Below, in pieces: positions 1-64,000 of a DNA stretch of 64,000 bases. Made by a program: the position numbers and the translations under genes. Under the pieces are notes generated by a model. The model saw only the letters and a list, made by a program, of their open reading frames with translations, was not told the origin of the DNA and did not search any database. Origin of the DNA: Erysipelotrichaceae bacterium (GTDB lineage: Bacteria > Bacillota_I > Bacilli_A > ML615J-28 > CAG-313); contig SVBG01000011.1 of the NCBI GenBank assembly GCA_015059015.1, positions 1 through 64,000 of the forward strand, read 5' to 3'. Position 1 is the first letter of the stretch. The number at the start of each line of letters is the position of its first letter.

Positions 1-314
1 TTTGTTTGTGTAATAATATAATCAGTGGATTCTATAATGGTTTTATTTACAGATGCTGTGTCTAAATATATTTTATTCCCCTCAAAATTTGTTATACCAC
101 TTTTTATAATTGAGTATCCTGGTAAAAATTCTATTTTGCATTTTTTTGTATTTATTGTATTTTTACGAAGAATTTCTTGTATTAATAGATTAATTTTTTC
201 ATTTTGTTTTAATAAATTTTCAATCAAATCATCAAGTGTTCCTATAGTGTTAATAATGTGGCATAATATATTATTCAAAATATGTTGAAAAATTGAAAAA
301 TTTATAAAAATATG
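1..314 (-). pseudogene. hsdS: Type I restriction specificity subunit (hsdS) fragment, continues past the left edge
   Basis: The minus strand is open from the stop at 317-315 to the window edge. Its translation starts with a helical stretch (TLDDLIENLLKQNEK, about 239-195) like the conserved spacer helix of HsdS. A target-recognition-domain start with the typical SIIKSGITNFEGNKIYLDT signature (about 114-60) follows. No first recognition domain precedes the helix. No ATG is in frame; the only candidate is an in-frame TTG at 278 without a Shine-Dalgarno. I infer a 5'-truncated half-gene, possibly a silent donor cassette facing hsdR. The main hsdM/hsdS would lie to the left, unseen. It could also be a decayed copy. 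The family call is fairly firm, the role is inference. Confidence 0.7.
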
Positions 315-321
315 TTATAAT
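293..321 (+). promoter_or_regulatory. Promoter of hsdR
   Basis: TTGAAA (293-298) and TATAAT (316-321) are separated by 17 bases, just upstream of hsdR. The promoter lies inside the non-homologous upstream end of the hsdS fragment, so hsdR can be transcribed independently of genes to the left. Confidence 0.6.
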
Positions 322-347
322 TTTAGAAAAGGAACATGGTGATTAGT

Positions 348-3300
348 ATGTTTTATGAAAGTGATGTAGAAAGAACTATAATAGAATTATTACAAGATAA
401 GGGTTATTCATATATAGATGATACTAACAATTGGGTTGTTGAAAGACAATTAAGTGATTTTATAAATGAAGAACTTTTATTACAACAACTAACTATAATA
501 AATAAAGGTGTAAAAAATAGAATATTAGAAGAAGCTATAAGAACTATAAAAAATATTGATCATCCATCTTTATTCGAACGAAATAAGATATTTCATCAAT
601 ATTTAGTAGACGGTTTAACTATTGAAGACTATGAAAGTGAAGTTAATCCTTTAATAAAATTAGTTGATTTTAATAATGTTGAAAATAATAAATTTGAAGT
701 TGGAAACCAAATTAAATTTAAAGAGTTTGCTAATAGAAGTACACGTATTCCAGATGTAATTATATTCATTAATGGTTTACCTTTAGTAGTGATGGAACTC
801 AAGTCGTTTGAAGGATTTGAAGATAAATTATTAGAAGATGCATATAATCAATTAGGTGGAAACACTGAAAGTAGCGGTTATAGATATGATATTCCAACGC
901 TATTTAATTACAATACTTTTAATGTAATCAGTGATGGAGCTAATTCAAAGGTTGGTGTATTGACTTCAAAATTAGATAGATATAATGAGTGGAAAAGTGT
1001 CAATGGTGAATTAGGCTATAAGGATAATTACACCTTTAAACTAGATGTTTTAGTAGATGGGCTATTTAAACCAGAAAGATTATTAGATGTAATTAAAAAT
1101 AATATTTTCTTTATCAATAAAGACAAAAGTAAAAATATTAAAATCATGACTCAATATCATCAATATTTTGGAGTTTGCAAATCTGTAGAAAGAGTAAAAC
1201 TTGCAATGAAGCCTAATGGTGATGGTAAAGCAGGACTACTTTGGCATACTCAAGGTAGTGGTAAAAGTTTTTCAATGGTAATGCTTGCTCATAGATTAAT
1301 TACTAATCAAGCATTGCAAAATCCTACCATTATTGTTTTAACTGATAGAAATGATTTAGATGAGCAATTATTTAATACATTTTCAAGTGCAAGTGAATAT
1401 TTAAGATGTACTCCAGTTCAAGTTAATTCAAGAAAAGATTTATTAGAAAAACTTAAAACAATAAGACAAGGTGGAGTAATATTCTCAACTATTCAAAAAT
1501 TTGATAAGGATGAAATAAAAGTAAATGAAAGAACTAATATTATTGTAATTGCCGATGAAGCTCATCGTGGACATTATGGCGTATATGAAAGAATTACTTA
1601 TCAAGAAAACGAAAATACAAATGAATTAGAATTAGTTTCTAAATATGGTACTGAAAAATATATTAGAGATTCTCTTCCAAATGCAACATTTATTGGCTTT
1701 ACTGGAACACCAGTAACCACGGCTGATAAATCGACAACTGACATTTATGGTGAAATTATAGATACATATGATATGACTCAAGCAGTTATTGATGGTGCTA
1801 CTGTAAGAATATTCTATGAAGGTAGACTTGCAAAAGTTTGGACAGATCAAAGTTTGTTAAGAAGAATTGATGATTATTATAACGATTTAGAAAATAAAGG
1901 TGTAAGTGAAACTATCATTGAAGAATCTAAAAAAAGAATGAGTAGTATTAAAGTTATTCTTGAAGACGATGATCTACTTAGTATGCTTGCTAAAGATATA
2001 GTTGATCATTACGAGCAAAGAAAAGGTTTTTTAAATGGTAAAGCAATGATAGTAATGCCAACAAGAATAGCTGCTGCAAAACTATATCATAAAATTATAA
2101 ATCTAAGACCATCTTATGAAGAAATAATGGTTGCAGTTGTAACTGAAAGTAATAAAGATAAACAAGAATTAAGAGATTTATTTGGAAGTAAAATAGATAG
2201 ACAAAAAGCTGCTAACGAATTTAAGTCAGAAAATAGTAAGATTAAAATTGCAATTGTTGTGGATATGTGGCTTACAGGATTTGATGTTCCAGATTTAGAC
2301 GTAATGTATATCTTTAAGAAAATGAAAGCTCATAACTTAATGCAGGCAATAGCTAGAGTCAATAGAGTTTATCCTGGAAAAGAATCGGGATTGGTTGTAG
2401 ATTATATCGGTCTTGCTAAAGCGTTGGAAGATGCATTGGACACATATACTGCTCGCGATAAAGAATTTAATTTAAAAGATATTCAAGATGTTGCATTAAC
2501 AATTTTAAAAGAAAAACTTTCAATTTTAAATGAATGGTTCTATAAAATTCCAATTGACAAATTTAACATAAAATCAGCTAAAGAAAGATTTAAAATAATC
2601 CAACAAGGCGCTGCTTTTGTTTTAGAAGATGATAAGCGTAAGAAAGAGTATTTAAAATTATCTATTGATTTAAAACATGCGTACACTGTTTCAGCTGGTA
2701 TATTAGATAAAGAACAACATTCAATTGTTCAGTATTATTTATCAGTAAGAAGTTATATTTTGAAATTAGAGATTGGCACTGGACCTATTGCTTTAGGAGA
2801 TATTAACGATGAAATTGAAAAATTAGTTGCTGATGCAATAAAGGGGGATGAAGTAAAAGTATTAACTCAAGTTGGAACTACTGATCAAGCTGCTCTAGTA
2901 GATTTATTGAGACCAGAGAAGATAGAAGAACTTAAAAAATCCAATCCTCCTCATATTTTCTTAAAGATTATTGAAAATTTATTAAAACAAGTTATTGCAG
3001 AAAGTAGAAAAACAAACCTTTATAAAGCACAACAATATAGTGAACGTTTAAGAAAGATTCTTGAAAAATACCATGATAGAAATGGTGATTTTGATACTAC
3101 AGATACAATTGTTAAGATTATAGATTTTGCTCAAGAAGTAGTATCAGATGAAGATGCTGCAAATGAATTGGGACTTTCAGGTAGAGAAAGAGCATTCTAT
3201 GATGCTTTAGCTGGCAATAAGAGTGCATATGAACTTTTAACAGATGAAACATTAAAGTGTATTGCTCATGAATTAAAAGAAGTAGTGGAAGAATATTCTA

Positions 3301-3443
3301 CAGTAGATTGGGCTAAGAAAAAAGCAACTCAAGCTAAAATGAGAAGAGAAATAAAACGTCTTTTGAAAAAATATAATTATCCGCCTGAATATACTGAAGA
3401 GGCAATAATAACAGTTATTAAACAAGCGGAATACATGATGTAG
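348..3443 (+). CDS. hsdR: Type I restriction enzyme R subunit (HsdR)
   Basis: This is the motor and nuclease subunit of a type I restriction-modification complex: it translocates DNA using ATP and cuts it. The 1031-1035 residue length is normal. Counting from the upstream ATG at 336, it has an N-terminal PD-(D/E)xK nuclease (PDVIIF about 140, MELKS about 153), Walker A in HTQGSGKSFSM (about 305-315), DEAH in VIADEAHRG (about 406), GFTGTP (about 455) and the helicase end motif ARVNRV (about 670). ATG 348 has a GGTGAT Shine-Dalgarno like several genes here; ATG 336, with AAAGGA close by, is also possible. The methyltransferase subunit is not in the window; the adjacent opposite-strand hsdS fragment supports a type I locus. 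Confidence 0.93.
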   Translation: MFYESDVERTIIELLQDKGYSYIDDTNNWVVERQLSDFINEELLLQQLTIINKGVKNRILEEAIRTIKNIDHPSLFERNKIFHQYLVDGLTIEDYESEVNPLIKLVDFNNVENNKFEVGNQIKFKEFANRSTRIPDVIIFINGLPLVVMELKSFEGFEDKLLEDAYNQLGGNTESSGYRYDIPTLFNYNTFNVISDGANSKVGVLTSKLDRYNEWKSVNGELGYKDNYTFKLDVLVDGLFKPERLLDVIKNNIFFINKDKSKNIKIMTQYHQYFGVCKSVERVKLAMKPNGDGKAGLLWHTQGSGKSFSMVMLAHRLITNQALQNPTIIVLTDRNDLDEQLFNTFSSASEYLRCTPVQVNSRKDLLEKLKTIRQGGVIFSTIQKFDKDEIKVNERTNIIVIADEAHRGHYGVYERITYQENENTNELELVSKYGTEKYIRDSLPNATFIGFTGTPVTTADKSTTDIYGEIIDTYDMTQAVIDGATVRIFYEGRLAKVWTDQSLLRRIDDYYNDLENKGVSETIIEESKKRMSSIKVILEDDDLLSMLAKDIVDHYEQRKGFLNGKAMIVMPTRIAAAKLYHKIINLRPSYEEIMVAVVTESNKDKQELRDLFGSKIDRQKAANEFKSENSKIKIAIVVDMWLTGFDVPDLDVMYIFKKMKAHNLMQAIARVNRVYPGKESGLVVDYIGLAKALEDALDTYTARDKEFNLKDIQDVALTILKEKLSILNEWFYKIPIDKFNIKSAKERFKIIQQGAAFVLEDDKRKKEYLKLSIDLKHAYTVSAGILDKEQHSIVQYYLSVRSYILKLEIGTGPIALGDINDEIEKLVADAIKGDEVKVLTQVGTTDQAALVDLLRPEKIEELKKSNPPHIFLKIIENLLKQVIAESRKTNLYKAQQYSERLRKILEKYHDRNGDFDTTDTIVKIIDFAQEVVSDEDAANELGLSGRERAFYDALAGNKSAYELLTDETLKCIAHELKEVVEEYSTVDWAKKKATQAKMRREIKRLLKKYNYPPEYTEEAIITVIKQAEYMM

Positions 3444-3452
3444 GTGAATTAA

Positions 3453-4412
3453 ATGAAAATAAAATTATCTAGAAAAGAATATTTAAAATTAAACCAGGTA
3501 TTTGGTAAGGAAACGCAATTTAGTGAATGGTTAGCACATGAGGGAATAGATTATTTAAAAGAAGCGCTAGGTGTTGAATTAGTTAGCGAAGGTACTGAAG
3601 TTAAACCTAATAATAAGTTTAGTGTTGATATCTTATTATCAGTTGAAAATCAAGATTCAAAAAAAGAAATGGAAAAAATAGTTGTTGAAAATCAATATGG
3701 TATGACTGATCATAATCATTTCAGTAAGCTTATTACATATGCTGTTACAAATGAAGCTAAATATGCTGTTTGGATTGCAGAAGAAATACATCCGGAACAT
3801 AAAAAAGCTATAGAATTTTTAAATGAAAATACAACTGACAATATAAATTTTTATTTATTAAAAGCGTTTGTTGAAAAAATAGATGACTCTAATCCTTGTT
3901 TTTCGCTAGAAATAATTTGTGAACCAAATGAAGAAAAGAAGATTATGATGTCTAGTGGTAGTAAAGAATTAACAGATTTGAAAAAAACTCAACTAAAATT
4001 TTGGGCATATCTCTCTGAAAAAATAAATTCTAGGAAGCTACCATTTAGAGGTAGAAAGCCTAGACCGAAACATTGGTATGATGTACCAGTGGGTTCTTCA
4101 CATTGCCATATCAGTATTTCTACATTATCAACTGAAAATAAAATAAGATTTGACTTGTGGATTAATAATAATAAAGCGTTATTTGATAAACTTTATTCAA
4201 TAAAAGAAGAAATCGAAAATGAAATTGGTAGAGAATTAGTTTGGGATCGCAAAGATGAATTAACTAAAGCAAGTTCAATAAGCTGTGAAGTTATAAATGA
4301 CTTTGACATATATAATGAAGATAAATATGGTGAATACTGTGAAAAAATTATAAACGATTTGATGAATCATTTTTATAAGTTTGAAAAAATATTAAAGAAT
4401 ATTAAATTATAG
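3453..4412 (+). CDS. DUF4268 family protein with a nuclease-like N-terminal half
   Basis: The 319-residue protein starts nine bases after hsdR and is surely co-transcribed with it. The first half has a PD-(D/E)xK-like layout: SVDILL (about 58-63) followed by IVVENQYGMTDHNHFSKL (about 76-93), where D and E-N-Q could be the metal-binding positions. The C-terminal half (about 175-310) resembles DUF4268, a domain often found beside restriction genes, including the RGRKPRPKHWYDVPVG stretch. I infer an accessory nuclease or DNA-binding role in the defence operon; the catalytic assignment is not certain. Confidence 0.65.
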   Translation: MKIKLSRKEYLKLNQVFGKETQFSEWLAHEGIDYLKEALGVELVSEGTEVKPNNKFSVDILLSVENQDSKKEMEKIVVENQYGMTDHNHFSKLITYAVTNEAKYAVWIAEEIHPEHKKAIEFLNENTTDNINFYLLKAFVEKIDDSNPCFSLEIICEPNEEKKIMMSSGSKELTDLKKTQLKFWAYLSEKINSRKLPFRGRKPRPKHWYDVPVGSSHCHISISTLSTENKIRFDLWINNNKALFDKLYSIKEEIENEIGRELVWDRKDELTKASSISCEVINDFDIYNEDKYGEYCEKIINDLMNHFYKFEKILKNIKL

Positions 4413-4440
4413 ATAATCTTCATCTAAAGGGGGTAGAACT

Positions 4441-5841
4441 ATGGATATAGTGTTATTAATATTACTAATTATAGTAGTAGTTTTATTAAGTGTTAATATC
4501 TTTATTAGTATTAAGAACAAACCAACTAATTCTTTAAATAATACAGATATTGACAACATTGAAAGAGTTGTTAAAACATGTATGAATCAAAATATTGATC
4601 GTATTAATGATAAGTTAGATACTCAAGTTAGATTATTAAAAGAAGCTAATTTTAGTTTATTTGATAAGTTAGAAGTTAAGTTTAATAATTTAGAAAATGA
4701 AATAGAGTCATTAAAGTTATCATTTAAAGATACAAATGAAATGATCAATGATAAACTTAAAGAAATGATTAAAGATAATTATGAATCTGTTAATCAAATA
4801 AAAGAAAAGTTATCTAATGAAATTAAAGAGTTTAATGCATCTGTTAAAGAAGTATTAAAAGAATTTAATGAATCAATTAATAAATCATTTGATAAGCTTG
4901 ATGGAAATGTAAAAGAAAATTTAAAAGTTATAAGAGAATCAAATGAATTAAAACTTGATGAAATCAATAAAACTGTTAATGAAAAACTAGAAAGTACACT
5001 TAATGAAAGATTAAAGCAATCATTTAATAGTGTTATTGAACAAATAGGTGGAGTTAATAAAGCTATTGGTGAAATTAAAGGTCTTGCAAGTGATGTAGGA
5101 AGTTTGAAGAGTGTCTTAACTAATGTTAAGAGAAAAGGTACAATGGGAGAAGTTATCTTATCTACGATTATTAAAGACATGCTTGCACCATCACAATATG
5201 AAGAAAATGTAGTAACTAAAAAAGGAAGTACAGAACGTGTTGAATTTGCAGTAAAACTTCCTAATCAAGATGATTCATATATATATCTTCCAATTGATTC
5301 TAAGTTACCTTTAGAAGCATATCACAGAATTCAAGATGCACAAAATAATAGTGATGTAGAAGCATTAAAAGTTGCAAGAGCTGAACTTAAAAATCAAATT
5401 AAAAAGTATGCGAGTGATATTAGTACAAAATATATAGATGTACCAAATACAACTGAATTTGCTATAATGTTCTTACCGGTTGAAGGACTTTATATGGAAG
5501 TATTAGAACTTGGATTATTTGAAGAATTAAAAGCAAAATATAATATCAATATCGCAGGTCCTACAACTTTTACTGCAATACTTAATGCTTTACAAATGGG
5601 ATTTAAGACACTTGCAATTCAAAAGAAATCATCAGATGTCTTTACTTTACTTGCTGCAGTTAAAACAGAATTTGAAAACTTTGCAGGTGTACTTGCTAAA
5701 GCACAAAAGAAAGTAAATGAAGCATCAGATGAACTAGATAAACTTGTTGGTGTAAGAACTAGAAAAATTCAAAAACAATTACAAAATATTGAAACTTTAG
5801 ATCAAGATTTAACAAATAAGATTTTAGAAATTGAAGATTAA
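4441..5841 (+). CDS. rmuC: DNA recombination protein RmuC
   Basis: This RmuC-family protein limits recombination between short inverted repeats; in the family this role depends on a predicted nuclease-like core. The 466 residues contain an N-terminal membrane anchor (about 2-24), a long charged coiled coil (about 35-230) and the RmuC core (about 230-440), including KGTMGEVIL, YLPIDSKLPLEAY and FAIMFLPVEGLY. The Shine-Dalgarno AAAGGGGG is about six bases before ATG 4441. It follows the restriction operon by 28 bases. A link to rearrangement of hsdS inverted copies is attractive but only inferred. Confidence 0.9.
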   Translation: MDIVLLILLIIVVVLLSVNIFISIKNKPTNSLNNTDIDNIERVVKTCMNQNIDRINDKLDTQVRLLKEANFSLFDKLEVKFNNLENEIESLKLSFKDTNEMINDKLKEMIKDNYESVNQIKEKLSNEIKEFNASVKEVLKEFNESINKSFDKLDGNVKENLKVIRESNELKLDEINKTVNEKLESTLNERLKQSFNSVIEQIGGVNKAIGEIKGLASDVGSLKSVLTNVKRKGTMGEVILSTIIKDMLAPSQYEENVVTKKGSTERVEFAVKLPNQDDSYIYLPIDSKLPLEAYHRIQDAQNNSDVEALKVARAELKNQIKKYASDISTKYIDVPNTTEFAIMFLPVEGLYMEVLELGLFEELKAKYNINIAGPTTFTAILNALQMGFKTLAIQKKSSDVFTLLAAVKTEFENFAGVLAKAQKKVNEASDELDKLVGVRTRKIQKQLQNIETLDQDLTNKILEIED

Positions 5842-5843
5842 AA

Positions 5844-5874
5844 TGGTCACGCATTGCGTGACCAATATTTTTTA
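5844..5874 (+). terminator. Terminator after rmuC, built on a GC-rich odd palindrome
   Basis: TGGTCACGCA and TGCGTGACCA (5844-5864) are perfect 10-base arms around a single T, followed by a T run. The 11-base core ACGCANTGCGT recurs in the next gene at 6260-6278. Confidence 0.7.
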
Positions 5875-5980
5875 AAATAAAAAAAGCAATTTTAACATTT
5901 TTTTTAATTATATATATGAAGACTGTATTATTTTAAAATGTAATATGGTTTTTTAATATTAATTATAAGAGGAGTTAAAT

Positions 5981-6991
5981 ATGGCTAATGAAATGTTAAA
6001 TTCAGAATTTTATTCTAATATAAAAGAAATATTAGAAACTGCTAGAAAAAAAGCATATGCTGCAATTAATTTTGCAATGGTTGAAGCATATTGGGAAATT
6101 GGGAAAAGAATTGTTGAAATGCAAGATGGAAACAAAAATGCTGAATATGGTAAAAAACTTATTAAAGAGATTTCTAAGAAATTAACCATTGATTATGGAA
6201 AAGGGTTTGATGAAACAAATTTACGAAAAATGAGACAATTTTATTTATGTTTTAAAAAACGAGACGCACTGCGTCTCGAATTATCATGGACACATTATCG
6301 ATTAATAATGAAAGTAGAAAATGAAAATGCTAGATTGTTTTATATGGAAGAAGCAATAAAGTCAAATTGGAGCACTAGACAGCTTGCAAGACAAATTAAT
6401 ACTTTTTCATACGAAAGGTTACTTGCAAGTAAAGGTAATTATGATGTTGTTGCAGATACTACTAAAAAAGAAACTACAATGAAACCAAAAGATGTCATAA
6501 AAGATCCTTATGTATTAGAATTTTTAGGAATAAATGATACATCCAATTTTTATGAATCTGATTTAGAACAAGGATTAATCAATAGGTTACAGAAATTTTT
6601 ATTAGAACTTGGAAGAGGTTTTTCTTTTATTGCAAGACAACAACATCTCAATATTGAAGGAAGACACTTTTATATAGATTTGGTATTTTATCATTACATT
6701 CTAAAATGTTTTGTATTACTCGACTTAAAAACAGGAGATTTAACACACCAAGATATAGGGCAAATGCAAATGTATGTAAATTATTATACAAAAGAAAAAA
6801 TGCTTGCTGGTGATAATCCGCCTATTGGAATAATATTATGTTCAGATAAAAGTGATGCACTTGTTAAATATACAATTCCAGAAGGTTATAATCAAATATT
6901 TACTTCAAAGTATATGCTATATATTCCAACTGAAGAAGAATTAAGAAAAGAAATATTATTAGAACGAGAATATTTAGAGAATAAAAATTAA
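5981..6991 (+). CDS. DUF1016/YhcG-family PD-(D/E)xK nuclease
   Basis: The 336 residues contain the DUF1016 N-terminal helical domain (about 10-165, with AYWEIGKRIVE and LSWTHYRLIMKVEN) and the YhcG-type nuclease domain (about 175-330). The putative active site is in FYIDLVFYHYILKCFVLLDLK (D near 232, D-x-K near 249). Such proteins accompany restriction and other accessory loci; their exact job is unsettled. The start ATG 5981 has a GAGGAG site. A perfect 9-base palindrome (6260-6278) lies inside the coding region, in the segment encoding RDALRLE. Promoter and terminators separate it from rmuC, so it is its own unit. Confidence 0.85.
   Translation: MANEMLNSEFYSNIKEILETARKKAYAAINFAMVEAYWEIGKRIVEMQDGNKNAEYGKKLIKEISKKLTIDYGKGFDETNLRKMRQFYLCFKKRDALRLELSWTHYRLIMKVENENARLFYMEEAIKSNWSTRQLARQINTFSYERLLASKGNYDVVADTTKKETTMKPKDVIKDPYVLEFLGINDTSNFYESDLEQGLINRLQKFLLELGRGFSFIARQQHLNIEGRHFYIDLVFYHYILKCFVLLDLKTGDLTHQDIGQMQMYVNYYTKEKMLAGDNPPIGIILCSDKSDALVKYTIPEGYNQIFTSKYMLYIPTEEELRKEILLEREYLENKN
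6260..6278. repeat. GC-rich palindrome inside the DUF1016 gene
   Basis: CGAGACGCA and TGCGTCTCG flank a single C. It is strikingly GC-rich for this window and shares the core ACGCANTGCGT with the rmuC terminator about 400 bases upstream. It stays in frame. Confidence 0.6.
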
Positions 6992-7061
6992 TATTAATGG
7001 CATTATTTTTTATTAATAGTTGTTGTTCTACGGTAAATAATTAATAAAATTTAATAAGGTT

Positions 7062-7268
7062 ATGTTAGAAACAAGAGGAAATGATGTAATAACTATTAAC
7101 TATAACTTAACTAATAATGAATTAAGTTCTATAAATCAAGTTATGGATAAGTTTAAAAATTATTTAACTCGTGAATTAGTTGAATATATGCATAAAGAAA
7201 AGGCATATATTCAAACACTTAATAATGAATTTATATCATTTGAATATGCGAAATATATTAAATTATAA
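7062..7268 (+). CDS. Small hypothetical protein
   Basis: This 68-residue reading frame lies between the DUF1016 gene and the GDPD gene. Codon composition resembles its neighbours and the end (EFISFEYAKYIKL) looks protein-like, but the only Shine-Dalgarno is AAGG three bases before ATG and I recognise no family. It may be a gene remnant or a real small protein. Confidence 0.3.
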   Translation: MLETRGNDVITINYNLTNNELSSINQVMDKFKNYLTRELVEYMHKEKAYIQTLNNEFISFEYAKYIKL

Positions 7269-7297
7269 TATTAAGTACAAAAAATATAAATTGATAG

Positions 7298-7324
7298 TAT
7301 AATATACCTATAAGGTATATTATA
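7298..7324. repeat. Perfect inverted repeat over the promoter region of the GDPD gene
   Basis: TATAATATACC and GGTATATTATA are perfect 11-base arms around five bases. The left arm contains a TATAAT hexamer (7298-7303), 53 bases before the start of the next gene. It could be an operator or a transcript-leader hairpin. Confidence 0.5.
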
Positions 7325-7355
7325 TAAAAAAAATTTATGGAAACGGAGGAAAAAA

Positions 7356-10300
7356 ATGAATAAAACAATAAAACTTATGGGACTTACGTTTATTCTTTTT
7401 ATAATAACATTATCTTTTTGTATTATAAATAAACAATATACGGAAAATAATGTTAAAGCAGCAAATGTAGATAATCCTACATTATCTATTTATAAAAAGA
7501 ATTTATCGTATTCTAGTGAATTATATATTATGTATGCGGTAGAATATGATGGGTTTGATCCAAATCTTTATCCTGTGAAGATGTTATTCTATGACTCATT
7601 ACAAGAAGGGTATACTAAAGAAAATGCAACATATGTTGTTAATCCATCAGGTTCTACAACTATTGCGGGTGTAAATTGTTTAATATATTATTCTAGAGGA
7701 CTTGCAGCTAAACAAATGACAGATGATATTTATGCAAGAGCATATGTAGAGATTGATGATAAAATAATTTATTCAGAAGTAGTTAAATATAGTGTATTAG
7801 AATACGTATATGAAGCAACAGGTAAAGTAAATGAAAATATTGAAAACTTGCTATTTGCGATGAAAGAATATGGTGCTAAAGCACAAATTAATTTTAATTA
7901 TAATTTAGATAGACTTGCAAATGCAACATATTATAATATTAATGTAATTAACGGAACATTATCTGATGGTTTTACACAAGGAAGATTCCAATTAGAAGAA
8001 GAGATTACTATCAAGGCAAATCCTAGTGAGGAAGGTATGAGATTTGTACATTGGATAGATAAAAATGAAAAAGTTGTAAGTGATTCCTCAACTATTCAAA
8101 TTCAAGTTAGTGGTGATAACACTTATGAAGCAGTTTATACTGATTCTGCATCACCTATTTTAACAATTGATCCATCCTTAGAAACAATAAAATTAAATTG
8201 GAATAAAGAAGTAACAAAAGAATTCTTATTGCAAGGTGTATCTTCAATTGATGATATAGATGGAGATATTACAGATGATGTTCAAATAACACATCAAATT
8301 AATAATCGAAAATATGGTACATATGTAGTAACATATACATCAACAGATTCCAGTGGAAATATTTCTACTGTACAAAGAAATGTAGAAGTTGTTTGGGATT
8401 ATGCAGTACAGTTTATTGGTCATCAAGGTTCATATTATGGTGCACCAAACTCTGAAGAAGCATTCTTATATGCTGCAGAGACTTTACAATATCAAGCTTT
8501 AGAAACTGACGTTAAACAAACTAAAGATGGTGTATTTGTATGTTGTCATGATGATACATTTGGAGGACTTACAATTGCAAATACAAACTGGGCTGATTTA
8601 AAAGATGTTGTAATATCATCAAGTAGAACTGCTGGTTACCCTAGTCAATATGGTGAAATGCCTGGTACTGGTAAATATACTGCTAAAATTTGTACACTTG
8701 AAAGATATTTAGAAATTTGTAAAGAATATGGTATTAAAGCTGTTGTAGAACTTAAAGGTTCTCCTGGTATTTCAAATAGTGATCAATCAGGAATGCCAGC
8801 TTTAATGGAATTAATTGAACAAGAAGATATGTTAGATCAAACAATTTTCTTAGCAAGTGCATATAACTGTTTAATCTGGGTAAAACAAAATGGTTATGAT
8901 TATATTCCTTGTCAATATTTAGTTGATTCATTTGCATCTGAAACAGTATTTAATAGATGTAAAACTTATGGACTTGACGTTAGTGGTTGTGTTACATATG
9001 GTAATGGTCAAACTGAAAATACTGCTGAATGGGTTGTAAAATACCAAGATGCAGGAATTAAAGTTTCAACATATACATTTACTCAATATAGCGATTACAG
9101 TGATGTTCAAAAATGGATTGATAATGGTGTGGATTTTGTTACAGTTGACTGGCATAGTATGCATAAATTAGAATTACCTGATAATAGTGATATTGTTTAT
9201 CATACTGTTAAATTCTATGACCAAGATAATAATTTATTAAAAGAAACAAAAGTAAAAGATGGTAAAGCTGCATCAGCTCCTACTGCTCCAACACTTGAAG
9301 GCTATGAATTTGTTGGATGGGATAAATCAATTACAAATGTAACAGAAGATTTAGAAGTTAAAGCAGTTTATGATTTGGTTGAATATAAAATTACTTATGA
9401 CTCTAATCTATATGTATTAACTAAAACAACATGGGAAACAAAAGATGAATTTGTAAATGATTTTTATAATGATTTATTTGATTGGATCGTACTTAATAAA
9501 GATAATTTGTCATGTGTTTTATATAATGATGGTGTTTATACAATCACGACTAATTCAACTGAATATGGTACTGCAACATTCACTAGTGCTCAAGATATTA
9601 AAGATATAAATGTTTATATATTTGAACGTACTTTTGCAACATTAATTTATAAACCAATTGAGGGTACTAACTCAGCTGATTACGTTCCTGAAGTTGATAA
9701 TAATTATTTCTTAAATTCAGAACCATATCGTACTAAATATATTGAATGTAATAAATATTTCTTAAATGCAATGCAAACTTCATACACAAGTTATAGTTAT
9801 ACATATAAGCAAGCATCTAACAACCGTGTTCAAATCTTCTTTAGATTCCATCAATGGTGTAATGGTTCAATAATTACTTGTTTTGATAAATATCCTAATA
9901 AGTATTTAATTAAATATCTTACAGGTGTTACTGCAACAATGCCAAGTGATCACTTAACTTATACAGTTGAAGATGAATTTGAATTATCAAATCCAACTGC
10001 TTCAATTGAATTCTTAGGTTGGTATTTAGATCACGATGCAACAAGTGCACAAGTATTAAAAATTGAAAAAGGTACAACTGGTGATATTATTCTTTATGCT
10101 AAATGGGAAGTAGTTGAAACTCCTGATGTATATTCTAATATTACATATGAATTAGATGGTGGTGTTAATCACTCAATGAACGATTCAACATATTTAGAAG
10201 GTGTGATTACTAAATTATATCCTGCAACTAAAGAAGGTTATAAATTCTTAGGTTGGTCAAAAGTAAAAGGTAGTAATTCATATATTACATCAATTAGTGA

Positions 10301-10952
10301 ATTAACAACAGGTGATATTACTCTTTATGCAAATTATGAATATGAAGTATATAAAGTTACTTATAATCTAAATGGTGGACAATGGGGTAATCAAGCAGAA
10401 TTTACTGGAAATGCTGCAACAACACTTTCAACAACAGGAAAAGGAAACTTCTGGACAACATATCAAACAACGATTTTCTTAGATAGTGTTAGTACATATC
10501 CTAAAGCTACATTCTCATTTAGAGTTGGTATAGCCTATGATGATGCAATGGAAATTTATGTTGTAACTGCAATTGCAGATTCTGGAAATGATTTTGATTC
10601 ATCAAATGCAGAATATGTTATTTCAATTTCAGGATCATATGAAAACTACTCATCTACTTCATCATTTAGATCAAATGTTAAAGTTGGTCAAGGTGTAAGA
10701 GTAACAGGAGACTTAACTAGTGGAGTTACAACTCTTGAGTTCTTTAATGAAGAAAATATTGACTATGAAGAAGTTGAAAACTATATTGAAGAATATACTA
10801 TTGCTGAATTACCAGCACTATTACCAGAACCTATTTGTGACGGTAAAACATTTAAAGGTTGGAGTGTGAATCAAGATTTATCAGTTGATGTTTTAACACA
10901 ATTACCAACTGGTTTATCAGGTGATATTATTTTATATGCAATCTTTGAATAA
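7356..10952 (+). CDS. Secreted glycerophosphodiester phosphodiesterase-like protein with InlB-type repeats
   Basis: The 1198-residue exported protein has an N-terminal hydrophobic signal (about 6-28, without a clear lipobox). An Ig-like/DUF5011-like module (about 270-345, GDITDDVQITHQINNRKYGT) is followed by a GDPD catalytic domain (about 350-610: FIGHQGSYYG, ALETDVKQTKDG, CCHDDTFGG, VVELKG, FVTVDWHSM). At least four Flg_new/InlB-B repeats follow (for example GYEFVGWDKS, FLGWYLDH, GYKFLGWSK, TFKGWSVN). GDPDs hydrolyse glycerophosphodiesters to glycerol phosphate and alcohol. No sortase motif is visible at the C-terminus. It stands alone between an inverted repeat and a strong terminator. Confidence 0.8.
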   Translation: MNKTIKLMGLTFILFIITLSFCIINKQYTENNVKAANVDNPTLSIYKKNLSYSSELYIMYAVEYDGFDPNLYPVKMLFYDSLQEGYTKENATYVVNPSGSTTIAGVNCLIYYSRGLAAKQMTDDIYARAYVEIDDKIIYSEVVKYSVLEYVYEATGKVNENIENLLFAMKEYGAKAQINFNYNLDRLANATYYNINVINGTLSDGFTQGRFQLEEEITIKANPSEEGMRFVHWIDKNEKVVSDSSTIQIQVSGDNTYEAVYTDSASPILTIDPSLETIKLNWNKEVTKEFLLQGVSSIDDIDGDITDDVQITHQINNRKYGTYVVTYTSTDSSGNISTVQRNVEVVWDYAVQFIGHQGSYYGAPNSEEAFLYAAETLQYQALETDVKQTKDGVFVCCHDDTFGGLTIANTNWADLKDVVISSSRTAGYPSQYGEMPGTGKYTAKICTLERYLEICKEYGIKAVVELKGSPGISNSDQSGMPALMELIEQEDMLDQTIFLASAYNCLIWVKQNGYDYIPCQYLVDSFASETVFNRCKTYGLDVSGCVTYGNGQTENTAEWVVKYQDAGIKVSTYTFTQYSDYSDVQKWIDNGVDFVTVDWHSMHKLELPDNSDIVYHTVKFYDQDNNLLKETKVKDGKAASAPTAPTLEGYEFVGWDKSITNVTEDLEVKAVYDLVEYKITYDSNLYVLTKTTWETKDEFVNDFYNDLFDWIVLNKDNLSCVLYNDGVYTITTNSTEYGTATFTSAQDIKDINVYIFERTFATLIYKPIEGTNSADYVPEVDNNYFLNSEPYRTKYIECNKYFLNAMQTSYTSYSYTYKQASNNRVQIFFRFHQWCNGSIITCFDKYPNKYLIKYLTGVTATMPSDHLTYTVEDEFELSNPTASIEFLGWYLDHDATSAQVLKIEKGTTGDIILYAKWEVVETPDVYSNITYELDGGVNHSMNDSTYLEGVITKLYPATKEGYKFLGWSKVKGSNSYITSISELTTGDITLYANYEYEVYKVTYNLNGGQWGNQAEFTGNAATTLSTTGKGNFWTTYQTTIFLDSVSTYPKATFSFRVGIAYDDAMEIYVVTAIADSGNDFDSSNAEYVISISGSYENYSSTSSFRSNVKVGQGVRVTGDLTSGVTTLEFFNEENIDYEEVENYIEEYTIAELPALLPEPICDGKTFKGWSVNQDLSVDVLTQLPTGLSGDIILYAIFE

Positions 10953-10961
10953 AGGGTTAAG

Positions 10962-10997
10962 AAAAATCAAGTTCATTGAACTTGATTTTTTATTTTT
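10962..10997 (+). terminator. Terminator after the GDPD gene
   Basis: AAATCAAGTTCA and TGAACTTGATTT form a perfect 12-base stem around one T, followed by a T-rich tail. Confidence 0.85.
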
Positions 10998-11063
10998 TAA
11001 ATATTTTTTGACTATACAAATTATTTGTTTTTGTAAATATTATTAAACATACTAATAGGTGAT

Positions 11064-11092
11064 TTGATTTTTATGTTGAAAAATGTTATAAT
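11064..11092 (+). promoter_or_regulatory. Promoter of the PlsC-like gene
   Basis: TTGATT (11064-11069) and TATAAT (11087-11092) are 17 bases apart, 40 bases before the start codon. Confidence 0.55.
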
Positions 11093-11132
11093 AATTACAA
11101 TAAAAGAAGAATTTAAGAAATGAGTAAAGAAG

Positions 11133-12455
11133 ATGGCAAAAAAAGTTTCAGTATCTAAAAAAATAGCAGCAAGAAATTATCGTCCTGCACCAAGATTTAT
11201 TGCATGGCTATATAAAACTATTATGGTAGATATTATTGGTCGCAAATACAAACCACATTTTCATATTATTGATAGTGTTAAAGATTGTGATGGACCATGT
11301 TTTGTAATTTTTAATCATTTATCAAGAATAGATCATATGTATGTTACTGGTGCTACATATCCTAGAATTACAAATATGATTGCAGGTAATAATGAATTTT
11401 ATCGTAAGAAGTTTTCGTTTATTTTTGGATTAAATAAAGTTATACCTAAAAAGAACTATTATCCTGATAGATTAACTATTGCCGCAACTGCAAAAGTAAT
11501 TAAAAAAGGTGGTTGTGTAACATTTTCTCCAGAAGGTTTAGCAAGTGACTATGGTGGAAATAAACCAATTGTACCAGGTACTAGCAAAATGTTTAAACAT
11601 TTTAAAGTTCCAGTATATTTATGTTATTTAGAAGGACAGTATTTACAAAATACAAAAGTATGTTTAGATGAACGTTATGGTGAAACTCATGCAACACTAT
11701 CACTTCTATTTAGTAAAGAAGATGTAGAAAAATTATCTGTTGAAGAAATGGATGATATTATTAATGAAAAATTTAGACGTAATGAATATGCTTGGAATAA
11801 AGAAAAGAAAATTAAATGGAAAACACGTGGTAGAATTTGTCATCGTTTAGAAGACTTTTGTTATAAGTGTCCTAAGTGTGGTAAAGAATTTACTATGAAA
11901 GGTGAAGGAGATAAAATTACATGTTTATCTTGTGGTAATGGTGCTTCTATGGATGATTACTATGAGTTCCATCCATTTGAAAACGCTGTAATTCCTGCAT
12001 CACCATTTGAATGGGTTGAACAAGAACGTGCTGATATTATAAAAGAAATAAGAGAAAATCCAGATTACTATTTTGAAGATGAATGTGAAATAGGTAATTT
12101 AGATGAGTATAAACTTGTAGGTAACAATAAAACAAGCTTTATTGTAGGTAGTGGTAAAATAAGAGTTGATCATACGGGTATGCATTATAAGGGAACAAGA
12201 AATGGTGAACCTTATGAGTTTTCAATCGATTATAAAAACCTTTATACTTTAATTACCGAAGTAGATTCTAGTTTCTTTAATTTTTATTTAAAAGGTGAAT
12301 ACTTTGATGTATTTCCAAAACATCAAACAGTTGGTAAGTTTAGTTTATTGGTAGAAGAAATGCATAGATATCATGTTAATTATTACAAAAACTTTAAATG
12401 GAATGATTATATGTATGAAGGCATGGAACTTGGAATTGATTTAAAAGAAGAATAA
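11133..12455 (+). CDS. PlsC-like 1-acylglycerol-3-phosphate acyltransferase with a C-terminal zinc ribbon
   Basis: The acyltransferase HX4D motif is in FNHLSRIDHMYV (about 61-72) and the SPEGLASDYGG block follows (about 131-141), as in PlsC enzymes that make phosphatidic acid at the membrane. At about 243-271 there is a four-cysteine zinc ribbon (CPKCGKEF, then CLSCGN). After it comes a roughly 150-residue region I do not recognise. At 440 residues it is about twice the size of a plain PlsC. Its role in lipid acylation is inferred from the N-terminal domain; the ribbon may regulate or recruit. Confidence 0.8.
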   Translation: MAKKVSVSKKIAARNYRPAPRFIAWLYKTIMVDIIGRKYKPHFHIIDSVKDCDGPCFVIFNHLSRIDHMYVTGATYPRITNMIAGNNEFYRKKFSFIFGLNKVIPKKNYYPDRLTIAATAKVIKKGGCVTFSPEGLASDYGGNKPIVPGTSKMFKHFKVPVYLCYLEGQYLQNTKVCLDERYGETHATLSLLFSKEDVEKLSVEEMDDIINEKFRRNEYAWNKEKKIKWKTRGRICHRLEDFCYKCPKCGKEFTMKGEGDKITCLSCGNGASMDDYYEFHPFENAVIPASPFEWVEQERADIIKEIRENPDYYFEDECEIGNLDEYKLVGNNKTSFIVGSGKIRVDHTGMHYKGTRNGEPYEFSIDYKNLYTLITEVDSSFFNFYLKGEYFDVFPKHQTVGKFSLLVEEMHRYHVNYYKNFKWNDYMYEGMELGIDLKEE

Positions 12456-12467
12456 TTACATTTAAAT

Positions 12468-12503
12468 AAGGATAATAGTTTAATTACTATTATCCTTATT
12501 TTT
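12468..12503 (+). terminator. Terminator after the PlsC-like gene
   Basis: AAGGATAATAGT and ACTATTATCCTT are perfect 12-base arms around six bases, followed by a T-rich tail. Confidence 0.85.
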
Positions 12504-12534
12504 AAACACATTGTCAAAAAGTCCTTAATTTACA

Positions 12535-12563
12535 TTGACTTATAGTGTAAAATTTGGTATAAT
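12535..12563 (+). promoter_or_regulatory. Promoter of the 199-residue hypothetical gene
   Basis: TTGACT (12535-12540) and TATAAT (12558-12563) have a 17-base spacer, a near-consensus vegetative promoter. Confidence 0.65.
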
Positions 12564-12598
12564 ATATATAATAAATAAGAAGAAAGGGACTTTAAATC

Positions 12599-13198
12599 AT
12601 GAAACAATTAGTTGATAATTTACAAAAATTATTAGTAGAAAAAGGTAAAACATTAGATCTTAATGGTATGGAATTGATGGATGTTTTAAATATTAAAGCT
12701 ACTGATTTATATGAACTTTGCGAACAATATGAATTTGAATTATATGACATTATGTATGTAGAGACTTCTACCAATTACGCAAGAGAGTTTAAAAAAGTAT
12801 TTGAATTTCCTAATGAAGTATGTTGGTATGAAAAAGATGCTTTAGATCCTAAATATATTACTGATGGTATGAGTAGAGTTTATGAATCATGTGATATGTT
12901 TATGGGTGATATTTTCAAACAGGGTATTTTCATGCATTATTCTACATCATTAAAAGAAGTAATTAGTTTATTAAAAGAAATATCTCAAGAAGATGAAATT
13001 AGATTTAGAGTTCAATATTGTTTTAATGAATATATAGAGTTAATAATTAAAGATAAACAAGTATCAGAAATTAAATTTACAGATATTGATATAGAAAGAT
13101 TAACTGATGAAGATAAGAAAATACTATTGTATCAATTAATTGTTTTGTCATATGATGTTTCATTAAAAGAAACATTAAAACTATTAGCTTTAATTTAA
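12599..13198 (+). CDS. Hypothetical acidic protein, single-gene unit
   Basis: The protein has 199 residues and no signal peptide or membrane segment. It begins with a helical stretch (MKQLVDNLQKLLVEKGKTLD) and contains four cysteines spread through the chain without a metal-binding spacing. I do not recognise the family. A near-consensus promoter upstream, an AAAGGGAC ribosome site and a clean terminator after it make a real, independently transcribed cytosolic gene likely. Confidence 0.75.
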   Translation: MKQLVDNLQKLLVEKGKTLDLNGMELMDVLNIKATDLYELCEQYEFELYDIMYVETSTNYAREFKKVFEFPNEVCWYEKDALDPKYITDGMSRVYESCDMFMGDIFKQGIFMHYSTSLKEVISLLKEISQEDEIRFRVQYCFNEYIELIIKDKQVSEIKFTDIDIERLTDEDKKILLYQLIVLSYDVSLKETLKLLALI

Positions 13199-13206
13199 AT
13201 TATAAG

Positions 13207-13255
13207 AAATGCATTTATATTAGTTAATTGACTTATTAAATGCATTTTTTTCTTT
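13207..13255 (+). terminator. Terminator after the hypothetical gene
   Basis: AAATGCATTTA (13207-13217) and TAAATGCATTT (13237-13247) form a perfect 11-base stem with a 19-base loop and a T run. Confidence 0.75.
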
Positions 13256-13297
13256 ATAAAAATATCATCAAATGGTAATAATAGTATTGGTGATAAA

Positions 13298-14578
13298 ATG
13301 AATAAATCAATTTGGGATGAATACTTAAAGAATAAAAAATATAATAGATTAGATGAAAATATTGAAACTGATGTTTTAATAATTGGTGGAGGAATAGTTG
13401 GAATACTAATTGCAAACCTGTTAAAAGATTATAATATCAAATATTGTTTAGTGGAAAAAGATGAAATAGGAAGAGGTACTACTTCTAAAACAACTGCTTT
13501 TTTAACGGTTCAACATGAAACTCTTTATCAAGAATTAAATGATATTGAAAGAAGAAGTTATTTATATATTAATAATAAAGCACTACATCGGTATAAACAA
13601 TTATCAAAAATTTATGATTTTGATTATGAGGAGGTTGATTCGTGCATATATTCTAAAAATCATAACTTAATAGAAAAAGAATATGAAATATTAAAAGATA
13701 TATATCCTGATATTTATATTAATAAAAATATTCCATTTGATAGTGATGCGATTGGAATATCTTTTAAAAATCAAGCGATAATTAATCCGATAAAATTATT
13801 ATATGCTTTAGCGCAAGATTTAAATATATATGAACATACTGAAATAGTTAAAATAAAAAAACATTATGCAGTTTTAAAAAGTGGAAAAAGAATAAAATTT
13901 AAATATTTAGTCACTGCAACAAACTATCCAATAAACAATAAACTAAATTTTTTATTTATGAAACTAACTCAAAAAAAATCATATGTATGTGTTGTTAAAA
14001 ATAAATTTGTAAAAGGAACATATTGTAGTTTAGATAAAGATAATGGATTATATTACAGAATGTATAAAGATTATTTAATCATAGGTGGAAATGATTCAGA
14101 TACAGGATGTGGATGTAAGTCTAGTTTTGAAAAGTTAGTTTGTAAAAAATTAAATATCACAAAGGAAGATATTTTATATAGTTATTATGGACAGGACACA
14201 ACCACTCTTGATAAAGTACCATATATTGGTTACAGTGATATTTTTCATAAAAATCATATTATAGTTACAGGATTTAATTTATGGGGATTTACTTGGGCAA
14301 TGGCAAGTTCTGAAATTGTTTTAAAAATTATTAAAGATAAGAAGTATTTTAAATTAACAAGGCTTAATAGATGGTGTGTTAATAAAAACTTATTTAAAAA
14401 TATCTATACTTCAATTAAAAACTTACTAACATTTAGACGCCCTAGATGTACACATTTAGGATGTGGTCTTATATATAATAAGGAAGAAGAAAATTATGAA
14501 TGTCCTTGTCATGGTTCTATATATAATAAGGAAGGGAAAGTTATCAATGGTCCTGCAAGAAAAGATATTAATGTATAA
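13298..14578 (+). CDS. FAD-dependent oxidoreductase with C-terminal Rieske domain (YhfW-like)
   Basis: The N-terminus has the dinucleotide fold VLIIGGGIVGILIANLLK (about 25-42) with the acidic end LVEKDEIGRGTTSKTTAF, as in DAO-type flavoproteins. The last 50 residues form a Rieske [2Fe-2S] site: CTHLGCG and, 18 residues later, CPCHGS, giving the C-x-H and C-x2-H ligands. At 426 residues it is somewhat shorter than relatives of about 500. It is probably a cytosolic redox enzyme with unknown substrate. The start at 13298 follows GGTGATAAA. A flavin reductase-like gene follows after about 90 bases. Confidence 0.85.
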   Translation: MNKSIWDEYLKNKKYNRLDENIETDVLIIGGGIVGILIANLLKDYNIKYCLVEKDEIGRGTTSKTTAFLTVQHETLYQELNDIERRSYLYINNKALHRYKQLSKIYDFDYEEVDSCIYSKNHNLIEKEYEILKDIYPDIYINKNIPFDSDAIGISFKNQAIINPIKLLYALAQDLNIYEHTEIVKIKKHYAVLKSGKRIKFKYLVTATNYPINNKLNFLFMKLTQKKSYVCVVKNKFVKGTYCSLDKDNGLYYRMYKDYLIIGGNDSDTGCGCKSSFEKLVCKKLNITKEDILYSYYGQDTTTLDKVPYIGYSDIFHKNHIIVTGFNLWGFTWAMASSEIVLKIIKDKKYFKLTRLNRWCVNKNLFKNIYTSIKNLLTFRRPRCTHLGCGLIYNKEEENYECPCHGSIYNKEGKVINGPARKDINV

Positions 14579-14669
14579 TATAGTTTATTATAAAATAATT
14601 AATAATTGTTTTGAAAAATAAAAATAAAATAGTATAATATAAGTAATACAAATTTTGTGAGGATTTATT

Positions 14670-15596
14670 ATGAAAAATAATTTTAAAGATTTAAGAATTG
14701 TAGATAATTTTTATCAAACATCTGCTTTTTTTCCAATGCCACTTACTTTAATTGGAACTCTTGATGAAAATGGTAATACATCATTTGGTGCATATTCGCT
14801 TGTCTTTCCTTATTATATAGCAGGTAAAGATTATTACGCAATGGTGCTTGAATGTCGTAATTCATCAAACACTTGTAAAGGGTTATTAAGAACAGGTAAG
14901 TGTACTATTAACTTTATGCCATATAGTAAAAAGATTTTTAAAGAATGTGTGCGTCTTGGTTTTCCTGGTGATACTCCAGAGGAAAAAATGAAAGATTTCA
15001 AATTTACAATGGTTGACGGTATGTCTTGTATTGATCATCCTAATGATGCATTTCCTAAAGTTATTGATGAGGCTTTACAAGTCTTTGAATGTACTTGGGT
15101 TAAAGAATTAGATGGTGCAGAAAATGATCAAATTGAAGAAGAATATAATGGTCCATATCATGATTTTAATGGTATTACTTCTAAATATGGTGCACATTTT
15201 ATTTTAAAGATTGATCATATTTTAATGAAAGAAAAATATCATGACGCTATTATAAATGGTGTAACTAGAGGAAACTTTGCTCCTATTCCTACTAACTGGG
15301 GATATCGTGATTCTAAAAATTTCTGGTGTTCAGGTTTTAAAACAGCTCACGCAGAAGGTATTCCTGATAAAGAAGTGGATCTTACATCAATTAGGTATGC
15401 TGCAGATAGAGCTGATGATGTTGTTAAGTTTACAGATGAAGCTTTAAAAATGCTTGTAAAAGTTCCTCGTCCTTTCTTAAAACTTGTCTTAAAAGGCTGT
15501 GTGGATTGGGCTAAAGAAAACAATTGCACATTAATTACAGAAAAAGAAATTGCAATTATTAATGATAAAAGATCAAAAGAAAAGAATAAAAAGTAG
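14670..15596 (+). CDS. Flavin reductase-like FMN-binding protein
   Basis: The 308 residues match the flavin reductase-like fold, with PMPLTLIGTLDENGNTSFGA near the N-terminus (about 17-36), then SNTCKGLLRTGKCTINFMP (about 68-86). Such proteins bind FMN and reduce flavins or act on small substrates. It has its own weak promoter (TATAAT near 14633) and terminator. The neighbouring FAD/Rieske protein suggests but does not prove a shared redox function. Confidence 0.8.
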   Translation: MKNNFKDLRIVDNFYQTSAFFPMPLTLIGTLDENGNTSFGAYSLVFPYYIAGKDYYAMVLECRNSSNTCKGLLRTGKCTINFMPYSKKIFKECVRLGFPGDTPEEKMKDFKFTMVDGMSCIDHPNDAFPKVIDEALQVFECTWVKELDGAENDQIEEEYNGPYHDFNGITSKYGAHFILKIDHILMKEKYHDAIINGVTRGNFAPIPTNWGYRDSKNFWCSGFKTAHAEGIPDKEVDLTSIRYAADRADDVVKFTDEALKMLVKVPRPFLKLVLKGCVDWAKENNCTLITEKEIAIINDKRSKEKNKK

Positions 15597-15597
15597 A

Positions 15598-15632
15598 AAA
15601 TGAGCCTTTTTAAAAAAGGCTCATTTGTGCAT
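15598..15632 (+). terminator. Terminator after the flavin reductase-like gene
   Basis: AAATGAGCCTTTTT and AAAAAGGCTCATTT form a near-continuous palindrome ending in Ts. Confidence 0.75.
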
Positions 15633-15728
15633 TTAAAAGGGGAAAAAATGTTTTCTAATTAAATTGGTATTGTAAAACTAAGTAAATTTTTGTATATTAA
15701 TGGTGTAATTATTAAGGAGGAAAGTTCT

Positions 15729-16523
15729 ATGAGAGAATTTTTTCTAAAAATATTTAGTGAAAAAGCTGCAAATGAGTTTACAAAAATATCACTTTTTTCA
15801 CCACTTCATTTTGCATATTTAGCAGTTATAGTATTAATAATATCACTATTTGTTTTTTTATATTTTAAGAAAGAAATAGAAAAGAAAGAAAAGATTGTTA
15901 ATATATTTGCAATATTAGTATTGTTATGTTATTTATTAGATTTTTTCTTTCAACCATTTTTTAATGGTGGGACTATGGATGAGAATGGTGAGTTAATTCT
16001 TGATAAGTTTCCATTTCATATTTGTACAGTTCTTTGTCCGCTTATAATGTTTTCAAGATATTCTAAGTATAAAAATGTTATTAAAACACCAATTGCAGTT
16101 TTATCGATTGTAGCTCCACTGATGTGGTTAGTATATCCTGGTAGTGCTCTAGATACAGATTGTTCTGCATTTTCTTATGAAATTGTTCAATTATTTATGT
16201 ATCATGGATTAGTATTTGCATATGGTATTTTAAGTCTATGTTTAGAAGATTATAAACTAGATATTAAGAAGTGTTACAAAGAAGCAATTTTTGTCGTAGG
16301 TATAACTTTATGGGCTGCATTTGGTAATGCAATTTATTCTTCAAGTAATCATGATTATAACTGGTTGTTTATAAAAGATCCAGTGTTTGATTTTGTTCCA
16401 GAGAATTTAAATCCATACACAGTAATGTTAGCCATATATTTATCTTGCTTAGTTATTTATGGAATTTATTATTTAGTAGTCTATTTATATAATAAAAAAA
16501 GTAAAAAAGAAGTTACTATGTAG
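15729..16523 (+). CDS. YwaF/TMEM164-type integral membrane protein
   Basis: The 264 residues contain six to seven hydrophobic segments (roughly 24-45, 55-75, 95-110, 120-140, 155-172, 183-205, 235-255), with FPFHICTVLCP and NHDYNWLFIKDP, typical of the TIGR02206/YwaF family of unknown function. The ATG at 15729 is chosen because a full AAGGAGG lies eight bases before it; the frame is open to an earlier ATG at 15690, which lacks such a site. It is a stand-alone unit. Confidence 0.8.
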   Translation: MREFFLKIFSEKAANEFTKISLFSPLHFAYLAVIVLIISLFVFLYFKKEIEKKEKIVNIFAILVLLCYLLDFFFQPFFNGGTMDENGELILDKFPFHICTVLCPLIMFSRYSKYKNVIKTPIAVLSIVAPLMWLVYPGSALDTDCSAFSYEIVQLFMYHGLVFAYGILSLCLEDYKLDIKKCYKEAIFVVGITLWAAFGNAIYSSSNHDYNWLFIKDPVFDFVPENLNPYTVMLAIYLSCLVIYGIYYLVVYLYNKKSKKEVTM

Positions 16524-16543
16524 GAAAAATTCCAAAAACTAAT

Positions 16544-16585
16544 AAAATAGGTTTCTGTAAAAAAAATATAAAAACCTATTTTTTT
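16544..16585 (+). terminator. Terminator after the YwaF-like gene
   Basis: AAAATAGGTTT (16544-16554) and AAACCTATTTT (16572-16582) form a perfect 11-base stem, followed by more Ts. Confidence 0.75.
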
Positions 16586-16648
16586 GTTTTAGTTTTTATC
16601 TGTTTTTAAAAATAATTTGATATACTAATAATAATTAAGAGGTGGACT

Positions 16649-17113
16649 ATGTCGTTTATTAAAGCAAAACAACATTTAGAAAAATTTAATTTAGAATCAA
16701 GAATAATAGAATTTAATGAATCAACTGCAACTGTAGCACTTGCAGCAATAGCCCTTGGTGTTACTGAAGGAGAAATTGCAAAATCATTATTGTTTATTGT
16801 AAATGATATTCCAATCCTAGTAATTGTAGCTGGCGATAAAAAAATAGATAATCATAAGTTTAAAGAAGAATTTAATATTAAAGCTAAGATGGTTCCTTTT
16901 GATGATGTTGAAACGTTGATAGGTCATGCAGCAGGAGGAGTTTGTCCTTTTGGTGTAAATAGTAATGCAAAAGTTTATTTAGATATATCACTTAAAAAAT
17001 ATAAATATGTGTATCCAGCATGTGGTACTAGTAATACAGCAGTTAAATTATTAATAGAAGAACTAGAAGCAGCATCTAATAATTTAAAATGGGTGGATGT
17101 TTGTAAAGAATAA
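16649..17113 (+). CDS. YbaK/EbsC-family Cys-tRNA(Pro)-type deacylase
   Basis: The 154 residues match the YbaK/ProRS-editing fold: LGVTEGEIAKSLLF, VVAGDKKIDNHKF-like segment, IGHAAGGVCPFGV (about 91-103) and the C-terminal PACGTSNTAVKL. Family members hydrolyse mischarged aminoacyl-tRNA. The Shine-Dalgarno AGAGGTGG is well placed. It is followed after 25 bases by the exonuclease gene, so the two are probably one transcript. Confidence 0.88.
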   Translation: MSFIKAKQHLEKFNLESRIIEFNESTATVALAAIALGVTEGEIAKSLLFIVNDIPILVIVAGDKKIDNHKFKEEFNIKAKMVPFDDVETLIGHAAGGVCPFGVNSNAKVYLDISLKKYKYVYPACGTSNTAVKLLIEELEAASNNLKWVDVCKE

Positions 17114-17138
17114 GTTATAGAAAAGGATGTAGTAATAT

Positions 17139-18245
17139 ATGAAGTATTTATTTTTTGATTTAGAATTTGCAGCATCACCTCAAAGTGGTAAGAAAATTTG
17201 TGAATTTGGTTATGTGTTAGTAAATGAAAAATTTGAACTTATTGAAAGATTAAATTTATTAATTAATCCAAATATTGAATTAAACGAGTGGGATAATTAT
17301 GTAGTTAATAAAATTTTAACAAGATCTTATCTTATTTATCTTCAACAACCTTCTTTTGAATGCTTTTTTGAACAAATAAAAAAATTATTTAAAAAATGTG
17401 ATTATATTTTTGGCTATTCTATCCTAAATGATGTAACAGGAATAAACGATGAATTAAAAAGATATAGTCTTCCACCACTGGAATATGATTTTTATGATGT
17501 TCAACAAATATATAGTAAAAATATTGGTGTAGATCAACAATTTTCTTTGGCTACTGCTTTAGATCATTTTAAAATACAAAGAGAAGAAAGATTACATGAT
17601 GCAGAAACTGACGCATTTCATACAATGAAAGTTTTTCAAGAAATACTAGAAATAACAAAGTTATCAGTTGCTGATTTATTAATATCATGTTCTGACGCAA
17701 AAGATAAATGTCATGATTATACTACTGACAGATATGAATATTTGTTAAAACATCCAGTATTAATAAAAGAAAACAATAATATAATAAAAAATAAATTTAA
17801 TCGAAAAAGATATTCACAATTAGTAGATAATGTTATTCCACTAAAAAAAGGAAATGATAAACTTGTCAATAAAAAAGTTTATATAAGCGTTGATTATACT
17901 AATTATAATTACGTTCAAACACTAAACTTAATTCAATTAATTACAAATGAAGCAGGATGTTTTGTAAAGAGTTATAAAGATGCTAATTTGTATATAAGAT
18001 TTCCTGGTGAACATTTAAATTCAGATGATGTTAAGATAGATGAGTTTCGTAAATCTGTTGGACCACATTTAAAAGCAATTGAATTTAATGAATTGTTAGA
18101 GATTTTAAATGTATCAATAGACGATTTAAATGAACTTCCAGAAGAATCATTTTATTTCTTAACAGATAATTTTGATGAAGTTGAAGAAGAAGTTGTTGAT
18201 ACTGTTAGTTTCTTTGATTTGGCAAGAGATTTTAGAAATAAATAA
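17139..18245 (+). CDS. DEDDh 3'-5' exonuclease family protein
   Basis: The N-terminal 185 residues carry the exonuclease motifs: FFDLEFA (Exo I, D7 and E9), YSILNDVTGINDEL (Exo II) and RLHDAETDAFHTMKVF (Exo III with H and D). This is the DnaQ/KapD-like fold acting on DNA or RNA ends. The C-terminal 120 residues (from about 245: KKVYISVDYTNYNY) vaguely resemble a BRCT-like fold, but I cannot confirm this. It is downstream of the YbaK gene. Confidence 0.85.
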   Translation: MKYLFFDLEFAASPQSGKKICEFGYVLVNEKFELIERLNLLINPNIELNEWDNYVVNKILTRSYLIYLQQPSFECFFEQIKKLFKKCDYIFGYSILNDVTGINDELKRYSLPPLEYDFYDVQQIYSKNIGVDQQFSLATALDHFKIQREERLHDAETDAFHTMKVFQEILEITKLSVADLLISCSDAKDKCHDYTTDRYEYLLKHPVLIKENNNIIKNKFNRKRYSQLVDNVIPLKKGNDKLVNKKVYISVDYTNYNYVQTLNLIQLITNEAGCFVKSYKDANLYIRFPGEHLNSDDVKIDEFRKSVGPHLKAIEFNELLEILNVSIDDLNELPEESFYFLTDNFDEVEEEVVDTVSFFDLARDFRNK

Positions 18246-18280
18246 TGTCAAGCTTTTTTAAAAAAAACTTGACATTTTAA
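18244..18280 (+). terminator. Terminator after the exonuclease gene
   Basis: AATGTCAAG and CTTGACATT are perfect nine-base arms; the T/A-rich interior extends the stem. Confidence 0.7.
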
Positions 18281-18313
18281 TATCTTTAATATATAATAAT
18301 AATGGTGATAAAA

Positions 18314-19027
18314 ATGAAAAGCGATGTAGTATTTAGTATAATTTTTAAGAAATATAAAAAAAATGAATTAATAGTTGCAAGTAAACTATATAAAGAAGAA
18401 TTCAGTTTAGTATTATCTGAGGCTACTTTTTATAAAATTATTGAAAGATTAAAAAATAAGGGGAAAATTATTAGAGTATCAAAAGGAATATATGTAATAC
18501 CTAAAGAAAGTGAATTTGGAATTATACCAATAACTGAAGAAGATATAATTGATGATTATATTGCGGATGAAAAGGGAATGGTGATAGGGTATGGATTGTA
18601 TAATAAATTGAAGCTAACAACACAAATACCATTTTATTTTGAAATATATTCTTCAATAATTACTGAAAATTGTAAACTTATTCAAAATGTTACAATTAAG
18701 TATGCAGATTTAGAATTTACTAAAGAAATAAAGGCTATGGTTGAGTGTTTAGAAGTATTAGAAAATTTTTCTTTTATTCAAGATTTAAATTATTTACAAT
18801 TTATTAAATATACAGAAAATTTTATTAATAATTATAATGATATTATATTAGATAAAGTGTTAAAAAAAATAAAATATAAAAAATCTACATTATCTTTTCT
18901 AAATAATATATTAAATTACTATAATATAAAAAATAATATTACGGATTATTTATCATCGTTTTCAAATTATAAGCATTATAAAATGGGGGAAATTCATGAA
19001 ATTGCTAGAGGATATTACAAAGTTTAA
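18314..19027 (+). CDS. AbiEi-like antitoxin (DUF6088-type)
   Basis: The roughly 237-residue protein starts with a winged helix-turn-helix (about 15-65, SEATFYKIIERLKNKGKIIRV then SKGIYVIP). In AbiE type IV toxin-antitoxin systems this domain binds the promoter, and the remainder neutralises the toxin. ATG 18314 follows GGTGATAAAA; ATG 18302 is in frame but lies within this ribosome site. It overlaps the toxin gene by 32 bases, as expected for a paired operon. Confidence 0.8.
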   Translation: MKSDVVFSIIFKKYKKNELIVASKLYKEEFSLVLSEATFYKIIERLKNKGKIIRVSKGIYVIPKESEFGIIPITEEDIIDDYIADEKGMVIGYGLYNKLKLTTQIPFYFEIYSSIITENCKLIQNVTIKYADLEFTKEIKAMVECLEVLENFSFIQDLNYLQFIKYTENFINNYNDIILDKVLKKIKYKKSTLSFLNNILNYYNIKNNITDYLSSFSNYKHYKMGEIHEIARGYYKV

Positions 19028-19928
19028 TGAATTAGTTGTCAAAGTAGCAAAATGGAAAAATTTGACAAAAGATTCTATAATAAGAGATTTTTATATTGTT
19101 GAATTATTACAAAATTTATCAAATAGTGAATATTTTGAACAATGTGTATTCAAAGGAGGAACATCTTTAAGTAAGTGCTATCCTGGTTCAATAGAACGTT
19201 TTTCTGAAGATATTGATTTAACTTTCTTAGGAATGGATTTAAATAACAATAAATGTGATAAAATTTTAAAAAGAATTGAACAAACGATTATTGGACACTT
19301 TAATTCCGAGAAAATTATTAGTGAACGAAATCAAAGAAATAAAAGTTCATATATATGGAGTGAAAATTATCATAATAAAATAAAACTAGAAATAGGAAGT
19401 CAAATTAGGCCTGATCCCTATTCTAAAAAAGAAGTAAAGTCATACATATTTGAATATCTGGAAATTAATGGATTGCATGATTTAATTAATAAATATGAAT
19501 TAAAAAAGATTCAAATTAATGTCTTAAATATTGAGAGGACGTTTATTGATAAAGTAATGGCAATAAAAAGGCATGCAATTTGCGGAAATTTAAAAAATAA
19601 AGTTAGACATTTATATGATGTTTATAGGCTACTATTAATGAATGACATTCGTGAATTTTTGAATAATAAAAAAGAATTAAAAAGGCTTTTACAACTTACT
19701 AAACAAACTGATTCATTTTATTTAAATAAGCGAAACATCACTGTTGAATATAATTCTATTGGACCATATGATTTTAATTCATGGAAAGAAAAATTAGATG
19801 ATGAGATAAAGAGCATCTATGAAAAATTACATTTAAGTCTTTTATATAAGAGAGAAAAACTAGACTTTAGCGATGTATTAAAAAGTTTAGAATATATTAA
19901 TTCTGTTTTTATCGAAATTGGAGAATAA
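18996..19928 (+). CDS. AbiEii-type nucleotidyltransferase toxin
   Basis: The 310 residues carry the DUF1814/AbiEii nucleotidyltransferase pattern: VFKGGTSLSKCYPGSIERF, then SEDIDLTF (D-x-D, about 69-76), and the conserved NIERTFIDKVMAIKRHA block (about 181-197). Family toxins use nucleotides to modify targets such as tRNA and arrest growth, giving phage abortive infection. The start ATG 18996 is preceded by GGGGGA. It is translated with the overlapping antitoxin. This is likely a mobile or accessory pair inserted between housekeeping units. Confidence 0.87.
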   Translation: MKLLEDITKFNELVVKVAKWKNLTKDSIIRDFYIVELLQNLSNSEYFEQCVFKGGTSLSKCYPGSIERFSEDIDLTFLGMDLNNNKCDKILKRIEQTIIGHFNSEKIISERNQRNKSSYIWSENYHNKIKLEIGSQIRPDPYSKKEVKSYIFEYLEINGLHDLINKYELKKIQINVLNIERTFIDKVMAIKRHAICGNLKNKVRHLYDVYRLLLMNDIREFLNNKKELKRLLQLTKQTDSFYLNKRNITVEYNSIGPYDFNSWKEKLDDEIKSIYEKLHLSLLYKREKLDFSDVLKSLEYINSVFIEIGE

Positions 19929-19940
19929 AATAATATATAA

Positions 19941-19980
19941 GTATTAAATGATTAAACTCATTTAATACCTTTTTCTTTTT
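19941..19980 (+). terminator. Terminator after the AbiE pair
   Basis: GTATTAAATGA and TCATTTAATAC are perfect 11-base arms around six bases, with a T-rich tail. Confidence 0.85.
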
Positions 19981-19995
19981 TTTGATACTATCAAC

Positions 19996-20024
19996 TTGAA
20001 AAAAAATTAGTTTTTTGATATAAT
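19996..20024 (+). promoter_or_regulatory. Promoter of gpmI
   Basis: TTGAAA (19996-20001) and TATAAT (20019-20024) with a 17-base spacer, 42 bases before the start codon. Confidence 0.65.
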
Positions 20025-20065
20025 ATGTAAGGTTATAAATATATTAAAAAATAAGGAGAAAACTT

Positions 20066-21598
20066 ATGAGTACAAAAAAATTAGCAATGCTTGTCATTAT
20101 GGATGGTTATGGAATTAGAAATGTAGTAGAAGGTAATGCTATTGCAAATGCTAAGAAACCTAATCTTGATAAATTATTTAAGAAATATCCTAATACTTTA
20201 ATTGAAGCATCTGGTGAAGCTGTAGGTCTTCCTGATGGTCAAATGGGTAATAGTGAAGTAGGTCATATGAATATTGGTGCAGGACGTGTTGTATTCCAAT
20301 CATTAACTAGAGTTAATATTGCATGTCGTGAAAATACATTACTTTCAATGCCTGCTATTGATAAAGCAATTAAACATGCTATTAATAATAATTCTGATTT
20401 ACATATTATGGGACTTATGAGTGATGGTGGTGTACACTCTCATATCGATCATATCATTTATTTAATGAATGAAGCTAAAAAAGCTGGTGTTAAAAATGTT
20501 TATGTACATTCATTCTTAGATGGACGTGATGTACCACCTCAATCAGCAAAAGAATTTTTAGCAAAACTGGATTCTGCTCGTATTCCTGGTGTTGAACTTG
20601 GTGTTGTTTCTGGAAGATACTACGCAATGGATAGAGATAAGAACTATAACCGTATTCAACTTGCATATGATGCACTTGTGTATGGTAAAGCTCCTGTTAA
20701 AGATTTACTTGGTGGTATTGATGAATCTTATGCTGAAGATATTACTGATGAGTTTGTTAAACCTTATATTGTATGTGATAAAGCTCTTATTAAAGAAAAC
20801 GACTCAGTTATTTTTGCAAACTTCCGTCCAGACCGTGCTATTCAAATGAGTATTGCACTTACTAATCCAACTGAAGCTAAATCTGATAAAGGTAACTTAG
20901 AAAATTATACTGAATTTAAAAACTTATGTTTTGTACAAATGATGTTATATTCTGATAAAGTTAAAGGTGATGTTGCATTTGGTGTTCAAAAATTAGATAA
21001 TATTTATGGTGAAGTTATTGCTGCAAATGGTCTAAAACAACTTAGAATTGCAGAAACTGAAAAATATGCACACGTAACATTCTTCTTTGATGGTGGTGTT
21101 GATAAAGAATTACCTGGAGCTGACAGAATCTTAGTAGCTTCTCCAAAAGTTGCAACATATGATTTACAACCTGAAATGAGTGCTTATGAAGTTACAGAAA
21201 AAGTTCTTGAAGCTATTGAATCTGAAAAATATGATACTATCATTCTTAACTATGCTAACTGTGATATGGTTGGTCATACTACAGTTTATGATGCTGCAAT
21301 AAAAGCTGTTGAAGTAGTAGATGAATGTGTTGGTAAAGTAGCTGAAGCAGTTGTAAAAGTTGGTGGTACAATTATCTTAACAGCTGATCACGGAAATGCT
21401 GATTGTATCTTTGATGAAAATGGTAATCCATTCTCTGCTCATACAACTGCACCTGTTCCATTCTTAATTACAAAAGAAAATGTTGAACTTCATGAAACAG
21501 GTAATTTAGGTGATATTGCTCCTACACTTCTTGAACTTCTTGGTATTACTAAACCAGTAGAAATGTCAGGTAAGAGCATGATTAAAAATTATAAATAG
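20066..21598 (+). CDS. gpmI: 2,3-bisphosphoglycerate-independent phosphoglycerate mutase
   Basis: This glycolytic enzyme interconverts 3- and 2-phosphoglycerate through a phosphoserine and two Mn ions. The 510-residue length is normal. Visible residues: metal-binding MDGYG (D13), catalytic serine in MGNSEVGHMN (S63), FLDGRDVPP, SGRYYAMDRD, ANFRPDRA, NYANCDMVGHT and TADHGNAD. It is a single-gene unit with a good promoter; enolase, the next glycolytic step, is 11 kb downstream. Confidence 0.97.
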   Translation: MSTKKLAMLVIMDGYGIRNVVEGNAIANAKKPNLDKLFKKYPNTLIEASGEAVGLPDGQMGNSEVGHMNIGAGRVVFQSLTRVNIACRENTLLSMPAIDKAIKHAINNNSDLHIMGLMSDGGVHSHIDHIIYLMNEAKKAGVKNVYVHSFLDGRDVPPQSAKEFLAKLDSARIPGVELGVVSGRYYAMDRDKNYNRIQLAYDALVYGKAPVKDLLGGIDESYAEDITDEFVKPYIVCDKALIKENDSVIFANFRPDRAIQMSIALTNPTEAKSDKGNLENYTEFKNLCFVQMMLYSDKVKGDVAFGVQKLDNIYGEVIAANGLKQLRIAETEKYAHVTFFFDGGVDKELPGADRILVASPKVATYDLQPEMSAYEVTEKVLEAIESEKYDTIILNYANCDMVGHTTVYDAAIKAVEVVDECVGKVAEAVVKVGGTIILTADHGNADCIFDENGNPFSAHTTAPVPFLITKENVELHETGNLGDIAPTLLELLGITKPVEMSGKSMIKNYK

Positions 21599-21615
21599 GC
21601 TTTAATACTTATTTT

Positions 21616-21644
21616 TTGAAATAATTTAAAAAATGTAGTATAAT
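21616..21644 (+). promoter_or_regulatory. Promoter of the NifU-like/GGGtGRT operon
   Basis: TTGAAA (21616-21621) and TATAAT (21639-21644) are 17 bases apart. Confidence 0.65.
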
Positions 21645-21676
21645 AAAAGAGAAATAAATTGAAAGGATTTAAAAAT

Positions 21677-22378
21677 ATGGATAACATGAATTACACAAGT
21701 CAAGTTAAAGCAATGTGCCCTGTTAAAGTGGGTGCTAGCCATGGTTGTGCTCCAATCCCTCAAGAAGGTGAATGGACATATTCTCGTAAAATCGAAGACA
21801 TTAACGGTTTTACTCATGGTGTAGGTTGGTGTGCTCCTCAACAAGGTGCATGTAAATTATCATTAAACGTTAAAGGTGGAATCATTCAAGAAGCATTAGT
21901 TGAAACTATTGGTTGTTCTGGTATGACTCACTCAGCTGCTATGGCATCTGAAGCATTAGTTGGTAAAACAGTTTTAGAAGCATTAAATACAGACTTAGTA
22001 TGTGATGCTATTAATACTGCAATGCGTGAATTATTCTTACAAATCGTTTATGGTCGTAGCCAATCAGCATTCTCTGAAGGTGGCTTACACATTGGTGCTG
22101 GTCTAGAAGACTTAGGTAAAGGTTTAAGAAGCCAAGTTGGTACAGCTTATTCAACTTTAGCAAAAGGACCAAGATATCTTGAACTTGCAGAAGGATATAT
22201 TACAAGACTTGCACTTGATGCAAATAACGAAATTATCGGTTATGAATACTTATCTTTAGGTAAATTTACTGATTTCTTAAAGAAAGGTATTAATGCTGAT
22301 GAAGCAATTAAAAAATCAATGGGTACATATGGTAGATTTGCAGATGCTGCTAAATACATTGACCCACGTGAAGAATAG
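21677..22378 (+). CDS. Iron-sulfur scaffold-like protein paired with a GGGtGRT protein
   Basis: The roughly 233-residue cytosolic protein has a NifU/IscU-like core: VETIGCSGMTHSAAMASEALVGKTV (about 80-105) with one cysteine in the IGCSG loop, plus two further N-terminal cysteines (AMCPVKV, GWCAPQ). The ATG at 21677 follows AAAGGA; an in-frame TTG at 21659 is less likely. It is twelve bases upstream of the GGGtGRT gene and under one promoter. Codons are unusually C-ending for the window, as in highly expressed genes. Its function is unproven; a cluster-carrying role is inferred. Confidence 0.78.
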   Translation: MDNMNYTSQVKAMCPVKVGASHGCAPIPQEGEWTYSRKIEDINGFTHGVGWCAPQQGACKLSLNVKGGIIQEALVETIGCSGMTHSAAMASEALVGKTVLEALNTDLVCDAINTAMRELFLQIVYGRSQSAFSEGGLHIGAGLEDLGKGLRSQVGTAYSTLAKGPRYLELAEGYITRLALDANNEIIGYEYLSLGKFTDFLKKGINADEAIKKSMGTYGRFADAAKYIDPREE

Positions 22379-22390
22379 GAGGATACTATA

Positions 22391-23392
22391 ATGGCATTAT
22401 TTGAAAGTTATGAAAGAAGAATTGATCAAATCAATAAATGTTTAAATGAAAATGGTATCAAAGACATCGAAGAAGCAAAAGCAATTTGTGATGCTGCTGG
22501 TGTTGATGCTTATGGTATTACTAAAGGTATTCAACCTATCTGTTTTGAAAATGCTGCATGGGCTTATGTAGTAGGTGCTGCACTTGCTCTTAAGAATAAA
22601 GCTAAAGATGCTGCTGAAGCTGCTAAATGGATTGGTGTAGGTTTACAATCATTCTGTATTCCTGGATCAGTTGCAGATGATAGAAAAGTTGGTTTAGGTC
22701 ATGGTAACTTAGGTGCAATGCTTTTATCTGAAGAAACTAAATGTTTCGCATTCTTAGCTGGGCATGAATCATTCGCTGCTGCTGAAGGTGCTATTGGTAT
22801 TGCAAAAACAGCTAACAAAGTTAGAAAAGAACCATTAAGAGTAATCCTTAACGGTCTTGGAAAAGATGCTGCTAAAATCATTTCAAGAATCAATGGTTTT
22901 ACACTTGTTGAAACTGAATTTGATTACAAAACTGGTGAATTAAAAGAAACTAAAGTTACTCCATATTCAGATGGTGACCGTGGTAAGGTACGTTGTTATG
23001 GTGCTGATGATGTACGTGAAGGTGTTGCAATTATGTGGCATGAAAACGTAGATGTATCAATCACTGGTAACTCAACTAACCCAACTCGTTTCCAACATCC
23101 AGTAGCTGGTACTTATAAGAAAGAAAGAGTACTTGCTGGTAAACCTTACTTCTCTGTTGCATCAGGTGGTGGAACTGGTAGAACTCTTCACCCAGATAAC
23201 ATGGCTGCAGGTCCTGCTTCTTATGGTTTCACTGATACACTAGGTAGAATGCACTCAGATGCTCAATTTGCTGGTTCATCTTCAGTTCCTGCTCACGTAG
23301 AAATGATGGGATTAATCGGTATGGGTAACAACCCTATGGTTGGTGCTACTGTAGCAGTTGCAGTTGCAATTTCTCAAAGTTTAAATAAATAA
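22391..23392 (+). CDS. GGGtGRT family protein
   Basis: The 333-residue protein carries the family-naming motif in VASGGGTGRTLHPDNMAAG (about 255-273) and is otherwise globular, with cysteines at EAKAICDA, QPICFEN and KCFAFLAG. The AGGAGG ribosome site overlaps the end of the preceding gene region. These two genes usually travel together in anaerobic Bacillota; the biochemical activity is, to my knowledge, undefined. The Ser/Gly-rich loop suggests nucleotide or cofactor binding, which is inference. Confidence 0.85.
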   Translation: MALFESYERRIDQINKCLNENGIKDIEEAKAICDAAGVDAYGITKGIQPICFENAAWAYVVGAALALKNKAKDAAEAAKWIGVGLQSFCIPGSVADDRKVGLGHGNLGAMLLSEETKCFAFLAGHESFAAAEGAIGIAKTANKVRKEPLRVILNGLGKDAAKIISRINGFTLVETEFDYKTGELKETKVTPYSDGDRGKVRCYGADDVREGVAIMWHENVDVSITGNSTNPTRFQHPVAGTYKKERVLAGKPYFSVASGGGTGRTLHPDNMAAGPASYGFTDTLGRMHSDAQFAGSSSVPAHVEMMGLIGMGNNPMVGATVAVAVAISQSLNK

Positions 23393-23414
23393 TTTTATTA
23401 AAAATGATTTAAAT

Positions 23415-23456
23415 AAAAAAGTACTTAAAGCACATATGTTTTAAGTACTTTTTTGC
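23415..23456 (+). terminator. Terminator after the GGGtGRT operon
   Basis: AAAAAAGTACTTAAA and TTTAAGTACTTTTTT form a perfect stem ending in Ts. Confidence 0.85.
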
Positions 23457-23479
23457 CCCTTTATTTTTCATATCAAGTA

Positions 23480-23508
23480 TTGCATTTCTTATAAATATTT
23501 GATATAAT
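23480..23508 (+). promoter_or_regulatory. Promoter of the large DUF4011 helicase gene
   Basis: TTGCAT (23480-23485) and TATAAT (23503-23508) with a 17-base spacer. Confidence 0.6.
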
Positions 23509-23541
23509 AATTTTACTATATTTATTAAGGAGGAACCAACA

Positions 23542-26500
23542 ATGGAACCAACTAGAAACGAAGAATTTGATGTTGTAAAAAAACATGATATTAAACATGA
23601 TATTGACATTACACTTAACATTAAAAAAGAGTATAATTATTTATGTTATCAGTGTGATACTTATTATAAAATTCGTAATACTACTCTTAAACAAACTCCA
23701 TTTTCATTAGTTGAATCAATTATTATAACTAATAAAGAGAATATATCTTACAAAGATTTAAGATTAGAGTTTAGTTTTTCACATTATTTAATTGGTATTA
23801 GTGATATTTATTTAAGTTTAGTTAGTGAAAATTCAACTACTAAAGTTACTGAAGGTATTATGACTAAAGTTGATACTGTAGGTCTATATAATATATCTGA
23901 GACTACTCCTATTAATTTACTTGTTAAACTTTATGATAAGAATACTTTATTAAAAGAAGTAACTACTGACATAATTATTACTCCAATGAATGAATCTAGT
24001 CATATTATTGATAATTACGAAATGTTATCTTGTTTCGTAACTCCTAATATTAGTGAAGTTAAAGAAGTAATTAAACATGCAACAAAAATATTATCTGAGA
24101 TTAGAAAAACAGAAAGTGCTTTTGTAGGTTATCAAGCAAATGATATTGATTCAGTTCGTGAAGAAATGATGGCAATATATAATGCATTAAAATCAATAGG
24201 TATTAATTATGCAAATCCACCTGCTAGTTTTAATTTATTCCAAAGTGTTAGACTTCCAAAGAGTGTATTAAATGAAAAGCTTGGTACTTGTTTAGATTTA
24301 GCTATTTTATATTGTGCATGTTTAGAAAATGTTGGTTTAAATCCCATTCTAATTTTAATTGATGGTCATGCTTTTGCAGGATGTTTCTTAAATGATGAAT
24401 GTTTCTTAGAAAAGACTTGTACAGATGTTGGTAAGGTGTTTAATCAATCAGCTAATGATAACCTTGCGATTGAGCTCGTTGAATGTACAATGTATACTGC
24501 ATCAAGTAATCAAACTTTTAATGCAGCTACTAAACAAGCACGTGATCATATTAGACTTTATAACAGTTTCTTTTGTGCTATTGATATTCTTTCTTGTCAT
24601 AAAACTATTTTCCGTCCAATTCCAAGTTTAGAACGTAATGAAAATGGTGATTTTATTATTAATATTGAAGTAGAAGAACAAGATGATTTAAAAAGAAAGA
24701 ATAGCGATAATAATCAAGAAGTTTATGAAGGAATTGAAAAATCAGATAAGTTTAATTACTGGTCTAAAAAACTACTTGATTTAAGTTTAAGAAATAAGTT
24801 AATTAATTTTAAGATTGGTCCATCTAGTCCTCAACTTGTATATAATAGTGCAACTAATATGTTAAATACACTTCTTAAAACAGACAAGATTTATCTATAT
24901 CCGAACGATAAAGTCTTACCAGCTAATACTTATTATGAATATAGGGAAGATTCAACTAATATTGATGATTTAGCTAAACGAGGAGTTTACGCAATTTGTA
25001 CAACTGATACAACTTTAAAAGCTTTATTTAGAGCAGGTAATTCATCAATTGAAGAAACTGGTTCTAATAATTTATACTTAAGTTTTGGTTTAATTAACTT
25101 TACACCAAAAAATTCAAAAAAATCACTTGTTGCACCAGTATTTTTAATTCCTGTTCGTGGTAAGAATAAACGTACTATTAATGGTTATGAAGTAATGGTT
25201 GATAGTGATAATATTGCAATTAATACTACAGTACTTGAATACCTACATCAAACTTGTGATATTTCGTTTGAATCATTATATAATGTTGATAAAGAAATTA
25301 ATAACTTAAATATTTCTTCTGTATTTAATGCAATTAGAGAAAAAACATCTTCTGAATGTATGATTGCAGTTGATGATAATAAAGTATTCTTATCAACTTT
25401 CTCTTTTTCAAACTATATTCTTTGGGAAGATATTCATAATCGAAAAGATCAACTTTTAGAAAATAAAGTTATTAAAGGTTTAGTTGAAGGACTTCCACTT
25501 GAACATGATTTAGAATTTAATTTTGATGTTGATAAAGATTTTAATCCAGATGATCTTGCTATTCCACTATCTGCAGATAGTTCGCAAATTAAGGCGATTG
25601 CTCTTTCAACTAAAGGAGAAAGTTTTGTCCTTGATGGTCCTCCTGGAACTGGGAAGTCACAAACAATTGTTAATATGATTATTAACGCAATGTATAATGG
25701 TAAAACTGTATTATTTGTTGCAGAAAAAATGGCTGCCTTAGAAGTTGTTAAAAAACGTATTGATGATATTAATCTTGGTTGTTTTTGTTTAGAACTTCAT
25801 TCACATAAAGCTCATAAACGTACTGTTTTAGATCAAATTGGAAAAGCGCTGGCTCATGATCATACAAAATCTCCTTCAGAATTTGATGAACAAATTAATG
25901 AGTTAGCACAAAATCGTACATATTTAAATGATTTTATTAAACGTATCCATACTAAAACATTTGTGTATTCTTTACATGATGCGATTGTAAATTATTATTC
26001 TAAAGAAGATTATTTAATTGACTTAAAAATAGATAATAATAGGTTCTTGAATTTAAATGAAAATAATTTAAAAGAAATTGATGAAATTTTTGCAAAACTT
26101 AAAACTATTAAACAACAATATGGAGAGTATACTGATTCACCATTTTATGCATTTGATACATCTAATTACCTTTTTACAATGAAAGAGCATTTATATGATT
26201 TAGTAGTTGATTTAAAAGAAAAACTTGTATTATTAGATGGTAAGTTAAGTGAGTTTAAAGAATATATAAACGCAAACATTAATTTTAGTTTTAGTAATGT
26301 TACAGTCCTTATTAAAATGTTAGAACTTGTTTTAACTAATAAAGTAGTGTTTAATAATTTATATACAGATGATATTATAAATAAAAATACTGGTTCTTTA
26401 AATTTAATTGAGAAAGGTATTGTTTGTAATGAAATATTACAAGAGTTAAATCAAGTATTTAATAGCGATGTGGTATTGATTGATGCTAATGATTTATTAA

Positions 26501-29355
26501 CTAAATTAAATAATAGTAATTTCTTAACTAAGATTTTCATTCAATTAAATATTAAGAAAATACTAAAACCTTATTTAAAAAATCCTGGTTATAAAATTGA
26601 TAATTCAATACTTAGTAAAATACTTGAACAAATTTTAAAATATCAATTAAATAATAAATATATTAAAGAAAATAATACATTCTTAAAATCACTATTTGGT
26701 GATAAATATGATGAACTTGCAAATAATTATTTATTAATGAAAGAGTATTATGAAAATACTTATTTATTAAAACAATATTTAGATAAATTAACATACCAAA
26801 ATGATCTTGATGATAATCTATTTAATATCATTACTTCATTTAAAATTATGTGTAATGAGATTTCTAATGATGATCATCGTAAATATAAGTTACAAAAAGT
26901 ACTTGAAGTATATAATGCTTATTTAGTTTCAGAAACTAATCTAGTTAATGATTTTGAACTTAATATTAATAAATTTGTATTTAAGGATGATAACATTGCA
27001 TATCATAGTTATAAAGAGACTGTTAGTAAAATGGAAGAACAAATAAGTAAATTTGAAGGTGTTTCTTTATATAATAAGAGTTTTATTGAGTTATCTAATG
27101 CGTTATTCCCAATTGAATTAATTAAATATTATAAAGAAGGAAAATGTTCATTAAACGATTTATTTAATCATTTTATTGCAGGTCATAATTATGCATTAAT
27201 TAATGAGTATTTTAAAGATTATTATTTTATTGAATTTAATGGTTTATTATTTGATAATGCGATTAGAAAATATAATGAACTACTTGATCAATATACAGAA
27301 CTTATTATTACAGAAACTGCAAGTAAGATTACTAAGAATTATCCAGTTAATAACTTTGGTTACGCTAAATCTACTGCTATTTATGGGTTGCAAAAGTGCA
27401 TTAAAAATGGTGGTCATAAAACAACAATTAGAAATATTTTAATAGAATATGGTAAATTAATTAGACAAATTTGTCCATGTTTTTTAATGTCTCCAATGAG
27501 TGCTGCTCAGTATTTAAGTTTAGATAGTGAAAAATTTGATCTTGTTATCTTTGACGAAGCGAGTCAAATTCCAACTTGTGAAGCAATAGGTGCTATTTCA
27601 CGTGGTAAATCGTTAATTGTTGCGGGGGATCCTGAGCAAATGCCACCAACAACTTTCTTCCAAACTGTAATTGGAAATAATGAGATTGCAGAAATAGGTA
27701 GTAACTTTGATGATTTAGAAAGCCTACTAGATGACTGTTTAGCTCTTGGTATGAGAAGAAACAGACTTTTATGGCATTATCGTAGTACTCATGAATCATT
27801 AATTGCATTTTCGAATAACATGTTCTATGATCATTCTTTATATACATTTCCTTCTCCAGATAATTCATTTAGAAGAGTTAGTTATGAGTATGTTGGTGGT
27901 GTATATGATTCAGGTATTAATGAAAAAGAAGCTGATGCGATTGTAAAAGAAGTTATAAGACGTTTTAAAGATCCAGAACTTTCTAAACAATCTATTGGTA
28001 TTATTACATTTAATATGAAACAACAAGAACTTATTCTTGAAAAGATTAATGATTTATTTGAGGCTAATCCTAAGTTTAATGAGATTAATGAAGCTAATAA
28101 AGATAAGTTATTTGTTAAAAATCTTGAGAATGTTCAAGGCGATGAACGTGATGTTATCTTATTCTCCGTAGGATTTGGTTTTAATAAAGATAAGAAGTTC
28201 CATCTTCACTTTGGTCCTTTATCTCTTGAAAAAGGTGAACGAAGATTAAATGTTGCGGTAACTAGATCTAAAGTTGAAATGAAAGTATATGCTTCTATTC
28301 ATGGTAGTGATATCAATACCTTTAAAACTAAGAATAAAGGTGCGGAAGTATTAAGAGAATTCTTGATTTATGCAGAATTTGGTATGTCTAGTTTAATTAT
28401 GGAAAATGCTCATCAAGTAATTAGCTATGTTGGTATTGAAAGAGAACTTCAAGAAGAACTATTAAAAAGAGGAATTGATTCTGATATTTTAGTAGGTGAT
28501 TCTAAACTTAAACTTAATCTTTGTGTTAAAGATATGAATGGTAATTATGTTCTTGGTATTATTTGTGATGGTGGTGTCAATGCACAAGATTCAACTTGTC
28601 GTGATAGAAACTGTGTTCAAATAAGAACACTTCAACGCTTAGATTGGAATATAATTAATATATATTCAATTGATTATATTAAGAATAAAGAACAAGTTCT
28701 AGATTTAATAATTGATGCTATTAATAAAAAGAATCAAATAATTGAAGTGATTGATGATCCAATTGATGTTGTGTTTGAAAAAGATATTGTTGAAGTATAT
28801 AAACGTGCTAAGACATATGAAAAATATCCATTTAGAATTCATTTTAGTTATGATGCTATGGTGGATGAATATATTCAAAATGGTATTGTTCAAGAACTTA
28901 CTAATATTATTGATTTCGAAGGTCCAATTGCTTATACACTACTTCTTGAAAGATTTAAAGAATTAGTTAATGTATCTAAAGCAGGTGCAAGAGTTAAACG
29001 TTTATTTGATAAACATTTAACTGCAGTAAGTAGAGAGAAGAAGTTAGAATTATCGCAAGCAGTATATTTTCCTAAAGATAAGAAAGAAAAGAATATTGAT
29101 TATTATCGTATTTCTAATAATTCTCAAAGAGATATTACTGAGATACCTGCATGTGAAATTAAAATAGCTATGAAAGATATTTTAGAATTACAAGGTAGTG
29201 TTAAGTATGATGATTTTGCTCATATTATAGGTAATTTCTTTGGTGTTAAAGTATTAACACAAACTGCACAAGATAAATTAAGTAAGTTAATTAAATATGT
29301 TGTTTTAAATTCAACTGAATTTGTCATTAAAGATAATTTTATAAAACTTAAATAA
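23542..29355 (+). CDS. Giant DUF4011-helicase-Vsr-like nuclease-DUF3320 protein (Hhe-like), with transglutaminase-like domain
   Basis: The single 1937-residue protein shows, in order: a beta-rich N-terminus; a transglutaminase-like segment (KLGTCLDLAILYCACLE about 247-263, IDGHAF about 273-278); DUF4011 (YWSKKLLDLSLRNKLINF about 405-422); superfamily 1 helicase with split motor (Walker A DGPPGTGKSQT about 698, FDEASQIPTCEA about 1335, GERRLNVAVTRSK about 1564); an MTES_1575/Vsr-like nuclease (about 1620-1715, CDGGVNAQDSTCRDRN); and DUF3320 (about 1760-1825). This order matches the Hhe defence architecture; the transglutaminase-like part is an addition. In the nuclease the usual acidic residue of GIECDG is isoleucine (GIICDG), so activity may be altered. 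Antiphage function is inferred. Confidence 0.85.
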   Translation: MEPTRNEEFDVVKKHDIKHDIDITLNIKKEYNYLCYQCDTYYKIRNTTLKQTPFSLVESIIITNKENISYKDLRLEFSFSHYLIGISDIYLSLVSENSTTKVTEGIMTKVDTVGLYNISETTPINLLVKLYDKNTLLKEVTTDIIITPMNESSHIIDNYEMLSCFVTPNISEVKEVIKHATKILSEIRKTESAFVGYQANDIDSVREEMMAIYNALKSIGINYANPPASFNLFQSVRLPKSVLNEKLGTCLDLAILYCACLENVGLNPILILIDGHAFAGCFLNDECFLEKTCTDVGKVFNQSANDNLAIELVECTMYTASSNQTFNAATKQARDHIRLYNSFFCAIDILSCHKTIFRPIPSLERNENGDFIINIEVEEQDDLKRKNSDNNQEVYEGIEKSDKFNYWSKKLLDLSLRNKLINFKIGPSSPQLVYNSATNMLNTLLKTDKIYLYPNDKVLPANTYYEYREDSTNIDDLAKRGVYAICTTDTTLKALFRAGNSSIEETGSNNLYLSFGLINFTPKNSKKSLVAPVFLIPVRGKNKRTINGYEVMVDSDNIAINTTVLEYLHQTCDISFESLYNVDKEINNLNISSVFNAIREKTSSECMIAVDDNKVFLSTFSFSNYILWEDIHNRKDQLLENKVIKGLVEGLPLEHDLEFNFDVDKDFNPDDLAIPLSADSSQIKAIALSTKGESFVLDGPPGTGKSQTIVNMIINAMYNGKTVLFVAEKMAALEVVKKRIDDINLGCFCLELHSHKAHKRTVLDQIGKALAHDHTKSPSEFDEQINELAQNRTYLNDFIKRIHTKTFVYSLHDAIVNYYSKEDYLIDLKIDNNRFLNLNENNLKEIDEIFAKLKTIKQQYGEYTDSPFYAFDTSNYLFTMKEHLYDLVVDLKEKLVLLDGKLSEFKEYINANINFSFSNVTVLIKMLELVLTNKVVFNNLYTDDIINKNTGSLNLIEKGIVCNEILQELNQVFNSDVVLIDANDLLTKLNNSNFLTKIFIQLNIKKILKPYLKNPGYKIDNSILSKILEQILKYQLNNKYIKENNTFLKSLFGDKYDELANNYLLMKEYYENTYLLKQYLDKLTYQNDLDDNLFNIITSFKIMCNEISNDDHRKYKLQKVLEVYNAYLVSETNLVNDFELNINKFVFKDDNIAYHSYKETVSKMEEQISKFEGVSLYNKSFIELSNALFPIELIKYYKEGKCSLNDLFNHFIAGHNYALINEYFKDYYFIEFNGLLFDNAIRKYNELLDQYTELIITETASKITKNYPVNNFGYAKSTAIYGLQKCIKNGGHKTTIRNILIEYGKLIRQICPCFLMSPMSAAQYLSLDSEKFDLVIFDEASQIPTCEAIGAISRGKSLIVAGDPEQMPPTTFFQTVIGNNEIAEIGSNFDDLESLLDDCLALGMRRNRLLWHYRSTHESLIAFSNNMFYDHSLYTFPSPDNSFRRVSYEYVGGVYDSGINEKEADAIVKEVIRRFKDPELSKQSIGIITFNMKQQELILEKINDLFEANPKFNEINEANKDKLFVKNLENVQGDERDVILFSVGFGFNKDKKFHLHFGPLSLEKGERRLNVAVTRSKVEMKVYASIHGSDINTFKTKNKGAEVLREFLIYAEFGMSSLIMENAHQVISYVGIERELQEELLKRGIDSDILVGDSKLKLNLCVKDMNGNYVLGIICDGGVNAQDSTCRDRNCVQIRTLQRLDWNIINIYSIDYIKNKEQVLDLIIDAINKKNQIIEVIDDPIDVVFEKDIVEVYKRAKTYEKYPFRIHFSYDAMVDEYIQNGIVQELTNIIDFEGPIAYTLLLERFKELVNVSKAGARVKRLFDKHLTAVSREKKLELSQAVYFPKDKKEKNIDYYRISNNSQRDITEIPACEIKIAMKDILELQGSVKYDDFAHIIGNFFGVKVLTQTAQDKLSKLIKYVVLNSTEFVIKDNFIKLK

Positions 29356-29358
29356 ATG

Positions 29359-29392
29359 CATGGTAAGGAGAAATCCTTACCATGTTGTTATT
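29359..29392 (+). terminator. Terminator with GAAA tetraloop after the giant helicase
   Basis: CATGGTAAGGA and TCCTTACCATG are perfect 11-base arms closed by a GAAA tetraloop, followed by TTGTTATT. Confidence 0.85.
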
Positions 29393-29452
29393 AATTGCAA
29401 CTAGAGTGATAAAAACGTGTAAATATGGTAAAATAGATACAAGAGGTGTAGT

Positions 29453-31309
29453 ATGAAAAAGATTGTAAAATTATTTTTGATAATATTTATTTGTTTTGGT
29501 ATCACAAGTTGTACAGATACAAATAATAATAATAATAATATAATTATTAAAATAGAGAATGATGTTTTATTGTGGGATAGTTATACTAATGCATTAAATT
29601 ATAATATATATATTGATAATATATTAACTGATACTGTAACTCAAACTTGTTATGATTTAAGTTTGAAAGAAGGAACTTATCAAATTAAAGTTAACGCAAA
29701 AACAATTAATGGATATTCATCTTTCAGTAATATATTAGAATATTATTCTAATGGTTCTAAATATGAAGATGTAGTTATAAAATTACAAGCTCCTGTAATT
29801 AAGTTAACTGATGGTATATTATCTTGGAATAAAGTTTTAAATGCAGTTAGTTATGACATATATAAAAATGATTCTTTATTAGATTCTATAACTAGTCTTT
29901 CATATAATATAGATGAAGTTTATGGAGATAAATATTATGTTGTTGCAAGAAGCGGAAATTCTTACAGCGATAAAAGTAATGTAATAGAAATTAATGGCGA
30001 TATAAATACTGGAGTTGTAAATATTTTTTCTATTAATGATACTCATGGTGCTGCAGCAACAAATGCTAACGTAACTGGACTTGATAAAGTTGAAACACTT
30101 ATTAATAGTTTAGAAACTGATACTAATTATATTAAAGTTGCTAATGGTGATATTTTTCAAGGTGGTTATGCATCAAATGTAACAAGAGGAAGAATTTTTA
30201 TTGATATCTTAAATGAAATGGATTTTGATTGTTTTGTAATTGGTAATCATGAATTTGACTGGGGTATTGAAACTATTAGTGTATATAAAGATGGAGACTT
30301 ATCTAATGGTGAAGCAAATTTCCCATTCCTTGGGGCTAATATAGTTTATAAGTCCTCATCAACTATGCCTGAATGGTTAGATGAATATACTATTGTTGAA
30401 AACAATGGTTTAAGAGTTGGTATTATTGGTGTTATTGGTGAAGGATTAACTAGTTCAATTAATGCAGAATTTGTAGAAAACTATTCATTCTTAAATCCTG
30501 TTCCAATTGTTGAACGTCTTGCAACTACATTAAGAACTACAGAAGATTGTGATGTAGTTGTTGTTGCAACACATGATTATGATTTAGATACTAATGCGCA
30601 ATATGCATCATTATTTGGTGATGCAAGAATAGATGCCATTCTTTGTGCTCACACACATCAAAAAATAAATGAAACTGTAAATAGAATAGATAATTATAAA
30701 ATCCCAGTTCTTCAAAGTAATACTAAAAATATAACAGTTGGTTCAATTAATTTAACAATTGAAAATGGTGATATTACTAAAAAGTCAGTTAATCATTATT
30801 ATCCTTCTAATTATTCAAGTAGTACTAATATTTTAGATATTATAGAAAACTATGAAGATGTTATTTTAGAAGGTGAAAAAGTTGTTGGTTATACAAGTTC
30901 TTATTTATCAAAAAGTTATTTAGGTCCTCTTGCGGCAAATGGAATGGTAGAATTAACTGGAAGTGATTTTGCGTGTTTAAATACTGGTGGTGTAAGAAGT
31001 ACAATTGATTTAGGTCCTATTACAATGGAAGATATATATGAAGTATTCCCGTTTGATAATAAATTAATTATTGTTGAAATGAGTGGAAGTACTTTAAAAT
31101 CATTTTATAATACAGCTGATGGGTATTTATATTTTTCTAGTAATTTAAATATTAACAATATTTCTAATAATAAAACTTATAAGATATGTGTTATTGATTA
31201 TGTATATAATTATTACTATTATCAAAAGTTCTTTAAGAACCTTAAAGTAACAACTCTTGACTTACAAATCCGTGATGCGGTTGTTTATAAATTAGAAAAT
31301 GGTGCATAA
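29453..31309 (+). CDS. Lipoprotein 5'-nucleotidase/2',3'-cyclic phosphodiesterase-like metallophosphatase
   Basis: The signal peptide ends in lipobox ITSC (lipidated C20). A short AAT repeat encoding an Asn run follows, then two small fibronectin-like modules (about 30-105 and 110-180). The metallophosphatase domain follows: FSINDTHGAAA (about 191), VANGDIFQGGY, IGNHEFDWG (about 263-271), CAHTHQKIN. Last is a 5'-nucleotidase C-terminal domain (NTGGVRSTIDLGPIT, DIYEVFPFDN). The family removes phosphate from nucleotides outside the cell. It overlaps or abuts the next gene's ribosome site, so the two are one transcript. Confidence 0.9.
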   Translation: MKKIVKLFLIIFICFGITSCTDTNNNNNNIIIKIENDVLLWDSYTNALNYNIYIDNILTDTVTQTCYDLSLKEGTYQIKVNAKTINGYSSFSNILEYYSNGSKYEDVVIKLQAPVIKLTDGILSWNKVLNAVSYDIYKNDSLLDSITSLSYNIDEVYGDKYYVVARSGNSYSDKSNVIEINGDINTGVVNIFSINDTHGAAATNANVTGLDKVETLINSLETDTNYIKVANGDIFQGGYASNVTRGRIFIDILNEMDFDCFVIGNHEFDWGIETISVYKDGDLSNGEANFPFLGANIVYKSSSTMPEWLDEYTIVENNGLRVGIIGVIGEGLTSSINAEFVENYSFLNPVPIVERLATTLRTTEDCDVVVVATHDYDLDTNAQYASLFGDARIDAILCAHTHQKINETVNRIDNYKIPVLQSNTKNITVGSINLTIENGDITKKSVNHYYPSNYSSSTNILDIIENYEDVILEGEKVVGYTSSYLSKSYLGPLAANGMVELTGSDFACLNTGGVRSTIDLGPITMEDIYEVFPFDNKLIIVEMSGSTLKSFYNTADGYLYFSSNLNINNISNNKTYKICVIDYVYNYYYYQKFFKNLKVTTLDLQIRDAVVYKLENGA

Positions 31310-31310
31310 G

Positions 31311-32486
31311 ATGAAAACTTTATTTGCAAGAATTTATCAAAAGATTTTATATATTTTTACTAAGTTTATAAAATTTAGAGAACCTATTATTTTAAATGAA
31401 TTAAGTGAAGTAGTTGATGTATTAAAAAAAGAAAATAAAAAAAATATTTTACTTTTATCTGGTAAAAGGGTATGTAAAGAAGAGTTTTATATATATTTAT
31501 TTAATTTATTAAAAGATAACTTTAAAGTTTTAGATTATAATGAAATTCCTTCAGATCCTGATATTGAATCAATAGAAAAAGCAGTAACAATATCAAAAGA
31601 TTTTAATGTTGATGCGATTATTTCAATTGGTGGTGGATCTACAATGGATGCAGGGAAAGTTGTTGCGGCAAGACTTACTAATAAAAAGTCGATTAGACAA
31701 ATGCGAGGTCTTCTTAAAATTACAAAAAAACCAATCTTTATGATTTGTATACCTACAACTTGTGGAACTGGTTCTGAATGTACTGTAGCAAGTGTTGTAA
31801 CTGACCTTAAAAGAAATGAAAAGTATGCAATAAGTGATCCTAAACTTATTCCTCAATATGCAGTATTAGATCCAAGAGTATTGTTAACACTTCCAAAAGA
31901 TTTAATTGCAACAACCGCTCTTGATGCTTTAACACATGGAGTAGAAGCATATATTGGAAAAAGTAATACTTACGAAACTTATCTTTATGCAAGACGTGCT
32001 ATTTATAAAATTATATATAATGTTGAAACTGCTTATAATAATAAAAAAGACTTAAATTCTAGAGAACTATTACAACAAGCATCATATGAAGCTGGTATTG
32101 CATTTACGAAAGCGTATGTTGGATATGTTCATGCATTTAGTCATGCGATAAGTGCTTATTATCATTTGCCTCATGGATATTTAAATGGAATTTTGTTACC
32201 AATAATTTTAGAAGCATACGGAAAATCAGCAAATAAAAAGTTAATTGATTTAAATCATGAAGTTTGTATTAATTCTAATAATCCTAATGATTTTATTAAA
32301 AAAATAAAAGACTTATTAGTAAAATTAGATATAGAAAATAATTTATGTGATATAATAAAAGATGAAGATATTCCTAAGATGATAAAGCACATAAAAAAAG
32401 AGGTATATCCACTATACCCTGTGCCTAGATATTTTAGTGATGAGGAATTATTAAATATTTTTAATAAAATAAGAAATATTGCATAA
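31311..32486 (+). CDS. Iron-containing alcohol dehydrogenase family protein
   Basis: The roughly 391-residue protein has the Fe-ADH pattern: NAD-binding IISIGGGSTMDAGKV (about 102-116), PTTCGTGSECT (about 148-158) and metal ligands in ATTALDALTHGVEAY and FSHAISAYYHLPHGYLNGILLP. The reaction is NAD(P)-linked alcohol/aldehyde interconversion, probably fermentative. The ATG at 31311 directly follows the upstream stop with GGTG in range; an in-frame ATG at 31299 would overlap. Enolase follows within 25 bases, so it is likely co-transcribed. Confidence 0.9.
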   Translation: MKTLFARIYQKILYIFTKFIKFREPIILNELSEVVDVLKKENKKNILLLSGKRVCKEEFYIYLFNLLKDNFKVLDYNEIPSDPDIESIEKAVTISKDFNVDAIISIGGGSTMDAGKVVAARLTNKKSIRQMRGLLKITKKPIFMICIPTTCGTGSECTVASVVTDLKRNEKYAISDPKLIPQYAVLDPRVLLTLPKDLIATTALDALTHGVEAYIGKSNTYETYLYARRAIYKIIYNVETAYNNKKDLNSRELLQQASYEAGIAFTKAYVGYVHAFSHAISAYYHLPHGYLNGILLPIILEAYGKSANKKLIDLNHEVCINSNNPNDFIKKIKDLLVKLDIENNLCDIIKDEDIPKMIKHIKKEVYPLYPVPRYFSDEELLNIFNKIRNIA

Positions 32487-33803
<1,317 letters not shown>

Positions 33804-33811
33804 AAAATATG

Positions 33812-33838
33812 AGTCACTGGTTTGGTGACTTTTTTTGA
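33812..33838 (+). terminator. Terminator after eno
   Basis: AGTCAC and GTGACT enclose a seven-base loop and are followed by a seven-T run. Confidence 0.8.
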
Positions 33839-33891
33839 TATTAAGTAACCATTCTTGAATTTTAAAGTAACTATGGTTTTTTAATTAAATG

Positions 33892-33920
33892 TTGACTTTT
33901 TTATAATAAAATGGTATAAT
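33892..33920 (+). promoter_or_regulatory. Promoter of the repeat lipoprotein with a long leader
   Basis: TTGACT (33892-33897) and TATAAT (33915-33920) with a 17-base spacer. Transcription near 33927 would give about 130 untranslated bases, unusually long here. AATTAGCTT (33953-33961) can pair with AAGCTAATT (34023-34031). Confidence 0.6.
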
Positions 33921-34058
33921 GTTTGCAAATAGATAATGTATCTATTAAATATAATTAGCTTAAAAATAATTATTAGTATTTAATTTTGTCACTTTTTTTA
34001 ATTTAAATTGTTTTATATATGAAAGCTAATTGTTAATTACATTAAGAGGAGGAAAACA

Positions 34059-36743
34059 ATGAAAAGAAAAGTTTTGGTTTTTGTAGCTGTTTTAATGATC
34101 GCATTAACACTTGTGTCATGTGGTAAAAAGTATATTGTTACTTTTGATACACAAGGTGGAAGTGAAATTGCTTCAGTTGAAGTTAAGAAAAATAAGACAG
34201 TAGTTAAACCTGAAAATCCAGTTAAAGAAGGTTATGATTTTGTTGAATGGCAACTTGATGGTGCTGCTTATGATTTTTCAACAAAAGTTAAAAAAGATAT
34301 AACATTAGTTGCTAAGTGGGAAATTCCTGCTATTGAAGGCAAGGTTACAATTATTTTTGATTCACAAGGTGGCTCAAAAGTAGATAGTGTTACTGTTAAT
34401 AAGGGAAGCAAGGTTAAAGAACCTGCTGCACCTGTAAAAGAAGGCAATGTATTTGCTGGATGGCAATTAAATGGTGTTGATTTTGATTTTAATACAGTAT
34501 TAAATGAAAATATTACACTTGTAGCTTCGTGGAAAACAGAACTTATTAAACCTAGAAATGTTAAGTTTGTAAATAATAAAGTTACTTGGGATAAAGTAAC
34601 TGGTGCTACTTATTATGAGGTTTATGTTAATGGTATTAAAAAAGTTGTTACAACTAATGAGTATAAAGTAGATTTAGAAAAAGAAGGGTTTGTTTCAATT
34701 AGTGTTGCTGCCGCTTCTGATAGTGGTCTTTCCAAACAAACTGAAACAGTTATTTATACAAAAGAATATACAGTTAATGAAATTGTAGAAGTATTTGGTT
34801 TATCTGAAGAAGAAGCTAACAAATATTTTGATGAATTTAAAATTGTTTTAGCTGCACAAGAAAAGTTTGGTATTACATTTGAAGAAATTTCAGATATAAA
34901 TGCTCTAAACGAATTATTACAATATATTCAAAACGGAAAAACAAGTAATGTAATTTCATTCTTTGGTATAATGCTTTATACTAGATATAAAACAACTGAA
35001 TATCCAAAACCTGAAATGCCAGATGTTGATTTACAAGCATTATTTGATGATATGAAAACAAAAGGTGCTTATAGTTCTACTAAAACAAATTATGAAGATG
35101 ATGATAAGTTTGTAGAATTAGTTGCTCCTTTCTTTGGATGTGCTGTTGGTCATTATTATTATTCAGCTAAAGTTTCTACTTATAGCTATTTGCAACGTGT
35201 ACTTAATAATGCAGATTCGATTTATAGTGTAATTAGAAATAATGATTTTTATACATTTACTAAATACGATGGTAAAGAATTTGTTCTAACTATTGATGAA
35301 ATTGAATCTATTAAAAATTATTTTGTTGCAAAAGGTAGTAAATATACAGATAATTATTCACTATTTAAAGAAGCATTTGCATGTGAGTATGCAATGGAAC
35401 AATATATTTATGATGTGTATATGTATGATAAATATGTTAAAGTTAAAACACTTGCAGAAGAAAAAGTTGTTGAAATTATTGCAAACTTTGAAAAGAATAA
35501 AGATGCTTTAAATGCGACTGCTATTAAATTATATGATGCTTATGAAACTGCAATGGGTTATCAAACAAAATTAGAAGAATTAATGGGCAAATTCCAAAGT
35601 GTAGATTCTGAAGCTGCTCTTACTGCTGCTATTGAAGATGCTAGAAACTTTGCAATTCAAGTTGCTGAATTAATTGAAGATAACCTACCTACTGAAGCAG
35701 AAGTTCAAGTATTAATTGATACTTTAGAAGGTTATGGATTTGTTGTGGGATTACATGTTGAAGATATTGATGGATTATTTACAACAATGGAAACTTTATT
35801 AAATACTGCAATTACTACTATTAATGAAACTCTTTCTATTATTGAAGAAATCAGTGTTGCAGATGTTGAATCTATCCTTGGTCTAATGCAAAATCCTGAA
35901 GATGAAGCTGCTACTCAAACTATTAAGAAAATTGTAGGTTTACTTGAAGGTAAATTATCAGGTATTACTATTAATGGTGAAGTAGATTTAGAAACTGTCC
36001 TTGGTTTATTATTTATGTCAGGTGGTGAAGGTGATTTAGATCAATTAAAATCACAATTAAGTATTTTATTTAATATTCAATTTACTGATGAACAAGTAAA
36101 AGAATTAGAAGATGAAGTAAAAGCATTTGCAGAATATATGGAAGCATATGATTTAACTAAACTTGAAGAATTAATTCCTGGTCTTTATACTGGTAGTGTT
36201 GATCCAGAAGAGGCATTAGATGAAATTTTTAAGATTATTGATTATATGGCTGCATATATAACAGTAGAAAAAGTTGTTAAATATGAAAAATATATTAAGT
36301 GTGCTATTAGTGCTTCTGAAATATTAGAAAATGATAATGTTGATGAATTATATGAATTGGTTAAGAAAGATTTTAATATCCTTGTTGATGCATATTGCTT
36401 TAGTTTTAAACTTGTGTTAATTGACGAAATGTATGGTTATGATTGTTATGCCACAAAAGTAAAAGCACTTGAATATAAACTTAAATTAGCTAAAAAAGAA
36501 TATACTAACGCTGAATATAAAGCACTAATGGATTTCTTTGCTAAGAGTGAACAAATTACTGAAGGGTATGAAACACTTGATGAAAGTTATAAAGCAAATG
36601 CGTTCTATAAAGATTACCAAGGATCACTTAATAAACTTACTAGTTTAGTTGGTAAAACTCGTCTTGAGTTAACTGAAGAAGAACAAGCATTAATTCAAGA
36701 TTTTGAATTCTTTAATTGGGTTTATGCACCAAGTGATTATTAG
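34059..36743 (+). CDS. Surface lipoprotein with two InlB/Flg_new repeats and a long helical body
   Basis: The 894 residues start with a signal peptide and lipobox LVSC (C21). Two Flg_new-type repeats follow (about 24-92 and 96-162; TFDTQGGSEIASVEV and IFDSQGGSKVDSVTV), then a fibronectin-like strand region (about 165-232). The remaining 650 residues are mainly helical, acidic and without a family I recognise. It has a strong Shine-Dalgarno (AGAGGAGG) and its own promoter and terminator. It is likely anchored in the membrane facing outward; a binding or structural role is inferred only from architecture. Confidence 0.8.
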   Translation: MKRKVLVFVAVLMIALTLVSCGKKYIVTFDTQGGSEIASVEVKKNKTVVKPENPVKEGYDFVEWQLDGAAYDFSTKVKKDITLVAKWEIPAIEGKVTIIFDSQGGSKVDSVTVNKGSKVKEPAAPVKEGNVFAGWQLNGVDFDFNTVLNENITLVASWKTELIKPRNVKFVNNKVTWDKVTGATYYEVYVNGIKKVVTTNEYKVDLEKEGFVSISVAAASDSGLSKQTETVIYTKEYTVNEIVEVFGLSEEEANKYFDEFKIVLAAQEKFGITFEEISDINALNELLQYIQNGKTSNVISFFGIMLYTRYKTTEYPKPEMPDVDLQALFDDMKTKGAYSSTKTNYEDDDKFVELVAPFFGCAVGHYYYSAKVSTYSYLQRVLNNADSIYSVIRNNDFYTFTKYDGKEFVLTIDEIESIKNYFVAKGSKYTDNYSLFKEAFACEYAMEQYIYDVYMYDKYVKVKTLAEEKVVEIIANFEKNKDALNATAIKLYDAYETAMGYQTKLEELMGKFQSVDSEAALTAAIEDARNFAIQVAELIEDNLPTEAEVQVLIDTLEGYGFVVGLHVEDIDGLFTTMETLLNTAITTINETLSIIEEISVADVESILGLMQNPEDEAATQTIKKIVGLLEGKLSGITINGEVDLETVLGLLFMSGGEGDLDQLKSQLSILFNIQFTDEQVKELEDEVKAFAEYMEAYDLTKLEELIPGLYTGSVDPEEALDEIFKIIDYMAAYITVEKVVKYEKYIKCAISASEILENDNVDELYELVKKDFNILVDAYCFSFKLVLIDEMYGYDCYATKVKALEYKLKLAKKEYTNAEYKALMDFFAKSEQITEGYETLDESYKANAFYKDYQGSLNKLTSLVGKTRLELTEEEQALIQDFEFFNWVYAPSDY

Positions 36744-36751
36744 GATTTAAA

Positions 36752-36795
36752 AAAGATAATAGGTTTTTAAACTTGAACCTATTATCTTTCTTTTC
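36752..36795 (+). terminator. Terminator after the repeat lipoprotein
   Basis: AAAGATAATAGGTT and AACCTATTATCTTT are perfect 14-base arms, with a pyrimidine-rich tail. Confidence 0.85.
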
Positions 36796-36854
36796 TTATT
36801 ATGAGGTAATTTGTTATAAATTATGGTATAATGATATATAAAGAGGGTAACTAT

Positions 36855-37514
36855 ATGATTAAAGTTAATAATATTACATGTAAATATAAAAATGGATCTA
36901 ATATTCAAATAATATTAGAAGATGTTTCTTTTGAAATTAAAGATGGTGAATTTGTTATTATTACTGGAACAAGTGGTTCTGGTAAGACAACACTTTTGAA
37001 GATATTGAGTGGGATTCAAAAACCTGATAATGGTAGTGTGTATTGGGATGATATTAATATATATGAACTTTCAAATAGTAGTTTAAGTAATTTAAGACTT
37101 AAAGATAGTGGTTTTATTTATCAAGATTTTATGTTAATAGATGAACTTAATGTTTATGATAATCTTATTTTGTCTCAAAGATTGTTAAAAATTAAAGATG
37201 AAAAAAGAGTTAATGATGTTATTGAAATGTTATCAATTAATCATTTATTAAAAAAATATCCAAGTGTTTTAAGTGGTGGTGAAAAACAAAGGGTTGCAAT
37301 AGCAAGAGCACTAATTAATAAACCTAAAATTTTATTTTGTGATGAGCCTACTGGATCTTTAGATTTTAAAGCTACACTTGAAATTATGGAATTATTATCT
37401 AAGTTAAATAAAAAATATAATATTACAGTAATTCTTGTTACGCATGAACAAGAGAATTTGAAGTATGCAACAAGAATAATAAAATATAATAATGGTGTAT
37501 TAGAATGCGATTAA
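36855..37514 (+). CDS. ABC transporter ATP-binding protein (MacB/LolD-like)
   Basis: The roughly 219-residue ATPase has Walker A (GTSGSGKTTLLK, about 38-49), signature LSGGEKQRVAIARAL (about 139-153) and Walker B LFCDEPTGSLD. The LolD/MacB/BceA class works with FtsX-like permeases. The ATG at 36855 is eight codons inside the longer reading frame and is preceded by AGAGGGTAAC, which decides the start. The permease gene overlaps its end by ten bases. Confidence 0.93.
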   Translation: MIKVNNITCKYKNGSNIQIILEDVSFEIKDGEFVIITGTSGSGKTTLLKILSGIQKPDNGSVYWDDINIYELSNSSLSNLRLKDSGFIYQDFMLIDELNVYDNLILSQRLLKIKDEKRVNDVIEMLSINHLLKKYPSVLSGGEKQRVAIARALINKPKILFCDEPTGSLDFKATLEIMELLSKLNKKYNITVILVTHEQENLKYATRIIKYNNGVLECD

Positions 37515-39742
37515 AGATATTATATGAAAATATTAAACATCATTTAGTATTATCTTTATTTATAGTGTTTACTACTATTGTTATCGTAACATCAATTAAT
37601 CTATCTTTAGAAACTAATTCTTTTTTGAATCATGTTACAGGTGATGAATATAAACTTGTTAATCATGATATGGATATTATTATAAAAGCTAATACTGGGT
37701 TATCGCTAAAAGGTACTAGGGGAGATAATTTAGAGTATGATTCATCATATGAAAGAAGAAATGCATTTTATAATGTTACGCTTCTTGTTAAATCAGATAA
37801 TTCTAATTGTGTTATTCAAATATTTGAAGGAACTAACGAAGATATAAATTCTGCTTTTAATAAAAGTCTTAATATAAATGACTTTGAAATTGTTATTACA
37901 AAAAGTTTAGCTAATAATTTACAAGTATCTATTAACGACTTAATTGATTTATATATTGGTGATAAAATTGTTAAATATAAAGTAGTTGATATCATTGATG
38001 GAAGTGGAATGTATAAAGGTGATAGTGCTTTTATAACTGGTTATAATGTTGCAGAACACTATGCTCTTAAAAAGATGTATAATCTGATCATGTTAGATGT
38101 AAAAGATGATGTTAATTTTGATGGTCTTTATAATCATATTAAGAATAAATATAATTCTTATACTGTTACTAATATTAATGATACAAAACATGTAGAATCA
38201 TTATCTAATAGTTCTTTAGATGAAACTCTTATGATTATAACATTGATCTTTATTATTATTCTTATAATTTTACTTAAAATGTTTAGTGAAAAATTAAAAA
38301 AACAAAAAGAATATTTTATATTAATAGGAAAGAACAACTTTTATAAATCTTATCAATTATTAGCTTGGTTATTTTTAATTATTATATCTTTAACTTTTTC
38401 TATTTTACTGTCTAATTTATTTATTAATATAATGCTTGAAATCTATAAATGTAGAATTCCATATATCATTAATAAAATTTCATTTATTTATAGTTTAATA
38501 CCACTTTTAGTTGTAATGTTATTTAGGGTTTTTGATGTAAACTTTAGAAAGGTTAATTTTAATAAAATATACATTTATATATTAATATCTTTTTCTTTAG
38601 TGTTTAGTGTTTTGATGATTTGTTTTAAGAATAGTAATTTATTTAGTGTATTTTTATTATTATTAATTATCGTATTGAGTTTATTTATTATTGAAATAGT
38701 GTATAGATTATCTAAGTATGTTTTGAGTTATATTCAAAGAGTATATATATATGATTTAAATAAGAAAACACTTATATTTAGATTATTACAATTTATATAT
38801 GTTTTTATAATAGTAATTATTTCACTTATTTTATCTACTTTAAATACATATACAACACAAATAAACAACTTTTCTGAATTAGTTAAATTAGATACTGTTG
38901 TTGCTACAAAAACGATCTTTACTGAAAATGATTCATATGATCAAATACAAATTGATAATAATGTAAATATCTATGATACTAATTTAAATATTGTATTAGG
39001 GCTAAATGTAAATCAATATGAGTCCTATTTAGATTATCCGCCATTAACAAGTGAAGAAAAAGATAAATTTTCGAAAGATGTAAATTATATCATCTTACCT
39101 AAATATTTTGAAAATACTTATCATCTTGAAGTTGGAGATGAGGTTGAGTTATTAATTAATGAAAAAATAGAAAGTTTTAAAATATTAAAGTTTGTTAATC
39201 ATATATATTATAAGATGGCAATAATTAATCATAGTGATAATATGTATTATGGTTATGCAATTGATTCTAATAATTTGAGTGATGATTTGATAACTAATTT
39301 TAATGATTATAAATATTCAATTGTTAATTTTAAAGATTCAATAAATAAACATCAAGATTTATATAATAATGTTTTACAACTTGTTAAATATACCTTAGTT
39401 ATAATAATTGGTATTATAATATTATTGTCTATTTATATTGCGTATGAAGAGCATCTATATCAAGAAAGTAATCTTAGAAAATTAAAATTATTGGGTCTTA
39501 ATAATCAACAAATGATGTTAACTTCAATTGTTAAATTTATATATAATTTAGTATTATGTTCTTTATTAGGCATTATTTCATCAAAAATTATTTTAAGTAT
39601 TATTGATGATGTTGCAGAAAACTTTAATACTATATTCTATATTGAATTTGATTTTAAGATTGTCTTAATATCAACAGTAATAACTTCAGTATGTCTATTG
39701 ATTAGTTTTATATATTCTAATATAAAATATCGTAAAATATAA
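37505..39742 (+). CDS. FtsX-like ABC transporter permease
   Basis: The 745 residues have a first membrane segment (about 14-31), an extracellular domain (about 35-245), clusters of membrane segments between about 250 and 440, a second extracellular region, and a C-terminal FtsX-like set (about 620-645, 675-700, 720-740). It is paired by a ten-base overlap with the ATPase gene. MacB/BceAB-like systems move peptides or lipids, or act as mechanotransducers; the substrate cannot be told. No two-component genes lie beside it. Confidence 0.87.
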   Translation: MRLKILYENIKHHLVLSLFIVFTTIVIVTSINLSLETNSFLNHVTGDEYKLVNHDMDIIIKANTGLSLKGTRGDNLEYDSSYERRNAFYNVTLLVKSDNSNCVIQIFEGTNEDINSAFNKSLNINDFEIVITKSLANNLQVSINDLIDLYIGDKIVKYKVVDIIDGSGMYKGDSAFITGYNVAEHYALKKMYNLIMLDVKDDVNFDGLYNHIKNKYNSYTVTNINDTKHVESLSNSSLDETLMIITLIFIIILIILLKMFSEKLKKQKEYFILIGKNNFYKSYQLLAWLFLIIISLTFSILLSNLFINIMLEIYKCRIPYIINKISFIYSLIPLLVVMLFRVFDVNFRKVNFNKIYIYILISFSLVFSVLMICFKNSNLFSVFLLLLIIVLSLFIIEIVYRLSKYVLSYIQRVYIYDLNKKTLIFRLLQFIYVFIIVIISLILSTLNTYTTQINNFSELVKLDTVVATKTIFTENDSYDQIQIDNNVNIYDTNLNIVLGLNVNQYESYLDYPPLTSEEKDKFSKDVNYIILPKYFENTYHLEVGDEVELLINEKIESFKILKFVNHIYYKMAIINHSDNMYYGYAIDSNNLSDDLITNFNDYKYSIVNFKDSINKHQDLYNNVLQLVKYTLVIIIGIIILLSIYIAYEEHLYQESNLRKLKLLGLNNQQMMLTSIVKFIYNLVLCSLLGIISSKIILSIIDDVAENFNTIFYIEFDFKIVLISTVITSVCLLISFIYSNIKYRKI

Positions 39743-39752
39743 TTTATAAAAT

Positions 39753-39784
39753 AAAAAATGTGCAGATTTCTGCACATTTTCTAT
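39753..39784. terminator. Bidirectional terminator between the ABC permease and relB-like gene
   Basis: AAAATGTGCAG and CTGCACATTTT flank four bases. A tracts on the left and T tracts on the right serve both converging genes. Confidence 0.8.
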
Positions 39785-40113
39785 TTTGTAAAGTTTCTTT
39801 TTATTGCAAATACAGCAGTTTCATAATCAATTTGACCTGTCGAATATAAAGTTAATATATTTTTATTTTTCTGACTAATTTCACCACTACCAGCAGTTGA
39901 TTCTAATATTGCAGCAAGTTCAGTTAACTCATCGTTATTAACTTTAGGAAGTTCGATTTCAAACGGGAATCCGCCTCGTAAAATTACTTGATTAAGAAAC
40001 ATAGACACTGCATATGATGTATTAACTCCTAGTTTTTTGAAAATATATTCTGATTGTTCTTTCACATTAGGTTCAATTCTTATGTGGATTAATTCTGTTT
40101 TGTTACTTGACAT
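39781..40113 (-). CDS. RelB/DinJ-family antitoxin, without a toxin partner
   Basis: The roughly 110-residue protein begins MSSNKTELIHIRIEPNVKEQ and has a ribbon-helix-helix N-terminus with AVSMFLNQVILRGGFPFEI, the typical DinJ/RelB signature. The C-terminal half would hold the toxin-binding segment. ATG 40113 is chosen because the protein motif starts there, though GAGGTG lies a long 14-15 bases upstream. No RelE/YafQ-like gene is adjacent: the permease ends on one side and lgt begins on the other. It may be an orphan repressor or a relic of a pair. Confidence 0.8.
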   Translation of the reverse strand: MSSNKTELIHIRIEPNVKEQSEYIFKKLGVNTSYAVSMFLNQVILRGGFPFEIELPKVNNDELTELAAILESTAGSGEISQKNKNILTLYSTGQIDYETAVFAIKRNFTK

Positions 40114-40143
40114 TTTATTTATATTATTCACCTCTTTAAATGT

Positions 40144-40161
40144 TGTATCACATTTGATACA
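40144..40161 (-). promoter_or_regulatory. Operator-like dyad in the relB-like promoter
   Basis: TGTATCA and TGATACA are perfect seven-base arms around CATT, upstream of the antitoxin gene. On the minus strand TTGATT (40173-40168) lies just upstream. The dyad therefore sits in the promoter spacer, a normal place for autorepression by a ribbon-helix-helix protein. Confidence 0.55.
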
Positions 40162-40182
40162 CAAAATCAAGTGTTAAAAATA

Positions 40183-40219
40183 AAAAACTGCAAACTTTTA
40201 TGATAGTGTTGCAGTTTTT
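40183..40219. terminator. Terminator after lgt
   Basis: AAAAACTGCAA and TTGCAGTTTTT are perfect 11-base arms; on the minus strand the stem closes the lgt transcript. Confidence 0.75.
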
Positions 40220-40243
40220 ATTGTGTTTGTATTTTGTTTAATT

Positions 40244-41293
40244 TTATTCTATTTCTTGTTCTATATTACACTCTTTACAATAGTATACTAAGTGTTCTGT
40301 ATTTTTTAGTTCTACTTCATTAACTTCTGTTATTTCTTTATGCCAAGAAAGTTTCATCTTATTGTTGCAAGTAGGACAATTACATTTTTTAGTTAGTCCT
40401 TTAAATATGTTTTTATAACTTGCTTCATAGTATCTTATTCTTGGTGTAATAGATGTAGGATCTTGATGGTATTTTTCAAGTTCTTTTTTAAGAACTCGTT
40501 TTCTTAAGAAGAAGATGAGTATTCCACCTGCAATCATTATGATTGACATAAATTGTGATGGAGTTAAAAAGCCAAATGGTGAAGCACCTCTGTCATCTCC
40601 ACGTAACATTTCAATAAAAATTCTAAAGATACCATAAGATATTAGATAAGTTTCAGTATGGTATTTCTTTAAGAATAAGAAGAATATTATAAACGCTATA
40701 AGTAAGAATGCTGCTTCATATAGTTGTGTAGGATGTACTATTAAATATTGTCCTGTTATTTCATCTTTTCCTGCTTCTGAGTAAGGTATTCCTAAGAAGA
40801 AGTCAGTTTCTTTGCCATAACAACATCCAGCTAAGAAGCATCCGATTCTACCAAAACAGTGTGCAATTAAGATACCAATAACTATTTGGTCCATATAATT
40901 GATTGCGCGATTTTTATCATATTTCATTCCAAATGGATATATAATAAAGAAAACAATTATTCCTGTAATAATCCCACCTGCGAATGTTATACCACCTTCA
41001 TTAAAATCAAGTTTAAATGGCTCGCCTGTTTCTAAGTGTAGTTCAATACAGTGCCATAATGTATCAAAGAATGATGCTCCAAGATATACAAACATTCCGC
41101 CAATTAGTGTTATGATTGTTAATCTATCAATTGTTTTTTCATCAGTTCCATATTTTCTTAAACGGTAAAAAAATACAAGTGAACAACATATTACGCCAAT
41201 CACCATCATGATGGCATAGCTACTGATTGATTTACCGAATATAACTATATTATCCCATTTATCAACGTTAAATAAAAACATTAAGGATTTCAA
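40244..41293 (-). CDS. lgt: Prolipoprotein diacylglyceryl transferase with a C-terminal zinc ribbon
   Basis: Lgt transfers diacylglyceryl from phosphatidylglycerol to the lipobox cysteine of prolipoproteins. The 349 residues include about seven membrane segments and the signature region HCFGRIGCFLAGCCYG (about 145-160), then HPTQLYEA. After the usual end there is an extra tail of about 60 residues with two C-x2-C pairs (CPTCNN, CKECN), a likely zinc ribbon. The start is TTG 41293 because GAGGTGATAAA lies just before it; the later in-frame ATG would be too far. The window encodes at least four lipoproteins that need this enzyme. Confidence 0.93.
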   Translation of the reverse strand: MKSLMFLFNVDKWDNIVIFGKSISSYAIMMVIGVICCSLVFFYRLRKYGTDEKTIDRLTIITLIGGMFVYLGASFFDTLWHCIELHLETGEPFKLDFNEGGITFAGGIITGIIVFFIIYPFGMKYDKNRAINYMDQIVIGILIAHCFGRIGCFLAGCCYGKETDFFLGIPYSEAGKDEITGQYLIVHPTQLYEAAFLLIAFIIFFLFLKKYHTETYLISYGIFRIFIEMLRGDDRGASPFGFLTPSQFMSIIMIAGGILIFFLRKRVLKKELEKYHQDPTSITPRIRYYEASYKNIFKGLTKKCNCPTCNNKMKLSWHKEITEVNEVELKNTEHLVYYCKECNIEQEIE

Positions 41294-41457
41294 TTTATCA
41301 CCTCGTTTTTCTTATATATATTTTACCAAAAAAAATAATTTTAGTCAAGATGTAAGAACTTATGGTATAGTATAATCGTTATTTAATTAGTCAAACAAGT
41401 GAAAAAATATTTAAAAAAGTGTATAATGTTAATATATAAATTAGTGGAGTATAAATT

Positions 41458-42063
41458 ATGGAATTATTTAATGAAATTAATAGTTTTATAAAACGTAGTA
41501 AATTAGAACTTTCTATTTTTAAATTATTGTTACTATATCATAAAAGTAGTGAGGATATTTTATGTTATGATGTGATTTTAGAGGTAACTTCTAAGATTGA
41601 AAGTGATTTGGTAATTTATTCTAAAGAAAAAAGTGAAGCTTTATATAATACAATAGATAATGATTTTGTTACTTTAAAAGAATTATATGAAGAATTTAAA
41701 AAAGAAGTATATCCTTATTTTCCTGTTAAAGGGGTAATGTTATTATCAGTTTTACCTAAAACAGATGTTGATAAGATTTATAATTTTTTAGTTAGGTATT
41801 TAGAATTTGAGGAATCTAAAGGGCTTGATGCTCTTGTGTTTCAAATTTATAAAACATTAATGTATTTTCCAAGTGAAGAATATCGAAATAGTGTAAAAGA
41901 TTTTTTAAGTCAAACTATTATAACTAGTGATAGATTAGAAAGTGTTATGGCAAGTATTAAACAACATAAAAAAGATTTGAAAAATGAAGGTTTAGAGGCT
42001 AGCTATATTGAACTTCTTGCGATGTATTTTAACTATTTATGTAAGGAGTTTAGACATGTATAA
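41458..42063 (+). CDS. Hypothetical protein upstream of rsmB
   Basis: The 201-residue, mostly helical cytosolic protein (for example SKLELSIFKLLLLYHK, then VKDFLSQTIITSDRLESVMA) has no signal or metal motif and no family I recognise. Its end overlaps the rsmB start (ATGTATAA) by eight bases, so translation of the two is probably coupled. In relatives this position is often occupied by fmt, def or priA; this protein resembles none. Confidence 0.75.
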   Translation: MELFNEINSFIKRSKLELSIFKLLLLYHKSSEDILCYDVILEVTSKIESDLVIYSKEKSEALYNTIDNDFVTLKELYEEFKKEVYPYFPVKGVMLLSVLPKTDVDKIYNFLVRYLEFEESKGLDALVFQIYKTLMYFPSEEYRNSVKDFLSQTIITSDRLESVMASIKQHKKDLKNEGLEASYIELLAMYFNYLCKEFRHV

Positions 42064-43297
42064 AAGACTTGCTATAGATTTAGTTAAAATATTTAATGAA
42101 AGAGCATATCTTTCTATAGTGTTAGATAATTCTATTAAAGAATTAAAATTAGAGATTAGTGATAAAAAAGTATATACTAAAATTTTATATGGCGTTTGCG
42201 AAAAAAGAATGCTGATCGATTATAACATGTCTTTACTTATTAAAGGTAAACGTGTTAAACCATTTATTAAAAATATTTTACGTATTGGTGTTTATGTGAT
42301 TGACTATATGAATATGAAAGATCATTATATAGTTAATGAGCTTGTTAAAATTGTTAAAAAAGATGATTATAAATCGGCAATGTTTGTTAATGGTGTTTTA
42401 AGAAGTTATCAAAGAAGTGAAAAACCTAGTGTTAATAATTTAAGTAAAGTAGAGCGTGTTAGTTTAGAAGTATCACTACCTTTAGAACTTACTAATTTAC
42501 TTTATAAACAATATAAAGATAATCTTGTTAGTTTTTTTGAAAATGGTAGTAGTCTTAATACATATCGTATTAATACGTTAAAAACAAATGTTGGTGAAAT
42601 AAAAAGTATTTTAGATAAATTGAATATTTCATATGACATTGATAATGTAACGCTTTATACACGTGATGCGCTTCTTGATACTGATATGTTTAAAGAGGGA
42701 TTAATTATTGCGCAAGACGCATCAAGTATTAGAGTTGCTGAAGTTGTAAATCCTACTTTAGGTTCAAGTGTCTTAGATGCTTGTAGTGCACCAGGGGGAA
42801 AAAGTCTTCATATGGCAGCTATTATGAATAATACTGGTAGTATTACTTCTTGTGATGTGTATGAACATAAACTTGAAAAAATAAATGATAACGCAAAAAA
42901 ACTTGGTGTATCTATTATTAATACTCTTTTAGCTGATGCAACAACTTATGATTATAATAAAAAGTTTGATTATTGTTTAGTAGATGTTCCTTGTTCTGGA
43001 CTTGGAGTAATAAGTCATAAACCAGATTTAAAATATCATATTACATTGAAAGATATTGAAGGGATTAATAATCTTCAAAAAAAGATTATTCGTCATGTAA
43101 AAGATTATGTAAAAGATGGTGGAATACTTGTATATAGTACTTGTACAATTAATAAGTTTGAGAATGAATGGTTGATTAAAGATTTCTTAAATGAATTTAA
43201 AGAGTTTGTAAAATTAGAAGAAGAAATTATCCTTCCAAGCAGCAAAGGGGATGGATTTTATATATGTAAAATGAGAAAGGAAAAGATTCATGAATAG
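42056..43297 (+). CDS. rsmB: 16S rRNA (cytosine-C5)-methyltransferase RsmB
   Basis: RsmB makes m5C967-type modification in 16S rRNA. The roughly 413-residue protein has an N-terminal NusB-like helical domain (about 1-125) and a methyltransferase domain: SAM loop DACSAPGGKSLHMA (about 240-253), catalytic VDVPCSGLGVISHKPD (about 307-322) and second cysteine in YSTCTINKFENEWL (about 360-373). ATG 42056, with AAGGAG upstream, is preferred over an earlier in-frame ATG at 42008. It overlaps the next gene, rlmN, by eight bases. Confidence 0.95.
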   Translation: MYKRLAIDLVKIFNERAYLSIVLDNSIKELKLEISDKKVYTKILYGVCEKRMLIDYNMSLLIKGKRVKPFIKNILRIGVYVIDYMNMKDHYIVNELVKIVKKDDYKSAMFVNGVLRSYQRSEKPSVNNLSKVERVSLEVSLPLELTNLLYKQYKDNLVSFFENGSSLNTYRINTLKTNVGEIKSILDKLNISYDIDNVTLYTRDALLDTDMFKEGLIIAQDASSIRVAEVVNPTLGSSVLDACSAPGGKSLHMAAIMNNTGSITSCDVYEHKLEKINDNAKKLGVSIINTLLADATTYDYNKKFDYCLVDVPCSGLGVISHKPDLKYHITLKDIEGINNLQKKIIRHVKDYVKDGGILVYSTCTINKFENEWLIKDFLNEFKEFVKLEEEIILPSSKGDGFYICKMRKEKIHE

Positions 43298-44339
43298 TAT
43301 TTATAATTATACTCTAGAAGAACTAGGTAATTATTTTATATCAATTGGTGATAAAAAATTCCGTGCTATTCAAATCTTTGAATGGCTTTATAGAAGTCGT
43401 GTTAATAGTTTTGATGAAATGACTAATGTACCTAAAAAAGCTATTGTTCACTTAAAAGAAAACTTTACAATGGATTTACTAACCCTTGAACGTCTTCAAG
43501 TATCAAGTGATGGTACAAGAAAATATTTATTTAAACTTAGTGATGGACATTTTATTGAATCAGTTTTAATGAGACATAACTATGGAAATAGTATTTGTGT
43601 AACAAGCGAAGTGGGTTGTAATATGGGGTGTGCTTTTTGTGCTAGTGGAGAACTTGGTTGTGTTAGAAGACTTACACTTGAAGAGATGGTGCTTCAAGTT
43701 TTGACTGTTCAAAAAGATTTAGATAAAGAGGGTTCTCGTATTACTAATGTTGTTGTTATGGGAATTGGTGAACCATTTGATAATTATGATGTTCTTTTAA
43801 AATTTTTAACAGTAATAAACTATGCAAAAGGACTTGAAATTGGTGCTCGTCATATTACAGTATCTACTTGTGGAATTGTTCCTAAAATAAAAGAATTTGC
43901 AGAATTTCCACTACAAATTAATTTAGCATTAAGTCTTCATGCACCAACTAATGAACTTAGAAATAAATTAATGAAGATTAATAAAGCATATCCAATTGAA
44001 GAAGTAATGGAAGCGATAAAATATTATTATGATAAAACTAATCGTCGTGTAACGTTTGAATATATATTACTTCATGGTATAAACGATACAAAAGATTGTG
44101 CAAAAGAACTTATAAAACTTATTCGTGGTATGAATGTATATGTTAATTTAATTCCATATAATGAAGTATCTACTAAACCTTTTAAAACTACACCACACAT
44201 AGAGGCAGAAGAATTCTTTAGTATTTTACATAAAGCAGGTATTAATGTAACACTTCGAATGGAACATGGTTCTGATATAGATGCTGCTTGTGGACAACTT
44301 CGTGCAAAAAGAATGAGAGAAGATATTAATGATTTATAA
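43290..44339 (+). CDS. rlmN: Dual-specificity 23S/tRNA adenine C2 methyltransferase RlmN
   Basis: This radical-SAM enzyme methylates A2503 of 23S rRNA and A37 of some tRNAs. The 349 residues contain the C-x3-C-x2-C cluster motif CNMGCAFCASGELG (about 110-123), VVMGIGEPFDNYD (about 152-164), ALSLHAPTNELR and the C-terminal catalytic cysteine region DIDAACGQLRA. It overlaps both neighbours, rsmB and rsgA, which fits one ribosome-maturation operon. The prpC-prkC pair found between rlmN and rsgA in B. subtilis is absent. Confidence 0.97.
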   Translation: MNSIYNYTLEELGNYFISIGDKKFRAIQIFEWLYRSRVNSFDEMTNVPKKAIVHLKENFTMDLLTLERLQVSSDGTRKYLFKLSDGHFIESVLMRHNYGNSICVTSEVGCNMGCAFCASGELGCVRRLTLEEMVLQVLTVQKDLDKEGSRITNVVVMGIGEPFDNYDVLLKFLTVINYAKGLEIGARHITVSTCGIVPKIKEFAEFPLQINLALSLHAPTNELRNKLMKINKAYPIEEVMEAIKYYYDKTNRRVTFEYILLHGINDTKDCAKELIKLIRGMNVYVNLIPYNEVSTKPFKTTPHIEAEEFFSILHKAGINVTLRMEHGSDIDAACGQLRAKRMREDINDL

Positions 44340-45261
44340 AGGACTTGTAATTAGATTAATTGCTGGTGAATATTTAGTATATGATTTAAATTCTAAAGAG
44401 ATTTTAAACGCAAAACCTCGTGGTGTTATGCGTATAAAGTCAAGTGCTCCTAAAGTAGGTGACTATGTTGATTATACACTTACAGATGATGGAAAAGGCG
44501 TTATTGAAAGAATACATGAAAGACGTAATGATTTAATTAGACCATATATTAGTAATATTGATCAAGCATTTGTTATTTTTAGTGTCAAAGAACCAGACCT
44601 TAATTTGAATCTTTTAGATAAATTTTTAGTAACATTAGAGTTTAACAATATTACACCAATTATTGTATTTAATAAATGGGATTTACTTTCCTATTGTGAA
44701 ATAGATGAAACTAAAAAGGTTATTAGTTATTATGAATCAATTGGTTATAAAACAATTATTACTTCTTGTAGTAAGAATTTATTAAATGATTTAAAAGATT
44801 ATATTAAAGATAAAATAAGTGTTTTTACTGGTCAAAGTGGAGTGGGTAAAAGTAGTTTACTTAATCTAATTGATCCAGCTTTATCAATTGAAACTAATGA
44901 AATATCACAGGCTCTTGGGCGTGGTAAACATACAACACGTCACGTGGAGTTAATTAATGTGGAATCAGGGTGGGTTGCTGATACTCCTGGATTTGGAACA
45001 ATTGATTTTGAAGGTATGGAGAAAATTGATCTTGCACAAAACTTTATTGAATTTTTTAAATATAGCAGTCTTTGTAAATATAATGGATGTCTTCATATAA
45101 ATGAACCTTCTTGTAAAGTAAAAGAATTAGTTCTTGAAGATAAAATTTTAAAATCTAGATATGAAAATTATTTAGCATTTATAAATGATTTAGGAAAGGA
45201 TAAAAAAGAATATGATTCTAGCCCCATCAATTCTAACAGTAAAAGAAGAAGAAAGAGATAG
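44329..45261 (+). CDS. rsgA: Ribosome small-subunit-dependent GTPase RsgA
   Basis: RsgA is a late 30S assembly factor. The 310 residues contain an N-terminal OB-fold, then the circularly permuted GTPase: NKWD (G4, about 123), GQSGVGKSSLL (G1, about 168-178), TTRHVEL (G2/G3 region), DTPGFGTIDF (G3). A zinc-binding C-terminal helix region follows with CKYNGCLHINEPSCKV. It is within the rlmN-rsgA-rpe-thiN operon, overlapping rlmN by 11 bases and rpe by 50 bases. Confidence 0.96.
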   Translation: MIYKGLVIRLIAGEYLVYDLNSKEILNAKPRGVMRIKSSAPKVGDYVDYTLTDDGKGVIERIHERRNDLIRPYISNIDQAFVIFSVKEPDLNLNLLDKFLVTLEFNNITPIIVFNKWDLLSYCEIDETKKVISYYESIGYKTIITSCSKNLLNDLKDYIKDKISVFTGQSGVGKSSLLNLIDPALSIETNEISQALGRGKHTTRHVELINVESGWVADTPGFGTIDFEGMEKIDLAQNFIEFFKYSSLCKYNGCLHINEPSCKVKELVLEDKILKSRYENYLAFINDLGKDKKEYDSSPINSNSKRRRKR

Positions 45262-45856
45262 TGTTTTAACAGAACTAGCTAATCTTGGAATTATATATTT
45301 ACACCTTGACATTATGGATGGTAAATTTGTACCTAATACCACTGAAGGTGTAGGGATGCTAAAAAAGATTAATAAGTTTGATTTTGTTTTTGATACTCAT
45401 CTTATGGTAGAAGATCCTATTAATTATATTGATAAATTCTATAAAGCAGGTAGTGATATTATTACTTTCCACTATGAAGCAGTTAAAGATGTTTTACCAC
45501 TAATTAGAAAAATTCATTCATTAGGTATTAAATGTGGTGTTTCAATTAAACCAGGTACTAGTCCTGAAGTATTACTTCCATACTTAAAAGAAATAGATCA
45601 AGTTTTAATTATGAGTGTTGAGCCTGGTTTTGGTGGTCAAAAGTTTATGGAGTCTTCACTTGATAAAATTAAATATTTTGATGAGCTTAGAAGTAATAAT
45701 GATGATTATAATTATCTAATTGAAGTAGATGGTGGTATTAATATGGATAATGCACCTCTTGTAAGAAATGCTGGATGTAATGTTGTGGTAATGGGAACAG
45801 CACTTATTAATAGTAATTCTAAAAAAGAAGTTATTGAAAAAGTAGATAGTTTATGA
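45212..45856 (+). CDS. rpe: Ribulose-phosphate 3-epimerase
   Basis: This pentose-phosphate enzyme interconverts ribulose- and xylulose-5-phosphate. The 214-residue TIM barrel has metal ligands in LHLDIMDGKFVPN (about 30-42), DTHLMVEDP, TFHYEA and EVDGGIN. It begins 50 bases inside rsgA with AGGAAAGGA upstream. It ends in the only TGA stop I found in the window; an in-frame TAA follows two codons later. The TGA overlaps the thiN start as ATGA. Confidence 0.96.
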   Translation: MILAPSILTVKEEERDSVLTELANLGIIYLHLDIMDGKFVPNTTEGVGMLKKINKFDFVFDTHLMVEDPINYIDKFYKAGSDIITFHYEAVKDVLPLIRKIHSLGIKCGVSIKPGTSPEVLLPYLKEIDQVLIMSVEPGFGGQKFMESSLDKIKYFDELRSNNDDYNYLIEVDGGINMDNAPLVRNAGCNVVVMGTALINSNSKKEVIEKVDSL

Positions 45857-46458
45857 GAATAATTATTGTTGCGGGGAGCAAATATCAAAACTTTGATCGT
45901 TACGAATATTCACAAGATGACTTTATTATTGGGATTGAAGATGGAGCTTATGAAGTTATAAAAAGAGGGTATCCCTTACATTTAACATTAGGAGATTTTG
46001 ATACTACAACACACTTTGATGAAATAATTTGTAAAGCAAAAGATTTTATTAAGTATCCTAAAGAAAAAGATGAGATTGATTTAGAACTAGCACTAAAGTA
46101 TATAGAAAGTAATTATAAAGATTCTGATGTATATATCTTTAATGCAACACTAGGTAGAATGGATCATGAACTTGTTACTATTAAACTTTTAATTAAATAT
46201 TCTAATCTTAATCTTCATTTAATGAATGATACGGAAGAAATTATTTATTTAACGAAAAATTATAAAATAAGTGAGTTAAATAAAAGATTTAGTTTAATAC
46301 CTCTAGATGATGTAGAACTTGAAATTATTGGTGCAAAGTATCCACTATCTAAAACAACTCTTTCTTTAAAGGATTGTTATACATCTAGTAATGAAACTAA
46401 AGATGTTACTTATATTAATATTTATAGTGGTGGAGTTATTTTAGTAAAAGAAGTATAA
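45853..46458 (+). CDS. thiN: Thiamine pyrophosphokinase
   Basis: The enzyme transfers pyrophosphate from ATP to thiamine, making the cofactor directly. The 201 residues carry LGDFDTTTHF (about 47-56), PKEKDEIDLELALKYI (about 73-88) and ATLGRMDHE (about 98-106), the substrate and Mg sites of the family. It is translationally coupled to rpe. The locus order matches B. subtilis, where spoVM and rpmB follow, as they do here. Confidence 0.93.
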   Translation: MRIIIVAGSKYQNFDRYEYSQDDFIIGIEDGAYEVIKRGYPLHLTLGDFDTTTHFDEIICKAKDFIKYPKEKDEIDLELALKYIESNYKDSDVYIFNATLGRMDHELVTIKLLIKYSNLNLHLMNDTEEIIYLTKNYKISELNKRFSLIPLDDVELEIIGAKYPLSKTTLSLKDCYTSSNETKDVTYINIYSGGVILVKEV

Positions 46459-46469
46459 ATAAAAAAAAG

Positions 46470-46508
46470 ACGCATATAATGTACCAAATGGAGGTATCTT
46501 ATATGCGT
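46470..46508 (+). promoter_or_regulatory. Hairpin covering the spoVM ribosome site and start codon
   Basis: ACGCATATAA (46470-46479) and TTATATGCGT (46499-46508) are perfect ten-base arms. The right arm contains the spoVM ATG (46503). GGAGGT (46490-46495) lies between the arms, and its GGTA can pair with TACC inside the loop. CATATAAT (46473-46480) in the left arm resembles a sigma-E -10 element; initiation there would drop the left arm. The last point is inference. Confidence 0.55.
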
Positions 46509-46583
46509 TTTCATGTTATTCAATTACCTAGATTTTTATCTGTTATTGTTAGATTTTTTATGAAATTATTTAAGAAAAAATAA
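46503..46583 (+). CDS. spoVM: Stage V sporulation protein SpoVM, 26-residue amphipathic peptide
   Basis: The 26-codon gene aligns without gaps to B. subtilis SpoVM, as I recall that sequence. It shares M1, F3, I6, L8, P9, F11, L12, I15, V16, R17, F23 and K25, including the key proline after a short helix break. It has GGAGGT seven bases upstream, and lies between thiN and a convergent rpmB exactly as in B. subtilis. In that species SpoVM marks the convex forespore membrane and recruits the coat ATPase SpoIVA. Its presence indicates spore formation now or in recent ancestry. Confidence 0.9.
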   Translation: MRFHVIQLPRFLSVIVRFFMKLFKKK

Positions 46584-46610
46584 AAAAAATGACGTAATGT
46601 CATTTTTTTT
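46583..46610. terminator. Bidirectional terminator between spoVM and rpmB
   Basis: AAAAAAATGAC and GTCATTTTTTT flank five bases between the convergent genes. Confidence 0.8.
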
Positions 46611-46617
46611 GTTTCTC

Positions 46618-46821
46618 TTATGCGCGTTCGATTGAACCGTTTTTAGCCATCGTACGTAAAGCACGTGTTGAAACGTAAACTCTTACGACACGACCTTTAT
46701 CATCTTTAATTCTAACTTTTTGTAAATTAGCTTTCCAAGTACGACGAGTAGCTTGTAGAGAGTGAGAACGGTTGTTTCCTGAAGTAGAACCTAAACCAGT
46801 AACATAACATCTGCGAGCCAT
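46618..46821 (-). CDS. rpmB: 50S ribosomal protein L28
   Basis: The 67-residue basic protein begins [20 protein letters not shown] and continues with [12 protein letters not shown] and [15 protein letters not shown], the bL28 pattern. The length is normal. AGGAGGT lies before the start. The orientation opposite to the neighbouring operons is as in B. subtilis. Confidence 0.97.
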
Positions 46822-46866
46822 TATATAGTACCTCCTAAAAAATTAATTTGATATTTAACCTATATA

Positions 46867-46895
46867 ATTATATCAAAAAATGGATGTTATTGCAA
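46867..46895 (-). promoter_or_regulatory. Promoter of rpmB
   Basis: On the minus strand TTGCAA (46895-46890) and TATAAT (46872-46867) are 17 bases apart. Confidence 0.65.
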
Positions 46896-46957
46896 GAAAG
46901 TTGCAAATAATAATTTATATTTATCAAATGAGTTGAAAGTAGTAAATACTATATTAC

Positions 46958-46986
46958 TTGCAATTTACGGGAAAATAAGTTATAAT
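46958..46986 (+). promoter_or_regulatory. Promoter of fakA
   Basis: TTGCAA (46958-46963) and TATAAT (46981-46986) with a 17-base spacer, diverging from the rpmB promoter. Confidence 0.65.
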
Positions 46987-47026
46987 ATATATATCATGTA
47001 ATTATGATAAGAAAGGAATATTTTTT

Positions 47027-48709
47027 ATGGCAACGTTAAAAGTTAATGGGGAATTATATAAACAACTTGTTATACATGGTGCTGCTAATTTAAGAGCTAA
47101 TTATAAAGTTATTGATGCACTAAATGTGTTCCCTGTTCCAGATGGTGATACGGGTACAAATATGCGTATGACTATTGAAGCTGGTGCAACAGCTATTAAA
47201 GATGTAAACGAAGAATCAGTATATGAAATGTCAAAGAAAGTTTCACGTGGAATGCTTATGGGGGCACGCGGAAATTCTGGCGTAATTTTAAGTCAATTTT
47301 TCAGAGGAATATATAAAGGTTTTAAAGATATAAAAGAAGCTAGTGTTAAGGAGTTTGCTAAAGCATTCCAAAGTGGTGTTACTCAAGCATATCATGCAGT
47401 GTTAAAACCAGTTGAAGGAACGATTCTTACTGTAGCTAGAGAAGCGAGTGAAAAAGCATTTAAGACTGTTAAGAAAAATGATTCACTTGAAAAATATTTT
47501 GAAATCTTTTTAAAAGAAGCTAATGCTTCACTAGAAAGAACTCCTGATTTATTACCTCAATTAAAAGAAGCAGGTGTTGTTGACTCAGGTGGTGCAGGAT
47601 TTATTAATGTAATTGAAGGTATGCAAAAGTACCTATTAGGTGAAGAGATAAAAGAAGTTGAAGTAGTAACTGAAGCTGCTACTGTTAATAGAGGTTCATT
47701 TAATGCTCATAGTAAGTTAGAATTTGGTTATTGTACTGAATTTATTTTACAACTTCAATATGCAAAAGTTGATATCGCAAAATTTGATATTAAAGAGATT
47801 TCAAATTATTTAGAAACAATTGGTAATAGTATTGTTGCACTTCAAGATGAAGATATTGTTAAAGTACATGTACATACTATGACTCCTGGTAAAGTATTTG
47901 AATTCTGCCAACAATATGGTGAATTTATTACTTTAAAAATTGAAAATATGCAAGTTCAACATAATGAAGGTCAAGTTTTACAAAATGCTGAACCAGTACA
48001 ATGTGATTGTCCTGAATGTGTAGAAATGAGAAGAAGTGAAGAACGTAAAAAATTTGCAGTTGTTGCAGTTGCAAGTGGTGATGGACTTGTAAATATCTTT
48101 AAAGAAATGGGTGTTGATTACGTTGTATCTGGTGGTCAAAGTATGAACCCTTCTGCTGAAGATTTTGTTAAAGGTTTTGATTTATTAAATGCTGAAAATA
48201 TCATTGTTTTCCCTAACAATAGTAATATTGTTTTAACTGCACAACAAGCTGCTAAATATTATGATCAAGCAAATATTATTGTTGTTCCAAGTAAGACACT
48301 TGCACAAGGTTATTCTGCGTTAACAATGTTAGATTTAAGTAGTGGTGATGCTGATCAAATTGTTGAAGAAATTAAAGAAGTAATTGCTAATGTAACAACT
48401 GGTTTAATTACTTATTCAATTAGAGATACTGAATTTGAAGACGTATCTATTAAACAAGGTGACTATATTGGTATTTGTAATGGTAAAATTGTTACTGCTA
48501 ATGTAAGTCGTTTAGACTCAATTAAGAAATTATTAGAATTTAGTGATATCGCAGAAAAAGAAATTATTACAATTATCACTGGTAAGGATGCAACTGTTGA
48601 AGAGATTGCTGCTGTAAAAGCTCATATTGCTGAAGCATATCCACATGTTGAAATTGATGAAATTACTGGTGAACAAGATGTCTATAGCTATATTTTCTCA
48701 ATTGAATAA
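47027..48709 (+). CDS. fakA: DhaL-domain fatty acid kinase subunit (YloV/FakA)
   Basis: The 560 residues start with a DhaL-type ATP-binding domain: NVFPVPDGDTGTNMRMT (about 29-45), RGMLMGARGNSGVILSQ (about 75-91), DSGGAGF (about 186-192). A middle domain and a DAK-phosphatase/FakA C-terminal region follow (SGGQSMNPSAEDF, FPNNSNIVLTAQQA, PSKTLAQGYSAL). FakA phosphorylates fatty acids held by a FakB protein, feeding them to PlsX/PlsY; plsX is 3 kb downstream. The Asp23-type gene that precedes it in B. subtilis is absent. Confidence 0.92.
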   Translation: MATLKVNGELYKQLVIHGAANLRANYKVIDALNVFPVPDGDTGTNMRMTIEAGATAIKDVNEESVYEMSKKVSRGMLMGARGNSGVILSQFFRGIYKGFKDIKEASVKEFAKAFQSGVTQAYHAVLKPVEGTILTVAREASEKAFKTVKKNDSLEKYFEIFLKEANASLERTPDLLPQLKEAGVVDSGGAGFINVIEGMQKYLLGEEIKEVEVVTEAATVNRGSFNAHSKLEFGYCTEFILQLQYAKVDIAKFDIKEISNYLETIGNSIVALQDEDIVKVHVHTMTPGKVFEFCQQYGEFITLKIENMQVQHNEGQVLQNAEPVQCDCPECVEMRRSEERKKFAVVAVASGDGLVNIFKEMGVDYVVSGGQSMNPSAEDFVKGFDLLNAENIIVFPNNSNIVLTAQQAAKYYDQANIIVVPSKTLAQGYSALTMLDLSSGDADQIVEEIKEVIANVTTGLITYSIRDTEFEDVSIKQGDYIGICNGKIVTANVSRLDSIKKLLEFSDIAEKEIITIITGKDATVEEIAAVKAHIAEAYPHVEIDEITGEQDVYSYIFSIE

Positions 48710-48717
48710 TTAAATAT

Positions 48718-48755
48718 AAAATGAGATAATAAGCAATCCTTATTATCTCATTTCT
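48718..48755 (+). terminator. Terminator between fakA and recG
   Basis: ATGAGATAATAAG and CTTATTATCTCAT are perfect 13-base arms around CAATC. recG starts only 30 bases later, so some read-through is likely. Confidence 0.75.
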
Positions 48756-48780
48756 TCTATAAGAATAGGGTGTACGCAAG

Positions 48781-50823
48781 ATGAAATTAAATGACATAAT
48801 GATAGCGGATGAAGAATACATCTTAGCTAGATATAAGAATTTACTTAAAAAACAAAATATTTTAACTATTGAAGATTTATTATTTAATTTTCCTACTAAA
48901 TACGAAGACTATAGAGTGTCTAGTATTAAAGACGCTAAGATAGATGAACCAATCGTATTAGAAGGTACAATAGTTAGTAAAGTCACTGTTAATTATTTAA
49001 AGAGTAAATTATCAACAGTTGTTTTTACAATGGAAGTGGAAGGCGAAAGAATTAGATGTACGATTTTTAATCGTGTATTTTTAAAGGGTAAAATCAACTA
49101 TGGGACTGTACTAAGGATTCAAGGTCATTTCTACCAAAATATGAATAATTTTACAGTTAACAATTTACTTATATGTGATGAGATTAATCGTGATATTGTT
49201 CCTGTATATAAAGTAAAAGATATTGCACATGATAAATATCTTGCTATAATGGAAAAAGCTTTTCGTAGATATAAGAATTTAATAATTGAAACTTTACCTA
49301 AAGAATTGTTAGAAAAACATAATCTTTTGTCAATGCAAGAAACTATTTATAAGTTACACTTTGCAGATGATTTTGAACAAATAAATAAGGCTTTAACAAG
49401 AATTAAGTATGAAGAATTATTACAATATCAATTATCAATGAAATATTTACATTATATGCGTGAACAAAACCACAATTGTCCAGTAATTGATTGTGATTAT
49501 AGTTTATTAGAACAACTTAATAAAAATCTTTCATATGAGTTAACACAAGATCAAAAGTTAGCTATTAATGATATTTTAACTGACTTAAAAGCTCCATATG
49601 CAATGAATAGATTACTTCAAGGTGAAGTTGGTAGTGGTAAAACAATTGTTGCGGAAATGGCAATTCTTGCAACTGTACTTGCTGGCTATCAAGCAGCACT
49701 TATGTGTCCAACTGAAATTTTATCTAATCAACATTATGAAACTTTAATTGAAACATTTAAAGATTATAGTGAAGTTAAATTAGGACTTTTAACTGGTAGT
49801 ACTGCTGCTAGTAAGCGTAATGAAGTGATTGAAAAATTAAAATCTGGGGAAATTAATGTGATTGTTGGTACTCATGCATTATTCCAAAGTGAAGTTGAAT
49901 ATAAGAATTTAGCACTTGTTGTCACAGATGAAGAACATAGATTTGGTGTTCATCAAAGAGTAATGATTAAGAATAAAGGTTTATCTGTTAATTACTTGAA
50001 GATGTCTGCAACTCCAATTCCAAGAACACTTGCGATTAGTGCATATGGTGATACTGATATTTCGGTTATTAAAACACTTCCAAGTAATCGAAAGAAAGTT
50101 ATTACTAAACTAGTTGATAAAGCTGGTAAAAAAGCTGTAATGGTTCATATGAAAGAAGAACTTAAAAAAGGTCATCAAATATATGTTGTAACGCCATTAA
50201 TTGATGAATCAGAAGCCATTGATACTGCTAATGCAAATGAAGTATATAACAATATGGTTAAATACTTTAAGGGTGAATATCAAGTAGGTTTAATTCATGG
50301 AAAATTAAAACCTGCTGAAAAAGAAGAAATTATGGAGAAGTTCTTAAAGAATGAAATCCATATTCTTGTTGCAACAAGTGTAATTGAAGTAGGTGTAAAT
50401 GTAGCTAACGCAACAACAATTCTTATTCTTGGTGCTGAACGTTTTGGTGTAGCAACACTACATCAATTACGTGGACGTGTAATGAGAAGTGGTGCAGTTC
50501 CTTATTGTTTCTTAATCCCAGAAAATATTACTGATGTATCACTTGCAAGACTTAAGATGGTTGAAGAAACATCAGATGGATTTAAACTTGCAGAGTATGA
50601 CTTACTTCATAGAGGTCCCGGTGAATTCTTTGGGGAACGTCAAGCAGGTGCAATGAACTTTAAATATGCTGATATCTTAAAAGATAATGATTTATTAGAA
50701 CTTGTTAATGAAGATTCAAGACTTATTATGCTTACAACTAAACTTATGGATGACGAAGAATATCACTACTTATATGAAGTAGTTCATAATAATTACTTAC
50801 TAAAAGTTAGTGAGTTAGATTAG
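48781..50823 (+). CDS. recG: ATP-dependent DNA helicase RecG
   Basis: RecG remodels stalled forks and Holliday junctions. The 680-residue length is normal: an N-terminal wedge/OB domain, then helicase motifs LLQGEVGSGKTIVAEMA (about 278-294), VTDEEHRFGVHQR (about 381-393), KMSATPIPRTLAI, TSVIEVGVNV and QLRGRVMRSG. Motif II reads DEEH where DEQH is common. It is followed after ten bases by plsX. Confidence 0.97.
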   Translation: MKLNDIMIADEEYILARYKNLLKKQNILTIEDLLFNFPTKYEDYRVSSIKDAKIDEPIVLEGTIVSKVTVNYLKSKLSTVVFTMEVEGERIRCTIFNRVFLKGKINYGTVLRIQGHFYQNMNNFTVNNLLICDEINRDIVPVYKVKDIAHDKYLAIMEKAFRRYKNLIIETLPKELLEKHNLLSMQETIYKLHFADDFEQINKALTRIKYEELLQYQLSMKYLHYMREQNHNCPVIDCDYSLLEQLNKNLSYELTQDQKLAINDILTDLKAPYAMNRLLQGEVGSGKTIVAEMAILATVLAGYQAALMCPTEILSNQHYETLIETFKDYSEVKLGLLTGSTAASKRNEVIEKLKSGEINVIVGTHALFQSEVEYKNLALVVTDEEHRFGVHQRVMIKNKGLSVNYLKMSATPIPRTLAISAYGDTDISVIKTLPSNRKKVITKLVDKAGKKAVMVHMKEELKKGHQIYVVTPLIDESEAIDTANANEVYNNMVKYFKGEYQVGLIHGKLKPAEKEEIMEKFLKNEIHILVATSVIEVGVNVANATTILILGAERFGVATLHQLRGRVMRSGAVPYCFLIPENITDVSLARLKMVEETSDGFKLAEYDLLHRGPGEFFGERQAGAMNFKYADILKDNDLLELVNEDSRLIMLTTKLMDDEEYHYLYEVVHNNYLLKVSELD

Positions 50824-50833
50824 GAGGAATTTT

Positions 50834-51847
50834 ATGATTAAACTTGCGATTGACGCAATGGGTGGAGATTTTGCTCCAGAACAAATTGTTAAAGGTATAA
50901 ATATAGCTATTAAAAAACATAGTGATTTAGAACTTGTTTTATATGGCAAACCAGAGGAAATTAAAAAGTACTTAACTTTAAATGATAGAATTACAATTGT
51001 AGATTCTCCAAGAGTTATCGATATGGGAGAACATAATCCTATTTCGGAAGTTAGAAATAATCGTGATAGCTCTTTAGTTATGGCTTTTAGAGCTGTTAGA
51101 GAAAAACTTGTAGATGGTGTAGTAACTGCTGGTCCAACGCAATGTGTTATTGCTGCTGCTCATGTTCATATTGGTAGAATTAAAGGTATGAAACGTTGTG
51201 CCTTATGTCCTACACTTCCAACATTTAAAGAAGGTGGAACATTAATGCTTGACGTTGGTGCTAATACTGATATTAAACCTGAACATATTGCACAATATAC
51301 TCAATATGCTAACTTTTATGCACAAGAAGTAAAAGGTATTAAAAACCCTAAAATATATCTTTTAAATATTGGTACAGAGGAAGGTAAAGGAAGAGAACTA
51401 GAACAACAAACTTATGAATTATTAAAACGTCTTCCAATTAACTTCTGTGGTAATGTTGAATCTAAAGAGATTCTTACAACTGATGCTGATATTATTGTTA
51501 CTGATGGATTTACAGGTAATGTTGCGATGAAAGCATTTGAGGGTACTGCAAAAGGTATGGGTGCTCTTCTTAAGAAAGAAATTAAATCAAGTTTAGGTGG
51601 AATGATTGGTTACTTGTTTATGAGAAAAAATCTTAAACGATTCCAAGATCATTTTAGTGCAGATAAAGTTGGTGGTGCAACCTTATTTGGTGTAGATGGT
51701 ACTGTTATTAAAGCACATGGTTCTTCTAATGCAGATGCATTCTCTAATGCTATCACACTTGCATATAAAGCTGTTAAAGGTGATGTTGTAAATAAAATGA
51801 AAGAATTTATTGAAAATCACCCTTTTGAGGAAGTATCTAATGGCTAA
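50834..51847 (+). CDS. plsX: Acyl-ACP:phosphate acyltransferase PlsX
   Basis: PlsX makes acyl-phosphate for phosphatidic acid synthesis. The 337 residues begin with MIKLAIDAMGGDFAPEQIVKG and contain GPTQCVIAAAHVHIGRIKG, LLNIGTEEGKG and VTDGFTGNVAMKAFEG. AGGAGG lies before the start. In B. subtilis fapR precedes it and fabD-fabG-acpP follow; here rnc follows directly with an eight-base overlap. Confidence 0.96.
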   Translation: MIKLAIDAMGGDFAPEQIVKGINIAIKKHSDLELVLYGKPEEIKKYLTLNDRITIVDSPRVIDMGEHNPISEVRNNRDSSLVMAFRAVREKLVDGVVTAGPTQCVIAAAHVHIGRIKGMKRCALCPTLPTFKEGGTLMLDVGANTDIKPEHIAQYTQYANFYAQEVKGIKNPKIYLLNIGTEEGKGRELEQQTYELLKRLPINFCGNVESKEILTTDADIIVTDGFTGNVAMKAFEGTAKGMGALLKKEIKSSLGGMIGYLFMRKNLKRFQDHFSADKVGGATLFGVDGTVIKAHGSSNADAFSNAITLAYKAVKGDVVNKMKEFIENHPFEEVSNG

Positions 51848-52550
51848 TCAAAAGAAAAATACATTTAATAAAAAGTTATTAAATGCGGTACTTAATAAGT
51901 TTGGATTATTTACTACTCATTATGATAATTATATACTTGCATTAACACATTCAACTTATGCAAATGAAAATGGAACTGAAAGTAATGAACGTATTGAATA
52001 TTTAGGTGATGCACTTTTAGGAATGCTCACTGCTGAATATATCTATAATACTTATCCAGATATGCCGGAAGGTAAAATGACAAAACTTCGTGCAACTTAT
52101 GTTTGTGAAGATGCTAACTTTTCATATTCAAAGGAACTTGAACTTGATAAACTTATTTTACTTGGAGTAGGTGAAGAAATCCAAGGTGGAAGAGGAAAAA
52201 AAGCTATTATTGCAGATTTATTTGAATGTTTCCTTGGTGCAACGTATCTTACTTTTGGACTAGAAGCAGTTAAAAAGATTTTAGAAAAGGTTGTTTTCCC
52301 ACATATAAAAAGAGTAGATAATGAACAATTCTTTGATTACAAAACTAAACTTCAAGAATATATTCAAGCAGATTATCAAAATACTTTAAAGTATGTTGTT
52401 GTAAAAGAAGTAGGTAAACCTAATGAAAGAGTATTCACAATGCAAGTTGTATTTAATGATATAGTACTTGGTGAAGGAACTGGTTTATCAAAGAAAACTG
52501 CTAGTCAAGCTGCTGCGAAAAATGCTTTAGAGAAATTGGCTAAAAAATAA
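51840..52550 (+). CDS. rnc: Ribonuclease III
   Basis: RNase III cuts double-stranded RNA in rRNA processing and regulation. The roughly 236-residue protein has the catalytic signature NERIEYLGDALLGML (about 47-61), the second acidic site DLFECFLGATYL (about 119-130) and a C-terminal double-stranded RNA-binding domain (about 163-232, ending KKTASQAAAKNALEKL). ATG 51840 overlaps the plsX stop (ATGGCTAA) and has GAGGAAG upstream; earlier in-frame ATG 51810 is unlikely. smc, the usual next gene, is missing. Confidence 0.96.
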   Translation: MANQKKNTFNKKLLNAVLNKFGLFTTHYDNYILALTHSTYANENGTESNERIEYLGDALLGMLTAEYIYNTYPDMPEGKMTKLRATYVCEDANFSYSKELELDKLILLGVGEEIQGGRGKKAIIADLFECFLGATYLTFGLEAVKKILEKVVFPHIKRVDNEQFFDYKTKLQEYIQADYQNTLKYVVVKEVGKPNERVFTMQVVFNDIVLGEGTGLSKKTASQAAAKNALEKLAKK

Positions 52551-52578
52551 AGGTTTTAAAACCTTTATTTTTTTTATA
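52545..52578 (+). terminator. Terminator overlapping the rnc stop codon
   Basis: AAATAAAGGTTTT and AAAACCTTTATTT form a continuous palindrome beginning at the rnc stop, followed by a T run. Confidence 0.8.
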
Positions 52579-52590
52579 TTACAAAAAATG

Positions 52591-52619
52591 TTGACAAATA
52601 ATGCTATTTATTATATAAT
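52591..52619 (+). promoter_or_regulatory. Promoter of the first solute-binding lipoprotein
   Basis: Consensus TTGACA (52591-52596) and TATAAT (52614-52619) with 17 bases between: the best promoter match in the window. Confidence 0.75.
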
Positions 52620-52654
52620 ATTATTAATATAAATATAATTTAATGGAGGGAAAA

Positions 52655-55600
52655 ATGAAAAAATCTTTTTTTAAAACATTATTGTTATTATGTTTAGTTT
52701 TAATAACTAGTTTTAGTGTTTCTTGTAGAAAGAAATGTAAAAATCATGATTATGTTGATGGTGTTTGTTCAAAATGTGAAGCTGTCGATCCAGATTATAA
52801 ACCTCATACACATGAGTTTATAGAAGGTGTTTGTTCATGTGGAGAATTAGATCCAAATTATAAGACTGAACCTTTAACGTATACAATTACTTTCAATTTA
52901 AATGGTGGTTCTTTATCAAATGCTCCAAAAGAATATGATGGTTCTATTGATGTCCTTCTTCCCTCTCCTACTAAAGAAGGATATGATTTTGATGGTTGGT
53001 ATGAAACAAATGAGTTTTCTGATAGTATAGTTAGTAAAATTGAAAAAGGAGCAACTGGTAATAAAGTGTTTTATGCAAAATGGAGTGAAATACCAGCGCC
53101 AGAAAAATATTCTATAACATTTGTAACTAATGGTGGAATTCTTTTAGAGGAACCAATTAATTATGATGAAACACAAGAAATCGTATTACCAAATCCTACA
53201 AAAGAAGGTTATATCTTTGATGGTTGGTATGAAACAAGTGATTTTACTGATAGTATTGTTAGTAAAATTGAAAAAGGATCGACTGGTAATAAAGTATTTT
53301 ATGCAAAATGGAGTGAAATACCTGCACCAGAAACTTATAGTATTACTTTTGTAACTAATGGTGGTATTTTATTAGAATACTCTATATTCTATGATGAGAC
53401 ACAAGAAATAGTTTTACCTATTCCAACAAGAGCAGGTTATACTTTTGTAGGATGGTATGAAACAAGTGATTTTAAAGATGTTGTGCTAAGTAAAATAGAA
53501 AAAGGAACAACAGGAAATAAAACATTATTCGCAAAATGGGAAACTACTACGTATTTAATAACATACATTACTAATAATGGTGATTTAAGTAATGCGCCTG
53601 TAAATTATAATATTTTACAAACAGTTATTTTACCTGCTCCAACAAGAGATGGTTATAGTTTTGAAGGTTGGTATGATGATGCTCAATTCAGTGGTGACAT
53701 CATAACTTCTATTTCAGAAGGTTCAATTGGTAACAAAGAGTTTTATGCAAAATGGGAAAAAATAACTTATTTAATTTCTTATAATACAAATAATGGCGCT
53801 TTAAGTAATGCCCCCGTAAATTATGATGTTACTCAAAATGTTATTTTACCTACTCCTACTAGAAAAGGGTATGATTTTATTGGTTGGTATGATAACAATC
53901 AATTCAGTGGTGATAAGATAACTTCTATTTCTGAAGGTTCGATTGGTAACAAAGAATTTTTTGCAAAATGGGAAAAGGTAATTTATACAATATCGTTTGT
54001 ATTAAATGGTGGTTCTTTATCAGGCTTTCCTAAAGATTACGATGTTGAGAATAAAGTTTCATTACCTACTCCTACAAGAGATAAGTATTTATTTAAGGGA
54101 TGGTATGATAATGCTCAATTCACTGGTTTAGCTGTAACTGATATTGCTAAAGGTTCTACTGGAAATAAAGTATTCTATGCTAAATGGGTAGAAGAGTCTA
54201 CTACTTCTGATGGAAGACCTTGGGAATTAAATAAATGTGGATTTGATGGACAATCTATGAAGTATGTAATTAAAGTACAAAGCGTTATAGATAATGACCC
54301 ATATGATGTTGGTTATACTGGAACTAACAAAGCTTTAAAACAAGCTCATCAAGTTGATGTTGAAGATGCTTATAATATTGAAATTGAATATTCTAAATGG
54401 GATAATGAAGCTCAATGGGGTCCTGCAAGAGTTCAATTTATTAAAGAAAGTTATTTTTTTGGTTCATTCCAAAAGAAAAATATTTATGCTATAGATATAA
54501 TGTCTCAATGGATTCCTTCACTTGTCAAAGCTAACTGTTTAGCTGAATTATATAACTATGATACAGGAGAAGGTATTTTTGCTGATTATAAATATGATCA
54601 AGATTCTACTATTAATGAAGCTACAGCTGTACGTAGTAAAGTTTATGGTTACCAACCTGGTGCTGCTCGTCCTGATGCCTTCTTATACTATAACGTAAAT
54701 AAGATTGCTTCAATTGGTATGGAAGATCCTGCTGAAATGTGGTTTAGAGGTGAGTGGACTTGGTCCAACTTTGACAAATGGGTTAGAGATGCTCAAGGCA
54801 AACTTGGTAGTGGTGAATACGCTATTGACTGTGGTTATGCGGAATTTATTATTGGTGCCGCTCCAGCTCAAGGTAACCAATTAGTCAATGCCTCTAATGG
54901 TGGTATTTTGTTTACAAAATTATCAGTAAATTATCTTTTTGAAAAAATGAAAGTTTATTATAGAGAAGGCTATTGGGATACTAGACATAGTGTTCAAGAT
55001 GTTTCTAAAAATTTCAAAGCTGGTAAGACTTTAATTCATTCTGGTAGTTTGTGGTTCTTAAAAGAATCTACACGCTTCACACCAGAAGGTGAAGAAAATG
55101 GAATTGATTTTAAGATGGGTGTTGTTCCTTATCCACTTGATGATAATACTATAGTTACTCCATATACTGAACCATATTCATATGAAGATAACGAAGGTAA
55201 CTTAGTAGAAGTAACAAAACCTTTAATTACTAGAACTAATGAAACATTAACTTCTAAGACTGGTGAACCTATCTATGGTATTGATTTATCTGAATCTAAT
55301 TTCTTAATACCTTATACTGGTAGTTCGTGCTTCTCATTAATCAACTATAATGGTTCAGGAGAAAATGGTATGAATCCTTCAATCGCTTTCTATATTTTAC
55401 ATGACTTAATGGCAGATATGCCAATTAACCATGATGATGAAGTATTAACTTCTGATGATGAATATCGTCTATACTTAAATAATAAACTTGATTATTCTAT
55501 TGACATTGAGGCTGTAATGTCAGTTCAAGATTCGTCATTATCTTATTATGAATTAATGGAAGTTCTTTCTATGATAGTTGGTGATGGTTCTCACTTTGCT

Positions 55601-55717
55601 CCTAACGGATTCTGGGTAGTTGCGAATGGTATGATTTCAAGTGATCATATACCTTTGACTAAATTTAGGGAAATAGAAACTCCGTATAAAAAAGCTTTAG
55701 AAAGCCTAGGATATTAA
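52655..55717 (+). CDS. Solute-binding lipoprotein with Cys/His modules and six InlB/Flg_new repeats
   Basis: The roughly 1020 residues begin with a signal peptide and lipobox FSVSC. Two short metal-binding-like modules follow (NHDYVDGVCSKCE, HTHEFIEGVCSCGE). Six repeats of about 75 residues come next (about 70-520; recurring GWYE or GWYD, KIEKGATGNKVFYAKW). The C-terminal 500 residues are an extracellular solute-binding domain (GFDGQSMKYVIKV, EDPAEMWFRGEWTWSNFDKW). Sugar ABC receptors have this fold. No permease or ATPase gene is adjacent. The ATG at 52655, behind GGAGGG, is preferred to 52643. It is the paralogue of the next gene. Confidence 0.87.
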   Translation: MKKSFFKTLLLLCLVLITSFSVSCRKKCKNHDYVDGVCSKCEAVDPDYKPHTHEFIEGVCSCGELDPNYKTEPLTYTITFNLNGGSLSNAPKEYDGSIDVLLPSPTKEGYDFDGWYETNEFSDSIVSKIEKGATGNKVFYAKWSEIPAPEKYSITFVTNGGILLEEPINYDETQEIVLPNPTKEGYIFDGWYETSDFTDSIVSKIEKGSTGNKVFYAKWSEIPAPETYSITFVTNGGILLEYSIFYDETQEIVLPIPTRAGYTFVGWYETSDFKDVVLSKIEKGTTGNKTLFAKWETTTYLITYITNNGDLSNAPVNYNILQTVILPAPTRDGYSFEGWYDDAQFSGDIITSISEGSIGNKEFYAKWEKITYLISYNTNNGALSNAPVNYDVTQNVILPTPTRKGYDFIGWYDNNQFSGDKITSISEGSIGNKEFFAKWEKVIYTISFVLNGGSLSGFPKDYDVENKVSLPTPTRDKYLFKGWYDNAQFTGLAVTDIAKGSTGNKVFYAKWVEESTTSDGRPWELNKCGFDGQSMKYVIKVQSVIDNDPYDVGYTGTNKALKQAHQVDVEDAYNIEIEYSKWDNEAQWGPARVQFIKESYFFGSFQKKNIYAIDIMSQWIPSLVKANCLAELYNYDTGEGIFADYKYDQDSTINEATAVRSKVYGYQPGAARPDAFLYYNVNKIASIGMEDPAEMWFRGEWTWSNFDKWVRDAQGKLGSGEYAIDCGYAEFIIGAAPAQGNQLVNASNGGILFTKLSVNYLFEKMKVYYREGYWDTRHSVQDVSKNFKAGKTLIHSGSLWFLKESTRFTPEGEENGIDFKMGVVPYPLDDNTIVTPYTEPYSYEDNEGNLVEVTKPLITRTNETLTSKTGEPIYGIDLSESNFLIPYTGSSCFSLINYNGSGENGMNPSIAFYILHDLMADMPINHDDEVLTSDDEYRLYLNNKLDYSIDIEAVMSVQDSSLSYYELMEVLSMIVGDGSHFAPNGFWVVANGMISSDHIPLTKFREIETPYKKALESLGY

Positions 55718-55820
55718 CATTTATAAAATTAAATTATTTTAAATATTATAATGATACTTGTAAAAAATTGTTTGTGATATAATATCTATAGGTAGTAGAA
55801 ATATATAAAGGAGATAAAAA

Positions 55821-57917
55821 ATGAAAAAATCATTTGTAAAAACATGCTTGTTATTGTGTTTTATATTTATTATTAGTTTTTGTGTTTCCTGCGAAAAGAA
55901 ATGTAAAAATCACGAGTTTATAAATGGTGTTTGTTCTAAATGTGAAGAAGTTGATCCAAACTATAAACCACATACACATGAATATGTTAAAGGTGTTTGT
56001 ATTTGTGGTGAAAAAGATCCAAATTATAATCCCCATGTTCATGAATATGTTGATGGCAAATGTTCTTGTGGTCTGTTAGATCCAAGTCATACGCACATTT
56101 ATATAGAAGGTATTTGTGAGTGTGGTGAAAAAGATTCAGATTATAAACCTGAACCTGTAATTTATACAATTAATTTTAATTTAAATGGTGGTTCTATATC
56201 AAATGCTCTAAAAGAATATGATGGTTCTGTTGATGTAACGCTTCCAACTCCTACTAAAGAAGGTTATGAATTTGGTGGTTGGTATGATAATCCTGAATTT
56301 AATGGAAGTTCTATAACTGAAATACTTGCTGGTTCAAAAGGTGATAAAGTTTTTTATGCTAAGTGGATAGTAAAACAACATGTTCATGAATATATAAATG
56401 GAATATGTGAGTGCGGTGATATTAGTAGACCTATAGGATTTGATGGTCAAAGTATGGAATATGTAATAAAAGTATATTTATTATCAGAAAATGATCCATT
56501 TAATTCAAAGTATTTAGGTGAAAGTCAAGCTTTAAAACAAGCTCATCAAAAGGACGTTGAAGCATTATATAATATTAAAATTAAATATTCTGAATGGGGA
56601 AAAGATGATACTGGAAAGGAATATACATTAAATAATGTTAAAGCAGATTATTTAGATAAATCATTAGAAAAACAAAATGTTTATGTAGCTGAAATTTCTA
56701 CTGATTGGATTTCAATGCTTGTTGAAAACAATGTTTTAACTGAACTATATGATTTAGAATATGAAACTGGATATTTTGATTTATATAATTATGATCCTTA
56801 TGATAATTTAGTAGTTTATGAAGCTGCATCTGTGAATAACAAAGTTTATGGTTTTCAAACTAAGATGGGGCGTCCTGATTATTTCTTATATTATAATGCT
56901 TCTAAAGTCGCTTCTTTAGGGATAGAAGATCCAGCTGAAATGTGGTTTAAAGGTGAATGGACGTGGTCTAATTTTGATAAGTGGGTTGAAGATGCTCAAA
57001 GTAAACTTGGTGATGATGAATATGCTATTGATTGTGATTATGCAGATTTTTTAATCGGTGCTTGTGCTGCTCAAGGGAGTCTTTTGGTTTCAAATTCTCG
57101 TAAAACTATTATATTTGGTAAATCATCAGTAACAAATGTTGCTGATAAAATGAAAACTTATTATAAAGAAGGTTATTGGAATACAAAACATGGTGTTCAA
57201 GAAGTTTCTACAAACTTTAAAGAGGGTAAGACTTTACTTCATAATGGTAGTATATGGTACTTAAATGAATCAATACGTTTTACACCAGAAGGTGAAGAAA
57301 ATGGAATTAATTTTACAATGGGTGTTGTTCCTTATCCAATTGATCAAAATACAGAAGTTACTCCATATACAGCTCCTTATACTTATGAAGATACTGAAGG
57401 TAATTTAGTAGAAGTAACTGAACCTTTAAAAACTAGATCTAATGAACCATTAACTAATAATGATGGTGATGCAATCTATGGTATTGATTTATCTGAATCT
57501 AATTATTTGATTCCTTATACAGGTTCTGAAATGTCTTGTTATTCAATATTTAATTATGAAGGTGAAGGTCAAAATGGTATTAATAGTATAGTAGCGTTTG
57601 ATATATTATATTATTTACTGTTAAGAAGTGCATGTGATCCTAATTCAGAAGGATATACTAGTGATAATATTTATAGATTATATCTAAATAAAAAATTAGA
57701 TAATTCAATTGATGTAGAAGTAATAATGTCAGTTCAAGATTCTAGTCTTTTATATTATGATCCAATAAAAACATTATCTATTAAAGCAGGTAATGGATAT
57801 CATACTACAAATAATGGATTATGGTTAGTTTTGTCTAATATGATGATAAGTGAAGAAACTCCTGCAGAGTTATTAAAAGAACTAGTACCTATATATCAAG
57901 AAATATTAGATAGTTAA
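55821..57917 (+). CDS. Solute-binding lipoprotein with four Cys/His modules and one InlB/Flg_new repeat
   Basis: The 698-residue tandem paralogue of the previous gene has lipobox FCVSC, then four HTHEY-type modules (about 26-118), a single Flg_new repeat (about 120-188: FNLNGGSISNALKEYDG) and another Cys module (HEYINGICECGD). The solute-binding domain follows (GFDGQSMEYVIKV, EDPAEMWFKGEWTWSNFDKW). The binding domain is highly similar to its neighbour, while the repeat part differs in count. It is a separate transcript with AAAGGAGAT before the start. The ligand is unknown. Confidence 0.87.
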   Translation: MKKSFVKTCLLLCFIFIISFCVSCEKKCKNHEFINGVCSKCEEVDPNYKPHTHEYVKGVCICGEKDPNYNPHVHEYVDGKCSCGLLDPSHTHIYIEGICECGEKDSDYKPEPVIYTINFNLNGGSISNALKEYDGSVDVTLPTPTKEGYEFGGWYDNPEFNGSSITEILAGSKGDKVFYAKWIVKQHVHEYINGICECGDISRPIGFDGQSMEYVIKVYLLSENDPFNSKYLGESQALKQAHQKDVEALYNIKIKYSEWGKDDTGKEYTLNNVKADYLDKSLEKQNVYVAEISTDWISMLVENNVLTELYDLEYETGYFDLYNYDPYDNLVVYEAASVNNKVYGFQTKMGRPDYFLYYNASKVASLGIEDPAEMWFKGEWTWSNFDKWVEDAQSKLGDDEYAIDCDYADFLIGACAAQGSLLVSNSRKTIIFGKSSVTNVADKMKTYYKEGYWNTKHGVQEVSTNFKEGKTLLHNGSIWYLNESIRFTPEGEENGINFTMGVVPYPIDQNTEVTPYTAPYTYEDTEGNLVEVTEPLKTRSNEPLTNNDGDAIYGIDLSESNYLIPYTGSEMSCYSIFNYEGEGQNGINSIVAFDILYYLLLRSACDPNSEGYTSDNIYRLYLNKKLDNSIDVEVIMSVQDSSLLYYDPIKTLSIKAGNGYHTTNNGLWLVLSNMMISEETPAELLKELVPIYQEILDS

Positions 57918-57924
57918 GGTAATA

Positions 57925-57962
57925 AATTATAGTTGGTATTTAACTAACTATAATTTTTTATT
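57925..57962 (+). terminator. Terminator after the second solute-binding lipoprotein
   Basis: AAATTATAGTT and AACTATAATTT arms with an extended inner pairing, ending in a T run. Confidence 0.7.
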
Positions 57963-57990
57963 TGTTTTTTTATGTTGTATTTGGTATAAT
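57962..57990 (+). promoter_or_regulatory. Promoter of the lipase gene
   Basis: TTGTTT (57962-57967) and TATAAT (57985-57990), spacer 17. The transcript would start about 15 bases before the proposed ATT start. Confidence 0.55.
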
Positions 57991-58011
57991 AATATAAAAG
58001 AAGGTGTTATC

Positions 58012-58791
58012 ATTAAAACTAGATACCCAATAATTTTAGTACATGGTATTGTAGTAAAAGATTTTAAGAAATTTAAGTGTTTTGGTAAAATTGAAAAAGT
58101 TTTAAAAGAACAAGGTTTAATTGTTTATACTGCTAAAACTGATGGGTTTGGAACTATTCTAAGTAATGCTGAACAATTAAAGAAATATATTAAGTTTGTT
58201 TTAGAAAAAGAAAATGTTGATAAAGTTAATATTATTGCTCATTCTAAAGGTGGACTTGACGCTAAATATATGATAACAAATTTAGATATGGAAGAAAGTG
58301 TTGCATCACTTACAACACTATGTACTCCTCATAAAGGGTCTCCTATCGCAAGTAAACTTCTTAACCTTCCTAAATGGTTGTTAAAATTTATTAGTTTTTG
58401 GATTAATTTTTGGTATAAAATATTCGGAGATGAACATCCTGATAGTTTAGAAGTATGTAAAGAGTTAAAGCGTGTTAATTTAGAAGAAGAAGATTGTTTA
58501 ATGATAAGTGAAAAAGTTTATTGTCAAAGTTATTCTTCTAAAATGAATAAGTCTACTGATGATTTTTTAATGGGAATACCTTATGCTTTTTCAATGTATT
58601 TTGAGCATGTTGAAACGGATGGAATGGTACCTGTTGATTCTTGTGTGTTTGGTGAATATAAAGGATATGCGATTGATGATTCTATATCACATTCAGAAAT
58701 TATTGATTTTATGGTTAAACATAAGAAAAAAGAAAAGGTTTATAAGTTTTATATAAGTGTATGCGTTGAACTTATAAAAAAGGGTTATTAA
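58012..58791 (+). CDS. Alpha/beta-hydrolase lipase with an apparent ATT start codon
   Basis: The frame reads TRYPIILVHGIVV (oxyanion HG) near the N-terminus and IIAHSKGGLDAKYM (nucleophile serine in A-H-S-K-G) about 70 residues later. Later come CTPHKGSP, VETDGMVPVDS (acid) and ISHSEIIDF (histidine): a triacylglycerol lipase/esterase fold. The first in-frame ATG (58270) lies after the nucleophile and cannot be the start. No ATG, GTG or TTG is in frame downstream of the promoter. The well-spaced GAAGGTG at 58000-58006 points to ATT 58012 (or ATC 58009), giving about 259 residues. TraX overlaps in the same transcript. Confidence 0.82.
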   Translation: MKTRYPIILVHGIVVKDFKKFKCFGKIEKVLKEQGLIVYTAKTDGFGTILSNAEQLKKYIKFVLEKENVDKVNIIAHSKGGLDAKYMITNLDMEESVASLTTLCTPHKGSPIASKLLNLPKWLLKFISFWINFWYKIFGDEHPDSLEVCKELKRVNLEEEDCLMISEKVYCQSYSSKMNKSTDDFLMGIPYAFSMYFEHVETDGMVPVDSCVFGEYKGYAIDDSISHSEIIDFMVKHKKKEKVYKFYISVCVELIKKGY

Positions 58792-58792
58792 T

Positions 58793-59512
58793 ATGAAATT
58801 TGGATTTTTATCTAATAATATGTTAAAAGTTATTGCATGCATCACAATGTTAATAGATCATATGGGAGTAATACTTTTTCCTAATATAATGATTCTTAGA
58901 ATTATTGGTAGAGTTTCTTTTCCAATATTTGCATTTTTACTTGCGGAAGGATGCTTTTATACTAGAAATAAATTAAAACATTTTTTAGTAATAAGTGGTT
59001 TTGCAGTAGTTATGCAGGTAGTTTTATATCTTGCAACTTCAATGACTGATTTTTCGATTTTTGTTCATTTTTCTATTGCAGTTGGTATATGTTATATTAT
59101 TGATTTTATTGATTTTATTGATAAGTTTTTTAGAGAAAAGAAATATATTGTATCAATTAGTTTAATAATCGGTTTAATCTTACTAAGTTGTTTTATATTT
59201 ATAATTGATAATAGTACTATGTATTTTTATTCAAACTATGGTATATATGGAATATTCTTACCTGTTTTAATGTATATAGTAAGAAAGTATATAAAAGATA
59301 TTCATATATTTATTAATATTATATTAATATGTATTGCGCTAGTTTTAATGAATCATTTTAGAGCATATAATTATCAATTATATGGAATGTTGTCTTTTGT
59401 ATTTATTTTACTATATAATGGAAAAAAAGGAAAATATAATTTAAAATATTTATTCTATATTTTCTATCCACTTCATATGGTAATACTTTACGCTATAGCA
59501 ATGTTTTTTTAG
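58793..59512 (+). CDS. TraX family membrane protein
   Basis: The 239-residue integral membrane protein has about eight hydrophobic segments. The signature N-terminal region is LKVIACITMLIDHMGVILFP (about 11-30) with RIIGRVSFPIFAFLLAEG (about 37-54), and the C-terminus is FYPLHMVILYAIAMFF. TraX proteins are acetyltransferase-like; the family includes the F-plasmid pilin acetylase and many chromosomal members of unknown substrate. It starts one base after the lipase stop; a NUDIX gene follows after AGGAGG. Confidence 0.88.
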   Translation: MKFGFLSNNMLKVIACITMLIDHMGVILFPNIMILRIIGRVSFPIFAFLLAEGCFYTRNKLKHFLVISGFAVVMQVVLYLATSMTDFSIFVHFSIAVGICYIIDFIDFIDKFFREKKYIVSISLIIGLILLSCFIFIIDNSTMYFYSNYGIYGIFLPVLMYIVRKYIKDIHIFINIILICIALVLMNHFRAYNYQLYGMLSFVFILLYNGKKGKYNLKYLFYIFYPLHMVILYAIAMFF

Positions 59513-59521
59513 GAGGTTAAA

Positions 59522-60040
59522 ATGGAAATAGTTGATTTATATGATAAAGATAAAAAACTAACTAATATGCAAGTATCAAGGGGGGTTAAAGTACCTAAAG
59601 GATATTATAGATTAGTAGTTCATATGTGTATCTTTAATAAAGAAGGTAAAATGCTTATTCAAAAAAGGGCTCCTCATAAACACTGGGGTAATAAATGGGA
59701 TATTAGTGTTGGAGGTTGTGCGGTTGCAGGTGAAACTAGTGGAGAGGCTGCAACAAGGGAAATTAAAGAAGAGATTGGATTAGATATTGATTTAACTAAT
59801 ACAAGATGTAATTTTACATTTACTTTTGAAGATGGATTTGATGATATATATTTAATTAATGTTGATGATATTGAATTATCAAGCCTTATACTTCAAGAAT
59901 CAGAAGTAATAGACGTTTCATGGGCTAGTATGGATGAAATACTTACAATGATTAAAAATGATGAATTTATTATGTACTATGAAAGTTATATTAAATTATT
60001 ATTTGAATTTAGAAATGCTATAGATATGTATAGTGAATAA
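59522..60040 (+). CDS. NUDIX hydrolase
   Basis: The 172 residues contain a complete NUDIX box, GGCAVAGETSGEAATREIKE (about 66-85) followed by EIG, which fits G-x5-E-x7-R-E-U-x-E-E-x-G. The overall layout (MEIVDLYDKDKKLT, then LVVHMCIFNKEGKMLIQKRA, KWDISVGG) resembles the YfcD/IPP-isomerase-like group. Substrate unknown. The conserved box arginine is encoded by AGG (59756-59758). It ends the lipase-traX-nudix operon. Confidence 0.9.
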   Translation: MEIVDLYDKDKKLTNMQVSRGVKVPKGYYRLVVHMCIFNKEGKMLIQKRAPHKHWGNKWDISVGGCAVAGETSGEAATREIKEEIGLDIDLTNTRCNFTFTFEDGFDDIYLINVDDIELSSLILQESEVIDVSWASMDEILTMIKNDEFIMYYESYIKLLFEFRNAIDMYSE

Positions 60041-60044
60041 GAAA

Positions 60045-60078
60045 AAGCAGGTTCATATTTTAATATGGACCTGCTTTA
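60045..60078. terminator. Bidirectional terminator between NUDIX and histidine phosphatase genes
   Basis: AAGCAGGTTCATAT and ATATGGACCTGCTT flank TTTA with one G-T wobble. The right arm includes the stop codon of the minus-strand gene. Confidence 0.75.
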
Positions 60079-60648
60079 GTCATTTAAGTTAAAAATATAT
60101 TTAGTTATTTGATTATCTTTTATATAAACATAGTTTCTTGATGCATTATATAGAGGTGATGTAAAGGTAAATTCATTTGATATTTTTGTAAATAGACCTT
60201 TAATAAAATGAGAGTGTGTAGCAATTAATATTTTTTTGCCCTTATATGTATTGGCGATTTTTAATATTGCGTTAAAAGCTCTATTTTGTAGTTCATAACT
60301 TTTTTCTAAGTTTTCTACATCATCACGTTTTATTTTATCATAGATTTCTTCACAAATAAGGCATCCTTCTGCTTTACCAAAATCACGTTCTATAACGTCA
60401 TTATTAATAATAATTTCTCCAGTATAGTTAAGTTCATTAGCAATTATTCTTGCAGAATGAATTGCACGATTTAAAGGACTTGCGATAATAACGTCCCAGT
60501 TTGGATCTTTTTCTTTTAATATTAATCCTACTTCTGTGACTTGTTTAATTCCTTCTTCATTTAAGGGATTATTAATTCTTCATTGGATAAGTTTATTTTT
60601 ATTCCAATCTGTTTGTCCATGTCTGATTAAGCAAATTATTGTTTCCAT
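60076..60648 (-). pseudogene. Histidine phosphatase (phosphoglycerate mutase-like) with an internal TGA
   Basis: The minus strand encodes a full 190-residue phosphatase: ICLIRHGQTDWN with the RHG catalytic core, IIASPLNRAIHSARIIA, VIERDFGKAEG and the second histidine in LIATHSHFIKG. Codon 23 (60582-60580) is TGA, where relatives have glycine in QGR-x-x-x-PLNEEG; GGA to TGA is one base change. The rest of the frame is intact and well conserved, so the change is recent, an assembly error, or read through. A ribosome site GAGGAAAATATA precedes the ATG. Confidence 0.85.
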
Positions 60649-60789
60649 TATATTTTCCTCTTTATATTTTAATTATACTAAATTTTATGGTTTTTATAAA
60701 TAGATTTGCTATAATTTTCTTTTGTTAAACAATAGAAAAAAATGTATAATTATGCTATAATTTATAATACGAAATGAGGGATTATAATT

Positions 60790-61413
60790 ATGAATAATAT
60801 TGCAAAATTAATTAAAGCAAAAACGATTGATTTTACTCAAGTATTAATAAAACATTATAAAGCGATTGGTTTAAATGAAACAACTGCTGTAATAGTAGCT
60901 AAACTTTATTATTTAGCTGATGAAAATGATAATTTCTTAGAACTTGAAAAACTTGCAAAAGAAGTAACAATTAATATTGAAGAGTTAAGTGATTTAGTTA
61001 TTGATTTAGTAAATAAGGGGTATATTGAACTTACACTTGATAATAATGGTAAAGAAACATTTACGCTTGATGGTGTTATTGAAAAGTTAGGTGTTGTGTT
61101 AGATAAAGGATCAAGTGATGAATTACTTGATGAAAGAAAAGAAAAATTAAGTTTAATTGTATCTTATGTTGAGACTACTTTTTCTAGAATTTGTAGTGCT
61201 GCTGATTTAATAATTATAAATGCTTGGCTTGATAATAATTATGATTATGAAGATATTAAAAGTGCTGTGTTTAAAGCATTTCAACTTGGTAAATATAATT
61301 TAAAATATGCTGATGCTATACTTGCAAGTAAAGCATCTCATCAAGCAAAACCTGAAATTGAAGTTGATGAAGAGTTAAAAGCATTATTAGATGGTGCGTA
61401 TGTTAAAAAGTAA
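60790..61413 (+). CDS. dnaD: DnaD-family replication initiation protein
   Basis: The 207-residue protein has a winged-helix N-terminal domain (about 8-95: AVIVAKLYYLADEN, LAKEVTINIEELSDLVIDL) and a DnaD/DnaB2-type C-terminal domain (about 115-185) ending in the YxxxI-like IINAWLDNNYDYEDIKSAV pattern. In Bacilli DnaD helps load the replicative helicase. The overlap with nth reproduces the dnaD-nth order of B. subtilis, which supports the assignment despite divergence. Confidence 0.82.
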   Translation: MNNIAKLIKAKTIDFTQVLIKHYKAIGLNETTAVIVAKLYYLADENDNFLELEKLAKEVTINIEELSDLVIDLVNKGYIELTLDNNGKETFTLDGVIEKLGVVLDKGSSDELLDERKEKLSLIVSYVETTFSRICSAADLIIINAWLDNNYDYEDIKSAVFKAFQLGKYNLKYADAILASKASHQAKPEIEVDEELKALLDGAYVKK

Positions 61414-62050
61414 AGAAGAACTAACTAGTATTTTATTTGAAATAGAAAAAATGTTTCCAAATGCTGGTTGTGAATTAAATTATAATAATGTATTTGAATT
61501 ATTAATTGCAGTGATGCTTAGTGCTCAAACTACTGATAAATCTGTGAATATTGTTACACCTGAGTTATTTAAAAAATATCCTAATGCTAAAACTTTAGGA
61601 AGTGCTAATATAGATGATGTAAAAGAGATTATAAAAAGAATAGGTCTTTATTCAACTAAGTCTAAAAATATTATTGAAACTTCTAAAATATTAGCGGAAA
61701 AATATAATGGTGAAGTTCCATGTGATTTATATGAACTTATGACTCTACCTGGTGTTGGAAGAAAGACAGCAAACGTTGTAATGTCCGAAGGATTTAAAAT
61801 TCCTAGAATTGCAGTTGATACTCACGTTGAACGTGTTAGTAAAAGGCTTGGATTAGTAGATAATGATTCTAGCGTTTTAGATGTAGAGTTAAAATTAATG
61901 GAATTAATAGATGAAACTAAGTGGCATAAATCACATCATTTATTGCTGTTTTTTGGAAGATATTTTTGTCTTGCAAAAAAACCTAATTGTGAAAGTTGTT
62001 TTTATAAAAATAGTTGTATTTATTATAATGACAAAAACCTCCAAGATTAA
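61400..62050 (+). CDS. nth: Endonuclease III
   Basis: This DNA glycosylase/AP lyase removes oxidised pyrimidines. The roughly 216 residues contain MLSAQTTDKSVN (catalytic K in the TTDK stretch), the helix-hairpin-helix LPGVGRKTANVV with AVDTHVERVSKRLGL (catalytic D) and the four-cysteine [4Fe-4S] end C-x6-C-x2-C-x5-C (CLAKKPNCESCFYKNSC). ATG 61400 (14 bases inside dnaD) is preferred over 61391. Its last codons form the left arm of a hairpin with the next gene's ribosome site. Confidence 0.96.
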   Translation: MLKSKEELTSILFEIEKMFPNAGCELNYNNVFELLIAVMLSAQTTDKSVNIVTPELFKKYPNAKTLGSANIDDVKEIIKRIGLYSTKSKNIIETSKILAEKYNGEVPCDLYELMTLPGVGRKTANVVMSEGFKIPRIAVDTHVERVSKRLGLVDNDSSVLDVELKLMELIDETKWHKSHHLLLFFGRYFCLAKKPNCESCFYKNSCIYYNDKNLQD

Positions 62051-62086
62051 TTACTAATTAATAGTAAAATAATAGTGGAGGTTTTT
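62033..62086 (+). promoter_or_regulatory. Hairpin between the end of nth and the cse60-like ribosome site
   Basis: AAAAACCTCCA (62033-62043, last codons of nth) and TGGAGGTTTTT (62076-62086) are perfect 11-base arms. The right arm contains the Shine-Dalgarno GGAGG of the next gene and a T run, so the element can act as a terminator for nth and as a block on translation. Confidence 0.6.
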
Positions 62087-62089
62087 TAT

Positions 62090-62263
62090 ATGCGTGTATA
62101 TGTTTTTGATGAAGAGAATGAATTAGATTTAGAAATGAAAGTTAATGAAGTGTTAAGTGATTATAATAGTGATGATATCTTTGATATTAAATATAGTGTT
62201 GCGGTAACATATGATGAAAGAGAACAAATATATTGTTTTTCTTGTATGATTATAATTAAATAA
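62090..62263 (+). CDS. Cse60-like small sporulation-associated protein
   Basis: The 57-residue acidic protein begins MRVYVFDEENELDLEMKVNE and ends in DIKYSVAVTYD followed by EREQIYCFSCMIIIK. This matches the Cse60 family as I recall it: VFDEE near the start, then DIKYxV and EQIYCFSAMIIY. B. subtilis cse60 is transcribed by sigma-E in the mother cell. The start at 62090 follows GGAGGTTTTTTAT; an upstream in-frame ATG at 62075 lies in the Shine-Dalgarno hairpin and is not favoured. Function unknown. Confidence 0.72.
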   Translation: MRVYVFDEENELDLEMKVNEVLSDYNSDDIFDIKYSVAVTYDEREQIYCFSCMIIIK

Positions 62264-62270
62264 ATAGAAA

Positions 62271-62313
62271 GACAACTATTTAAGAATATATCTTAAGTAG
62301 TTGTTTTATTATT
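62271..62313 (+). terminator. Terminator after the cse60-like gene
   Basis: Arms ACAACTATTTAAGA and TCTTAAGTAGTTGT with one mismatch, followed by TTTTATT. Confidence 0.7.
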
Positions 62314-62315
62314 TA

Positions 62316-62340
62316 TTTTGACAACAAAATGTTGTCAAAA
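62316..62340. promoter_or_regulatory. Long perfect operator-like dyad upstream of the XRE regulator
   Basis: TTTTGACAACA and TGTTGTCAAAA are perfect 11-base arms around AAA, lying 15 bases upstream of the -35 box of the regulator gene. A dyad here fits a binding site for the downstream helix-turn-helix protein. Confidence 0.6.
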
Positions 62341-62355
62341 GGGTTGTATGAAAAC

Positions 62356-62385
62356 TTGACTTTTCTGTACTGATGATGATATAAT
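62356..62385 (+). promoter_or_regulatory. Promoter of the XRE regulator
   Basis: TTGACT (62356-62361) and TATAAT (62380-62385), spacer 18. Confidence 0.6.
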
Positions 62386-62416
62386 TTAAGTGAAATTTTG
62401 AAAAAGGTGAAGTATT

Positions 62417-63373
62417 ATGACTTTTAGGGAGTTTTTAAAGGATAGAAGAGAAAAACTTAATTTATCATAAACAGATATTGCTTGTGAACTTGGAATATTA
62501 AAACAAACAGTAAGTAGATGGGAGAATGATGTATCTTTACCAGATATTATGATTATTCCTAGACTTGCAGAAATATTAAATGTTAGTCCATATCATATTG
62601 TTGATGTAATTTGGGGTGGTAAGTCTTTAGTTGGTTCATTTTATATTAAAGTATCAGATGAATTTGAGATTAATAAATTAAATTATTATTTTGGAAAAGT
62701 ACGAAAAATTGATAAAGATATATATGCTATACGATGTTTAAATGAAACATTGAATGAGTTTATTGAACAATATTATAATGAATCAAAAATAAAAATAGTA
62801 CAACCTGTTTCTAAAAAAGAAAGTATTATTTTTGGTAATTTACCTAGTTGTGATAATTATTCAGAAGAAGATAAATTTTATACGGTTATAAATTATTGTT
62901 TAAAAAGACATTCTATTGTTTTAAGAGGACGTTACATTTTACATAAGAGTATTAGTGGTTATAATTTGTTTGAAAATATAAGTAATAAATTTGTAGAGTT
63001 TGATTTATTTAATAAATTTAAGTTTGTTTATGAAAATGCAAATAGTCAAGAAAAATTTGATGAATTACATAAATGGTTATGTGATATTATAATAGATATT
63101 TATATGAGTGAGTTTAGTTTTTCTTTAGTTGTTGTTGAGAAGTTTAATAAAATAAAATATTATGAAACTCAATGTATTGTCAATAGTGTATTTAAAATGA
63201 TGAATGAAATTGGGTTAGTTGATGGAAAAAATATAAAATATTTTCATAATAAGTGTTCATATGCATTATTTTTAAATAATAGTATTGATTGGAGTAATTA
63301 TGATGAGTATTTAAAGAATAAAATATATTTAATAGAAACTGGAGATGAAAATGGAAATATTAAAGTTTTCTAA
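62417..63373 (+). pseudogene. XRE-family regulator interrupted by an in-frame TAA
   Basis: From ATG 62417, behind AAAAAGGTGAAG, the frame reads MTFREFLKDRREKLNLS, then TAA (62468-62470), then TDIACELGILKQTVSRWEND and VSLPDIMIIPRLAEILNVSP: a classic Cro/C1 helix-turn-helix in which the stop replaces the glutamine of LSQ-x-x-(I/L)A. CAA to TAA is one transition. The remaining 274-codon frame from ATG 62549 lacks the first helices and could not bind DNA alone. The roughly 220-residue C-terminal part is unrecognised. It overlaps the next gene by 23 bases. Confidence 0.8.
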
Positions 63374-64000
63374 TGATGAAGTGAAAGAATATGTGCAGTT
63401 ATTTTATAATAAGTACTGTAAAGATAAAAAAGATATTATTAGTTTGAAAGATGCAAATGTAGAAACACTTGCATTAATAGCAGCTAAGCTTGCATATAGA
63501 TCTTCAGTTACAAGGGCTTACGCATTATGCAATTATAGTGGTAATAATTATATTAGTGATAAAGAAGGTTCTAAAATTAAATGTGAACAAGAGTTAATAA
63601 GTATTTATTTAATAAGTTTATATAAAAATGAACTAATTAATTTTGAAAATGAATCTTTAGATATGTGGAAAAAGATAAAGCAAGTATATAGAGATAATGG
63701 TTTTACAAATTATAAAATAGGACATGCTCAAAAATGGTTATCAATGTCTATTAAATATTACTATATTCTTTTAGCTACTTATGAAATAATTGAAGTGAAT
63801 ATAAATAATGTTTTTAATGGTTTTTTTTATTTTCCAGTTGATGGAATGGTAATTAACCATTTTAAGAAAAAAGATTGGAATATTGAATTTAAGGATAAGT
63901 GTTGGACTAAGTGTGATAATGAAGAAGTTTTTATAGAGTATTTGAATTCTGTAAAAAATCATATTAACATGTATAATAATCCTTTTATCTATGAATTGTG
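63351..64000 (+). CDS. Hypothetical protein, cut by the right edge
   Basis: The frame is open from ATG 63351 (GGAG at 63341-63344) to the window end, at least 216 codons, beginning MEILKFSNDEVKEYVQLFYN. It is helical and globular with no signal or known motif (for example LALIAAKLAYRSSVTRAYAL, GHAQKWLSMSIKYYYILLATYE). The overlap with the regulator's C-terminal end suggests co-translation. The product may be the regulator's partner, but this is a guess. Confidence 0.72.
   Translation, partial: MEILKFSNDEVKEYVQLFYNKYCKDKKDIISLKDANVETLALIAAKLAYRSSVTRAYALCNYSGNNYISDKEGSKIKCEQELISIYLISLYKNELINFENESLDMWKKIKQVYRDNGFTNYKIGHAQKWLSMSIKYYYILLATYEIIEVNINNVFNGFFYFPVDGMVINHFKKKDWNIEFKDKCWTKCDNEEVFIEYLNSVKNHINMYNNPFIYEL

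What the first reader, a model, noticed from the sequence alone, without database searches (positions are those of the whole stretch)
1..314. Inverted, 5'-truncated hsdS half-gene beside hsdR
The minus strand carries the conserved HsdS spacer helix followed directly by a recognition-domain start, with no first domain, no good start codon and orientation opposite to hsdR. That is the form of silent cassettes used in phase-variable type I systems, where inversion swaps target specificity. rmuC and a DUF1016 nuclease follow hsdR.
Basis: partly seen in the sequence, partly recalled or inferred. Interest (0 to 1): 0.55.

Follow-up and report, generated by a model that had tools for sequence, protein, structure and literature searches.

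The report
Silent half-gene of switchable restriction system
The window starts inside a spare, unexpressed half of a DNA-recognition gene that relatives appear to flip into and out of use to change which DNA sequence their restriction enzyme marks and cuts; it is a well-supported but fragmentary example, from uncultured bacteria, of a known kind of genetic switch.

Summary
Minus strand 278-1 encodes an HsdS central spacer followed by a second recognition domain (TRD2), head-to-head with hsdR (336-3443). Window base 1 is the end of its contig, so hsdM, the expressed hsdS and any recombinase lie beyond the assembly; none was found elsewhere in the own genome. Related loci carry hsdM, reversed 5' half-genes (TRD1), one full hsdS, an intact Xer-like tyrosine recombinase, silent 3' half-genes (TRD2) and hsdR. 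The window piece is a 3' half next to hsdR; its closest match (about 60% identity) is the TRD2 of a full hsdS beside hsdM in G343. All halves meet at one short site in the I-V-N/D-T-I-G codons (ATAG-TTAACA-CTATAGG). The block TRD2-recombinase-TRD2 is exactly reversed between two relatives, and in a genome with a 90% identical HsdR two contigs both stop at the last base of the 6-bp core. [quoted passage not shown] cassette stores on both sides of hsdS with one short site may be a variant. Inversion in the window's own genome is not shown.

The parts
1..278 (-). Silent 3' half-hsdS: central spacer and start of TRD2, cut at base 1 by the contig end
   Evidence: Open frame; 60-61% identity to TRD2 of the G343 HsdS, 43-44% to a G305 half-gene
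239..260 (-). Inferred recombination site: left arm 260-254 (degenerate), 6-bp core TTAACA 253-248, right arm CTATAGGAA 247-239
   Evidence: site pattern in 3 of 43 genomes of the order, all beside this hsdR type; codon constraint
293..321 (+). Promoter-like sequence of hsdR (TTGAAA, 17 nt, TATAAT, TG before the second hexamer)
   Evidence: 11 of 12 consensus matches; number of hits in the region not above shuffles
336..3443 (+). hsdR, type I restriction subunit, intact, 1035 aa
   Evidence: TIGR00348 E 4e-160, HSDR_N and T1RH-like_C, PADLOC REase_I

Best explanation
[quoted passage not shown] A locus-encoded Xer-like tyrosine recombinase is inferred to exchange strands at a 6-bp core (TTAACA) between short inverted arms, embedded in the I-V-N-T-I-G codons where TRD1 meets the central helix. 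Inversion between the site in the expressed hsdS and an oppositely oriented site in a silent half swaps that half-gene and flips what lies between. Silent 5' halves (TRD1), reversed between hsdM and hsdS, serve one side; silent 3' halves (TRD2), between hsdS and hsdR, serve the other, so the two halves of the target sequence can change independently. hsdR probably has its own promoter outside the exchange. Shown here: the anatomy in relatives, the site, and rearranged orders between loci. Inferred: that this enzyme acts on this site, inversion in living populations, and that the window's genome has the rest of the locus in its assembly gap.
For: Fragment homologous to TRD2 of a complete HsdS and to silent 3' halves. 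Of 10 other genomes (395 searched) that match the fragment, 7 carry the G023-type recombinase, itself in 21 of 395, 484-581 bp from the match. Complete unbroken locus in G305 with a half-gene head-to-head with hsdR. Same core in all scored copies of a locus, TTAACA or TTGACA. Asn codon of the site AAC in 16 of 16 distinct strings against 2 of 11 at a control Asn. Block TRD2-recombinase-TRD2 reversed between G240 and G023; same TRD types silent in one genome and expressed in another. Two G011 contigs both end at the last base of the core; two G010 contigs end 15 and 22 bp past it. Recombinase keeps R, K, HxxR, H, Y.
Against: No recombinase, hsdM, full hsdS or second site in the own assembly, nor a recombinase of this type in G010 or G011 of the same family. 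No reads were seen, so inversion is not observed anywhere. Three of the 10 fragment matches lack the recombinase. Some 3' halves lie in the same direction as hsdS (G023 14057-, G363 8319+). The window contig ends 247 bp past the core, not at it.
Confidence: 0.85

Rival explanations
1. A dead remnant: an old inversion or deletion left half an hsdS next to hsdR, and the genome has no working hsdM, hsdS or recombinase.
For: None of the other parts is in a 98% complete assembly.
Against: The gap coincides with a contig end, as at the same place in G011, G010 and G047; hsdR is intact; the half-gene has no stop up to the contig end and a complete right arm and core.
Confidence: 0.1
2. An ordinary, non-switching second hsdS or a complete single hsdS in the opposite direction, cut by the contig end.
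For: The left side is unseen; type I loci can be divergent (recalled).
Against: There is no TRD1: only 21 codons are open before the core, and the 58 bases between the frame and hsdR hold the hsdR promoter-like sequence. Relatives have half-genes in this place.
Confidence: 0.03
3. A chimeric contig: the half-hsdS was joined to hsdR by the assembler.
For: It lies at a contig end of a draft assembly in 14 contigs.
Against: The same head-to-head pair occurs in G305, G240 and G363 on contigs that run through it, and G010 shows the same site beside hsdR.
Confidence: 0.02

Closest known systems
Streptococcus pneumoniae SpnD39III / cod (Spn556II) locus with the tyrosine recombinase PsrA/CreX (passages: PMC4190663; PMC4948785; PMC7096588)
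   Same: hsdR, hsdM, one expressed hsdS, truncated hsdS genes without 5' end, ribosome-binding site or promoter, a tyrosine recombinase gene in the locus, inverted repeats
   Different: There the truncated genes lie downstream of hsdS and the repeats are 15, 85 and 333 bp; here half-genes lie on both sides of hsdS and share one short site with a 6-bp core; hsdR is at the far end with its own promoter-like sequence
Mycoplasma hominis hsd2 locus with psrA between hsdS genes (passages of PMC11096450) and M. pulmonis hsd with HvsR (as cited)
   Same: Low-GC relatives in the wide sense; several hsdS and a tyrosine-type invertase between them
   Different: Described there as several hsdS genes forming inverted repeats, not as separate stores of 5' and 3' halves; sites and recombinases were not compared here
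Inverting type I systems of the REBASE survey, with silent hsdS' (PMC7394358; abstract, one results section and passages)
   Same: Only the hsdS after hsdM is functional; the opposite one lacks a start codon and promoter
   Different: That survey required 100% identical inverted repeats of at least 20 bp; the shared core and arms here are shorter and imperfect in most pairs
Bacteroides fragilis type I hsdS shufflon (recalled; only mentioned)
   Same: Recalled: partial hsdS genes shuffled by site-specific inversion
   Different: Different phylum; sites and recombinase not compared here

Membership tests
Phase-variable (inverting) type I restriction-modification system | Type I hsdR with hsdM and a full hsdS in the locus | tested here: inconclusive
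   hsdR met in the window; hsdM and full hsdS absent from the own assembly, present in relatives' loci
Phase-variable (inverting) type I restriction-modification system | Extra, incomplete hsdS lacking start and promoter, in inverted orientation | tested here: met
   Window 278-1: no TRD1, TTG only, opposite to hsdR, no promoter hit above chance
Phase-variable (inverting) type I restriction-modification system | Inverted repeats shared between silent and expressed hsdS | tested here: inconclusive
   Met in G023, G240, G163, G305, G333, G363; in the own genome only one copy is assembled
Phase-variable (inverting) type I restriction-modification system | Recombinase encoded in the locus | tested here: inconclusive
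   Met in relatives; not in the own assembly
Phase-variable (inverting) type I restriction-modification system | Observed inversion and change of methylation motif | not testable with these tools
   No reads or methylation data; indirect signs
Tyrosine recombinase (for the relatives' enzyme) | Phage_integrase domain with R, K, HxxR, H/W, Y (pattern recalled) | tested here: met
   PF00589 E 3.5e-24 for G023; positions kept in five relatives' proteins aligned with two Xer-type proteins of the own genome
XerC, XerD or XerA equivalog (for the relatives' enzyme) | Score above the NCBIfam cut-off | tested here: not met
   Best 124.4 bits against a cut-off of 220

The most novel reading that the evidence does not exclude
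A distinct class of hsdS shufflon in uncultured Bacilli: one Xer-dif-like site with a 6-bp core, written in the codons where TRD1 meets the spacer, serves two separate cassette stores (5' halves from the hsdM stop onwards, 3' halves up to hsdR), so each half of the target changes independently. With four TRD1 in G011 and four TRD2 in G023, a locus holding both would give 16 specificities, in a form that a filter for 20-bp identical repeats can miss and that draft assemblies tend to break.
Probability: 0.35. Interest if true: 0.55.

Novelty: new member of a known kind. Interest (0 to 1): 0.4.

Why it matters
If right, these uncultured Bacilli can change the target of their restriction and methylation by recombination, with consequences for phage defence and possibly for gene regulation. 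The locus also shows that contig ends in draft genomes can mark active switches, and that surveys which require long identical inverted repeats may under-count such systems.

Tried and rejected
Family libraries on the 92-aa piece gave nothing usable (Pfam and PADLOC none, one chance NCBIfam hit), nor did the PDB by sequence (for the G343 HsdS), plasmids by tblastn or viral contigs by site pattern. The HsdR scan of genome contigs returned 4 loci, one of them equal in length and match to the G011 contig (a goat-colon Bacilli record), the others 39-41% identical; those others were not examined further.

The own tyrosine recombinases were considered as the missing invertase and rejected: two look like XerC/D, the third is a 278-aa protein with about 25% local identity to the G023 recombinase. 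N6_Mtase hits of the own genome were rejected as HsdM: one is a 993-aa fused-type methylase, two are small methyltransferases; these labels are my reading, and the HsdM search found no match in the own genome.

Rows dropped: one search lists 35 site-like rows. I treat two as chance (G011b 4084+, antisense; G363 9789+, inside the recombinase), leaving 22 with the right arm (7 in expressed hsdS, 15 in 3' halves, by position), 10 silent 5' ends and one 5' end at a contig end (G011 4639+). One search counts codons on sites found by a DNA pattern that itself favours AAC, so I use the count (protein motif; 20 distinct strings, one dropped as not a site). Of the 12 loci fetched, L100-L105 have the recombinase but no site within one mismatch and were not analysed further. 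Structure prediction was not run: the fragment is short, and loci from the genome search are not on that tool's list.

Full report
What is there. Window base 1 is therefore the end of a contig. From 278 down to the edge the minus strand is open for 92 codons with a TTG start. The peptide begins with an HsdS-type central spacer (NTIGTLDDLIEN) and runs into a recognition-domain start. hsdR (336-3443, plus) is divergent from it and intact. A promoter-like sequence with 11 of 12 consensus matches lies between them at 293-321 and points to hsdR; two minus-strand candidates there reach 9 of 12, and the number of hits is no more than shuffles give.

Identity of the fragment. No family model recognises the short piece. 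Its relatives identify it: about 60% identity over 81-84 residues to the second half of a complete HsdS in G343, 43-44% to a half-gene in G305, and 59/42/42/41% to four 3' halves that share a pattern like KIIKSGI..F...KIYLDTASV. HsdS and half-HsdS proteins of related loci match PF01420 above its cut-off, for example the G305 HsdS, a G023 half and four G011 halves. The G343 HsdS itself scores 20.3 bits, just under the cut-off of 22, but sits beside an hsdM, with one reversed half-gene between them.

Own genome. It has no Methylase_S match, no HsdM like that of the relatives, one copy of the full site pattern, at 226-252, and three tyrosine recombinases, none like the one in related loci. The rest of the locus is either in the assembly gap or absent.

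Related loci. Of 60 genomes, the own one included, 20 have an HsdR match; besides the own, four are at least 60% identical over nearly the full length (G011 90%, G010 61%, G023 61%, G047 60%). In three of these four the contig ends within about 140 bp upstream of hsdR (G011, G010, G047), and G023's contig ends inside hsdS. In a draw of 395 genomes of the class, 11 match the fragment, the own one included; of the other 10, seven (G023, G163, G240, G305, G333, G343, G363) carry a G023-type recombinase, found in 21 of 395, and in each the two matches are 484-581 bp apart. G121, G172 and G203 match the fragment without that recombinase.

Anatomy. G305 has the locus unbroken on an 847-kb contig: hsdM, a reversed 5' half ending in ...LQQHIVDTI, a full hsdS, the recombinase, a reversed 3' half and hsdR. 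G343, G240 and G163 show parts of the same order. In G011, hsdM is followed by three reversed TRD1 halves and one forward TRD1 half that runs into the contig end; all four match PF01420. G023 has an expressed hsdS cut by the contig end in TRD1, and three further 3' halves. G333 and G363 appear to read TGA as Trp in these genes (one search counts only TGA stops inside their best hsdM) and have similar parts; in G333 the hsdM-hsdS part lies the other way round.

The site. The junctions share a 6-bp core, TTAACA, or TTGACA in G305 and G343, with left arm CACATAG and right arm CTATAGGAA or close variants. Expressed genes have both arms; 5' halves keep the left arm and 3' halves the right arm. ATAG and CTAT are inverted arms around the core, as expected for a tyrosine recombinase (inference). 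The core is the same in all accepted copies of a locus, even where it changes the residue from N to D. In a search by protein motif only, the Asn codon of the site is AAC in 16 of 16 distinct strings, against 2 of 11 for the Asn eleven residues on (1.2e-5 if independent, which they are not fully). AAC is 13.6% of Asn codons in 29 long ORFs of the window. The window site reads CACATTA-TTAACA-CTATAGGAA.

Signs of inversion. Orthologous TRD2 types can be named by the pairs (A: G023 11338 and G240 8362, 58%; B: G023 11938 and G240 11078, 58%; C: G023 14057 and G240 8956, 64%). From hsdR, G240 reads A+, C+, recombinase+, B- (expressed), and G023 reads A+, B+, recombinase-, C-, then its expressed TRD2. 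The block C+ rec+ B- is exactly reversed. Type C is silent in G305, G240 and G163 and expressed in G343; the window fragment belongs to it. TRD1 types also change between silent and expressed positions (G240 silent and G305 expressed, 59%; G163 silent and G343 expressed, 47%). In G011 the hsdM-side contig ends ...CACATAGTTAACA and the hsdR-side contig, read towards hsdS, ends ...TTTATTAACA: both stop at the last base of the core. In G010 the two contigs stop 15 and 22 bp past the core. That is what an assembler does when several sequences follow a shared one, so mixed arrangements in the sampled population are a natural reading, though not a proof. The window contig itself stops 247 bp past its core.

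Mechanism. The relatives' recombinases keep the R, K, HxxR, H and Y positions (pattern recalled) and are Xer-like without reaching any Xer equivalog cut-off. I infer that the enzyme recombines inverted cores; that inversion to the hsdM side replaces TRD1 and inversion to the hsdR side replaces TRD2; and that silent halves lack a start and promoter. Some 3' halves lie in the direction of hsdS (G023 14057-, G363 8319+), where recombination with the expressed site would delete rather than invert unless the block is first flipped; this is not resolved.

Comparison with what is known. Inverting type I systems with truncated silent hsdS genes and a tyrosine recombinase are described in pneumococcus (PMC4190663, PMC4948785, PMC7096588; passages), in Mycoplasma hominis (PMC11096450, passages) and across REBASE (PMC7394358; abstract, one results section and passages). 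A M. faucium locus with 5'-truncated hsdS pseudogenes uses direct repeats (PMC11062135, passages). The two-sided array with one short core was not among the passages I read. My paper searches do not allow a claim that it is unpublished, and I recall something similar for Bacteroides fragilis. I file it as a new member of a known kind.

Noticed in passing
window 3453-6991: After hsdR come a DUF4268 gene (PADLOC candidate PDC-S11), rmuC and a DUF1016/YhcG nuclease (PDC-S02): a likely defence island.
   Followed up: partly
window 7356-10952: A 1198-aa ORF with a signal-like start and similar repeat-like segments, probably a surface protein; seen in the ORF list only.
   Followed up: no
L034 10030-11211 (G023); L139 2929-5541 (G010); L006 3-278 (G047): AAA_14/DUF4143-type ATPase genes lie close to this restriction locus in three relatives; in G023 one sits between the silent halves and hsdR (Pfam tested for G023 only).
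   Followed up: no
L094 (G333): hsdM and hsdS lie the other way round relative to hsdR and recombinase than in G363, as if a larger piece between sites had turned over.
   Followed up: partly
L138 2749 (G011) and L139 7285 (G010): The site of a reversed 5' half lies at the hsdM stop codon, so recombination there would leave hsdM's end almost at the breakpoint.
   Followed up: no
L100-L105: Six loci with a 55-64% identical recombinase lack this site within one mismatch; several have hsdM or further genes of the kind nearby, so other sites may be in use.
   Followed up: no
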